Below are positions 1-41,489 of a stretch of DNA of 41,489 bases, one piece after another. The notes under the pieces are model-generated. The model did not search any database and was not told where the DNA came from. It saw only the letters and a list, made by a program, of their open reading frames with translations. Where the stretch lies: contig VFJK01000065.1 in assembly GCA_009886125.1 (NCBI GenBank), positions 1 to 41,489 on the forward strand, read 5' to 3'. The DNA comes from Geobacter sp. (lineage in GTDB: Bacteria > Desulfobacterota > Desulfuromonadia > Geobacterales > DSM-12255). A program made the position numbers and the translations under genes. Each line of letters begins with the position of its first letter. The stretch's first letter is position 1.

Positions 1-92
1 CCGGTAAACCTGCAGCTGAAGCGCCACCTGCGGTTGCCGCTCCCCCTGCAGATGCGAGCAAGCCTGCAGTTGAACCATTGCCAGCGAAATAG
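1..92 (+). CDS. C-terminal tail of an upstream gene, Pro/Ala-rich (partial)
   Basis: An open frame enters from the left edge, read from base 3, and ends at the TAG at 90-92. The 29 visible residues are almost entirely Ala, Pro, Lys, Glu and Val, ending in EPLPAK, so this is a low-complexity, probably disordered tail. Such tails are common on periplasmic or cell-envelope proteins, and the lipoprotein at 27221 has one of similar composition. The function cannot be told from this fragment. The frame is supported by the perfect hairpin terminator that begins nine bases after the stop. Confidence 0.6.
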   Translation, partial: GKPAAEAPPAVAAPPADASKPAVEPLPAK

Positions 93-100
93 TCGCTAAA

Positions 101-128
101 ACGGCAGCCGGGGTTTTCCGGCTGCCGT
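101..128. terminator. Bidirectional intrinsic terminator between convergent genes
   Basis: A perfect 11-bp stem (ACGGCAGCCGG at 101-111 with its complement at 118-128) closes a 6-base loop. It has an A-run before it and a T-run after it, so it can work on both strands. It lies between the stop of the partial plus-strand gene and the stop of mutS2. Confidence 0.85.
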
Positions 129-132
129 TTGT

Positions 133-2493
133 TCAGTTATGCAGAGACACGACGGTGACCCCGTTGCCCCCTTCGAAGCCCTCTCCCTTTCGCAAGGATT
201 CTACCTGCGGACTTCTGGAAAGATGTTCCCTGATTCCGCGCATCAAAGAGCCGGTCCCTATCCCGTGGATTATCCGCACTTCTTTCGAGCCGTTCAGCGT
301 ACAGTTGTCGAGGTATTTGTCCATGACACTGATGGCCTCATCGACTCTGAACCCGATCAGATTGAGTTCATATTCTGTTTCAGGGTCGAGGCGCTTTGCT
401 GAACCCTTGCTTTTATGCTCTCGTTTTATTGAAAGTTCTGTGACTGGAGCTGAGACCGCTGAGAAGGGGAGCTCTATCTCCATGCTTCCGGCATTGAGTC
501 TGACCCGCTTCTGTTTTTTGTCGACAGCCAGAACCGTTGCATTGTGACCCAGCACCGGTACAAAAACTTTTCCCCCTGCAGTTATCGCTTCAGGTTCAAC
601 CAAGGGTTGAGGCCGTATCAGTTCAAGTTCGGTCTGGAGCCTCTCTTCGACAGCAGCGAGCGCGCCCGTACTTTTACGGCTGCGCTCTCGCCTCGCCTCT
701 TCAAGGATTCTGTTAAGCTCCGCTTTAGCGGAGTTTACAAGCTCCTTTGCAGTAATGATCCCTTTTTCACGGGCCTCGCGCAACCTTGTCGCAACGCTGC
801 TCAACCCCTCCTCGACGGATCTTTCTTTATTCGCAATATCAGCTTCACGTTGCAATAGCTCACGGTGCAGCGACTCGTTTCTGGTTCTGCTCTCTTTCAG
901 CTCTGCGAGAAGAGAGTGAAACTCGGATTCCATCCTCCCGACCAGCTCCCCTGCTTTATCAATGATCCTTTGCGGAAGGCCGCATTGCCGGGCAATGTCA
1001 AGTGCATGTGACTGCCCCGGTTCACCGGTAGTCAGCCTGTAGCCCGGGGAGAGAGTGGTCCTGTCGAACTCCATTGCACCGTTTATCATGCCCTGACTTT
1101 TCTGTACAAATGCCACAATATCGATGAGATGCGTTGTGGCAAAGACCATGCACCCTTTTGAGGCAAGCTCGGCAAGCGTGGCACAGGCTATAGCAGCTCC
1201 CTGAACTGGGTCGGTGCCGGTTCCCAGCTCATCAAGGAGAATAATGGTATGTTCATCCGCTTTCTGCAGGATCATCGATATTTTTCTGATATGGGAGGAG
1301 AACGTCGATAGGCTTTCCTCGATCGACTGGTCATCACCTATATCCGCTGCAACAGCCGCAGAAGCCGAAAAAACGGAGTTCCTGCCAGCCGGGACCGGGA
1401 TGCCTGACTGAGCCATGAGCGTCAGGATGCCGACGGTTTTGATGGCGATGGTCTTCCCGCCGGTATTGGGGCCCGTTATGAGAAGCGTCCGTATGCCGGA
1501 GCTGCTGCCGAGTTCTACATCCAGAGGCACTACCACTCTGCCGCCACGCTCTTTCTGGTAGAGGAGCAGTAACGGGTGATAGCCGCTTTCGATTCTTAAT
1601 GACATCGTGGCTGTTACCTGCGGAGTTGCAGCATCGATCAGGGTGGCAAAGGAGGCGAGCGAGTTGAGGAGGTCGAGTTTTATAACAGCTTCGAAGTCGG
1701 CAAGGATCAGATCAGAGTCCTCCCTTATCCAGCCGGTTATCTCTCTCAGTATCCGTATCTGCTCGGCCTTCTCTTCAGCGCTCAGGTTCTCAAGCTCGTT
1801 CACCAGGCCGATGACTTCTATCGGCTCCATGAATGCGGTCTCGCCGGTCCTTGAGACGTCATGGACCACTCCGGGGACCATCCCCTTCGAGTCCATCCGG
1901 ACCGGAATGACCCACCTGCCGTTTCTCTGGGTGATAAAGTCATCCTGAAGGAATATGGCGGTCTCTCTCTCCCGGACGATCTCCTCGAGCCTCTTTCTGA
2001 CCCTTGAGACCAGGCTTCTATGGGATCTGCGCAGATTGAAAAGCAGATCTGAGGCGGTGTCGAGGAGCCCGCCGTCTGGTGCGATCGTCCGTTCCAGCGG
2101 GTCAAGTATATCCGGAAAACCCTGCACCTCCCGGGCAAGTTCTCTGATGAGGGGGATGTCTGTGCGGTATTGAAAGAGTGATGACAGGTGCTGTGAGACC
2201 CTCAGGAGCGGCATCAGAAGTGACAGCTCTTCAGGGGCTAATGCAGCCCCATCGGGACGGGCAAGCTCCAGAAGCTCTCTGATGTCGTCAAAGGGGGCGA
2301 GTGGCAATCTGATGCCGGAGAGGGCGAGCGATCTGATCTCGTCGATCTGGGCGAAACGCAGCTTTATCTCTTCAAGTGACGGGATCGGGGACAGGGCCTT
2401 CAGGAGCGGGATAGTTGCTGGTGATTGGGCAAAAAGCGATATCCGGGCCAGTATTTTTTCAAATTCAAGCAGATGCAGTGTGTCCTGGCTCAT
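133..2493 (-). CDS. mutS2: MutS2-family ATPase/endonuclease
   Basis: MutS2 is a cytosolic homologue of mismatch protein MutS without the mismatch-binding domain. Family members suppress homologous recombination or act on collided ribosomes. The 786-residue length is typical. The Walker A GPNTGGKT lies near residues 340-348, followed by the Walker B and signature region LLDELGTGTDP. A charged coiled coil covers about 510-630, and a C-terminal Smr domain covers about 715-786 with HGIGTGSL and a terminal EGGNGVTVV. The usual LDLRG that opens the Smr domain reads LNLIG here, so the nuclease-associated Asp and Arg are absent. The start overlaps the stop of the GGQ protein upstream by 4 bp (ATGA), which implies translational coupling. 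The identity is secure; which MutS2 activity it has is not. Confidence 0.95.
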   Translation of the reverse strand: MSQDTLHLLEFEKILARISLFAQSPATIPLLKALSPIPSLEEIKLRFAQIDEIRSLALSGIRLPLAPFDDIRELLELARPDGAALAPEELSLLMPLLRVSQHLSSLFQYRTDIPLIRELAREVQGFPDILDPLERTIAPDGGLLDTASDLLFNLRRSHRSLVSRVRKRLEEIVRERETAIFLQDDFITQRNGRWVIPVRMDSKGMVPGVVHDVSRTGETAFMEPIEVIGLVNELENLSAEEKAEQIRILREITGWIREDSDLILADFEAVIKLDLLNSLASFATLIDAATPQVTATMSLRIESGYHPLLLLYQKERGGRVVVPLDVELGSSSGIRTLLITGPNTGGKTIAIKTVGILTLMAQSGIPVPAGRNSVFSASAAVAADIGDDQSIEESLSTFSSHIRKISMILQKADEHTIILLDELGTGTDPVQGAAIACATLAELASKGCMVFATTHLIDIVAFVQKSQGMINGAMEFDRTTLSPGYRLTTGEPGQSHALDIARQCGLPQRIIDKAGELVGRMESEFHSLLAELKESRTRNESLHRELLQREADIANKERSVEEGLSSVATRLREAREKGIITAKELVNSAKAELNRILEEARRERSRKSTGALAAVEERLQTELELIRPQPLVEPEAITAGGKVFVPVLGHNATVLAVDKKQKRVRLNAGSMEIELPFSAVSAPVTELSIKREHKSKGSAKRLDPETEYELNLIGFRVDEAISVMDKYLDNCTLNGSKEVRIIHGIGTGSLMRGIREHLSRSPQVESLRKGEGFEGGNGVTVVSLHN

Positions 2494-2852
2494 GGCGCCT
2501 CTTCTTTTCTGGATGATGATCTTCTTTTTGCACGCGATTTCTGCTTTCTGATCCGGTCTGCTTCCAGGCCGGCTTTCGTAGGAAGCCCTCTGGCAGCGGC
2601 AATTTTCTCAAGCAGTTCCCTTCGAGCCAGAAAACGATTGATCGATTGGCTCCGGTCTTTCATGCACTTGACCTCGATGCCGGTCGGCAGGTGGACCAGC
2701 TGTACGCAGGTTGAGCTTTTGTTGACGTGCTGCCCCCCCTTTCCGGACGAGCGGATAAAGCTCTCCCTGATCTCATTCTCTGTCACATCGAGCGTTTTCA
2801 TCTGCTCTGACAGGAGTCTCTGCTTCTCTGGTGATACGGCAAAAGTGACCAT
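2490..2852 (-). CDS. GGQ-domain release-factor-like protein (ribosome rescue type)
   Basis: This 120-residue protein is essentially a lone peptidyl-tRNA hydrolysis domain of class I release factors. GKGGQHVNK carries the GGQ tripeptide at residues 39-41, followed by a conserved TGIEVKC strand and a helix rich in Arg/Lys. The C-terminus (about 98-116) is strongly basic, RKQKSRAKRRSSSRK, as in ArfB/YaeJ and mitochondrial C12orf65, where the tail enters the mRNA channel of stalled ribosomes. The codon-recognition domains of RF1/RF2 are missing. Rescue of stalled ribosomes is therefore likely but inferred. AAGAGA lies about 8-12 bases before the ATG. The gene is first in a two-gene unit with mutS2, overlapping it by 4 bp. 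MutS2 homologues have also been linked to ribosome collisions, so the pairing fits a shared role. Confidence 0.85.
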   Translation of the reverse strand: MVTFAVSPEKQRLLSEQMKTLDVTENEIRESFIRSSGKGGQHVNKSSTCVQLVHLPTGIEVKCMKDRSQSINRFLARRELLEKIAAARGLPTKAGLEADRIRKQKSRAKRRSSSRKEEAP

Positions 2853-2956
2853 GCGCTCAAATCTCTTGATAGGGGATACTGCATGATACCTTCAAGCCGG
2901 GCATCTGCAAAGCGGCTTTTGCACCCCGGTTCGAAACTTGTCAGCGACCTGCTGTT

Positions 2957-3925
2957 ATGATAGTGTCCCGGAAGATGAAAATTTCAATTATCATACCTGT
3001 GAAGCCCGGTGGGGCTGTCGCTGCTCTTGAAGCGCTCCGGAAGCTCGAACCCGGATCCCCCGACCATGAGATCATCATTGCCGAGGGGAAAAGGCCGAGC
3101 CGTCAGCGCAATCAGGCTGCTGCGACTGCAGCGGGAGATCTGCTCTATTTTCTTGATGATGATGCCGCTGCTGCGCCTGATTCACTCAAGCGGCTTGCCG
3201 CAGCTTTTGCGGATGAGAAGGTCGTCGCTGTCGGCGGCCCGTCTGTAACCCCTCCCGGTGATTCAATGTTCCAGAGGTCTGTTGCGAGAGCCCTCTCTTC
3301 TTCGCTTGGAGGGGGTGCTATTCGCAATCGTTATCGTCGCCATGGCAGTTTGCGTGACACGGACGACAGCGAACTGATCCTCTGCAATCTTGCTTTCAGA
3401 AAAGAGGTCTATATCTCTTATGGCGGTCTTGATGAAAGGCTCTATCCGAATGAGGAGAACGAGCTGATCGACAGGCTTCTTGCTTCAGGTGCACGCCTGC
3501 TCCATGACCCTGATATGTTCGTTACAAGAAGTCAAAGACCCACGCTCAAGGCATTCATCAGGCAGATGCTTACCTATGGCAGAGGAAGGGCTGAACAGTC
3601 ACTGCTCAGCAGATCATTCAGTCTCAAACCTCTGATCCCGGTGCTCTTTGCCATTTATATTGTTTCTCTCGCACTCCTGCCCCTCTGGTGGTGGTACTTG
3701 CTGCCAGCCTATGTGTATTATTCGATGGTAGCCTTCTACGTGCTTGCTGCTGCGGAAGAAGGGATAGGCGTTGCATTGCGGCTCCCGATGATTTACACTC
3801 TACTTCACTTCTGCTATGGAGCCGGTTTCATCACAGGGCTTCTGTCGCCGCGGTATAAAACTGCTCCCGGAAGCCAGGAAGATGTATATTTGCGACAGGT
3901 AAAACGATTCAGCTCCGACTGGTGA
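2957..3925 (+). CDS. Family 2 glycosyltransferase with C-terminal membrane segments
   Basis: The N-terminal half is a GT-A fold of family GT2. It begins KISIIIPVKPGG and has the metal/nucleotide-binding acidic cluster DDD at residues 67-69 (LLYFLDDDAAAAPDSL). A second acidic stretch, YPNEENELIDR, sits where the family has its ED/QxxRW-like acceptor region. The last third (about 222-300) contains three or four hydrophobic segments rich in Trp, Tyr and Leu, so the enzyme is probably anchored in the inner membrane and uses a lipid-linked acceptor. Donor and acceptor are unknown. An alternative start is the ATG at 2975 (MKISIIIP), which begins right at the domain; neither start has a convincing Shine-Dalgarno. 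The gene is divergent from the GGQ gene. Confidence 0.8.
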   Translation: MIVSRKMKISIIIPVKPGGAVAALEALRKLEPGSPDHEIIIAEGKRPSRQRNQAAATAAGDLLYFLDDDAAAAPDSLKRLAAAFADEKVVAVGGPSVTPPGDSMFQRSVARALSSSLGGGAIRNRYRRHGSLRDTDDSELILCNLAFRKEVYISYGGLDERLYPNEENELIDRLLASGARLLHDPDMFVTRSQRPTLKAFIRQMLTYGRGRAEQSLLSRSFSLKPLIPVLFAIYIVSLALLPLWWWYLLPAYVYYSMVAFYVLAAAEEGIGVALRLPMIYTLLHFCYGAGFITGLLSPRYKTAPGSQEDVYLRQVKRFSSDW

Positions 3926-4150
3926 AATGATTATCCCGGTTTTGCCTGGTCGGCGATATAGCGTAGAGAAAGTTATCCCCGGAGATTATTGACACTCTAT
4001 CAGGCAGCGGCGATCAGCTCTGACTGCCTGATAAAACAGCCTTTTTCCGTTAGCCGCAGATGACGTCTGCAGTAAGGGGTTTTTGGCGTAATATTTGCTT
4101 AAATATCATATCTACGTTTCCGTACTATGAATCAGCCCGAGGAGGATTAC
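3926..4150 (+). promoter_or_regulatory. Intergenic leader with a 10-bp hairpin before the beta-propeller gene
   Basis: This gene-free stretch holds a perfect 10-bp inverted repeat, TATCAGGCAG at 3998-4007 and its complement at 4024-4033, around a 16-base loop. AAAACAGCCTTTTT follows, so it may terminate the glycosyltransferase transcript or be a leader structure. A smaller dyad, GCAGA-N5-TCTGC, lies at 4055-4069. TTGACA occurs at 3989-3994, without a good -10 box at standard spacing. GAGGAGG sits 5-11 bases before the ATG at 4151 and decides that start. Confidence 0.35.
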
Positions 4151-6277
4151 ATGAAATTCAGGTCACTAATGACTGCCATCTGCGTACTGGCCGCGGCGCA
4201 TATCGTATCTGCCGCACCGTTTGCATATATCGCCAATACCGGTACAAGGAATGTTTCGATAATCGACACGGCTACAAACGGCATCACGGCAACTGTGGCT
4301 CTCCCGGACGATAATGCAGACACGTCTCTGCACCCCAATGCGTACGGCATCACCGTCGGCGCTTCCGGGCAGTATGTCTATGTCGGCCTTAAGGATACCA
4401 ATGAAGTCGCGGTCTTGGACGCTGGCACGAATGCTGTTGTCAAGAGGATCACACTCGGGGCTGATATCCCTGGCGGATTGGCGGTAAATGCCGCGGAAAC
4501 GCGACTTTACGTTACCAGCACCATGAGCAACACCCTTATCGTCATTGACATAAGTTCCGGTGCTCGCGAGGTAGGTCGTGTCAGTCTCCATGGTGATTCA
4601 CTCAGTAACCCTGAAGGTGTTGTTCTGAACGCTGCCGGCACCAAGGCATATGTTGCGAACTCAACCAAGGATTCCATCGCAGTTGTCGCGACTGATGAGA
4701 CCAACAACGTTTACACACGGTCCTCGATCATTGCTGCAGGAGCAGGATCCTATCCGATGGGTCTGGCGCTCTCTTCTGATGGTACAAAACTGTATTTCGC
4801 CAGCATGAACGGCAATGCCGGGGTGGTAGACATTTTTACAAATTATGTGATTTCACGAAGCGCTATTCTGGACGCTACCAAAGAGGTTCCGCCCAACTCA
4901 TCCACGGCAACTGGTACAGCCACGTTCATGTTTAATCCAGCCAAAACAACTATTACAGTAGCCCTGAATACTACAGGATTGACCAACGTCACCGCCGCAA
5001 AAATCCTTTCCGGCACGGCAACCCAAAACGGTGGAGTCATGTTCACACTCTCTCCAACAACTTTCACATCGCCACTGACCAGGTCCCTTACCAGTGCTGA
5101 TCTGGATTCGACGTATACCGCGTCTGGAAAAACCTTTACCGATGCGGTGAACGCCATTCAGAGCGGTGATGTATATGTCAACGTTTATACTGTGACTAAT
5201 GTCGGCGGAGAGATTCGAGGGCAGATCGGTCCCCATATGACGACAGATTTTGGGAACCTCTCGATTGCCATCAATCCAGTCAGCAGTGAGGTGTATGCCC
5301 CTTCCTTTGCAATGGATCAGCTTTTTGCCTTCAATGGTCTCGGCTTCCCACTGTCTAGTTCACCTTATGCCAATGCTACCGGTCCAAGGGGAGTTTCGGT
5401 GAATCCTCTCGGAACAAAGCTTTTCGTTGCCATGAACATGGATGACACGGTGAAGGTTTTTGACACGGCAAGCCTGACAACTGCACCTGCATCCGTAGCC
5501 CTGCCTGTTGGTGCAAAACCGACAAACCTCGGTAATTTCATCGGACCTGCAACGCAATTCACCATAGCAGCCTCCGCCGGTGCAGGCTGCACCATAACAC
5601 CGACCGGGACTGTGCCGGTCACCGCTAAGGGATGGACATTCGGCATTTCCGGGGACGGTTGCAAGGTCCTGGTTAATGGAGCTGACGTCGGCTATCCAAG
5701 TACCTATAAGATTTCGCCAGTTACTGACAATTCCCAGACAATAAGTGCGAACCAGTTGGCTGGCACCTATTACAATCTTATTATCAGTCCTGCTGTTACA
5801 ACCAGTGTCAATGGCTACCTCGTGAGTAATCCTGCAGGCCTTAATCAGAGCACGACAACCGCTCAGTTCCTCAGTGGAACGAGCCCAACGGTAAATGCAG
5901 CTTCTGGTTTCAAGGCTATCAACTGGACCGGTGTCTGCGCCGGGACACCAGATGGCTCGGCATGCAGTACACCATTTACGAATCTTGGCGCAAACAAGAC
6001 TTTCAGCGCAACAGTAATAATTAACAATGGTGGTCCATTCTTTAACGTAACCAAGTCTGAATACTATCAGACCATTGCTACAGCAACTACTGCTACCGCT
6101 GGTGATTTCATCAAGATCTCTACTGCTATTACTGACCTTACCACTACCGGTTTTACCGTGCAGGCCAAAATGAGCAGCCAGTGGAATAAAGACGATTACA
6201 GCCAGAAAGGTACGTATACGCCGCTGAAAGTTACCATTACGGATGGTTCTGTTATAGCAGACGATCTGGTCCTTTAA
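4151..6277 (+). CDS. Secreted YVTN-type beta-propeller protein with an inserted CHRD domain
   Basis: The start is the ATG at 4151, five bases after GAGGAGG. An upstream in-frame ATG at 4127 would place that Shine-Dalgarno inside the gene. The 708-residue product has a Sec signal peptide (residues 1-21, ending SAAP). Residues 22-233 carry YVTN/YncE-like repeats (for example AYIANTGTRNVSIID, AYVANSTKDSIAVV). Residues about 236-361 match a CHRD domain (EVPPNSSTATGTATF near the start, YVNVYTVTNVGGEIRGQIGP at the end). Propeller-like repeats resume at about 365-460. The remainder is Ser/Thr/Gly-rich beta-sheet-like sequence. It is probably exported to the periplasm or surface. Ligand and role are unknown. 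The CHRD copy lacks the usual HIH-type motif. The gene stands alone between hairpins. Confidence 0.8.
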   Translation: MKFRSLMTAICVLAAAHIVSAAPFAYIANTGTRNVSIIDTATNGITATVALPDDNADTSLHPNAYGITVGASGQYVYVGLKDTNEVAVLDAGTNAVVKRITLGADIPGGLAVNAAETRLYVTSTMSNTLIVIDISSGAREVGRVSLHGDSLSNPEGVVLNAAGTKAYVANSTKDSIAVVATDETNNVYTRSSIIAAGAGSYPMGLALSSDGTKLYFASMNGNAGVVDIFTNYVISRSAILDATKEVPPNSSTATGTATFMFNPAKTTITVALNTTGLTNVTAAKILSGTATQNGGVMFTLSPTTFTSPLTRSLTSADLDSTYTASGKTFTDAVNAIQSGDVYVNVYTVTNVGGEIRGQIGPHMTTDFGNLSIAINPVSSEVYAPSFAMDQLFAFNGLGFPLSSSPYANATGPRGVSVNPLGTKLFVAMNMDDTVKVFDTASLTTAPASVALPVGAKPTNLGNFIGPATQFTIAASAGAGCTITPTGTVPVTAKGWTFGISGDGCKVLVNGADVGYPSTYKISPVTDNSQTISANQLAGTYYNLIISPAVTTSVNGYLVSNPAGLNQSTTTAQFLSGTSPTVNAASGFKAINWTGVCAGTPDGSACSTPFTNLGANKTFSATVIINNGGPFFNVTKSEYYQTIATATTATAGDFIKISTAITDLTTTGFTVQAKMSSQWNKDDYSQKGTYTPLKVTITDGSVIADDLVL

Positions 6278-6300
6278 GGTTAAACGCGAATCTGATACCG

Positions 6301-6326
6301 AAAGGGGGCTGAAAGGCCCCCTTTTA
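6301..6326 (+). terminator. Intrinsic terminator of the beta-propeller gene
   Basis: AAAGGGGGC (6301-6309) pairs with GCCCCCTTT (6316-6324) around a 6-base loop. The last arm runs into a T-rich tract (TTTTATTTT). It lies 23 bases after the stop codon. Confidence 0.9.
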
Positions 6327-6364
6327 TTTTGTCCGGAAGTCCCAGGAAGAGCAATTTTCAGACT

Positions 6365-6402
6365 AAAAGAGGGGCGACATGAATCCATGTCGTCCCTCTT
6401 TT
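6365..6402 (-). terminator. Strong (bidirectional) terminator of hisI-hisG
   Basis: A stem of at least 15 bp with one G-T pair (AAGAGGGGCGACATG, 6367-6381, and its partner from 6386) closes an AATC loop. A and T runs lie on both sides. On the minus strand it follows the hisG stop by about 22 bases. It stands back to back with the terminator at 6301. Confidence 0.9.
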
Positions 6403-6423
6403 TATGCGGATAAGGAAAGAGAA

Positions 6424-7299
6424 TCAGATGATCTTGTTCAGCGGATACTCAACTATCCCTTCTGCCCCAAGTTCCAGGAGCTTCGGCACGATCTTCCTGA
6501 CATCCTTTTCAGACAGAATGCTCTCTATCGACACCCAGTCCGACTTGTACAGATGAGAAACTGTCGGGGCCTTCTGACTCGGGAGGACTTTGGTGATCTC
6601 CTCTACTATGCTTCCGGGGGCGTTCATCTTGATCCCGACCATCCCTTCTGCTGCAAGTGCCGACTGAAGGAGGGTGGCGATCTGCTGGATCTTGGCCTTT
6701 TTCCATGGGTCTTCCCAAGCTGACCTGTTGGCGATCAGAACCGGAACTGACTGCATGAGGTCGCAGACGATGCGCAGGTTGTTTGCCCTGATCGTCGAAC
6801 CGGTCTCGGTTACCTCTACAATGGCGTCACAAAGCCCGTCAACAACTTTTGCCTCGGTAGCGCCCCAGGAAAACTCGACAGTGACCGGGATCCCTTTCTC
6901 GGCAAAGTAACGCTTGGTGAAGCCGACAAGTTCTGTCGAAATTGTAGCTCCGTGCAGGTCTTCGGGTTTCTGCACCGGCGAGTCCTGGGCAACGACCAGA
7001 ACCCAGCGTACCGGGCGGCGGGAGACTTTCGAGTAGACCATCTCGCAGACTTCGACGACATCGGAATCATTCTCACGGACCCAGTCGCGCCCGGCTATAC
7101 CGACATCTATTGTCCCGCGCTCAACATACTTTCCCATCTCCTGCGGCCGTATAAGCTTGCAGTTCATCTCTTCATCATCGACTCCGGGGAAGTAGCTTCG
7201 GGAGGAAATGCTTACCTTCCAGCCTGCTTTCCGGAAAAGATCGACTGTTGCATCTTCGAGGCTCCCCTTCGGGATGCCAAAGTTGAGTATGTTGCTCAT
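6424..7299 (-). CDS. hisG: ATP phosphoribosyltransferase, long form
   Basis: This enzyme catalyses the first step of histidine synthesis, joining ATP and PRPP to form phosphoribosyl-ATP. At 291 residues it is the long form (HisG-L), with a C-terminal ACT-like regulatory domain (about 225-291). That form normally binds histidine for feedback inhibition and does not need HisZ. Recognisable segments are [12 protein letters not shown] at the N-terminus, [10 protein letters not shown], and the PRPP-binding region [18 protein letters not shown]. The start ATG overlaps the hisI stop by 4 bp, so the two are translationally coupled. No other his genes are in the window, so this is a detached hisI-hisG unit. 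Confidence 0.96.
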
Positions 7300-7673
7300 T
7301 TCTTGTAAACCTCCGCCGGGTCAAAGAGCGGATTGGAATGCTCTACCCACGCCCCGTTTTCCCATTTTACATAAAAACAGCTCCTGTTGCCGGTATGGCA
7401 GGCGGCAGGCCCGTTCTGCTTCACCCGGATGACGACAGAGTCGGTATCGCAGTCGGTATAGGCCTCTATGACATCCTGGGTGTTCCCTGATTCTTCACCC
7501 TTCATCCAGTACTTGTTGCGGGTCCGACTGAAAAACCAGGTCTTGCCGGTTTCAAGTGTCAGGTTAAGGGTCTTCTCGTCCATGAAAGCAACCATGAGGA
7601 CATCGCCTGTTTCGTGGTCCTGAATGATGGCAGGGATCAACCCCCCCATCTTTTCGAAATCGATCTTTAACAT
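7296..7673 (-). CDS. hisI: Phosphoribosyl-AMP cyclohydrolase
   Basis: This cytosolic zinc enzyme opens the adenine ring of phosphoribosyl-AMP, the third step of histidine synthesis. At 125 residues it is the stand-alone form without a fused HisE domain. Family hallmarks are the N-terminal [19 protein letters not shown], the Mg-binding CDTDSVV, the zinc ligand region [14 protein letters not shown], and [15 protein letters not shown] in the middle. AAAAAGG lies seven bases before the ATG. Upstream there is only a family-A palindromic repeat and the rplI terminator, so the unit either has its own weak promoter next to that repeat or depends on read-through from the ribosomal genes. Confidence 0.96.
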
Positions 7674-7695
7674 ATGAATACCTTTTTAGTAAATA

Positions 7696-7850
7696 CGTGA
7701 CAGTGAGGGCTGTTTCTCGCTACAACGCTTCCGCTTTAGCGTCGATGGAGGTTTGTTCGCCTGATGAGAAGATCAGCGGCACTATCAATTGTGGCAGCAT
7801 CTGGCCATGTGCTCCGGCTGTTTCCGCTCGAAAAAGCCCTCACTGTCACG
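7696..7850. repeat. Family A palindromic repeat, copy 1 (155 bp)
   Basis: The element is bounded by perfect 16-bp terminal inverted repeats, CGTGACAGTGAGGGCT at 7696-7711 and its complement at 7835-7850. The pairing continues inward with one mismatch and then TTTC/GAAA. The interior contains ACGCT-N8-AGCGT. The second copy (10178-10332) is the reverse complement at about 85% identity by eye, with no gaps. It encodes nothing convincing and no transposase is nearby, so it resembles a non-autonomous element. It fills the gap between rplI and hisI. Confidence 0.85.
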
Positions 7851-7866
7851 CATTCAGGTTTAAGAA

Positions 7867-7897
7867 AAAAGGCGGCACAGGTAATCCCGCACCGCCT
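7867..7897 (-). terminator. Intrinsic terminator after rplI
   Basis: Read on the minus strand, AAGGCGGTGCGGG pairs with CCTGTGCCGCCTT around an ATTA loop, with some G-T pairs, and is followed by TTTTTT. It begins about 26 bases after the rplI stop and ends the rpsF-rplI transcript. Confidence 0.85.
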
Positions 7898-7922
7898 TAT
7901 TTGTTATCAGTGATCGGTCAGT

Positions 7923-8369
7923 TTAATCAGCCTTGGTCACAACAACCTTGAACGCGGCACTGACTTCCGGGTGGATCTTGACAGGAACAGTATATTCACC
8001 GGTCTGCTTGATCGGGTCAGCCAGGTTGATCTTTTTACGATCGATATCAATGCCATGTGCCTTCAGCTGCTCGGCAAGTTCCATGTTGGTGACCGCTCCA
8101 AAAAGCTTCCCTTCGTCTCCGGCCTGATGAACCAGGTTCAGAACGATAGCATCGATCTTGGCGCCCAGTGCTTTTGCCAGTTCCGTCAGCTTGTTCTTTT
8201 TGTACTCAAGCTGCCTCTTGGCATGTTCGAGAGCTTTAGTGTTCTTCTCATTTGCCAGCAGCACAAAGCCTTTGGGGATGAGGTAGTTGCGGGCATAACC
8301 GGGAGCGACCTTTACGACGTCGCCGATAGAGCCCAGATTTTCAATGTTTTCCTGCAGAATAACTTTCAT
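7923..8369 (-). CDS. rplI: 50S ribosomal protein L9
   Basis: L9 binds 23S rRNA at the base of the L1 stalk and helps hold the reading frame. The protein has 148 residues, the usual length. The N-terminal RNA-binding domain begins MKVILQENIENLGSIGDVVKVAPGYARNYL-like and includes the conserved GYARNYLIPKG. A long connecting helix rich in Lys, Glu and Leu follows, then a C-terminal domain with GKLFGAVTN. GGAGGAAAC directly precedes the ATG. It is the last gene of the rpsF-rpsR-DUF2232-rplI unit and is followed by a clear terminator. Confidence 0.97.
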   Translation of the reverse strand: MKVILQENIENLGSIGDVVKVAPGYARNYLIPKGFVLLANEKNTKALEHAKRQLEYKKNKLTELAKALGAKIDAIVLNLVHQAGDEGKLFGAVTNMELAEQLKAHGIDIDRKKINLADPIKQTGEYTVPVKIHPEVSAAFKVVVTKAD

Positions 8370-8386
8370 GTTTCCTCCCAGCCTGG

Positions 8387-9331
8387 TTACAGGTTTTTTT
8401 GTTTAGGGGCTCTGAAATCGCCCCAGATATCGAATACTCCAAGAAACGCTATAGCAAGAACAAGATACGGCTGAAATGCGAGAACCAACCAGAATATTAC
8501 TCTTGCAAGTGAAGGTACTGAAACGCGCTGAAAAAAAGCCAGTACAACTGCCAGACCCTGCAACAGATAGATGAAACCTAAAACCACCAAAATATTGAGT
8601 GCTACCCTCTTCAGGTCGGGTTGCGGGACAATCATTGAAAAACCGGCGCCGATAAGTATCCAGACGGCTGCATCAGGGTTCCTGAAAGAAAGAAACGATT
8701 CAGGCTGAGGCAGCTGTGGAAGTCTTTTAGCTGCAAACCGGAACAATACTGTCAGGTTCAGTGCTGCCAGCAAGCCAAGTGAAACAAGCAGCAGTGCCGG
8801 AAAGACGCTTGCTATGAGATGCCCTGCCTGCCGTATGCCGCTCGTCAGCATGGCAAGGTCTTCCGCTGGCAGACTTTGCTTGCTGTAGATCCCTATAGCC
8901 TGTTCAACACTTGATTCGATCCCTTTGACGAGCAGTCCCTGAAGATCGACTCCTGTCCATGTTCCGTACGCAACAGCCAGTGCGACGATCAGTAGAAAAT
9001 CAATGCCGACCGAATATGCTGCTGACTTTGCCGCCCCTTTTCCCTGCATGTAGAACAGCGGCAGCAGAAACCCTATCAAGCCGGACTGCATGACATAGAG
9101 GAGCGGAGCCGCCCCGTCCTGCATGAAGACAAGTACTGACAGGGTTATTGCAAATACGCCTGCTCCGGCTACCGCTCCATGCCTGATGTGTAAATAGATT
9201 GCAGGGAGCGGGACAAAAAGGCCGGGTAGAAGTCCGATTACCGGAAATGTCACGTAAGCAAGGAAGAGGGCCAGTGTCAGGACTCCACCTTTGATTGCAT
9301 CGAGCGCTAGCTCTCTGCTAGGCGTGATCAT
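8387..9331 (-). CDS. DUF2232 (YybS-like) multi-pass membrane protein
   Basis: This 314-residue protein consists largely of hydrophobic helices, eight or nine by eye, spread from residue 10 to about 300, with short polar loops. The pattern and the position between rpsR and rplI match the DUF2232/YybS family, which sits in this block in many Firmicutes and Deltaproteobacteria. The biochemical role is unknown. Similarity to ECF-type S components has been suggested for the family, which I cannot test here. The start ATG at 9331 lies 12 bases after the rpsR stop and has only a weak Shine-Dalgarno, so coupling to rpsR is likely. Confidence 0.8.
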   Translation of the reverse strand: MITPSRELALDAIKGGVLTLALFLAYVTFPVIGLLPGLFVPLPAIYLHIRHGAVAGAGVFAITLSVLVFMQDGAAPLLYVMQSGLIGFLLPLFYMQGKGAAKSAAYSVGIDFLLIVALAVAYGTWTGVDLQGLLVKGIESSVEQAIGIYSKQSLPAEDLAMLTSGIRQAGHLIASVFPALLLVSLGLLAALNLTVLFRFAAKRLPQLPQPESFLSFRNPDAAVWILIGAGFSMIVPQPDLKRVALNILVVLGFIYLLQGLAVVLAFFQRVSVPSLARVIFWLVLAFQPYLVLAIAFLGVFDIWGDFRAPKQKNL

Positions 9332-9343
9332 CAGAGCAGTGAC

Positions 9344-9619
9344 CTACGGTAGAACGTGCGTGCCGGCAATCGGGAGAAGAGCGATGTTACGAGCTCTCTT
9401 AATTGCTTCTGTAATCTCTCTCTGGTGCTTGGAGCAGTTTCCGGAGATCCTGCGCGGAACGATCTTGCCGCGTTCTGTTATGAAGTAGCGAAGGGTGCGT
9501 GGATCTTTGTAATCAATACCTACCTGCTTGTCTGCACAGAAACGGCAGACTTTTCTGCGCTGAAAAGGTCTTTTCTTCCTTGGCCCGCTTGGGCGCTGCG
9601 AACTTCTTTCGTCACTCAT
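9344..9619 (-). CDS. rpsR: 30S ribosomal protein S18
   Basis: S18 binds the platform of the 30S subunit together with S6, and its gene lies next to rpsF as usual. The protein has 91 residues with a basic N-terminal extension ([10 protein letters not shown]). The CRFC and CSKH motifs form a possible zinc-binding set, so this is the Cys-containing (C+) version of S18. The conserved core [18 protein letters not shown] and the C-terminal [15 protein letters not shown] are clear. GGAGG lies ten bases before the ATG. Confidence 0.97.
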
Positions 9620-9640
9620 TGTATATATGCCTCCGTCAGT

Positions 9641-10012
9641 TTACTCGTTTTCAGATGCAGCTTCCTCAGCAGGAGCTGTCTCTTCGGCCTCAACCGGCTT
9701 TGCCGGTGCAGCAGTCACTGTGTCTTTGTCCAGCTTGACGGTCTGGTAACGGATTACCCGGTCATCAAGGCGGAGACGACGCTCCAGCTCTGCAATCAGT
9801 GCTGCATCTCCATCGGTGCGAAGATACATGTAGCGGCCACGGGCGAGCTTGTCGATAGGGTAGGCAAGTTTGCGAATGCCCCAATCTTCAAGTTTTCTGA
9901 CGTCACCATTCATCTTTTCGATGACTTCGTTGATCCTGGTGGTGAGAGCTTTATTCTCTTCATCAGCCAGATCCGGTTTGACGATATAAATCGTCTCGTA
10001 CATCCTGATCAT
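9641..10012 (-). CDS. rpsF: 30S ribosomal protein S6
   Basis: S6 forms a heterodimer with S18 on the 30S platform. The 123-residue product has the S6 core (MYETIYIVKPDL near the start, then IRKLAYPI and GRYMYLR) and an acidic, Ala/Glu-rich tail from about 100 onward. The ATG at 10012 is eight bases after GAGGAGG, a better fit than the second Met three codons in. It is the first gene of the unit. The 330 bases upstream hold hairpins that could be an S6:S18-binding autoregulatory leader, and beyond them a family-A repeat. Confidence 0.97.
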   Translation of the reverse strand: MIRMYETIYIVKPDLADEENKALTTRINEVIEKMNGDVRKLEDWGIRKLAYPIDKLARGRYMYLRTDGDAALIAELERRLRLDDRVIRYQTVKLDKDTVTAAPAKPVEAEETAPAEEAASENE

Positions 10013-10140
10013 TTATGAAACCTCCTCACGGTTTATGTTTCGCGTCTTGGCTGCGAAAACAGTTAGCCCCGGTCCCACCCGGAGCAAGGAGAAGCGGCCC
10101 CAATGGCCACTCGTAGGAATCGTAACTTTTAGCATAACTG
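10013..10140 (-). promoter_or_regulatory. rpsF leader with two hairpins (possible S6:S18 autoregulatory site)
   Basis: On the minus-strand RNA, GCTCCGG and CCGGGGC (10066-10085) pair in a 7-bp stem with one G-U, closing GTGGGA. Nearer the start codon, TTTCGC and GCGAAA (10038-10058) pair around nine bases. Then comes GAGGAGG. Many bacteria control rpsF through a leader stem with a CCG element bound by S6:S18. The first hairpin has CCG in its 3' arm, but I cannot confirm that it matches that motif. The rest of the stretch up to 10169 shows nothing definite. Confidence 0.35.
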
Positions 10141-10169
10141 TACATGAAAAACAAGAACTTAATGTATCA

Positions 10170-10340
10170 CCTGAATCCGTGACAGTGAGGGTCTTTTCGA
10201 GCGGAAACAGCCGGGGCACATGGCCAGATGTTGCCAAAATCGATAGTGCCGCTGATTTTCTCCAAAGCTGAACAAACCGTTGCCGACGCAGAAGCAGAGG
10301 CGTTGCAGCGAGAAAGAGCCCTCACCGTCACGGATTCAGG
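10170..10340. repeat. Family A palindromic repeat, copy 2 (inverted relative to copy 1)
   Basis: The 155-bp core (10178-10332) is the reverse complement of the copy at 7696 with about 24 differences and no gaps. The inverted ends extend outward here to 22 bp, CCTGAATCCGTGACAGTGAG at the left and its near-complement at the right, with one position pairing as G-U in RNA. Copy 1 keeps the ATTCAGG extension only on its right side. This copy starts right after the ychF stop and may serve as its terminator. Confidence 0.85.
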
Positions 10341-10343
10341 ATA

Positions 10344-11438
10344 TCAGACATTGAACCGGAAATGCATGACATCACCGTCCTGAACGGTATATTCCTTGCC
10401 TTCGAGGCGCATGAGCCCTTTTTCCTTTGATCCTGACTCTCCGCCCGAAGCGATGTAGTCGTTGAAGGCGATGACCTCGGCACGGATAAAGCCTTTTTCA
10501 AAGTCGCTGTGAATGACTCCCGCAGCCTGAGGAGCTTTTGTCCCTTTGGTAATGGTCCAGGCTCGTACCTCTTTTACCCCTGCGGTAAAGTAGGTGATAA
10601 GTCCGAGAAGCTCATAGCCTGAACGGATAAGGCGGTCCAGGCCGGACTCTGCCAGCCCCATTCCGGCAAGAAACTCACTTTTCTCATGTCCATCAAGCTC
10701 TGATATCTCAGCTTCGATCTTCCCACAGATGGTGACAATGCGGGCACCTTCCTTTGCGGCGATTTCCGCAACCTTGGCAACAAAAGGGTGCTTTCCTTCC
10801 AGATCGTCCTCGGACACATTGGCAACATACAGAACAGGCTTGTCCGTCAAGAGGCACATATCTCTCAAAGTGATACGTTCGTCCTCGCTATCAGCCAGAC
10901 CAAGTGCCGGCTTGCCGGCTTCGAGAGTCTTTTTTACTTTCTGGCAGAACTCGTTATCTTCCTTCGCTTTTGTGTCACCGCTCCTGGCCAGCTTTTCACC
11001 CCTCAGCAATCTTTTCTCGACGGTATCAAGATCAGCAAGAGCAAGCTCAAGCTGGATTACCTCGATATCCCTCTCAGGGTTCACGCTGCCGTCTACGTGC
11101 ACGACATTATCATCGTCAAAGCAGCGGACAACATGGACGATCGCATCGACTGCCCGGATATGCCCCAGAAACTTGTTTCCAAGGCCCTCTCCCTGACTTG
11201 CTCCTTTTACAAGGCCGGCAATATCGACAAACTCTATCGTTGTAGGAAGTATTCTCTCGGGAATTACAATCTCAGCAAGCTGCTGAAGTCTCGGGTCCGG
11301 AACCTGTACTATACCGACATTCGGGTCGATGGTGCAGAAAGGGTAGTTGGCGGATTCTGCGCCTGCCGAGGTCAGAGCATTGAAAATAGTTGATTTGCCC
11401 ACATTTGGAAGTCCTACTATGCCGCAGTTAAAGCCCAT
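10344..11438 (-). CDS. ychF: YchF/Obg-family ATPase
   Basis: YchF is a ribosome-associated P-loop protein of the Obg family that prefers ATP to GTP, and is linked to oxidative stress responses. The 364-residue length is normal. The P-loop GLPNVGKST is at residues 9-17, with switch region [12 protein letters not shown]. The [14 protein letters not shown] stretch is G3. The G4 position reads NVSE instead of NKxD, as in other YchF proteins, explaining the loss of guanine specificity. A C-terminal TGS domain (about 280-364) ends [21 protein letters not shown] lies upstream of the ATG. The pth stop is 14 bases away, so the two are co-transcribed. Confidence 0.97.
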
Positions 11439-11452
11439 CTGTTATCCTTTTG

Positions 11453-12028
11453 TCAAATCAGGTTTTTGTTGTTGTACAAGCTCATACTCTTGGGAAGACC
11501 CTCGACTATAAGCATTTCAAGGGCGTCCACCACGCCGTCGACAATTTTCGGCAATTCATTCATCTCATCTTTGCTGAAATTGGTGAGGACGTAGTCTGCC
11601 ATATCTCCGTGAAGCGGTTTTCCTATCCCGATCCGCAGGCGTTTGTACTCACCGGAACCCAGCTCCTGGTGAAGAGATCTAAGGCCGTTATGACCGCCAT
11701 GCCCTCCATCAGCTTTCAGTTTTATCTGTCCGAACGGGATATCCAGCTCATCATGGATGACGATGAGATCAGCTGTCGTAAGCTTGTGGAAACGGAGCGC
11801 CTCGGCAACGGAGCGACCGGAGAGATTCATGTATGTCTGCGGCTTCAGAAGCAACAGCCTGTTCCCTTCGAAGTCGCCTTCTCCGTAATAACCGCTGAAG
11901 CTCTTTCTGGTGGTCTGAATGCCGGCCAGATGGGCAAATCGATCCAAAACTATGAAACCCGCGTTGTGGCGGGTCCATAAATATTTAGGGCCGGGATTAC
12001 CCAGCCCCACTATGAGTTTTGCAGCCAT
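11453..12028 (-). CDS. pth: Peptidyl-tRNA hydrolase
   Basis: Pth cleaves peptidyl-tRNA released from stalled ribosomes, recycling tRNA. The 191-residue protein has the canonical N-terminus KLIVGLGNPGPKY with the substrate-binding Asn at residue 11 and the catalytic His at 21 (RHNAG). LLLKPQTYMNLSG, then HDELD with the His-activating Asp, and GGHGGHNGLRS follow. GAGG lies about seven bases before the ATG. It sits 29 bases after rplY and directly before ychF, an order common in bacteria. Confidence 0.97.
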   Translation of the reverse strand: MAAKLIVGLGNPGPKYLWTRHNAGFIVLDRFAHLAGIQTTRKSFSGYYGEGDFEGNRLLLLKPQTYMNLSGRSVAEALRFHKLTTADLIVIHDELDIPFGQIKLKADGGHGGHNGLRSLHQELGSGEYKRLRIGIGKPLHGDMADYVLTNFSKDEMNELPKIVDGVVDALEMLIVEGLPKSMSLYNNKNLI

Positions 12029-12057
12029 GTTATGCCTCAGGGGTTACGACATGGTCA

Positions 12058-12642
12058 TCAGGCTTCAGCAACTACCTCTTCCTTGCCTTTTCCGATAATG
12101 CTGACTATTGATGATTTTGGGTCATCAATAAGTTTAACGTTTACAGGGAGCTGGACTTCTGAAAGATGTATGGAGTGGCCGATTGTCAGAGCGGTCACAT
12201 CGACATCGATATGTGCAGGTATGAGAGCCGGAAGGCACTCGATCTCAACGGTGTGCTTGACAAATTCGAGCAGGCCGCCATCCTTGACGCCTTTGGCAGT
12301 ACCTATCAACTTGATCTTGACTTCAACACGCACTTTCTCATCCATGTTTACCTTGTGAAGGTCAACGTGGCGGGGTGTCCCTTTGATAGGGTCAAGAAGC
12401 ATCTTGGCGACGATAACGACAGCTCCGTTCAGGTTGTCAGCTCCGGACAGTGTGATAAGCGAGTTCTGCCCGCCAGCACTCTCGACCGTTTTGACAAGGT
12501 CACGCTGATCGATGCTGACCGATGTGGAGTTGAACCCTTTACCGTAAACAATACCCGGAATTCTTCCGGCAGTGCGAAGCTTGCGGCAGATACCTTTGCC
12601 GGTCTTTTCCCTTAATTCTACCTTCAGCTCTTTCATACTCAT
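12058..12642 (-). CDS. rplY: 50S ribosomal protein L25, long (Ctc/TL5) form
   Basis: This protein binds 5S rRNA. At 194 residues it is the long Ctc/TL5 type: an N-terminal L25 barrel (about 1-92, including GRIPGIVYGKG and the PIKGTPRHVDL strand) plus a C-terminal beta domain (about 95-190). I place the start at the ATG at 12642, five bases after GGAGG. A TTG at 12654 in the same frame overlaps that Shine-Dalgarno, and the ATG at 12636 is further away. It lies 35 bases downstream of prs, the usual partner of ctc in general-stress or housekeeping clusters. Confidence 0.95.
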   Translation of the reverse strand: MSMKELKVELREKTGKGICRKLRTAGRIPGIVYGKGFNSTSVSIDQRDLVKTVESAGGQNSLITLSGADNLNGAVVIVAKMLLDPIKGTPRHVDLHKVNMDEKVRVEVKIKLIGTAKGVKDGGLLEFVKHTVEIECLPALIPAHIDVDVTALTIGHSIHLSEVQLPVNVKLIDDPKSSIVSIIGKGKEEVVAEA

Positions 12643-12677
12643 GATTTCCTCCAACTAGAGAGTTAAATATATACAGA

Positions 12678-13622
12678 TCAGACAAAAAGAGAACTAACTG
12701 ATTCATCCTCGTGAATCCTGCGAATAGCCTCTGCAAGAAGTTCCGATACAGGCAGGATCCTGATCTTGTCGAGATTCTTCCCGTTCTTCGGGAGAGGGAT
12801 TGTGTCGGTTATCAGGACCTCTTCTATTTCAGAGTCGTTAATGCGGTCCAGCGCCGGTCCGGAGAGCACCCCATGTGTAGCACAGGCGTAGATCCTGGTC
12901 GCTCCATGCTGTTTCAATGCGCCAGCGGCCTGAGTAAGCGTTCCGGCCGTATCTATCATGTCATCAAGAATAATGGCAATCTTGTCTTTCACATCGCCGA
13001 TCAGATGCATTACTTCAGCGACATTCGGCCCGGTCCGGCGCTTATCTATAACTGCAAGTGTGCAGCCGAGTCTTTTTGCAAATGCCCTGGCCCGTTCGGT
13101 TCCGCCGGCGTCAGGTGATACCATGACGATCTCGTCAGCACTGAATTTCTTGTTCAGATGTTCAAGGATGACCGGTGCAGCGTACAGGTTGTCTACCGGG
13201 ATATTGAAAAAACCCTGGATCTGCCCTGCATGGAGATCTACAGTCACAACACGATCGGCTCCTGCTGTCGTTATCAGGTCGGCCACGAGTTTTGATGTGA
13301 TCGGTGTGCGCGGAGCGGCCTTTCTGTCCTGCCGGGCATACCCGTAGTAGGGTATTACTGCGGTGATTGTAGCGGCGGAAGCTCTTCTGAGCGCATCCAT
13401 GATGATCAGAAGCTCCATCAGGTTATTGTTGGTAGGGGCACAGGTAGACTGGATAATGTAGATATCACGGCCACGGACATTTTCTTCGATCTCCACCATT
13501 ATTTCGCCGTCGGAAAAGGTCTTGACCTTGGCTTTTCCAAGCGGAAGGGAGAGGTTCTCGCAGATTTTTTCTGCCAGAGTTCTGTTCGAGTTGCCGCTGA
13601 AAATCCGTATTCTATCTTGCAT
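12678..13622 (-). CDS. prs: Ribose-phosphate pyrophosphokinase (PRPP synthetase)
   Basis: Prs makes PRPP from ribose 5-phosphate and ATP, feeding nucleotide, histidine and tryptophan synthesis. The 314-residue protein is class I. It has the N-terminal [15 protein letters not shown], the ATP-binding flexible region [27 protein letters not shown], the ribose-5-phosphate region [18 protein letters not shown], and the PRPP loop [12 protein letters not shown]. The product is the co-substrate of HisG encoded downstream in the same strand cluster. The Shine-Dalgarno is weak (GGTAAC before the ATG). A strong hairpin lies in its leader, between it and tRNA-Gln. Confidence 0.97.
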
Positions 13623-13637
13623 GGGTTACCAACTTTT

Positions 13638-13658
13638 AGGGCGGCATTTCGCCGCCCT
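13638..13658. terminator. Hairpin between tRNA-Gln and prs
   Basis: AGGGCGGC (13638-13645) pairs perfectly with GCCGCCCT (13651-13658) around a 5-base loop. A T-run follows only on the plus strand (GTTTTG). On the minus strand, the direction of both neighbours, it is followed by TAAAAG, so it is a poor terminator there. It may instead be a boundary for 3' processing of the tRNA or a leader structure of prs. Confidence 0.5.
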
Positions 13659-13669
13659 GTTTTGAATAG

Positions 13670-13744
13670 TGGCTGGGGTGCCAGGATTCGAACCTGGGAA
13701 TGCCGGAATCAAAATCCGGTGCCTTACCGCTTGGCGACACCCCA
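13670..13744 (-). tRNA. tRNA-Gln (anticodon TTG)
   Basis: On the minus strand the acceptor arms TGGGGTG and CACCCCA pair, followed by discriminator G and an encoded CCA. The anticodon stem CCGGA/TCCGG closes the loop TTTTGAT, giving anticodon TTG, which reads CAA/CAG. The T arm contains GGTTCGAATCC. The U1-A72 pair is typical of tRNA-Gln. The gene lies between ispE and prs on the same strand and is probably processed from that transcript. Confidence 0.97.
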
Positions 13745-13779
13745 ATAAGGCGACCGGGAGATGCCGTGCTGAAGTTTAC

Positions 13780-14625
13780 TTATATCGTCGCCGCAACTGC
13801 TGTGAACCATCCATTGCCTGCAGGTATTGACTGAATCGCATTCCGGGCAGCATTTCTATCAGCAAAAATGCCGAAAACAGTAGCACCGCTTCCGGACATG
13901 AGCGCCCCGGCAGCACCTTCAGACAGGAGCTTCTCCTTGATCCTGGATATCACCGGATTTCGTTCGATAGTCACCGCTTCAAGGTCGTTTGAAAGTATTT
14001 CTGATACATCTGCTGGCGATTTATAGAGAAAAGGAAGTGTAGCTGCGACTTTTTCGGTTGTCAAGTTCAAATTTCGGAATGCCCAGGATGTGGCAACATG
14101 GATCCGCGGGTTTACCAGGGCAAGCCAGAGTTCCGGTATTCCCTCAAGAGGGGTAAGAATCTCGCCGACGCCTTCGGCAAGAGCAGGTTTCTTGAAGATG
14201 AAGAAAGGGACATCGGCTCCGAGTTTCAGGCCGATAGCCATCAGCTTTTCATCGGTGAGCTCTGTTTTCAGCAGCTGATTCAGGCCCATGAGTGTCGAGG
14301 CTGCATCACTGCTCCCGCCGCCGAGACCTGCAGCTACCGGGATCTTCTTTTTCAGTTTGATCCGGATGCCGGTTTTGAGCATGGAGAGGTTCAGGATCTC
14401 ACTGGCGGCACGCCAGACAAGATTGCTGCTGTCTGCCGGGAGACCAGCTCCATCACACACAAGCTCTATTCCCGGCTCGGATTTCAAGGAGATCTCGAGC
14501 TCATCGCAGAGGTCGATCCGCTGCATGATCATTCTCAGGTCGTGATAACCGTCTTGTCTCTTTCTCAGAACATCGAGGCGAAAGTTTACTTTTGCGGGCG
14601 CCCTCAAAAGGAGAGGTTCTCTCAC
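13780..14625 (-). CDS. ispE: 4-diphosphocytidyl-2-C-methyl-D-erythritol kinase
   Basis: IspE phosphorylates CDP-methylerythritol in the MEP pathway to isoprenoid precursors. This 281-residue GHMP kinase has APAKVNFRLDVLRKRQDGYHDL at its N-terminus, shown here by its key residues K-N and GYH. The ATP-binding glycine/serine loop PVAAGLGGGSSDAAS and a C-terminal MSGSGATVFGIF follow. The start is a GTG at 14625 that overlaps the TPR gene's stop by 4 bp (GTGA), so the two are coupled. The position before tRNA-Gln and prs is a familiar order. Confidence 0.96.
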   Translation of the reverse strand: MREPLLLRAPAKVNFRLDVLRKRQDGYHDLRMIMQRIDLCDELEISLKSEPGIELVCDGAGLPADSSNLVWRAASEILNLSMLKTGIRIKLKKKIPVAAGLGGGSSDAASTLMGLNQLLKTELTDEKLMAIGLKLGADVPFFIFKKPALAEGVGEILTPLEGIPELWLALVNPRIHVATSWAFRNLNLTTEKVAATLPFLYKSPADVSEILSNDLEAVTIERNPVISRIKEKLLSEGAAGALMSGSGATVFGIFADRNAARNAIQSIPAGNGWFTAVAATI

Positions 14626-15386
14626 CTTCTTATGACCTTGCGTTTCATCCCGCCTGTCATGGAAGCCATCTGCTGCTGTTTCTGGAGGGCTGCTGTGTTC
14701 TCAAGGTGGAACTGATACCAGGTCTCGCCGTAGCCGGTCATTTTCATCCGTTTCCCGTCTTTCAGGAGTGCAAGGTTCAGAGAGAGCTGCTCATCACCGG
14801 AGATCTTTTTCAGGCCTTTTTCAAGAACTTCTTTCGCTTTGTCCTGATCTCCGGTTTCGCAGAGGCAGTATGCGTAAAGCGCCCAGATTAGAGACTCTTT
14901 GGGACTGCCGATAACCGCTTTCTCGAAAGTCTCCTTCATCTGATCTTTTTTGTTCTTTTTAAGGTAGTAGACGCCGAGCATCCCCATGGTTACCCAGTTC
15001 TTGAAGAAACCTTTCTGCAGGTAGGGAAAGGCACTATTGAAGTCACGCTTGATGTAATAGAGCATGCCGATCGAGCCGTTAATCTGCCCACCGACATAGA
15101 TCTGCCACTTTTCATACTGAAGCGCTTCATGTATCTCCTTGATGGCCCTGTCTACAAGCTGGACCTGCATCTCCCTGCTGGATACCCGCTGGGTCTGGAG
15201 ATCCTTCATTGCTCCGGAAACGATGACTTCGACCTTTTTCATTATTACGCGGGAGATCAGATAAAATGATCCGAGCATAACAACAGTTGCGGCAATGAGA
15301 GCAATCCACCATGACAAGGAGGCTGCAAAAGCGATGGCGGCATAGGTAATGAGCCCCAGTATGGTGGAGATTACGATGTTGTACAT
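14622..15386 (-). CDS. Membrane-anchored TPR protein, function unknown
   Basis: The N-terminus has two hydrophobic segments (about residues 5-23 and 27-48) separated by a short loop, then a region rich in Gln, Lys and Val. From about 95 to 210 it carries helical repeats resembling tetratricopeptide units, for example SIGMLYYIKRDFNSAFPYL and KAKEVLEKGLKKIS. A protein-interaction role at the inner membrane is the natural reading, but no partner is evident. It lies 33 bases downstream of mltD and overlaps ispE by 4 bp, so it belongs to that transcript. Some conserved envelope function linked to MltD is possible, not shown. Confidence 0.75.
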   Translation of the reverse strand: MYNIVISTILGLITYAAIAFAASLSWWIALIAATVVMLGSFYLISRVIMKKVEVIVSGAMKDLQTQRVSSREMQVQLVDRAIKEIHEALQYEKWQIYVGGQINGSIGMLYYIKRDFNSAFPYLQKGFFKNWVTMGMLGVYYLKKNKKDQMKETFEKAVIGSPKESLIWALYAYCLCETGDQDKAKEVLEKGLKKISGDEQLSLNLALLKDGKRMKMTGYGETWYQFHLENTAALQKQQQMASMTGGMKRKVIRR

Positions 15387-15419
15387 TTCAGGTGGAATCC
15401 TTTTTGATGGGTTAAAGTG

Positions 15420-16853
15420 TTATCCGTTCTCTTTTGAAGAGTATTTGGCGACAATGATTTTCTTGCCGGGTTTCAGGGCGACTTTTTCGGTCAGATTGTT
15501 CCATGCGGAGAGCAGTGTAGCGGTAACTTTGAAGCGTTTCGCAAGGGAGTAGAGAGTGTCCCCTTTTTTAACGATATAGTAACGGTTTTCGACAACTTCA
15601 GCTGGAGTTGCCTGCTCAGGTGCCGGTACCGGGCTGTGCGAAGGTTTCATCTGGACAGGTTTCTGGACAGGTATGATGAGTGTTTTACCCGCGACTCCGG
15701 AGCCGGATTTCAGGTGGTTGAGCTCAGCCAGCAGTTCCGGAGTGGTGCTGAAACGCGCAGCCACGGATTTGAGGGTATCCTTTTTCTTTGCCCGGTAACG
15801 ACTGTACGTTACTTTTTCTGTATAGCGCTGATCATCAGTTATCTTTGCATATTCAGTAATGAACTGCTCTTTCTTCCCTTTCGGCAGTTTCAGAAGGTAG
15901 TTCGGATAGTTCGGTGGGGTACACCATCTCCGCAGTTCAGGATTCAGCTCTTTCAGGGTCTGATAGGGAGTATCAGTAATTCTTGCTATCAGCTCAAGGT
16001 CCGTGCGCATCGGTACTTCGACCGTGTCCAGATCCATGGCAGGAAGGTATGCGATATCAGCGAATCCGTATTTCGCAGGCTCCTTTGCAATGATCGCAGC
16101 TGCAAGCATTTTCGGGACATAATCCTTAGTCTCCCGCTTGAGGTAGGACCCTTTGGAGATCTCCCAGAAATCCCGGGTGTCGTACATGTTGATCGCTCGC
16201 AGGATCTTGTTTTCTCCGGCATTGTAGCCTGCTGCAGCAAGATACCAGTCGTTTTTGAAAAGCCCGTAGAGCTCCTTCAGATAGAGAGCCGCGGCTACCG
16301 TCGATTTGATCGGATCACGGCGTTCATCGATCCAGTCGTTTATCTTCAGGTCGTATCTCTTGCCGGTACCGGAGATGAACTGCCAGGGGCCTACTGCATT
16401 TGCCACTGAAACAGCATGGGGTGTGAAACCGCTTTCGATCATCGCCAGATAGACCAGATCTTCAGGCATCCCCTCTTTGCGGAGAATCTCCCGCATCATG
16501 GGGATATAACGCTCTGAGCGTGAGAGCCACCTGGAGAAGGAGCTGTGGCCCCTGTTCTGGAAAAAGTCGATAAAGTAATTGACCTTGCTGTTCAGTGTCA
16601 GGGGGATGTCGGAGCCCGGAAGCTCTTCTTTCAGCAGGGTGATGTCAAAATCAGTGACTGCTCCGCCCTGCTGCGCATCGTCTGAGACAGGGAGTTCCAG
16701 CGATCTCTCAAGAGAGCGGGGCGCATATGCCGCCCGGGGTATCCTTTCAGTGCCGGTTTCCGAGAACTCTTTCAGTAGTGTGGAAGAGAGATCCGCCGCC
16801 GGAAGGGAGGAAGGGAGCACGATAAGCAGTATCAGTATTAAAAACAGAGGCAT
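15420..16853 (-). CDS. mltD: MltD-like lytic transglycosylase with two LysM domains
   Basis: This is a periplasmic enzyme that cleaves the glycan strands of peptidoglycan non-hydrolytically. The 477-residue protein has a signal peptide (about residues 1-20) without a clear lipobox, so it differs from E. coli MltD in lacking an obvious lipid anchor. The SLT domain spans about 105-230. Its catalytic Glu is residue 140 in AMIESGF, followed by GPWQFISGTGKRY and AGYNAGENKI. LysM domains at about 345-395 and 425-472 (VKKGDTLYSLAKRF) bind glycan. AAGGAT precedes the ATG. A promoter with consensus-like boxes lies 66 bases upstream. It is the first gene of the long minus-strand cluster. Confidence 0.9.
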   Translation of the reverse strand: MPLFLILILLIVLPSSLPAADLSSTLLKEFSETGTERIPRAAYAPRSLERSLELPVSDDAQQGGAVTDFDITLLKEELPGSDIPLTLNSKVNYFIDFFQNRGHSSFSRWLSRSERYIPMMREILRKEGMPEDLVYLAMIESGFTPHAVSVANAVGPWQFISGTGKRYDLKINDWIDERRDPIKSTVAAALYLKELYGLFKNDWYLAAAGYNAGENKILRAINMYDTRDFWEISKGSYLKRETKDYVPKMLAAAIIAKEPAKYGFADIAYLPAMDLDTVEVPMRTDLELIARITDTPYQTLKELNPELRRWCTPPNYPNYLLKLPKGKKEQFITEYAKITDDQRYTEKVTYSRYRAKKKDTLKSVAARFSTTPELLAELNHLKSGSGVAGKTLIIPVQKPVQMKPSHSPVPAPEQATPAEVVENRYYIVKKGDTLYSLAKRFKVTATLLSAWNNLTEKVALKPGKKIIVAKYSSKENG

Positions 16854-16918
16854 GTCAGATCCTTTTGCTGCTCCGGATTATGATTGAACCACGCTAATCC
16901 GGAAATCAGCGAGTAGAC

Positions 16919-16947
16919 AGTGTATAAAAAATTTCCGGTTGTGTCAA
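16919..16947 (-). promoter_or_regulatory. Sigma-70-type promoter of mltD
   Basis: Read on the minus strand: TTGACA (16947-16942), 17-base spacer, TACACT (16924-16919). The first box is a perfect consensus. It points to mltD, 66 bases before its ATG, and probably drives mltD, the TPR gene and ispE. Confidence 0.7.
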
Positions 16948-16993
16948 TCAAGAGGGGATGATGAGTCAGACCGTATATCTTCATGAAGTAATG

Positions 16994-17021
16994 TTGAAGC
17001 AGGAGTTATTTATGCTATTAT
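16994..17021 (+). promoter_or_regulatory. Candidate promoter of pgi
   Basis: TTGAAG (16994-16999), 16-base spacer, TATTAT (17016-17021). The expected transcript start is near 17028, about 20 bases before the pgi ATG, with AAAGGAG in between. Confidence 0.45.
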
Positions 17022-17049
17022 TTCGCTACTATGGCTTAAAGGAGATGCT

Positions 17050-18633
17050 ATGTCTGATTGGAAGCGCTACTGTGATTATCTGTGCGAATGCCCTGAAATA
17101 GGGCTTCTACTGGATTTCACCAGAATGAATATCGATTCAGTGTTTTTTGACGGAATTGAGTCTGAGATGCAGCGGGCGTTTGCCGAGATGTCTGCGCTTG
17201 AGGGGGGAGCGACGGCAAACCCTGATGAAGGCCGAATGGTCGGCCACTACTGGCTGAGAGCACCGGAACTCTCACCGTCGGTCGCGATCACAGCCGAGAT
17301 AGAGTTTGCCATCAGAGCGGTCAAGGAGTTTGCTGCAGATATCCATGATGGTGTCATCAGGAGTGCCAGCGGGGGACGTTTCACGCGGATTCTTGTGATC
17401 GGGATCGGCGGTTCCGCGCTCGGACCTCAGTTTGTCCTGGATGCCCTCGGGAGTTCCCGGAACAGGATGCAGGCCTCCTTTTTCGACAATACCGATCCGG
17501 ACGGCATGGACAGGATCCTCTCCGGCATCGGCGATGCGCTCTCCCAAACCCTTACCATTGTCATCTCCAAGAGCGGTGCAACCAAAGAGACCAGAAACGG
17601 GATGCTTGAGGCCATGGAGGCGTACCGGAAGGCAGGTCTGGTCTTTGCCCGTCATGCTGTCGCTGTCACGGGGAGCGGCAGCGAACTGGATTCAGCGGCT
17701 CTTGCTGAAGAGTGGCTGGCACGCTTTCCGATGTGGGACTGGGTCGGTGGAAGGACTTCGATCACTTCAGCAGTCGGGCTTCTCCCCGCAGCACTCCAGG
17801 GGATCGATATCGATGAGCTGCTTCTCGGGGCGCGGCTCTGTGACCGGATCACGAGAGATCCTGAGACCCGCAGGAACCCGGCGGCCCTGCTTTCCCTGGT
17901 CTGGCTGCATGCGGCACAAGGGTGCGGCAGCCGGGATATGGTCATACTCCCCTACAAGGACAGACTCCTTCTCTTCTCCCGTTATCTGCAGCAGCTGATA
18001 ATGGAGTCCATTGGAAAGGAGAAGGACCTTTCCGGGAAAGTCGTGCATCAGGGGCTTTCGGTCTACGGGAACAAAGGCTCGACAGATCAGCACGCGTATG
18101 TGCAGCAGCTCAGGGAGGGGGTCAATAACTTCTTTGTCACGTTCGTCGAAGTGCTGCAGGACCGTGAGCAGGCTTCAATGCCTGTCGAGCCGGGTGTCAC
18201 CAGCGGTGACTACCTTTCAGGATTCCTTCAAGGGACCAGGGAGGCGCTCAGCGAGGCCGGAAGAGAGTCGATGACCATAACGGTCGATCAGATCGATGCC
18301 AGGACCATCGGGGCATTGATCGCTCTTTATGAAAGGGCGGTCGGGCTTTTTGCGGCACTCCTCAGGATCAATGCCTATCATCAGCCCGGGGTCGAGGCGG
18401 GTAAAAAGGCGGCAGGCGAGATCCTCGCACTGCAGAAATCAGTGTTAAGCCATCTGGCCGCTTGCAGGGGACGTTTGTTTACAGCGGAAGAGATCGCCGG
18501 TTCGATCGGCCATCCGGAGAAAACCGAACAGCTGTTCAGGATACTGCTTCACGTTGCCGCGAATCCGGATCATGCCATCAGTATGGAGAAGAAGACCCCT
18601 CTCTGGAGCAGTCTATTTCGGGCCGATCCGTAG
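17050..18633 (+). CDS. pgi: Glucose-6-phosphate isomerase
   Basis: Pgi interconverts glucose 6-phosphate and fructose 6-phosphate in the cytosol, for glycolysis, gluconeogenesis and glycogen metabolism. The 527-residue protein has the sugar-phosphate binding stretch [13 protein letters not shown] and the phosphate loop [25 protein letters not shown] and the active-site region [18 protein letters not shown] follow. The last is the form seen in cyanobacterial and chlamydial-type Pgi rather than the E. coli GTNGQHAF form. AAAGGAG lies six bases before the ATG. The 3' end overlaps the convergent DUF2721 gene by 21 bp. In a likely non-sugar-utilising bacterium it would mostly serve gluconeogenesis. 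Confidence 0.96.
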
Positions 18634-19053
18634 ATTAAGCGTTGCCATGAAGACCTCTTCAAGGAAGCAGAGCAGTCCGATCATGAGTGACAGCATGGCG
18701 AATATGAATATCAGGGAGACCGCTGCAGTCATGTCGACCTGTGCATAGGAGCCGAAGAACAGGATGGCGATAACGGCGCAGACGAGAAGTGCCGTGACGA
18801 CACAGGCTGTTATGGCGAAGTTGATGAATTTTGACCGGTGCGAGAGGACCTTCAGGTTGCTGTGCAGGGGGGGGTACTGTTCCGGCGTGGCAGCCTCCAG
18901 TCGTGCTTCAAGCGTTCTTGCCCGATCGATGACCCGGCCCAGCCTGTTGGTCATGACACCGAGGAAAGCGCCGACAGCTGTCAACAGGAAAACCGGTGCA
19001 ATTGCAAGCTGAATGGCATGTGCGACACTGCTGACGACACCCAAGTCTTTCAC
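18613..19053 (-). CDS. DUF2721 membrane protein
   Basis: I place the start at the GTG at 19053, four bases after GGAGGTG. This gives 146 residues, the usual DUF2721 size, and begins just before the conserved block [20 protein letters not shown]. The frame is open for 47 more codons upstream, but that would nearly reach the divergent dehydrogenase gene. There are three hydrophobic segments: one near residues 9-32 and two in the C-terminal half. A conserved basic stretch, [15 protein letters not shown], lies after the first. The family is of unknown function. The gene is divergent from gdh and convergent with pgi, and seems to be transcribed alone. Confidence 0.8.
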
Positions 19054-19153
19054 GAAACACCTCCAGGGGGATGCCCTGAGAACCAGATTACCGTATCTCT
19101 GCAAGAGTGCAACGTTAATCTGCTGTCTGACCATCTGAAAGGAGCTGCCGACA

Positions 19154-22117
19154 ATGAGGAGCAAGAGCGCAGAGTCAAAGTGCAAGGTTGACATCGCTGC
19201 AAACCGCCGCTGGCTGAATGCGTGTATGAACCCTTACTACTTCGTGACCATGAAGGATGAGCCCGAGGCCTCCACCATTCTCGAACGGGAACTCGGAACG
19301 CTTGCCTTCAATCGTCGGATCATTCTTGCTGACCGGGAAAAATCGCTGATCATTGCACTGGTCAATCGCTCCGGGACTCTCTATGAGACCCTCAGCAGGA
19401 TACAGGAGCGGGAGATCTCCTACGCTATGATAGCCCACTCCCAGGGGCCCCTTCCGGGCATGAGCCAGTTGCTTGAGATCCAGCGCTTCGAATTCGACCG
19501 GAAAACCAACCAGGAGATCAAGGCTGGTGAAAATGTCGAGCTCCCTGCCTCTATCAGACGAAGGGTCGCTGCCGAGATACGAATAAACTACAGCTCATTC
19601 GAGATGAAGGATTTTGAGCGGCTTCTCAGGATACTCTGGCTTAGCAATGAAAACTACGTCCGGATATCCCCCCCTGCTCGCGTGGCCCAGATCCTTCTCC
19701 TGCTTCAGCGTGGCAACAGAAGCGGGGGATTGTACTTCGGGCTTGAGTCAATGCCGGGCGGAGAGGAGTACCGGGTGCTCTTAGCCGTAGGGAATCCTCC
19801 GCAGCGTGATTTCCTCCAGCAGATAATGGAGATCTTCAACCGCCTCGATCTCGGGGTCGGCAGGGCTTACTGCCTCACCATCAGTAATGGTATCCATCCC
19901 TATTTCCTCGGGACTTTCTATGTGAGGCGCAGGGATGGCGGGCTTCTCTCAGACGGGTGCGAGCAGTTTACAAGGCTTCGCAGTGAGCTCTCCTCTGCCC
20001 AGATACTGGCGACCCGTTCATACAGCTATACCGAGTTTGTGGTCAACAAGGTCATGAGTGGCGAAGATGCCGCCCTTATGAACGTGTTCATCGCCTTCTG
20101 CCACTCCAACCTTGCCCACAGCAGACCGGACCGGTTCGGGCTCGATGATGTGATGAGCGCATTTCATGCACATCCGGACATCTCGATGCAGCTGGCGCGT
20201 TTTTTCAGGGCGCGGTTCGACCCGTCGATCACTGACCGGGAGATACTGTATGCCGCTGCGCTTGTCGAGATCCGTAAAGGGGTGGAAGAGTACAATACCG
20301 GCCATCGCTATCTGGACGAGGTCCGCAGGACTATCTTCAGATGCTGTCTCACCTTTATCATCCATACGCTGAAGACCAACTTTTATGTCCAGGAGAAACA
20401 GGCGCTCGCTTTCCGGCTCGATCCCGCGTATCTGCTCGATCTCGGCCCGGAGGCCCTCTCCGACCTCCCCACTGTGACTCCGTTCCGGGTGACGTTCTTC
20501 TTCAGCCGCTTCGGGATCGGGTACCATATCGGTTTCTCGGATATAGCCCGTGGCGGCTGGAGGACAGTCATCACCCGAAGCCAGGATGACTTCATCACCG
20601 GAGCGAACAATCTCTTTCGCGAAAATTTTGTCCTTGCCCATACACAGCACCTGAAGAACAAGGATATCTACGAGGGGGGCTCGAAACTGGTCACGCTTCT
20701 TGACGTCTCCGACCTTCGCCAGGATGAGCAGGCGTTTGAAGAGTGGCGGCTATTCAAGCTCCAGTACGGCGTTACCAATGCCTTCCTGGATATATTCATA
20801 ACAAAGGACGGTGTTGCCCTCCATCCCCAGGTTGTCGACTATTATAGGGAGGATGAGCCGATCGAACTCGGCCCGGATGAGAACATGCAGGACAGCATGG
20901 TCGAGGCCATTGCCTGGCTCTCCAGGGCCAGAGGGTACATGCTGGGGATCGGGCTTATATCAAGCAAGAAGGTCGGGATCAACCATAAAGAGTATGGCGT
21001 GACCTCGACCGGTGTCGTGAAGTTTGCAGAGATAACCATGAAGGAGATGGGAATAGATATCCGGAGGGATCCGTTCTCAATAAAATTTACCGGAGGGCCG
21101 AACGGTGATGTTGCGGGAAATGCCATGAGGATCATGCTCAATCTATGCCCCGGAGTAAGGATAAAACTTATTCTGGATGGCACGGCAGCACTTTTCGATC
21201 CGGTGGGGATAAATCACCCGGAACTCCGCAGAATCCTGCTCAAGGACGATCTGGCTGCGTTCACTCCTGCGGCGCTGCATCCGGGCGGGTTCATGCTTTT
21301 CCGGAGCGGCAGTCGCAGGGACGGGCTCCGCGATCTTTACCGTAAAGTCAGCTGCAATCAGAGCGGAACAACTGAAGAGTGGGTCTCCATCGATGAATTC
21401 TCAAAAGAGTACGGAGCGCTCCCCTTTGTCGTCCAGGCTGATCTCTTCATCCCGGCAGGCGGGCGGCCCGAGAGTATCGATGCTGCAAACTGGGAAAACT
21501 TCTTTCTCCCTGACGGGACACCTTCTGCCGGGGTGATCATCGAGGGGGCCAACTCCTTCATCACTCCGGAAGCACGGATACTTTTACAGAAACGCGGCGT
21601 CATCATCATGAGGGATGCCTCTGCGAACAAATGCGGCGTGATCTCATCTTCATACGAGATAATCGCCAACCTGCTCCTTTCGGATAAGGAGTTCATGGCA
21701 GACAAGGCCAGGTATGCAGAAGATGTCCTGACGATACTGGAAAAACGGGCCGGGGATGAGGCCTGTTATATCCTCAAAAGGCACCGTGAGCAGCCGGGGA
21801 TGCTCTGCACCGAGATCTCGGATGCGTTAAGTGGAGAGATAAACAACAATTACAGCAGGCTTTTCAAGTATTTCCAGCAGCGGCCCGATCTGGCCGATCA
21901 GCCGCTTTTCAGGAGAGCGCTCTTCGCCCACCTTCCTCGTATCATAAGTGAAGAGCCGGCATACCGGCGGCGGATCAGCCGTCTTCCCCAGAAATATATT
22001 TCGGCGATACTTGCGGCTGAGATCGGTTCGTCAATGGTCTATCGCGGGGATATGGAAGCGGATTTCGAGGATGAATTGAAGCTTCATCTGCTGCGGAACT
22101 TCAGTGCCGGCGGGTAA
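19154..22117 (+). CDS. NAD-specific glutamate dehydrogenase, large (about 1000-residue) type
   Basis: It catalyses reversible NAD-dependent deamination of glutamate to 2-oxoglutarate. At 987 residues it resembles the fungal-type GDH2 class (about 115 kDa subunits) rather than the 450-residue hexameric enzymes or the 1600-residue L_180 class. The N-terminal half (about 1-400) is a divergent regulatory region. The catalytic half has ARGGWRTVITRSQDDF near 465, then NHKEYGVTSTGVVKF. The dinucleotide-binding KFTGGPNGDVAGNAM lies near 640, and ANKCGVISSSYEIIANLLL near 822. The chosen ATG follows AAAGGAG by nine bases; later Met codons (19226, 19250) are possible. No partner genes are coupled to it. 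Confidence 0.9.
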   Translation: MRSKSAESKCKVDIAANRRWLNACMNPYYFVTMKDEPEASTILERELGTLAFNRRIILADREKSLIIALVNRSGTLYETLSRIQEREISYAMIAHSQGPLPGMSQLLEIQRFEFDRKTNQEIKAGENVELPASIRRRVAAEIRINYSSFEMKDFERLLRILWLSNENYVRISPPARVAQILLLLQRGNRSGGLYFGLESMPGGEEYRVLLAVGNPPQRDFLQQIMEIFNRLDLGVGRAYCLTISNGIHPYFLGTFYVRRRDGGLLSDGCEQFTRLRSELSSAQILATRSYSYTEFVVNKVMSGEDAALMNVFIAFCHSNLAHSRPDRFGLDDVMSAFHAHPDISMQLARFFRARFDPSITDREILYAAALVEIRKGVEEYNTGHRYLDEVRRTIFRCCLTFIIHTLKTNFYVQEKQALAFRLDPAYLLDLGPEALSDLPTVTPFRVTFFFSRFGIGYHIGFSDIARGGWRTVITRSQDDFITGANNLFRENFVLAHTQHLKNKDIYEGGSKLVTLLDVSDLRQDEQAFEEWRLFKLQYGVTNAFLDIFITKDGVALHPQVVDYYREDEPIELGPDENMQDSMVEAIAWLSRARGYMLGIGLISSKKVGINHKEYGVTSTGVVKFAEITMKEMGIDIRRDPFSIKFTGGPNGDVAGNAMRIMLNLCPGVRIKLILDGTAALFDPVGINHPELRRILLKDDLAAFTPAALHPGGFMLFRSGSRRDGLRDLYRKVSCNQSGTTEEWVSIDEFSKEYGALPFVVQADLFIPAGGRPESIDAANWENFFLPDGTPSAGVIIEGANSFITPEARILLQKRGVIIMRDASANKCGVISSSYEIIANLLLSDKEFMADKARYAEDVLTILEKRAGDEACYILKRHREQPGMLCTEISDALSGEINNNYSRLFKYFQQRPDLADQPLFRRALFAHLPRIISEEPAYRRRISRLPQKYISAILAAEIGSSMVYRGDMEADFEDELKLHLLRNFSAGG

Positions 22118-22140
22118 GTTTCAGTACTGATGTGACGGTT

Positions 22141-22407
22141 TCAGAGCTTGTAGACCCGTGAAAGATAACGGACCAGAGCTCTCTTCTCATCCGGAGAAAG
22201 TTTTGCCCCTTTGTCGATCATTCTGGCCACCGTCTTCTCCCACTCTGCCCTGGACTTTCGGGCATTTTTGGGGATCTCGGGTTTGTGGCACTCCGAACAG
22301 CGCTCCTCAAGCAGTGCTGCAGCGTCAATCCCGGATGCACCCCCCTGACAGCCTTGTGCTGCCAGGATAATGAGGGCCGCACCTGCAACAAAAAGAATTC
22401 GGTTCAT
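22141..22407 (-). CDS. Small monoheme c-type cytochrome
   Basis: This 88-residue protein has an export signal (about 1-20) and a single heme c-binding motif, CSECH, at residues 37-41. MIDKGAKLSPDEKRALVRYLSRV at the end, quoted here for its Met and helix, is a typical small cytochrome c layout. The Met could be the distal heme ligand. A Cys at 20 (AAQGC) makes a lipoprotein possible, but the position -3 residue is Ala, so the lipobox is weak. It would transfer electrons in the periplasm. It lies 24 bases downstream of the MerR-type gene and is probably co-transcribed. It converges with gdh, with no clear terminator between. Confidence 0.85.
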   Translation of the reverse strand: MNRILFVAGAALIILAAQGCQGGASGIDAAALLEERCSECHKPEIPKNARKSRAEWEKTVARMIDKGAKLSPDEKRALVRYLSRVYKL

Positions 22408-22431
22408 TGATCCCTCGCAAACAGAAAATGG

Positions 22432-22815
22432 TCAGGGTTTCAGTTTTTCCGCCATCCTCTGGCGGTATTCGACGATCTCTTTCCGTAGTGCAGTGAGATT
22501 GGCGACCCGTCCGTCAAGGGTCTCGATATGCTCATCCAGGGTCTTTATCAGGGCAGGTATCATCATGTCCGTCTGCTTCGCATCGCCATAAAACGAAGAG
22601 AGAGACTGCATCTCCCTGATCGTCAACCCGAGGTGCTTGAGTTTCATGATAAACTTTATCCGTCTCACATAATATGGGGTGTACCCCCTGGCTGCACCGT
22701 CGGCACGGTCTGCGGACTCAATGATCCCGACCTCTTCCCAGTAGCGGAGAGTCCTTGTCGTAAGTCCGAGAGATGTCGAGAGTTCGCTGATAGATGTCAA
22801 GGGTTCTTCGATCAT
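22432..22815 (-). CDS. MerR-family transcriptional regulator
   Basis: I chose the ATG at 22815, four bases after AAAGGAAA; the frame is open further upstream but without a better start. The 127-residue protein has a winged helix-turn-helix at about 5-75, with SISELSTSLGLTTRTLRYWE and YTPYYVRRIKFI. A long dimerisation coiled coil follows (about 80-120). No Cys residues occur in the effector region, so it is not a metal or thiol sensor of the usual kind. The effector is unknown. Targets are probably its own promoter, the cytochrome gene it precedes, and perhaps the divergent GH13 gene. Confidence 0.85.
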   Translation of the reverse strand: MIEEPLTSISELSTSLGLTTRTLRYWEEVGIIESADRADGAARGYTPYYVRRIKFIMKLKHLGLTIREMQSLSSFYGDAKQTDMMIPALIKTLDEHIETLDGRVANLTALRKEIVEYRQRMAEKLKP

Positions 22816-23053
22816 CTGATTTCCTTTTACGTTAATTTTCCATACTCTATTGCCGGCGCCTGGTAAAGTCAAACTCTTTGAAAGATCAGGGAAATCCAGA
22901 TGATATTCAGCTCAGAAAGTGAAGCGTTCCTGTTGCAGTGACGAAGGCCGGAAGTATCTCTGCCGGGGACTTTTTGCGAAGCAATCAGAAGATTTCCATG
23001 ATATGATAGCGCCCGAACAGATCTCCACTCCCGCTGCATGATTGAGAGAACCT
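22816..23053 (-). promoter_or_regulatory. Divergent intergenic region with a MerR-like promoter candidate
   Basis: On the minus strand TTGACT (22872-22867) is followed after 19 bases by GAGTAT (22847-22842), the long spacing typical of MerR-controlled promoters. A GGCGCC palindrome flanked by CC/GG (22853-22860) sits between the boxes. On the plus strand TATGAT at 23002-23007 could be a -10 box for the GH13 gene, but no -35 box is well placed. Both assignments are tentative. Confidence 0.3.
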
Positions 23054-26000
23054 ATGACCACGACAGCTCTAAAGGGTGAATACTTTCCATACTCTCTGCA
23101 GGTAAGAAGAGAATTCTGGGAGAAGTTCTCTCTCGGAACCCTTCATCGCGATATCGAATCTTCAGGCAAGCCCGGAATCATATTCTATCGCGAACTTGCT
23201 TCGAAATTGAATCTGAGCGGAGAATCCGTCCTTTCAGGTGAATTGAACCTTTACTCCATCCAGTTGAAGATCCAGCGGCATATCGTCCGTGAGTATCTCG
23301 AAAAGCAGTGTCCCGACCTCATCCCGTCCCTGCTCGAACTATCCGGCGTTCCTCTCGGTTCGAACGGGTTATCGACTCTGGCAGGCACTTTCTGCAGGCT
23401 CTTCCCCGGAACCCCGTTCATCGAAGATCCGCTGCTTGAGCCGAATGACTGGCTGGCTGGTCATGAGGACTCTGCAACGCGTCTGAATACGGTCATGGGT
23501 GAAATACTGCTGCTCTCTGTAGCTGCTTCGAACAGGGCACTCGAAAGCTTTCGCAAGCTGATAGACTGGAAGGAGCTGATCCTTTCGAGCTCGTGCGGAG
23601 AGATTGCAGGCGGCATGGAGAGGTTTCTTGCTTCTGCTCCTCCGGTCGCCGGGCTGGGGCTCTCCCTTCCGGAAGTCCTGCGGCTCCCGCTCAAGGCTGC
23701 ACCTGACTCGCTCTTTGAACAGCTGAAGTTCATGCAGGCACATTGGCAGGGGATCCTTCCTGAAGAGCTCCTTCCCGAGATCAGCATCGCCTTTGCGCTA
23801 ATGGAGGAAGAAGGGCGGACCTTCATGGGCCATGGCGACTCTCCCGGAGCGCCGGTCCTTGAATTCGGATCCTTTCCCGGCTCTCCGGGGAGTAACGATT
23901 ACTACCCGGAACCGGAACGGTTCTCTTCAGATACCGACTGGATGCCGAATGTCGTGCTCCTCGCGAAGATGGTCTACGTCTGGCTCGGACAGCTCTCCCT
24001 CAAGTACGGGGAAGAGATAACCCGTCTTGACCAGATACCGGATGCCGAGCTCGACATGCTTTCCCGCTGGGGGGTGACCGGACTCTGGCTGATCGGGCTC
24101 TGGGAGCGTTCTCCGGCTTCGCAGAAGATCAAACAGGTCTGCGGGAATCCGGAAGCGATCTCCTCTGCGTACTCACTGTTCGACTATACCATTGCTCAGG
24201 ATCTCGGCGGGGAAGAGGCGTTCTGGAAGCTTCGGGACAAGGCGCTGCAGCGTGGGATACGGCTGGCAAGCGACATGGTACCCAATCATACGGGGCTTTT
24301 CTCAAGGTGGACCCTGGAGCATCCGGACTGGTTCGTTCAGCTTGATTATCCGCCATACCCTGCCTACCGGTTCACCGGTGTCGATCTGTCATCGTCGAGC
24401 GAGATCAGTCTGCATATCGAGGACGGCTACTGGGAGCGGCGTGATGCCGCCGTCGTTTTCAAGCATTTCGATCACCGGAACGGCCGCACCCGCTACATCT
24501 ATCACGGCAATGACGGTACCAGCACCCCCTGGAACGATACTGCCCAGCTCGACTACCTGAATCCGGAAGTGCGGGAGGCAGTCATCGGGACCATTCTCCA
24601 CGTTGCCCGGATGTTCCCGATCATCCGGTTCGATGCTGCCATGACGCTGGCCAAAAAGCATTATCAGCGGCTCTGGTTCCCTCAGCCGGGGCATCAGGGG
24701 GTCCCCTCCCGCGCCGAGCAGGGGATGAGCAGGGAGCAGTTCGACAGCGCCATGCCCGAGGAGTTCTGGCGCCAGGTCGTCGACCGGGTCGCGGCAGAAG
24801 TGCCGGACACCCTTCTTCTTGCGGAGGCGTTCTGGCTGATGGAGGGGTATTTCGTCCGGACCCTCGGCATGCACCGGGTCTATAACAGTGCTTTCATGAA
24901 CATGCTGAAGATGGAGGAGAATTCGAAGTACCGCCAGACCATCAAAAACGTGCTTGAATTCAATCCCCAAGTGTTGCAGCGGTTCGTGAATTTCATGAAC
25001 AACCCTGATGAAAAAACTGCAGTGGAGCAGTTCGGGAAAGAGAGCAAATACATCGGTGCCTGCGTACTGCTGGTGACGATGCCGGGTCTGCCGATGCTGG
25101 GACACGGGCAGGTCGAAGGTCTCCACGAAAAGTACGGCATGGAGTACAAACAGGCGTATTGGGACGAGACGGCGGACGAGCATCTGGTCAGGGAGCATGA
25201 GCGGCGGATCTTCCCGCTCATGAGGCGCAGATGGCTCTTCTCCGGCGCTGACAGCTTCACGTTCTACGATTTCAACGTCAACGATCATGTGAACGAGGAT
25301 GTGTTTGCCTACTCCAACTGTTCCGGCGACCAGCGGGCGCTGGTGATCTATCATAACCGGTCTGCCTCTGCTTCCGGCTGGATACAGAGTTCGACCTCCA
25401 TTGCTGTAAAGAATTACTCCGGCGGGACGGAACTTTTGCGGACCTCTCTGGGACATGCTCTGGGATTCAACGGGGACGGCCGTCACTACTACATCTTCCG
25501 TGACTATGCCGATGGTATGGAGTATATCCGGAATGGCAGGGAGCTGTGCGAGCAGGGGTTCCATCTCGATCTCGGCCCCTACGACTACCACGTCTTTCTC
25601 GATTTCCGCGAACAATGGGATGACGAATACGGCACCTGGGGGAAACTCTGTCATCAGCTGGAGGGCCGGCCTGTTGCCCTGATGGACGATGAGGTAAAGC
25701 AGATCCGTTTCGCTTCGCTCATAGATAGTCTCAGGCAGCATATCGATCATTCCGGGTGCATCCTGACCGGGGATTCCAGAGGGCTCTCTGCAATGGAACT
25801 CGACGGTGTGAAGGCGAAGTTTGCTTCGGGACAGGCAGAGTTCTTTGCTGCTCTTGCTCAAACTGCAAACCTTTCCGTTAAAACTCCGGCTATCTGTCCG
25901 GAGATCATCTCCGAACTTGACTACCTTGAGGCTGTTGCAGAAAAAGAAGGGGCGCTGCTGGACGGATATACGGCGAAGCTGCTCGCCTTTACCTGGCTGG

Positions 26001-26482
26001 CACTGCATCGCTCGGGGGAGCTTGCCGGGGAGGCCTCTGCTGAAGCATCTGTTGAGATCGTCCTCAGGTTCGGTCTGGCCAGACCTCTTGAGGAAGCGCT
26101 TGCCGGAGAGGCTGCTGCCGAGGGAGACAGCCTGGCGCAGCTGGATGTCACCTCGGTCATGGCCCTGTTCAGGATACTGCTGCGACGGGAGCGATTGATG
26201 AGCCTGCCACGCGAGGAGCTGTCAGCACTGCTGCCGCAGCTTCTGGAAGACAGGGATATCTCGATCTTTATCGGCCTTCATCATAGTGGCGGGCAGACGT
26301 GGTTTGTGAAGGAGCGGTGGGAAATCATGCTCGCATGGCTCGAATTTGTAGCAGAGGCGGCCTCTGCAGGCAGTTCAGCTTCTGCTGCAGCAGTGAATGG
26401 CGAGGGCCGGCGCTCCCTTGCTCAGGCCGCTCAAGAGGCCGGATACCGGGTCGACCGGCTCTTGAAGGTTGTCGGATGCTGA
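23054..26482 (+). CDS. Large GH13 (alpha-amylase superfamily) protein
   Basis: I choose the ATG at 23054, preceded by GAGAGA; a TTG twelve bases upstream is in frame. The 1142-residue protein carries a GH13 barrel from about residue 290 to 760. Region I is DMVPNHTG (near 407), region II FDAAM with the nucleophile Asp (near 525), and region III LLLAEAFW with the acid/base Glu (near 590). Region IV reads FMNNPDEKT (near 650), keeping the Asp but with Pro where amylases have His. There is no signal peptide, so it is cytosolic. An N-terminal helical domain of about 280 residues and an Ala/Glu-rich C-terminal domain flank the barrel. It probably acts on alpha-glucans or maltosides, perhaps as a transferase; the substrate is unknown. 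It overlaps the next gene by 7 bp. Confidence 0.85.
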   Translation: MTTTALKGEYFPYSLQVRREFWEKFSLGTLHRDIESSGKPGIIFYRELASKLNLSGESVLSGELNLYSIQLKIQRHIVREYLEKQCPDLIPSLLELSGVPLGSNGLSTLAGTFCRLFPGTPFIEDPLLEPNDWLAGHEDSATRLNTVMGEILLLSVAASNRALESFRKLIDWKELILSSSCGEIAGGMERFLASAPPVAGLGLSLPEVLRLPLKAAPDSLFEQLKFMQAHWQGILPEELLPEISIAFALMEEEGRTFMGHGDSPGAPVLEFGSFPGSPGSNDYYPEPERFSSDTDWMPNVVLLAKMVYVWLGQLSLKYGEEITRLDQIPDAELDMLSRWGVTGLWLIGLWERSPASQKIKQVCGNPEAISSAYSLFDYTIAQDLGGEEAFWKLRDKALQRGIRLASDMVPNHTGLFSRWTLEHPDWFVQLDYPPYPAYRFTGVDLSSSSEISLHIEDGYWERRDAAVVFKHFDHRNGRTRYIYHGNDGTSTPWNDTAQLDYLNPEVREAVIGTILHVARMFPIIRFDAAMTLAKKHYQRLWFPQPGHQGVPSRAEQGMSREQFDSAMPEEFWRQVVDRVAAEVPDTLLLAEAFWLMEGYFVRTLGMHRVYNSAFMNMLKMEENSKYRQTIKNVLEFNPQVLQRFVNFMNNPDEKTAVEQFGKESKYIGACVLLVTMPGLPMLGHGQVEGLHEKYGMEYKQAYWDETADEHLVREHERRIFPLMRRRWLFSGADSFTFYDFNVNDHVNEDVFAYSNCSGDQRALVIYHNRSASASGWIQSSTSIAVKNYSGGTELLRTSLGHALGFNGDGRHYYIFRDYADGMEYIRNGRELCEQGFHLDLGPYDYHVFLDFREQWDDEYGTWGKLCHQLEGRPVALMDDEVKQIRFASLIDSLRQHIDHSGCILTGDSRGLSAMELDGVKAKFASGQAEFFAALAQTANLSVKTPAICPEIISELDYLEAVAEKEGALLDGYTAKLLAFTWLALHRSGELAGEASAEASVEIVLRFGLARPLEEALAGEAAAEGDSLAQLDVTSVMALFRILLRRERLMSLPREELSALLPQLLEDRDISIFIGLHHSGGQTWFVKERWEIMLAWLEFVAEAASAGSSASAAAVNGEGRRSLAQAAQEAGYRVDRLLKVVGC

Positions 26483-27159
26483 CGAGGTTTTGTGCCGCAA
26501 CCCTGCTCCTGCTGGCGCTTGCCGGCTGCGCAACAGCTCCGGTCCTGCCGGTGCCGGCAGACGTGATCGTGATCGAGACACTGCAGGGAGGGGTGAATAT
26601 CTCGCTCTCTTCTCCAGCAGGAAAGTCAGGTGGGAACGGAGTCCTTTTCTACCGGAGTCCGGACAGTTTCCGCCTCTCAATCCTTTTGCCTTTTGGTCAG
26701 GTCCTCTTCGATATTATCGTAAACGGTGAAAAGGTCCTCTGCATCAGGGAGGGCCAAAAGAAGGTATGGCAGGGAGAGCTGCGTGATATTCCGGATTCGC
26801 TCGGGGTGAGGGTCTGGCCGCTTATGAAGTGGGTAGTAGAACCGCCGCGTCCTGCCGGGCCTGCCGTAGAAAGGGTGTTCACCCGCACTGACGGGACTGT
26901 TGAGAAAGTGCGCTATGATGCCTCCGGGTATGTCCAGCGCAAAGTCAACTCCAGCGGGGATGAAGTCATATACGGCGATTATCTGCTTTCAGGAAATATC
27001 GCTGTCCCTGCCCGGATAGATATCAATACTCAGGATGGCAGCCAGCTCCAGCTTCGCTTCGATGAGCCGGAGGTGAACCGTCCTGTTGACATGGAGATAT
27101 TCGCACCAACGCTTGATGGGTATGAAATTCTTCCGCTCTCTGAATTCAAGGGATTTTGA
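26476..27159 (+). CDS. Outer-membrane lipoprotein, LolB/DUF4292-like
   Basis: The start is the ATG at 26476, inside the last codons of the GH13 gene (7-bp overlap); a longer frame upstream is only the shadow of GH13. The 227-residue product has a lipoprotein signal with lipobox LAGC. A beta-rich domain follows, with FYRSPDSFRLSILLPFGQVLFDI and later repeated antiparallel-strand patterns ending PVDMEIFAPTLDGYEILPL (quoted in part). Length and pattern resemble LolB-like or DUF4292 lipoproteins, which bind lipids or lipoproteins. The identification is by pattern only. The coupling to a cytosolic GH13 enzyme is odd and may just be operon packing. Confidence 0.65.
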   Translation: MLTRFCAATLLLLALAGCATAPVLPVPADVIVIETLQGGVNISLSSPAGKSGGNGVLFYRSPDSFRLSILLPFGQVLFDIIVNGEKVLCIREGQKKVWQGELRDIPDSLGVRVWPLMKWVVEPPRPAGPAVERVFTRTDGTVEKVRYDASGYVQRKVNSSGDEVIYGDYLLSGNIAVPARIDINTQDGSQLQLRFDEPEVNRPVDMEIFAPTLDGYEILPLSEFKGF

Positions 27160-27220
27160 CAGTGGAAATACACTGCGGCTTTTGCTATAACGATTTGAAT
27201 TTCTTTAAAGGAGATTTTAC

Positions 27221-28303
27221 ATGAGACTGTCGTTAAAAAATCTGCTTCTGCCCCTGCTGATGCTGCTTCTGGCAGGCTGTGCCACGAACTACTACAATAT
27301 CCCGCGAGAAGCCTATGAGAAAAAGGTCAAGGTGCTCGGTGTCGCCCCGGTCCTTCTGGATGCAGATTCCGACATCCGCCATCCTGAAAAGGCCGAGATC
27401 CTGAGGATCGTCCGTGAAGCAAACAGGAAAAACGAAAAGGAACTTGTAGAGATCCTGAAAGGGAATGGCGAGTATTTTGCCGTCCGCTACCTTGATGAAG
27501 ATCCTGACCAGCTCTTTTCGGCCATCGGTTCACGGCGTGAGCGGCGTGACGATGCCGGGATCGTCTACAACAAGTATTTCTACAAACCCGAAGAGATCAA
27601 GAAGTTTATCGAGAAGCATAATGTCGATGCGGCGATGATCGTGACTGTAAGCGGGATCTCGATGATCGAGAAGATCTATTCAAACAACTTCATGGCGGTT
27701 CTGGAGGACAGCTACAACAAGTTGATCATGACCGCCCAGATAATTGATGCGCAAGGCAACCTCCTCTGGGAGTACCCGAATTTCCGCCAGAAGTTCATCG
27801 CCTACACCCCGCTCTTTGCACTTCAGTATCCTGATTTTGAAGAGGCCCGGGCAAACCTGACAGATCAGGTGGTGATAAAAAACAAATCGATCCCCGGTAT
27901 CGGGCGGGCGTTTACGGCGACTGAAAGTTCATCCGTAAAGTGGTCGAAAAAGGTCTCTTCGCTCTATAACAAGCAGTTCGGCGACATGACCGCCTTCCTG
28001 CAGTATTTCCGCAATCCTTTTGCGGATAAAAGGAGCGAGAAAAAGCCGGCAGCCGATGAGTCTGCACTCCCCAAAGACAACAGCCAGATGCAGCAGCCTG
28101 CTCCTTCAACAGCTCCGCAGCAGGCTCCATCAGCACCGGCTGTCATGCAGGGGAAACCTGCTCCACGCGAGTTCGAGCCGGTGAAGCCGGTCGAGCCTTC
28201 CAAGGCAGCCCCGAAACCTGTGGCAACTCCTCAGCCGGTTCCAAGGCCGGTTGAGCCGATGCCGATGGGAACAGAGGTCATCAAGGAGCCTGAGATCAAA
28301 TAG
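27221..28303 (+). CDS. Lipoprotein with proline-rich tail, function unknown
   Basis: The 360-residue protein begins with a lipoprotein signal (LLLAGC, Cys near residue 20). A mixed alpha/beta region follows up to about 270, with KVKVLGVAPVLLDADSDIRHP and IDAQGNLLWEYP; the latter resembles lipoproteins that assemble or measure surface structures. The last 85 residues are rich in Pro, Ala, Lys and Gln (QQPAPSTAPQQAPSAPAV), probably disordered and able to span periplasm or peptidoglycan. AAAGGAG lies eight bases before the ATG. It follows the LolB-like gene by 61 bases and ends the GH13 unit at a strong terminator. I do not recognise the family. Confidence 0.75.
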   Translation: MRLSLKNLLLPLLMLLLAGCATNYYNIPREAYEKKVKVLGVAPVLLDADSDIRHPEKAEILRIVREANRKNEKELVEILKGNGEYFAVRYLDEDPDQLFSAIGSRRERRDDAGIVYNKYFYKPEEIKKFIEKHNVDAAMIVTVSGISMIEKIYSNNFMAVLEDSYNKLIMTAQIIDAQGNLLWEYPNFRQKFIAYTPLFALQYPDFEEARANLTDQVVIKNKSIPGIGRAFTATESSSVKWSKKVSSLYNKQFGDMTAFLQYFRNPFADKRSEKKPAADESALPKDNSQMQQPAPSTAPQQAPSAPAVMQGKPAPREFEPVKPVEPSKAAPKPVATPQPVPRPVEPMPMGTEVIKEPEIK

Positions 28304-28366
28304 CGTCTCTGCTCTGATCGTTTAAAAAGCCCCGGCGGAATAGTCCCAAAGCGATCACTGAATCTC

Positions 28367-28396
28367 TTGACAGAATATTTTAATAAACATCATAAT
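28367..28396 (+). promoter_or_regulatory. Consensus-like promoter just before a terminator
   Basis: TTGACA at 28367-28372 is followed after 18 bases by CATAAT (28391-28396), or after 17 by TCATAA. The spacer is AT-rich. The expected transcript would start near 28403, within the hairpin of the terminator at 28395, and run toward the small ORF. Confidence 0.5.
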
Positions 28397-28430
28397 CCCC
28401 TTAGCTTCAGCGTTAAGGGGATCTTTTTTT
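28395..28430 (+). terminator. Strong intrinsic terminator
   Basis: ATCCCCTTA (28395-28403) pairs with TAAGGGGAT (28414-28422), and an inner GC-TTCA-GC extends the hairpin. A run of seven T follows. It lies about 92 bases after the stop of the lipoprotein gene, and a good promoter sits immediately before it. Confidence 0.85.
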
Positions 28431-28434
28431 GAGC

Positions 28435-28600
28435 AAACAATGGGATGTCCCACGCATACCGTAAGGTGTCGCAGGGATTCAGGTAAACCACTGCAAGAAT
28501 CCCATGTGCCTCAATTTTGGCCGACCCGCCAGTAAAGACCGGCAGCCGAGAGGGCCTGGTGCCTCAGGCCGCGGACGTGAAAGTTATAGGGTCAGAGGAG
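28435..28600 (+). ncRNA. Possible structured RNA or leader, unassigned
   Basis: The stretch contains several nested or adjacent pairings. CCC and GGG enclose TACC-GTAA-GGTG (about 28449-28480), with a GNRA-type loop. GGGATTC pairs with GAATCCC around an internal loop containing GTAAACC. An outer GACCC/GGGTC encloses GCC-GGC and the perfect hairpin GGCCTG-N6-CAGGCC. It is followed by GAGGAG and the small ORF. I could not match it to any riboswitch class I know (cobalamin, TPP, FMN, glycine, c-di-GMP, c-di-AMP or ZTP). It could equally be a degraded repeat. Confidence 0.35.
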
Positions 28601-28788
28601 ATGCTGCTAAACTGGCGCTTTATTGTAATATTTGCGGTGAAATATTGCCTCTGAAGAGTAATCTGGCGATCAAAGAGGAATTAGACAGGCTGTCCGAATA
28701 CCTTGAATCGAAGCAGGCGCCGCCCTGCCCAGATGAATTGGAGCCTCTTCTGTGTTTTTACCAGATAAATTATCAACAGATTAAGTGA
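28504..28788 (+). CDS. Small CxxC protein, hypothetical (start uncertain)
   Basis: The frame runs from an ATG at 28504 to a stop at 28788 (94 codons), but the first 40 codons overlap the possible structured RNA and look non-coding. The convincing part is the last 55 residues: LALYCNICGEILPLKSN with a CxxC, then a helix with KEELDRLSEYLESKQ, then PPCPDELEPLLCFYQINY with two more Cys. Four Cys in this layout could bind zinc. GAGGAG lies upstream of a CTG codon at 28612, a possible start. A T-run follows the stop, consistent with a short gene. The function is unknown. Confidence 0.4.
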   Translation: MCLNFGRPASKDRQPRGPGASGRGRESYRVRGDAAKLALYCNICGEILPLKSNLAIKEELDRLSEYLESKQAPPCPDELEPLLCFYQINYQQIK

Positions 28789-28790
28789 TC

Positions 28791-28821
28791 GCCTTGCATC
28801 AGATGACAGGGGGCTTTTTTT
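28791..28821 (+). terminator. Weak terminator after the small ORF
   Basis: GCCTTG (28791-28796) can pair imperfectly, with G-T pairs, to CAGGGGGC (28807-28814), directly before seven T. It starts two bases after the stop codon at 28788. The stem is poor, so this rests mainly on the T-run. Confidence 0.4.
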
Positions 28822-28830
28822 GTTGCGGCA

Positions 28831-28944
28831 CTCATCTTCAGGCCGCCTTTCACCGATTCTCAATCGTCAAATCCTCAACGTAGCTTACGCTACGTCTGCG
28901 GCTTTCCTCAATCGGATCGGCAAAATTCGACCCGAACCTGAGCG
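28831..28944 (+). repeat. Family B palindromic repeat, copy 1
   Basis: It starts CTCATCTTCAGGCC and ends CTGAGCG, and aligns over its whole length with the reverse complement of 36134-36246 at roughly 70% by eye, with few small gaps. Its centre is the hairpin ACGTAGC-TTAC-GCTACGT (28878-28895). The outer A-T pair of this stem is G-C in the other copy, a compensatory change. The open frame that continues through it into macA is not coding. Confidence 0.8.
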
Positions 28945-29053
28945 CCTGATACCGGACTTGTGTTTCCAGACAGTCTCCGAGAAAAAAAGGTGGTACACTG
29001 ACTATCTGGGTGGTATGCTGAAAAACTGCAATTATCCATTTTTAGAGGCGTCC

Positions 29054-30301
29054 ATGAAAAAATATATCATTAGTGCGGTTGTCGCTCTCCTTATTGCTGC
29101 TGTCGGCATGTACTACTTCAAAAACAGGAAGCCCGAGATTACTTATAAGAGTGCGAAGATAGAGCTCGGGACAATTGTCTCCACTGTTGCAGCGACCGGC
29201 AACCTTTCTGCTGTTACAACAATCCTGGTCGGAACCCAGGTCTCCGGAACCATTCAGAAGCTTTACGTCGACTATAACTCCCGGGTTAAAAAAGGCCAGG
29301 CTATTGCCGAGATCGATCCTTCACTCTTCAATGCCTCTGTCGAGCAGTCACAGGGGAACTTCCTGAGCGCCGATGCAAATCTGCAGAAGGCCAAGGTTAC
29401 GCTGGCAGATGCCTACCGGACGTATCAGCGGAACAAAAAACTGCTGGCTGACGGGATCATATCGCAGAGTGACTTCGACCTTTCCGAAACGGCCTGGCAG
29501 TCGGCAAAGGCCTCTCTCAAGGCTGCTGAAGGGAGCCTGGCCCAGTCCCGCGGGGCACTCATGCAGTCAAAGACAAATCTGCGCTACTCCATCATCCGTT
29601 CGCCGGTTGACGGAATCGTGATATCCCGCGCCATCGATGTCGGGCAGACAGTTGCCGCATCGTTTCAGACACCGACCCTCTTTACCATTGCCCAGGATCT
29701 TACCAAGATGCAGATCGAGGTCAGTGTTGACGAGGCTGATATCAGCCGTATAAAACTCGGCCAGCAGGCGACTTTTACGGTAGATGCCTATCCCGAGCAG
29801 AAGTTCACCGGTAAAGTTGTTCAGATAAGGAGCGCACCCGTCATAAACCAGAACGTTGTGACGTATGTGGTTGTTGTGAACGTGGACAACAGAGAGCTCA
29901 AGCTGAAGCCGGGGATGACGGCAAATGTGTCTGTCGAGGTCGCGAAAAAGGATGATGTATTGAAGATACCGCTTGCAGCTCTTCGTTTCAAGCCGAAGGG
30001 GGGTGAGGGGAAGCCTGAATCGGCCAAAGGGAAGCCCGGAGCAGTCGGTGCCCCGGCAGCCAGGGGTGGACGTGAAGCTGGCGGGAAGCCGGGTGAGCGT
30101 AAAGTGGGCGGAGGACAGATACTCTATCAGCTTAAAGACGGCAAGCCTGCAGCTGTTCCGGTGAAGACCGGTATTTCCAACAGCAGCAGCATTGAGCTGG
30201 TCGAAGGCGGGTTGAAGGATGGGGAAGAAGTGATCGTCGAACAGAGTGGCGGCGATACCAAAAAGAAGGGCAGCACAAACCCGATGGGGAGACCTTTCTA
30301 A
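29054..30301 (+). CDS. macA: MacA-like periplasmic adaptor (membrane fusion protein)
   Basis: I place the start at the ATG at 29054, after AGAGG; the frame is open back to 28820, but that part is the family-B repeat. The 415-residue protein has one N-terminal membrane anchor (about 4-22). Barrel-sandwich halves flank a coiled coil: VGTQVSGTIQKLYVDYNSRV, then QGNFLSADANLQKAK to about 180, then SPVDGIVISRAIDVGQTV. A beta-barrel domain (about 210-290) follows. A Gly/Lys/Pro-rich low-complexity insert lies at about 308-355 before the membrane-proximal end. It would link the ATPase/permease below to an outer-membrane channel such as TolC, which is not in the window. The substrate is unknown. Confidence 0.88.
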   Translation: MKKYIISAVVALLIAAVGMYYFKNRKPEITYKSAKIELGTIVSTVAATGNLSAVTTILVGTQVSGTIQKLYVDYNSRVKKGQAIAEIDPSLFNASVEQSQGNFLSADANLQKAKVTLADAYRTYQRNKKLLADGIISQSDFDLSETAWQSAKASLKAAEGSLAQSRGALMQSKTNLRYSIIRSPVDGIVISRAIDVGQTVAASFQTPTLFTIAQDLTKMQIEVSVDEADISRIKLGQQATFTVDAYPEQKFTGKVVQIRSAPVINQNVVTYVVVVNVDNRELKLKPGMTANVSVEVAKKDDVLKIPLAALRFKPKGGEGKPESAKGKPGAVGAPAARGGREAGGKPGERKVGGGQILYQLKDGKPAAVPVKTGISNSSSIELVEGGLKDGEEVIVEQSGGDTKKKGSTNPMGRPF

Positions 30302-30305
30302 GCTG

Positions 30306-30986
30306 ATGAGCAGTGTTATCACACTTACAGATATCCGCCGTGTCTTTGTCATGGGGGATCAGCAGTTCGAGGCGCTCAAAGGGGTTTCATTTTCAGTAGA
30401 CCCGGGAGAGTTTGTCGCGATCATGGGAGCTTCCGGGAGCGGCAAGTCGACCTGTATGAACCTGCTCGGCTGCCTTGACCGTCCCACTTCAGGACTGTAC
30501 CTGCTCGACGGGCTTGATGTCGGCGGCATGGATACAAACCAGCTTGCCGAGATACGGAACAGGAAACTCGGGTTCGTGTTCCAGGGGTTCAATCTGCTGG
30601 CGCGCACGCCGACAGTCGAGAATGTCGAGCTTCCTCTGATCTATGCAGGGCTGAAAACAGCCGAACGTCGCCAGAAAGCTTTGTCAGCCCTTGAGAAAGT
30701 CGGGCTTGCCGACAAGGAGATGAATCATCCCAGTCAGCTCTCAGGCGGTCAGCAGCAGCGGGTGGCAATAGCCCGGGCGCTCGTGAACTCTCCGGCAGTC
30801 ATCCTTGCCGATGAGCCGACCGGAAATCTGGATAGCGCCACAAGCGAAGAGATCATGAATCTGTTCACTTCGCTGAACCGGCAGGGGATAACGATCATCA
30901 TGGTCACGCATGAGGCTGATGTAGCTGCTTATGCGGGGCGACGGATTACGTTCAGGGACGGGCAGATTATCGGGGATACGAAGTAA
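30306..30986 (+). CDS. ABC transporter ATPase, MacB/LolD type
   Basis: The start is the ATG at 30306, four bases after the macA stop; longer readings run into macA. The 226-residue ATPase has Walker A GASGSGKST, Q-loop VFQGFNLL, signature LSGGQQQRVAIARAL and Walker B VILADEPTGNLDS, followed by the H-loop VTHE. These are hallmarks of the MacB/LolD/FtsE subfamily that powers extracytoplasmic mechanotransmission. In E. coli MacB the ATPase is fused to the permease; here it is a separate gene, with its partner overlapping by one base (TAATG). Confidence 0.92.
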   Translation: MSSVITLTDIRRVFVMGDQQFEALKGVSFSVDPGEFVAIMGASGSGKSTCMNLLGCLDRPTSGLYLLDGLDVGGMDTNQLAEIRNRKLGFVFQGFNLLARTPTVENVELPLIYAGLKTAERRQKALSALEKVGLADKEMNHPSQLSGGQQQRVAIARALVNSPAVILADEPTGNLDSATSEEIMNLFTSLNRQGITIIMVTHEADVAAYAGRRITFRDGQIIGDTK

Positions 30987-32212
30987 TGGATTTTCTTCAG
31001 ACGCTCAAAATAGCCCTTCGAGCCCTGCGCACCAACAAGATGCGCTCGTTCCTGACCATGCTCGGGATCATAATCGGTATTTCTGCAGTCATCGCGATGA
31101 TGGCGGTCGGCTCCGGTGCCAGCTATGTTATTTCACAACAGATCGCGAGCATCGGGAGCAACATCATTCTCGTCATTCCCGGGTCTACCACCAGCGGAGG
31201 CCTTCGTACCGGAAGCGGCGGAGCGCAGACCCTTGTCACAGAAGACGTGAAAGCGATAATGAATGAGTGCCCTTCGGTAGAGATGGCTGCTCCGACTACC
31301 AGAAACGCAGCCTTGGTTGTGTACGGCAACCTGAACTGGTCTACTATTGTCATGGGGTCAACCCCTGAGCTGTTCGGTATCCGTGAATGGGGTGTCGTCA
31401 GCGGACGCGGCATCGAGTCGCAGGATGTTGAGAGTGCTGTAAAGGTCTGCGTTATAGGCCAGACGGTATCTGACAATCTTTTCGGTGCTTCGGACCCGGT
31501 CGGCAAGATCATCCGGATAAAGAAGATACCGTTTACAGTCATCGGTCTTCTTGATAAGAAGGGGCAGTCGCCGCAGGGGCAGGACCAGGATGACTCGATC
31601 TTTATCCCCATCAAGACCGCACAGCGGAATCTTGTCCGAACCCAGAATCCCGGCAGCGTCGGGGCGGTCATGGTAAAAGCCCGGAGTGAAGCGCTTCTCG
31701 GAAAGGCTGAAGAGGAGATAAAGGCTCTTTTGAACCAGCGGCACAGGATAACGAACGGGAAAGAACCTGACTATTCGACTCGCAACCTTTCGGAGATCCT
31801 TGCAGTCGCCGAACAATCGTCAAAAGCGATGTCGCTTCTGCTTGGTGCAGTAGCGTCCATTTCTCTGATCGTCGGCGGGATCGGTATCATGAACATCATG
31901 CTTGTCTCGGTGACGGAAAGAACCCGCGAGATCGGGATCAGAATGGCGGTCGGTGCACGGAAAAACGACATACTGATTCAGTTCCTGACAGAAGCAGTGC
32001 TCCTTACCATGATCGGGGGGATAACCGGGATCGCTCTCGGAAGCGCCGGTGCGATGATAGTTTCGAACCTTCTCTCCTGGCCTACCCTTATATCGATCGA
32101 ATCGATTACTCTTGCCTTTCTCTTTTCCGCTTTTGTCGGTATTTTCTTCGGGTTCTATCCTGCCCGGAAAGCCGCTTCGCTGAACCCGATAGACGCACTG
32201 CGCTACGAATAA
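30986..32212 (+). CDS. MacB-type ABC permease (FtsX fold)
   Basis: The 408-residue protein has an N-terminal membrane helix (about 20-42). A large periplasmic domain (about 43-280) with the MacB PCD pattern follows (IASIGSNIILVIPG, then VVSGRGI and VCVIGQTVSDNLFG). Three more helices lie near 285-310, 330-360 and 372-395, containing SLIVGGIGIMNIMLVSVTERTREIGIRMAVGA (quoted only by its key GIGIMN and TREIGIR). Its start overlaps the ATPase stop. With the ATPase and MacA it forms a tripartite exporter for small molecules, peptides or lipids. The gene ends just before a 180-bp palindromic element. Confidence 0.92.
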   Translation: MDFLQTLKIALRALRTNKMRSFLTMLGIIIGISAVIAMMAVGSGASYVISQQIASIGSNIILVIPGSTTSGGLRTGSGGAQTLVTEDVKAIMNECPSVEMAAPTTRNAALVVYGNLNWSTIVMGSTPELFGIREWGVVSGRGIESQDVESAVKVCVIGQTVSDNLFGASDPVGKIIRIKKIPFTVIGLLDKKGQSPQGQDQDDSIFIPIKTAQRNLVRTQNPGSVGAVMVKARSEALLGKAEEEIKALLNQRHRITNGKEPDYSTRNLSEILAVAEQSSKAMSLLLGAVASISLIVGGIGIMNIMLVSVTERTREIGIRMAVGARKNDILIQFLTEAVLLTMIGGITGIALGSAGAMIVSNLLSWPTLISIESITLAFLFSAFVGIFFGFYPARKAASLNPIDALRYE

Positions 32213-32281
32213 TGCCCCTGTGAACAAGGCAGGATCTGCTTTTATCTGCACTCTCTGCCGTACTTCAGTTATCCTAGATTC

Positions 32282-32461
32282 GGCAGTTGAAAGCTGCCTG
32301 CATTCGAGCGGACGTGCTATTTCTGCACTTCTAAGCTCATTGAGCTACAGCCGAAAAACTCACCCTTCGGGTTCAGACAATATCGGCTGCTTACGCTCAA
32401 TTTCACTAAGAATTGCAACGAAATAGCCCTGATGCTCTCATTACGGCAACTTCCAACTGCC
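32282..32461. repeat. Family C long imperfect palindrome (180 bp)
   Basis: The ends are 17-bp inverted repeats with 15 matches, GGCAGTTGAAAGCTGCC (32282-32298) against 32445-32461. Inward pairings follow in order: GCTATTTC/GAAATAGC, ATTGAGC/GCTCAAT, AGCCGA/TCGGCT and ACCC-TTC-GGGT at the tip. The whole element can therefore fold on itself. It lies between the convergent macB-type permease and polyferredoxin genes, so it may also stop transcription from both sides. I see only one copy and no open frame of its own. Confidence 0.8.
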
Positions 32462-32471
32462 ATTTTCAGGG

Positions 32472-33446
32472 TTATTTCAGAAGCCTGACATAATCCTCGA
32501 TCGGTATCGCACTCTTCCAGTTTCCGCTCATCTTCCCGACGACTGTCCCGCCGCAGAAAATCACCAATACAAGCAGGGCAAAGATGATCCCGGGGATTGC
32601 TATCTTTCTGCCCGGCAGTTTCATAGAGAGCGCACCTTCTGCCCGGCAGTGGCTTATGCATCGCCAGCATCCTATGCACTCGGGTGAATGGACCCTTGTT
32701 TTCGCCATGACCGGGATGTAGACAGGGCAGAGCTGGCTGCAGACGCCGCAGGCAACGCAGGCGTTGTTGTCTCTGGTCACCTTAGCCGGCGAGAAGAGGG
32801 CAAAGAGCCCAAGCAGCGCGCCGTAGGGGCAGAGAAACCTGCAGAAGGGGTTTCTGATCGGGAATGAGAAAAGCAGGAGCAGAAGTATGAATATCAGCGG
32901 GAGAGCTGAGAGATTCATGAAGAAATCCAGCAGTCGAGCGTCGGCGATTTTATTGTAGTCAGAGGCGATGAATCCTTGTACCTGCTCGATTGGCATCTTG
33001 ATGAAGATGAAGTAGATGAAAAAGGCTAACAGGAGATATTTCGGGCTTCTGAGGATACTGTCGAGCCATTGCGGCACGCGGATATTCCTTTTGAAAAGTG
33101 AGAAACCCCTCTTCCAGAGCAGCTCTTCAACAGTCCCGACCGGGCAGATCCATGAGCAGAACGATCGCCTGAGGAGGAGGGAGACAATCAGTGCAGAGAG
33201 CAGGATCACCACTGAAGCCGGGTGTAGAGGGTTTATACTTCCCGTTGCGAACCAGTCCCTGATCCCCAGCAGTGCAGCAATGGGGAGGAACCCCTCGACC
33301 CCGTTCGGTCTTTCGTCAAGCAGGGGTACACCGCCGGCTCGTAAGCCGGTGACAAACTGGTAGAAACGGAATCCAAGGTAAACGATGAAAACGAGGTAGC
33401 ACCACTGGATCGCTATCCTCATTGGCTGCATGAAACGACTGACCAT
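32472..33446 (-). CDS. Membrane 4Fe-4S polyferredoxin, NapH/NosR-like
   Basis: I start it at the ATG at 33446, six bases after GGAG; earlier Met codons in frame lack this. The 324-residue protein has five or six membrane helices. Two cytosolic CxxxCP motifs, FCSWICPVG and FCRFLCPYG, follow helices as in NapH/NosR-type proteins. Near the C-terminus are two ferredoxin motifs, CVACGVCSQLCP and CIGCWRCISHC. A final helix (IIFALLVLVIFCGG) ends it. It would pass electrons from or to the quinone pool or a periplasmic reductase; no reductase is nearby. It is divergent from a small membrane ORF, with a dyad between them. Confidence 0.85.
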   Translation of the reverse strand: MVSRFMQPMRIAIQWCYLVFIVYLGFRFYQFVTGLRAGGVPLLDERPNGVEGFLPIAALLGIRDWFATGSINPLHPASVVILLSALIVSLLLRRSFCSWICPVGTVEELLWKRGFSLFKRNIRVPQWLDSILRSPKYLLLAFFIYFIFIKMPIEQVQGFIASDYNKIADARLLDFFMNLSALPLIFILLLLLFSFPIRNPFCRFLCPYGALLGLFALFSPAKVTRDNNACVACGVCSQLCPVYIPVMAKTRVHSPECIGCWRCISHCRAEGALSMKLPGRKIAIPGIIFALLVLVIFCGGTVVGKMSGNWKSAIPIEDYVRLLK

Positions 33447-33477
33447 GAATCTCTCCATGAAAACATCAAAATATATG

Positions 33478-33492
33478 CGACATATTCTGTCG
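33478..33492. promoter_or_regulatory. Dyad CGACA-N5-TGTCG in a divergent promoter region
   Basis: A perfect 5-bp inverted repeat with a 5-base centre (TATTC); beyond a mismatched base, the next two positions on each side also pair. It lies 32 bases upstream of the polyferredoxin ATG and 43 upstream of the small membrane ORF, a position suited to an operator. The regulator is unknown. Confidence 0.4.
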
Positions 33493-33534
33493 TATTGCCA
33501 TGATAGGCTCTCCATAGAGAAGTATGGAGGGATT

Positions 33535-33720
33535 ATGGAACTTATAGCATTTTTCGGGGCGGGCATTACAATTTATTGCGGCTGGATCAGTGTCAGGAAT
33601 GATCTGAGGGCCTGGCAGTGCTACCGGAAAAAGTCAGTACACTCTGCAGAGAAATTACTGTCCGGGAAAATATTCATTCAGGTCAGCGATCTCTGTTCGC
33701 TCCCCTGCTCCAGGCTGTAG
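33535..33720 (+). CDS. Small membrane protein, hypothetical
   Basis: The ATG at 33535 follows GGAGG by four bases. The 61-residue product has one hydrophobic segment, LIAFFGAGITIYCGWISV (about 3-20), and then a basic cytosolic stretch with RNDLRAWQCYRKK. Its 3' end overlaps the convergent NtrC-type gene by 43 bp. The good Shine-Dalgarno and a clear membrane helix speak for it, the short length and overlap against it. No family is recognised. Confidence 0.45.
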   Translation: MELIAFFGAGITIYCGWISVRNDLRAWQCYRKKSVHSAEKLLSGKIFIQVSDLCSLPCSRL

Positions 33721-35147
33721 CGATCAATCCTGTTTCGCAGAGTGTTGCGTGATATCCCCAGCATCTTTGCAGTCAAAACCTGATTGTTGCCGTTTTTCTT
33801 CAGTGCCAGCTCGATACTTGCCTTTTCCAGCCCTTGGCAGACTTGCTGGTACAAATTGCCGATGCTGTCCGGATGGTATGCTTCAACTCTTGGTTCAAGG
33901 AGTTTTACGAAGTAGGCATAATATTCGTTGGGCTCCATGACGTTCATCCGCGGATCAGGCATTTCGGGTTTCCCCTGAAGAATATCCTCCAACCTGAGTA
34001 TTTCTCCTTGTGCTGTTGCCACTGCAGACCCTATCGCGTTTTTCAGCTCGCGGATGTTTCCGTTCCATGGGCATTTATGCAGATAATCCGAGGCCCTGGC
34101 AGAGACTCCCTGGATTCGTTTCCCGTACCTGACGGAGAATATCCTGCAGAAGAGATCTATGAGTATGGTGATGTCTTCCGGTCTCTCTCGCAGGGGCGGG
34201 AGATTGATGGTGACCCCCTTCAGCCGATGATAAAGGTCAAGCCGGAACGTCTTCTTAAGTACCGCGTCCATAAGGTTTGCGTTAGTAGAGGCAATGACAC
34301 GCACATTCGTCTTTATGGTGGTGTTCCCTCCTACCCGTTCAAATTCCTGATTCTCAAGGACTCTCAACAGCTTGCTCTGGCTGATCATGCTCATTTCGCT
34401 GATCTCGTCCAGGAGGATGGTCCCGCCGTTGCAGTGTTCGAATTTGCCGATTCTGCGTTGGTGGGCGTCGGTAAAGGCCCCTTTTTCATGCCCGAACAGC
34501 TCTGACTCCAGCAGGGCCTCGGGCATCGCCGCACAGTTGATCGCTAAAAACGGTTTGGTATTCCGGCTTGAGTGGCTGTAAATGGCTTTTGCCAGCAATT
34601 CCTTGCCGGTGCCGCTTTCTCCTTCAATAAGGATTGTGGCATCATTGTCGGCGATCTTGCCGATAAGTTTCCATATCTCCATCATCTTCGGGGATGAACC
34701 GATCATGACATCCTCCCCATGCTCCGACCGGTCCAGGTCCTTGGTGCTATGGAGATAACGGATGCGCCGGTTCAGGATGTTGCATTCGAGGGCTTTACGG
34801 ACGACCTGTTTGAATAGATCGATATTCGTGGGCATGGTGAGGTAGTCAAAGGCTCCGTGTTTGATCGTCTCGATAGTGTCGCTGACATTGCCGCAGGAAG
34901 TCGTCATGATGACCGACACTGCGTGGTCGATCTTCTTGGCGGCGCTGAGGAAATCGATGCCGTTTATGCCGGGAAGGCACATGTCGAAGAAGATCACGCT
35001 GGGATGATGCGTGGAGGCAAGGTGCAATGCTTCCTGGCAGTCCGCCGTGACCAGAATTGTCAGGTCATAATCAGGAAGAGCGTCGCGAAGTTTAGAAGAG
35101 AGATCGTTCCCATGTCTGCCATCTACGATCAGAAAGTGATAGTTCAT
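33678..35147 (-). CDS. Sigma-54 activator, NtrC family, with atypical receiver and GAFTDA loop
   Basis: I start it at the ATG at 35147, nine bases after AAAGG; the frame is open to a TTG at 35186. The 489-residue protein has a receiver (about 1-120), an AAA+ domain (about 143-375) and a C-terminal Fis-type helix-turn-helix. The receiver keeps the phosphorylatable Asp at 55, but the acidic pair is D9-G10 and the conserved Lys is Met at 105 (LTMP). The AAA+ domain has Walker A GESGTGKE (176-183), Walker B ILLDE, and the Arg-finger region FRLDLYHRL. The sigma-54 contact loop reads GAFTDA (223-228) instead of GAFTGA. No sensor kinase gene is adjacent. Targets may include the polyferredoxin gene downstream, which is unproven. 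Confidence 0.92.
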   Translation of the reverse strand: MNYHFLIVDGRHGNDLSSKLRDALPDYDLTILVTADCQEALHLASTHHPSVIFFDMCLPGINGIDFLSAAKKIDHAVSVIMTTSCGNVSDTIETIKHGAFDYLTMPTNIDLFKQVVRKALECNILNRRIRYLHSTKDLDRSEHGEDVMIGSSPKMMEIWKLIGKIADNDATILIEGESGTGKELLAKAIYSHSSRNTKPFLAINCAAMPEALLESELFGHEKGAFTDAHQRRIGKFEHCNGGTILLDEISEMSMISQSKLLRVLENQEFERVGGNTTIKTNVRVIASTNANLMDAVLKKTFRLDLYHRLKGVTINLPPLRERPEDITILIDLFCRIFSVRYGKRIQGVSARASDYLHKCPWNGNIRELKNAIGSAVATAQGEILRLEDILQGKPEMPDPRMNVMEPNEYYAYFVKLLEPRVEAYHPDSIGNLYQQVCQGLEKASIELALKKNGNNQVLTAKMLGISRNTLRNRIDRYSLEQGSEQRSLT

Positions 35148-35257
35148 GTCAGCGGCCCTTTCCCTGATTGTTCGGGTTGCTGGCAACAGTCTCGGAGGTG
35201 GGGAGGGTGCAGCTGTGAGAGAGCTGGATTAATATAAGTTAACCGTTGCCGATGTAA

Positions 35258-36037
35258 TTATCTCTCGCTGGATTGATTTGTCAAGCGAAGTCGTTGATCG
35301 AGCAGATGTCTCGGCTGTACATTGGCAAGCGCTCTCAGAAGGCTCCGTTTGACGTGGGGGATGGACTTCTGGAGTTCGGTCAGAAGCTGTTTCATCTTCT
35401 TTCGCTGCATATCTACGGTGCCGCAGACCGGACAGCAGCAGCAGACAACCGGGAATTCGTTTTCCCTGGCGAACTGGATTATCTCCTTCTCCTCGACATA
35501 GACGAGAGGCCGGATAACGGTCGTCTCGCCGTTGTCAGCAAGCATCGAAGGGGCCATAGCCTTGAGGGATCCGACAAAGAACTGGTTCAGGAGCAGGGTC
35601 TCGATGAAGTCATCGAGGTGGTGCCCGAGAGCAAGCTTGTTGCAGCCGAACTGCTTGGCAAGGGTATACAGAGAGCCGCGTTTCAGGCGTGCGCAGATGG
35701 AGCAGTAGGAAGAATCGGGCCTCCGCTTCTCCTTGATGATCTCGAAGTGATTCGATTTTTCCAGATGATACGTGAAGCCGTTATCTTCAAGATGCTTCAC
35801 AATAACGTCAGAGCGGAAGCCCGGATAGCCGGAGTCGATCGTTATCGCCACCAGTTCATATTTGATCGGCGCCCTGCGCTGAAGTTCAGCCAGAATATGG
35901 AGCAGCGTGTAGGAGTCCTTCCCGCCTGACACCCCGACAGCTATCCTGTCGCCATCCTGGATCAGCGAGAAGTCGGCGACCGCCCGGCCGACCTCATGCT
36001 TGATACGGGTATGGCGTTTTCCTTTCAGCAGATCCAT
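35258..36037 (-). CDS. ttcA: TtcA-like tRNA 2-thiocytidine synthetase
   Basis: TtcA uses an iron-sulfur cluster and ATP to thiolate cytidine 32 of certain tRNAs. I start it at the ATG at 36037, just after GGAGGGTGGAG; 12 codons upstream are open but lack this. The 259-residue protein has the PP-loop GVSGGKDSYTLLH near residue 37, then CSICARLKRG with CxxC. ALGHHLDDFIETLLLN and a C-terminal Cys-rich stretch CCCCPVCG follow. Cys from CxxC and from the later stretch are the expected cluster ligands. TtcA and related PP-loop enzymes (TilS, TtuA) are not always separable by eye, but the Cys pattern favours TtcA/TtuA. Confidence 0.85.
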   Translation of the reverse strand: MDLLKGKRHTRIKHEVGRAVADFSLIQDGDRIAVGVSGGKDSYTLLHILAELQRRAPIKYELVAITIDSGYPGFRSDVIVKHLEDNGFTYHLEKSNHFEIIKEKRRPDSSYCSICARLKRGSLYTLAKQFGCNKLALGHHLDDFIETLLLNQFFVGSLKAMAPSMLADNGETTVIRPLVYVEEKEIIQFARENEFPVVCCCCPVCGTVDMQRKKMKQLLTELQKSIPHVKRSLLRALANVQPRHLLDQRLRLTNQSSER

Positions 36038-36133
36038 CTCCACCCTCCGATGCCGGAATGTATCACACCACATTTACGATGCAAACACTCAACTTTCTTA
36101 AGGGGTTTGGAATTTACCGATGTACCAGTTTTT

Positions 36134-36246
36134 CGCTCAGATTCTGGTCAGGTTTGTCGTTCCTGATTGAGCAAAACCGCAAGCGTAGCACGGCTACGCT
36201 GAGGATTTTGTGATTGAAGGGGCGGCAAAGATGGCCTGAAGATGAG
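36134..36246 (-). repeat. Family B palindromic repeat, copy 2
   Basis: The reverse complement aligns with 28831-28944. The strongest hairpin is AGCGTAGC-ACG-GCTACGCT (36182-36200), with CAAAACC/GGATTTTG pairing further out. A second hairpin, TCAGG-N9-CCTGA inside GCTCA/TGAGC, lies at 36135-36172. It fills most of the 350-base gap between ttcA and phoB. The rest of that gap (36038-36133, 36247-36308) shows nothing definite. Confidence 0.8.
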
Positions 36247-36308
36247 ATGTAAAACGGTATATTGGTAAGTTCCGAGTCCCTAAAGCATTTTACAAAAGTT
36301 TCTCTTTA

Positions 36309-36346
36309 TTGACACAGAGCTGTAACAATCTACTATTATTGTTACA
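36309..36346 (+). promoter_or_regulatory. phoB promoter with overlapping 9-bp dyad
   Basis: TTGACA (36309-36314), 16-base spacer, TACTAT (36331-36336). A perfect inverted repeat TGTAACAAT / ATTGTTACA (36321-36329, 36338-36346) covers the -10 region. TGTAAC is also the core of the Pho-box units before pstS, so autoregulation by PhoB, or binding by another dimeric regulator, is plausible. Confidence 0.6.
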
Positions 36347-36387
36347 CAAAGTCCCTTGGCCGATATGGGATAGTCCCGAGAGGTCCC

Positions 36388-37065
36388 ATGAAGATAGTCA
36401 TTATCGAAGACGAACGAGATCTTGCCGAACTGCTTGCGTTCAACCTTGAAAAAGAGGGGTGGCAGACGATCATCGCCCTGGACGGCAGGACAGGTTTCGA
36501 ACGGGTGACGACAGAGCTGCCTGACATGGTCATTCTGGATCTGATGCTTCCGGAGATGAGCGGTATTGAGGTCTGCAAACTGCTGCGCAAGCAGGAGCGG
36601 ACCGCTGCCATTCCTATTATCATGGTTACTGCCAAGGGTGAGGAGATAGACAGGGTAGTCGGCTTCGAGGTCGGCGCTGACGATTATCTGGTCAAGCCGT
36701 TCTCTTCCAGGGAGCTTCTGCTCAGGATAAAAGCGATCCTGCGTCGTTCAAACCCGGAAGTGAAGAGCGATAAATGCCTTGTTATTGGAAGCCTTACCAT
36801 CGATCCCTCGCGACACCGGGTCTCGGTGGATGATGAAGAGATAATCCTTACCTCTACTGAATATAAACTACTGTCGACGCTTGCAGAGCGACCGGGAAGG
36901 GTTCAGAGTCGCGAACGGCTCCTGCAGGATGTCTGGGGTTACAGCAGCGATGCCGATACCAGGACCGTCGATACCCATATTACCCGTTTGAGGGGCAAAC
37001 TTGGCGCTGCCGGGGATATGATCGTAACTGTGCGCGGGTTTGGCTACAAAATGGAGTGCCGATGA
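36388..37065 (+). CDS. phoB: Phosphate-regulon response regulator
   Basis: PhoB is an OmpR/PhoB-type regulator that, when phosphorylated by PhoR, activates genes for phosphate uptake. The 225-residue protein has a complete receiver: acidic residues at 7-9, phospho-Asp 51 (VILDLMLPE), Thr 81 and Lys 103 (LVKPF). The winged helix (about 130-225) follows with LTSTEYKLLSTLAERPGRV and the recognition-helix region RTVDTHITRLRGKL. AGAGG precedes the ATG. Its stop overlaps the phoR start (ATGA). With phoR and pst genes next to it, the assignment is firm. Confidence 0.95.
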   Translation: MKIVIIEDERDLAELLAFNLEKEGWQTIIALDGRTGFERVTTELPDMVILDLMLPEMSGIEVCKLLRKQERTAAIPIIMVTAKGEEIDRVVGFEVGADDYLVKPFSSRELLLRIKAILRRSNPEVKSDKCLVIGSLTIDPSRHRVSVDDEEIILTSTEYKLLSTLAERPGRVQSRERLLQDVWGYSSDADTRTVDTHITRLRGKLGAAGDMIVTVRGFGYKMECR

Positions 37066-38849
37066 GGATCTCTTTCCGCTTCAAACTGATGATCTCCTAT
37101 CTGCTCATCCTCGTAGTTATGGGCGGCTCAGCGTACATCTACCTGAACAGTACCCTTCAGAGTTCGATCGTCACCTCCCTTACCGATAACCTTTTAAGCC
37201 AGACCAGGCTCGCAGCGTTGATGCTGAGCCGGAATCTTAACATCCTGCAGAATGATGCACCGCCTCTGGCAGCGAAGTTGGGAGAAACGCTCACGGCACG
37301 GGTCACTATAATCTCTCTGGACGGGAGAGTCGCTGGTGATTCGGAGGTGAAGCCGAATGATCTTAAAGAGCTTGAAAATCATCTCTACCGGCCGGAAGTC
37401 CAGGATGCTCTCAAGAGCGGTACCGGCAGAGCAGTCCGCTACTCGGCCACTCTCAGACATGAGATGCTCTACACTGCTGCGACATTCGGCAATGACGGTC
37501 ATGTCGCCGGCGTAGTCCGGCTTGCATTGCCGCTGTCTACTCTGCAAGGCCTCCGCAGCGGTCTGCATAAGACCCTCGGCAGTGCGCTTCTTGTATCGTT
37601 TCTGCTTACCCTGGTTTTCAGCTATATCCTGTCGCGTCTTACATCCCGCCCCTTGCAGCAGGTTGCCGCGATCGCGGCAGAGATCGGCAAGGGGAATTTC
37701 AACCGTCGTCTGCCGACAGAGTGGCACGATGAACTCGGCGATCTTGCCGGGATCATGAATGAGATGGCTGCAAAGCTTGATGAACAGCTCTCCCGCCTCA
37801 CTGCAGAGCGCAACCGTCTTGATGCGATCCTGTCAGGAATGGGCGAGGGTCTGATGGTAACTGATAAAGACGGGAGAATAACACTCGTAAATCCTGCCTT
37901 CTGCAGGCTCTTCAGAGTGTACGACGGGCTCATCGGAAGTCCTTTGAGCCATATATCAAGGCATCCGGCACTTCTGGAATCCTACAATCGCGTCAGTACG
38001 GACCGGCTTGAACTTCAGAACGAGATGACCGTTCAGACACCTGAAGAGAGATTCCTCAGTGCTCACTGGGTCCCGCTTCTGAATGAGTATGGGATGCAGG
38101 GTGTCGTGGCAGTGTTCCATGATGTGACCGATCTGAAACGGCTCGAAAACATCCGCAGGGATTTTGTCGCGAATGTCTCCCACGAACTCCGGACACCTGT
38201 CACGGTGATCAAAGGGTACTCAGAGACCCTCCTTGATGGGCTTATTGCTGAAAATCCGGAGAAAGCTGTCGAATTTGTCCAGATCATACAGAGCCACTCC
38301 GAAAGGCTTGCATCCCTGCTGAACGATCTGCTGAATCTCTCTGAAATGGAGTCGCCCGATTTTTCATTCCAGATGAATCCGCTCTCCATTGAAAGTACTG
38401 TCCGTAAAGTCTGCACTCTCCTGCAAGGCAAGGCAGATGACAAAAACATCATCATCAGTACATCTGACCTGAGCGCTCTGCCCCCTGTCATTGCAGATCA
38501 GGCAAGGCTTGAGCAGGTACTGGTCAATCTTCTGGACAATGCCGTCAAGTACTCTTCAGAGGGAGGAGCTATCAGCTTGAACGCTGTCGAAGGTGATGAT
38601 TCCATCTGCATCTCCATCAGGGATTCAGGCCCCGGGATACCCGCTGCATGCATTCCACGGCTCTTCGAACGTTTCTACCGGGTCGATTCGGGCAGAAGCC
38701 GCAAAGAGGGGGGGACCGGGCTCGGGCTTGCCATCGTCAAGCACATCGTTCAGCTGCACGGCGGGGTGGCATGGGTTGAAAACAATCCCGACGGGTCTGG
38801 TGCGACCTTCAGTTTTACCCTGAAAAAAACGGGTAACGAGAGTCCCTGA
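37062..38849 (+). CDS. phoR: Phosphate-regulon sensor histidine kinase
   Basis: I start it at the ATG at 37062, overlapping the phoB stop by 4 bp, rather than at the GTG six bases earlier. The 595-residue kinase has two membrane helices (about 8-28 and 171-192) that enclose a periplasmic domain of about 140 residues. A HAMP linker (about 193-245), a PAS domain (about 250-355), a dimerisation domain with His 374 in VSHELRTPV, and an ATPase domain (about 430-590) with NAVKYS, DSGPGIP and GTGLGLAI follow. The periplasmic domain is larger than in E. coli PhoR, where it is nearly absent, so direct extracellular sensing is possible. Confidence 0.93.
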   Translation: MRISFRFKLMISYLLILVVMGGSAYIYLNSTLQSSIVTSLTDNLLSQTRLAALMLSRNLNILQNDAPPLAAKLGETLTARVTIISLDGRVAGDSEVKPNDLKELENHLYRPEVQDALKSGTGRAVRYSATLRHEMLYTAATFGNDGHVAGVVRLALPLSTLQGLRSGLHKTLGSALLVSFLLTLVFSYILSRLTSRPLQQVAAIAAEIGKGNFNRRLPTEWHDELGDLAGIMNEMAAKLDEQLSRLTAERNRLDAILSGMGEGLMVTDKDGRITLVNPAFCRLFRVYDGLIGSPLSHISRHPALLESYNRVSTDRLELQNEMTVQTPEERFLSAHWVPLLNEYGMQGVVAVFHDVTDLKRLENIRRDFVANVSHELRTPVTVIKGYSETLLDGLIAENPEKAVEFVQIIQSHSERLASLLNDLLNLSEMESPDFSFQMNPLSIESTVRKVCTLLQGKADDKNIIISTSDLSALPPVIADQARLEQVLVNLLDNAVKYSSEGGAISLNAVEGDDSICISIRDSGPGIPAACIPRLFERFYRVDSGRSRKEGGTGLGLAIVKHIVQLHGGVAWVENNPDGSGATFSFTLKKTGNESP

Positions 38850-38888
38850 ACAGAAACACGGGAGCTCCCATCCCAAAGCTTTTCCGAA

Positions 38889-38933
38889 CTTTAGCGCAGC
38901 TGTAACGCAGTTGTAACAACACTCTGCTACCTT
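38889..38933 (+). promoter_or_regulatory. Pho-box array and promoter of pstS
   Basis: Three tandem 11-bp units lie at 38889-38899, 38900-38910 and 38911-38921. The first two match at 9 of 11 positions (CTTTAGCGCAG, CTGTAACGCAG). The third shares TTGTAAC-type core TGTAAC at the same phase. PhoB boxes have exactly this 11-bp direct-repeat form. TACCTT (38928-38933) is the likely -10 box six bases downstream; no -35 box is needed in PhoB-activated promoters. Confidence 0.75.
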
Positions 38934-38969
38934 GAAAACAGACGAAAAGTCAACTCAAGGAGAAAAGAG

Positions 38970-39986
38970 ATGCTCAAGAAAATCAGTATATTTGCTCTTG
39001 CCTGCCTTATGGCAACGGTCACTCTGGCAGGTGCCGAAACGCTTATCAACGGTGCTGGGGCAACGTTCCCCTATCCCCTCTACTCGAAATGGTTCAGTGA
39101 ATATGCCAAAATCGACACAAGCGTAAAATTCAACTATCAGTCCATTGGCAGCGGAGGCGGTATCAAGCAGATTACTGCCCAGACTGTCGATTTCGGAGCA
39201 AGCGACAAGTTCCTCTCCGATGCGGAGCTGAAAGCGGCGCCGGGCAAGCTGCTTCATATCCCGACAGTGATGGGTGCGGTTGTTGTTACCTATAACGTTC
39301 CCGGTATTGCCAAAGGTCTCAAGCTTAACTCAGAAGATGTCGCAAACATCTTTCTCGGCAAGATCATCAAGTGGAACGACAAGCGGATTGCTGATGACAA
39401 CCCCGGCGTGAACCTCCCGGACAAGGCGATCATCGTTGTGCACCGCTCTGATGGAAGCGGCACCACCAGCATCTTCACCGATTACCTTTCAGGTGTTAAC
39501 AGTGAATGGGAGCAGAAAGTCGGCAAGGGGGCTTCGGTCAAGTGGCCGGTCGGTCTCGGCGGAAAGGGTAACGAAGGGGTAGCAGGACAGATCAAGACCA
39601 CTCAATATACCATCGGCTATGTGGAACTCGCGTATGCCTTTGAAAACAAACTTCCATTTGCTACCCTGAAGAACAAGAGCGGCAGCTGGGTTGAACCATC
39701 AATCAAGACAACAAGTGCTGCTGCAGCTGCTGCTGTAAAGAATATGCCTGCCGACTACCGTCTCTCTCTGGTAAACCAGCCGGCCAAAGATGCCTACCCG
39801 ATTGTCGGATTCACCTGGCTGCTCTTGTATCAGGACCAGAAGGACAAGACAAAGGGGAAAAAGCTGGTCGAGTTTTTGACCTGGAGTATGCACCAGGGGC
39901 AGAAGATGGCAGCTCCGATGCTGTACGCACCACTTCCGGAAAGCGTCATGAAGATGGTTGAAAATACGATCAAAACCATAAAATAG
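38970..39986 (+). CDS. pstS: Periplasmic phosphate-binding protein
   Basis: PstS captures phosphate in the periplasm for the PstCAB transporter. The 338-residue protein has a Sec signal (about 1-22, cut near AGA-ET). The mature start, INGAGATFPYPLYSKW, is typical. The phosphate-binding loops include the SGGGIKQI region with Ser/Gly donors, FGASDKFL and VHRSDGSGTTSIFTDYL. AAGGAGAAAAGAG lies before the ATG. A hairpin after the stop probably reduces read-through into pstC, so the binding protein is made in excess. The Pho-box array upstream implies induction by phosphate starvation. Confidence 0.96.
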   Translation: MLKKISIFALACLMATVTLAGAETLINGAGATFPYPLYSKWFSEYAKIDTSVKFNYQSIGSGGGIKQITAQTVDFGASDKFLSDAELKAAPGKLLHIPTVMGAVVVTYNVPGIAKGLKLNSEDVANIFLGKIIKWNDKRIADDNPGVNLPDKAIIVVHRSDGSGTTSIFTDYLSGVNSEWEQKVGKGASVKWPVGLGGKGNEGVAGQIKTTQYTIGYVELAYAFENKLPFATLKNKSGSWVEPSIKTTSAAAAAAVKNMPADYRLSLVNQPAKDAYPIVGFTWLLLYQDQKDKTKGKKLVEFLTWSMHQGQKMAAPMLYAPLPESVMKMVENTIKTIK

Positions 39987-40003
39987 AATAGCTTCAAGTT
40001 TGT

Positions 40004-40037
40004 AAGCCCGGACGGACTTCAATCCATCCGGGCTTTA
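40004..40037 (+). terminator. Hairpin between pstS and pstC (attenuating terminator)
   Basis: AAGCCCGGA pairs with TCCGGGCTT, and GGA/TCC continues inside past one mismatch, with a CTTCAA loop; TTATTG follows. It comes about 17 bases after the pstS stop. No new promoter is obvious before pstC, so it is probably leaky. Confidence 0.75.
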
Positions 40038-40062
40038 TTGCGCAGAGTGGAGTGTTACAACC

Positions 40063-41046
40063 ATGCAACAAAATGAATTGACAGCTACTGAAGAGAGCCA
40101 GTTTACTAACTCGTGCGCAAAACGCCGTGGTGCGGACGGTGACCGGATTTTTAGATGGCTTACCTTCTTGTTCGCTGCAGCTGTTCTCCTGATTCTCGGG
40201 CTGATGATTTTTGAGATGACGAAGGAGAGTCTACCTTCAATCACAAAATTCGGCGGGCGTTTTATCTCCGGTAGCAACTGGGATGCTGTCCAGGAAGATT
40301 TCGCTTCGCTTCCATTTCTGTACGGCTCAATAGTCTCTTCAATACTGGCAATTCTTCTGGCAACACCTTTAAGCGTGGCAACCGCACTGTTCATAACCGA
40401 GGTTGCGCCTAACAGGATCGGCACTGTCGCTGCTTCCCTGATCGAGCTTCTGGCTGCGATACCGAGTGTAATTTATGGCCTTTGGGGCATTCTCGTCATG
40501 GCCCCCTGGCTGCAGCGTACAATTCAGCCTTGGCTTGCCGATCATTTCGGGTTTCTCCCCTTTTTCAGCGGAGCTCCCTACGGTGTGAGCATGATGGCCG
40601 GTGTGCTGATTCTGGCGATCATGATTATCCCGATAATCACGGCAATAAGCCGGGAAGTGCTGCTTGCTGTGCCGCAAAGCCAGCGTGAAGCAGCTGTTGC
40701 TCTTGGAGCGACAAAATGGGAGATGATCAGGATTGCAGTTCTTCCCTACGGACGTTCCGGGATTCTCGGTGGGGTTATCCTCGGACTGGGGAGGGCGATC
40801 GGCGAAACAATGGCAGTAACGATGGTTATCGGAAATACACCGCAGATCTCGCTGTCACTCCTCTCTCCTGCCTACACGATGCCGAGTGTCATAGCGAACG
40901 AGTTTGCCGAAGCGACCAATGCCCTTCACTCCTCTGCTCTTATGGAGATCGGCCTGATACTGCTGGTGGTAACCCTGATAATAAATGTATTTGCAAGGCT
41001 CCTTATCTGGAAAGTAACCAAGGGACATAAAGGAGGGGTGGCATAA
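40063..41046 (+). CDS. pstC: Phosphate ABC transporter permease PstC
   Basis: PstC is one of the two inner-membrane permease subunits of the high-affinity phosphate transporter. The 327-residue protein has a polar N-terminus and then six hydrophobic segments (first at about 28-50). The cytosolic loop with EAAVALGATKWEMIRIAVLPYGRSGI is the ATPase-contacting EAA motif, of which the core is EAAVALGATKWEMI. GLGRAIGETMAVTMVIGN is another family signature. GGAG lies about ten bases before the ATG. pstA follows after one base. Confidence 0.95.
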   Translation: MQQNELTATEESQFTNSCAKRRGADGDRIFRWLTFLFAAAVLLILGLMIFEMTKESLPSITKFGGRFISGSNWDAVQEDFASLPFLYGSIVSSILAILLATPLSVATALFITEVAPNRIGTVAASLIELLAAIPSVIYGLWGILVMAPWLQRTIQPWLADHFGFLPFFSGAPYGVSMMAGVLILAIMIIPIITAISREVLLAVPQSQREAAVALGATKWEMIRIAVLPYGRSGILGGVILGLGRAIGETMAVTMVIGNTPQISLSLLSPAYTMPSVIANEFAEATNALHSSALMEIGLILLVVTLIINVFARLLIWKVTKGHKGGVA

Positions 41047-41047
41047 C

Positions 41048-41489
41048 ATGCAGAATCTGAATCTTCGCCACTTCAAGAGTCACACGTCAACCGCAATCAT
41101 GCTGCTGTCAACGGTTATCGTTCTAGCACCTTTATGCCTGATCTTCTTTCATATTCTGAAGATGGGGTTCAGCTCTCTGTCACTGGACTTTTTCACCCAG
41201 ATACCCAGGCCGACCGGTGAAAGCGGCGGCGGCATGGCAAACGGCCTGTTCGGTTCAGCACTGCTGATATTCATAGCTTCCTGTCTCGGGCTCCCGATCG
41301 GAGTATTAGGGGCAGTCTACCTGACCGAATTCGGCGGCAACAGACTGGCGACTGTCATCCGTTTCAGTGCCGATGTCCTGGCGGGAATCCCCTCGATCAT
41401 TACCGGCATGGTCGCCTACACGCTCCTGGTCCTGCCGATGAAGGGTTTTTCGGCTCTTGCCGGAGCAGTCGCCCTTTCTCTCATCATGA
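41048..41489 (+). CDS. pstA: Phosphate ABC transporter permease PstA (partial)
   Basis: The ATG at 41048 follows GGAGGGG by about nine bases and lies one base after the pstC stop. The 147 codons present show a first membrane helix (AIMLLSTVIVLAPLCLIFF) and the PstA-type stretch GGGMANGLFGSALLIFIASC. VYLTEFGGNRL and DVLAGIPSIITGMVAY follow, matching the middle of PstA. The frame is open to the window edge, so about half the protein is missing. pstB and phoU would be expected next. Confidence 0.93.
   Translation, partial: MQNLNLRHFKSHTSTAIMLLSTVIVLAPLCLIFFHILKMGFSSLSLDFFTQIPRPTGESGGGMANGLFGSALLIFIASCLGLPIGVLGAVYLTEFGGNRLATVIRFSADVLAGIPSIITGMVAYTLLVLPMKGFSALAGAVALSLIM

Follow-up and report, generated by a model that had tools for sequence, protein, structure and literature searches.

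A 171-bp palindromic repeat family of the Geobacter order, probably MITE-like, with a covarying stem and a replication-strand bias

Prokaryotic MITEs are characterized, in the portions of PMC10969869 that deal with them, as intergenic elements of less than 500 bp that carry terminal inverted repeats, form a stem-loop, show direct repeats in some copies and are typically AT-rich. The repeat family we describe here shares the first five of these traits. Unlike typical MITEs, it is not AT-rich, its stem changes in pairs, its inner core is conserved and its strand follows replication. The MITE Chunjie of Geobacter uraniireducens (one plus 37 further elements of 178–235 bp, according to the same portions of PMC10969869) resembles our family in occurring in a Geobacter relative, in lying between genes and in copy number; the two are told apart here by description (178–235 bp against 171 bp), not by sequence. 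In G035, which we tentatively take to be G. uraniireducens Rf4, there was no match to family model R1 at E ≤ 0.01, and this genome is not among the listed matches to model R2 at E ≤ 1e-4. The 171-bp family is probably not Chunjie.

Going by excerpts of their descriptions, ERIC, Correia/NEMIS and RUP are also palindromic, intergenic and roughly 100–200 bp long. Their target duplications are TA, as opposed to 5 bp in the Geobacter-order element. The bcr1–bcr3 repeats of the Bacillus cereus group are comparable in size to the 171-bp element. As portrayed in parts of PMC3446304, they are likewise MITE-like and intergenic, often lying within transcripts; they belong to another phylum, and the likeness is one of description alone. 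From the same order come the multicopy nucleotide sequences of G. metallireducens and G. bemidjiensis, which excerpts of PMC2700814 and PMC2996986 present as intergenic palindromic families whose function is not known, and which our family resembles, by description alone, in being palindromic and intergenic. REP/RAYT systems, in the relevant part of PMC3733652, use a 20–40 bp palindrome tagged GTAG or CGTC, a pattern that the CCTGAAT ends and 171-bp length of our element do not follow.

In the literature searched, we recognized no account of the 171-bp family under Geobacter repeats, Chunjie or strand-biased MITEs, and four of its end or core strings did not occur. The present analysis gives one multicopy palindromic family of Geobacter a defined unit, with ends, duplications, a structure model and copy lists in many genomes, and poses the question of why a small DNA transposon keeps a single-strand fold and tracks the replication fork.

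The element and its distribution

The window, which is the whole 41,489-nt stretch of Geobacter sp. DNA that we analysed, contains two copies of the element (Table 1). They form the longest inverted repeat found by a repeat search (7692–7859 against 10169–10336; 168 nt, 85% complementary, ungapped), and the inverted palindromic pair of 155 bp in the original prediction is real, corresponding to the inner part of the two elements. Judging its ends by the terminal repeats and duplications seen across the wider family, we take the full element to be 171 bp long; matches to the family model span 7689–7857 and 10171–10339.

Table 1. Features of the two window copies, their surroundings and the family ends.
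Feature	Position	Strand	Remarks
Copy 1	7688..7858	minus (folding strand)	171 bp; between rplI terminator and hisI; boundaries follow the terminal repeats of the family
Copy 2	10170..10340	plus (folding strand)	171 bp; between rpsF and ychF, 3 nt from ychF stop codon
Conserved 5' core, copy 1	7811..7831	minus	two mismatches to motif
Conserved 5' core, copy 2	10197..10217	plus	TCGAGCGGAAACAGCCGGGGC; one mismatch to motif
Conserved 3' core, copy 2	10291..10315	plus	GAAGCAGAGGCGTTGCAGCGAGAAA
Outer stem 5' arm, copy 2	10170..10194	plus	begins with terminal repeat CCTGAATCCGTGAC
Outer stem 3' arm, copy 2	10316..10340	plus	
TATCA, copy 2	10165..10169	plus	probable left target duplication, read from sequence
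TATCA, copy 2	10342..10346	plus	probable right target duplication, read from sequence
Inverted repeat and T tract	7862..7898	minus	read from sequence as rplI intrinsic terminator
Family ends			CCTGAATCC...GGATTCAGG

The two copies belong to a single family, as had been suspected: with up to 3 mismatches, the core motif occurs 46 times in the source genome, G000, compared to 0 for a reversed-pattern control. The family model gives 48 matches there, so that the family numbers 46–48 copies by motif or model, the majority lying within or adjoining intergenic gaps. Of 141 genomes of the order, 37 hold full-length homologues. G003 has 11 model matches, one of them partial at 81% complete. The exact two-part motif was found in 6 stretches from three Geobacter-type assembled genomes among the named genomes searched, and had no match in viral contigs. 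Plasmids gave no match to a G000 copy and one chance-level match (E 0.5) to a consensus query. Scans of several stretches gave no Rfam match to the element: in the window, the gathering threshold returned solely a tRNA outside the element; to E 1, four loci gave two weak miRNA matches, again outside the element, and sixteen loci gave none.

Five odd-length copies of the 46 were dropped from the motif-copy set before counting. Alignment A1 excludes a G003 copy cut by a contig end (L081), as well as three G000 and two G003 copies that were missed by the motif and found by the model; alignment A3 combines 35 of the 40 other-genera matches with 7 from G000, G002 and G003.

Signs of transposition

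Terminal inverted repeats like CCTGAATCCGTGAC are found across genera. At 171 bp the element lies below the 500-bp MITE limit and has no gene inside; in our reading, interiors that vary in length by single bases among copies leave no shared reading frame. The AT-richness typical of MITEs is absent, with 45 matches at 54–72% G+C. Target duplications occur in a minority of copies at rates above shuffles. With a length of 5 bp and one offset, both picked after viewing the flanks of both sets (24 settings per set, so that neither set is an independent check), exact duplications flank 6 of 40 copies in other genera (shuffle mean 0.24, max 2) and 3 of 45 in G000 (mean 0.15, max 2), and those with at most one mismatch flank 12 of 40 (mean 1.03, max 4) and 11 of 45 (mean 1.37, max 5), respectively. 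Most copies thus have no exact duplication (42 of 45 in G000, 34 of 40 elsewhere).

Relatives also carry sites that lack the element. We tested 12 copy sites besides the two in the window; 9 were resolved in at least one relative, all without it. Across 28 site-relative pairs neither a core nor a stem motif was present, and one gap loosely matched the 13-nt terminal repeat. The clearest empty site is L057, where G003 has only GTAA between a stop codon and the next ATG. These sites also bear on the idea that the stem is an insertion target rather than part of the element, which was raised by stems that differ between copies and by one stem that houses different cores; we rejected it because the resolved sites in relatives have no such stem. 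Two core-less palindromes (C174:18876 and C94:11278) are in our reading explained by deletion between GTGAGAG repeats in the 5' arm and 3' core.

Given the terminal repeats, the 5-bp duplications above shuffles, the lack of an internal gene and the element-free sites in relatives, it seems probable that each copy is a non-autonomous, MITE-like DNA transposon of about 171 bp. The original prediction had offered either a non-autonomous mobile element or a structured RNA unit, and each of these readings is partly right. A transposase supplied in trans would make a 5-nt staggered cut and place the element in the gaps between genes, in many cases close to a stop codon. Our searches yielded no mobilizing enzyme, and the 1.85 Mb examined for it, which make up a small part of the genomes, showed no parent IS and no longer relative with matching ends around a transposase. 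Insertion may need or tolerate a folded form of one strand, which would comprise a 24-bp outer stem, a core helix with purine mismatches and a variable tip of about 73 nt.

Fold, replication direction and competing explanations

The expectation of a structured unit is borne out by strong covariation in the outer stem. Double changes occur at 24 of 24 pairs (187 cells), a result reached by 0 of 500 shuffles, and in a wider set at 13 of 15 stem pairs. Over 16 inner pairs, with four off-register rows excluded, G.U outnumbers A.C on one strand by 57 to 14; G.U cells are not independent, and in other genera the count is 24 vs 12 (p 0.065). Within the core, 8 purine-purine positions, in pairs chosen from the consensus, are kept in 45–55 of 55 copies. 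By RNA folding energy, the forward strand is the more favourable one in 33 of 41 G000 copies, but in only 17 of 40 from other genera.

These results could also mean that the repeat is a structured RNA, rarely copied and kept for a job in place, for instance as a hairpin that serves processing or stability at 3' ends and in operon gaps. The stem covariation, the G.U excess and the conserved purine-purine positions all fit this explanation, as does the position of 21 of 46 copies roughly 10 nt or less from a called ORF's stop codon (crude gene calls). It also accommodates the gatC-gatA copy common to G003 and G005, in which the core halves are identical over about 30 nt each while the interior is much diverged and shows one compensatory C-G to T-A change. 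This is the sole copy in G005 by both models; however, its contig, 3,996 bp long and part of a metagenome bin, could be mis-binned. Two further results speak against an RNA kept in place: every resolved test site is empty in the relatives examined, and gene directions are about equal, with a similar G.U excess over A.C in sense (15 vs 4) and antisense (16 vs 6) copies. We regard this explanation as rather unlikely. Such covariation, and a core conserved next to a diverged interior, nonetheless exceed what one would expect of a decaying insertion, which leaves a function in place some probability.

Copies follow replication direction, not gene direction. In three complete genomes 67 of 79 copies do so (23/25, 14/17 and 30/37; Fisher 3.5e-5, 0.028 and 3.3e-4), using GC-skew arcs fitted to 20 windows per genome rather than to the elements, and excluding matches below 50 bits and second-strand matches of the same place. 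The direction is the same in G000 (32 of 49 rows, made up of the 48 model matches and one truncated copy), with p 0.044 and rows on one contig that are not independent. A model-free switch test gives a strong result in G125 alone (8 of 20,000 shuffles), those for G128 (848) and G054 (1,244) being weak. Relative to genes there is no fixed orientation of the kind that marks a riboswitch-like cis-regulatory RNA: 16 sense and 14 antisense copies in G000 by crude ORF calls, and 9 and 10 elsewhere, where 13 of 39 copies that overlap an ORF call were not counted.

For a MITE-like transposon, this bias could arise through insertion into single-stranded DNA at the fork, or through loss of copies whose more stable hairpin forms on the lagging-strand template. 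It is tempting to speculate that the family is recognized at the replication fork in the form of a folded single strand, with the hairpin shape rather than the stem sequence being kept, with insertion or survival dependent on fork direction, and with an inner core that can be exchanged or flipped within a constant stem (L017/L060, L070/L051), but we hold this fuller picture to be doubtful.

The strand bias would also fit single-strand transposition by an HUH enzyme (IS200/RAYT-like), as for REP sequences, and Y1_Tnp matches do occur, one in G000 and two in G002. IS200/605 and RAYT elements are not known to make a target duplication, which counts against such an origin. In addition, no Y1_Tnp was found in G003 despite its 11 model matches, and the fetched flanks of three Y1 loci contain no core or stem motif. 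We consider HUH transposition improbable. More improbable still is a retro-element resembling a bacterial SINE, in which a reverse transcriptase, primed at replication forks, would copy the folded RNA. Single-strand structure and strand bias are compatible with it, and one reverse-transcriptase domain occurs in G050, where 19 copies were scored; however, the copy-rich genomes G000, G028, G054, G125 and G128 have no PF00078 match, although a group II intron or retro-element would call for a reverse transcriptase, and duplications of 5 bp suggest that DNA is cut in a staggered way.

The pair around the ribosomal genes

The gene reading of the ribosomal unit in the original prediction is correct, with the minus-strand order hisG, hisI, rplI, DUF2232, rpsR, rpsF, ychF. 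When copy 1 was compared with G000 by BLAST, copy 2 came back at 85% (E 3e-48) and the second-best match by score at 75%. No other copy is as close to either window copy as they are to one another, so that gene conversion between them or a hop over a short range is likely. Other close pairs exist in G000, for example C148:6063/7979 and C143:27686/29273, and the window copies may simply be ordinary members that landed or hopped close together, in which case their flanking of the ribosomal cassette would be coincidental.

The suggestion that the pair, being inverted, 85% identical and mutually nearest, serves as the working ends of a composite transposon with rpsF-rpsR-DUF2232-rplI as its cargo is practically untenable. 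In G003 the entire cassette is present and both copies are missing: at site 1 the flanking alignments are 14 nt apart, and site 2 holds another repeat. G002 has the cassette without copy 1, its contig allowing a judgement on site 1 but not on site 2.

The ATTCAGG extension noted earlier is also real, being the terminal repeat CCTGAAT, which copy 2 retains in full at each end and copy 1 at a single end. The asymmetry had been taken to hint at different boundary or insertion histories; a better explanation is that one terminal repeat of copy 1 has decayed (AGTAAATACG). The TATCA pair at copy 2 is offset by one base relative to the family's usual duplication position, and the flanks of copy 1 show no clear target duplication (TTAAA vs AAAAA). 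Both copies have a G+C content of 53–55%. As read from alignments, a structure similar to the rplI terminator is present in G002 and G003, and the insertion of copy 1 left this terminator intact.

The inverted pair and its family

The original prediction placed two inverted, roughly 85% identical elements of 155 bp around the ribosomal protein genes. Repeat search and BLAST bear this pair out, with 85% identity over 168 aligned nucleotides, the units being 171 bp long. The genes within and flanking the pair are hisG, hisI, rplI, DUF2232, rpsR, rpsF and ychF, and 3 nt separate copy 2 from the stop codon of ychF.

Coordinates of the two elements in the window
Feature	Position	Orientation	Length and neighbors
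Element copy 1	7688-7858	opposite to copy 2	171 bp; rplI terminator on one side, hisI on the other
Element copy 2	10170-10340	opposite to copy 1	171 bp; rpsF on one side, ychF on the other

The core motif TCGAACGGAAACAGCCGGGGC, at ≤3 mismatches, occurs 46 times in the 3.57-Mb draft genome (23 per strand), and its reversed-pattern control 0 times. A covariance model derived from 55 copies returns 48 copies there, 11 matches (one partial) in the congener G003, 5 in the congener G002 and none in the congener G001 (78% complete), where a broader model finds one. This broader model (E ≤ 1e-4), scoring no more than 19 candidates in each genome, detects full-length relatives in 37 of the 141 genomes of the order; when three complete genomes were searched in greater depth, a cutoff of E ≤ 0.001 returned 38, 45 and 31 rows, including second-strand or partial ones. 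The pair belongs to one many-copy family (46-48 in this genome), MITE-like and spread through the order. An Rfam scan of selected stretches including the window returned no family matching the element, and our literature search found no published name for it.

Of the mobile-element and RNA readings proposed originally, the MITE-like family and the conserved fold stand, and the framing of the ribosomal genes as composite ends does not: G003 has the cassette (rpsF-rpsR-DUF2232-rplI) without either copy, and G002 lacks copy 1, its contig not allowing the place of copy 2 to be judged. In G003 the alignments flanking the place of copy 1 are 14 nt apart, and a different palindromic repeat stands at the place of copy 2. 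The framing is a coincidence. The rpsF-ychF gap on G003 contig C160 (L096/L102) carries the palindrome GACGTAGCAGCGCTACGTC, which is similar to the 24-copy family of PMC2700814.

Fold and strand preference

On the folding strand (minus for copy 1, plus for copy 2), a 24-pair outer stem is followed by a core and a tip of about 73 nt. The core, whose pairs we picked from the consensus, has 14 Watson-Crick pairs interrupted by 8 purine-purine positions and one bulged A; the tip varies in sequence between copies and is nearly constant in length in most. All 24 outer-stem pairs show double changes (187 cells, 55 copies), a result matched by 0 of 500 shuffles, and slid controls collapse. A set of 42 copies, to which other genera contribute 35, shows double changes at 13 of 15 outer pairs. 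In the inner 16 pairs of 51 copies, the folding strand has 57 G.U vs 14 A.C, the latter being G.U on the opposite strand; the 35 copies from other genera give 24 vs 12 (p = 0.065), with such p-values a guide only because cells are not independent. The covariation expected of a structured RNA is present, and the family has an RNA-like conserved fold.

Copies lie mostly on the minus strand in the G-rich arc defined by GC skew and mostly on the plus strand in the other arc. The skew-linked strand is followed by 23 of 25 copies in G125 (Fisher 3.5e-5), 14 of 17 in G054 (0.028) and 30 of 37 in G128 (3.3e-4), all complete, copy-rich genomes, and by 32 of 49 in the window's own genome (p = 0.044). 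A model-free strand-switch count is extreme in G125 only (8 of 20,000 shuffles; G128, 848; G054, 1,244). Because the coding strand differs widely from window to window in the same genomes, this bias is not readily due to gene direction. Between co-directional genes, crude ORF calls place 16 copies sense and 14 antisense in the own genome, with a stop codon within about 10 nt of 21 of 46 copies; elsewhere, among the 26 of 39 copies that no ORF call overlaps, 9 are sense and 10 antisense. The family has a replication-linked strand bias. Insertion could be coupled to the replication fork, or copies whose stabler hairpin would sit on the lagging-strand template could be lost; the data are compatible with either. 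Whereas the MITE-like class is itself familiar, paired stem changes together with strand bias should surprise a specialist.

Signs of mobility

Flanks of 12 further copies were looked for in five relatives, and 9 sites were resolved (28 site-relative pairs). Core and stem motifs are absent from all 28; one pair loosely matches the 13-nt terminal repeat, and other short inverted repeats occur in some. The clearest case is the L057 site, where in G003 only GTAA separates the stop from the next ATG. Sites without the element are found at the place of copy 1 (G002, G003), at that of copy 2 (G003, where the other repeat lies) and at 9 further resolved sites. In the G001 gap that corresponds to the L057 site (L143), a different palindrome (gggcactaggctctagg..cctagtgccc) directly follows the same stop codon.

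Target duplications were scored as 5-bp direct repeats directly outside C|CTGAATCC...GGATTCAG|G, with length and offset fixed after inspecting the flanks of both sets. So defined, they exceed shuffles in both, in a minority of copies: in other genera 6 of 40 are exact (shuffle mean 0.24, max 2) and 12 of 40 have ≤1 mismatch (1.03, max 4); in the own genome the figures are 3 of 45 (0.15, max 2) and 11 of 45 (1.37, max 5). TATCA flanks copy 2 on either side with a one-base offset, and no clear target duplication was found in the copy 1 flanks.

Five copy-rich genomes yielded no reverse-transcriptase domain; G050, also copy-rich, has one. Y1 transposase has one match in the own genome and none was found in G003, and a scan of 1.85 Mb showed no transposase bounded by the element's ends. 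Some IS families, for example IS1634, make 5-bp duplications and have ends beginning with C. Shorter elements (~60-85 bp), whose terminal repeats are of the same type, lie in G128 near 1.55 Mb (L245) and G054 near 0.11 Mb (L259). On contig C1 of another genome of the order, G035, 10 of 18 reverse-transcriptase matches are plus-strand, all below 2.6 Mb, and 7 of the 8 minus-strand matches lie above 2.7 Mb, which looks like a replication-strand pattern.

Departures from a simple MITE

Several loci point to inversion of a copy at its site, to gene conversion or to selection acting in place. L017 and L060, in paralogous segments, have an identical stem and different cores in opposite direction; L070 (G002) and L051 (own genome) share a gap and similar unusual stems in opposite direction. 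L086/L009 share gap and direction, with differing interiors each of a species-specific type; gap and direction are also common to L081/L013, where the contig end truncates the L081 interior. The gatC-gatA copy common to G003 and G005 keeps its core halves unchanged, with a strongly diverged interior and one compensatory pair change.

By eye, the gatC-gatA gap (L115-L121, L123) holds differing palindromic or tandem repeats across G000 (the own genome), G001-G003, G005, G007, G009 and G010, as if this operon gap were a repeat hot spot. In the own genome, other palindromic repeats, CCCCTCTAAATCTCCCCTTGTCAGGGG among them, replace or invade the element interior at L012, L015, L019 and L061, and palindromes of the outer stem alone, without a core, at C174:18876-18915 and C94:11278 (L109, L111) are likely deletion products.
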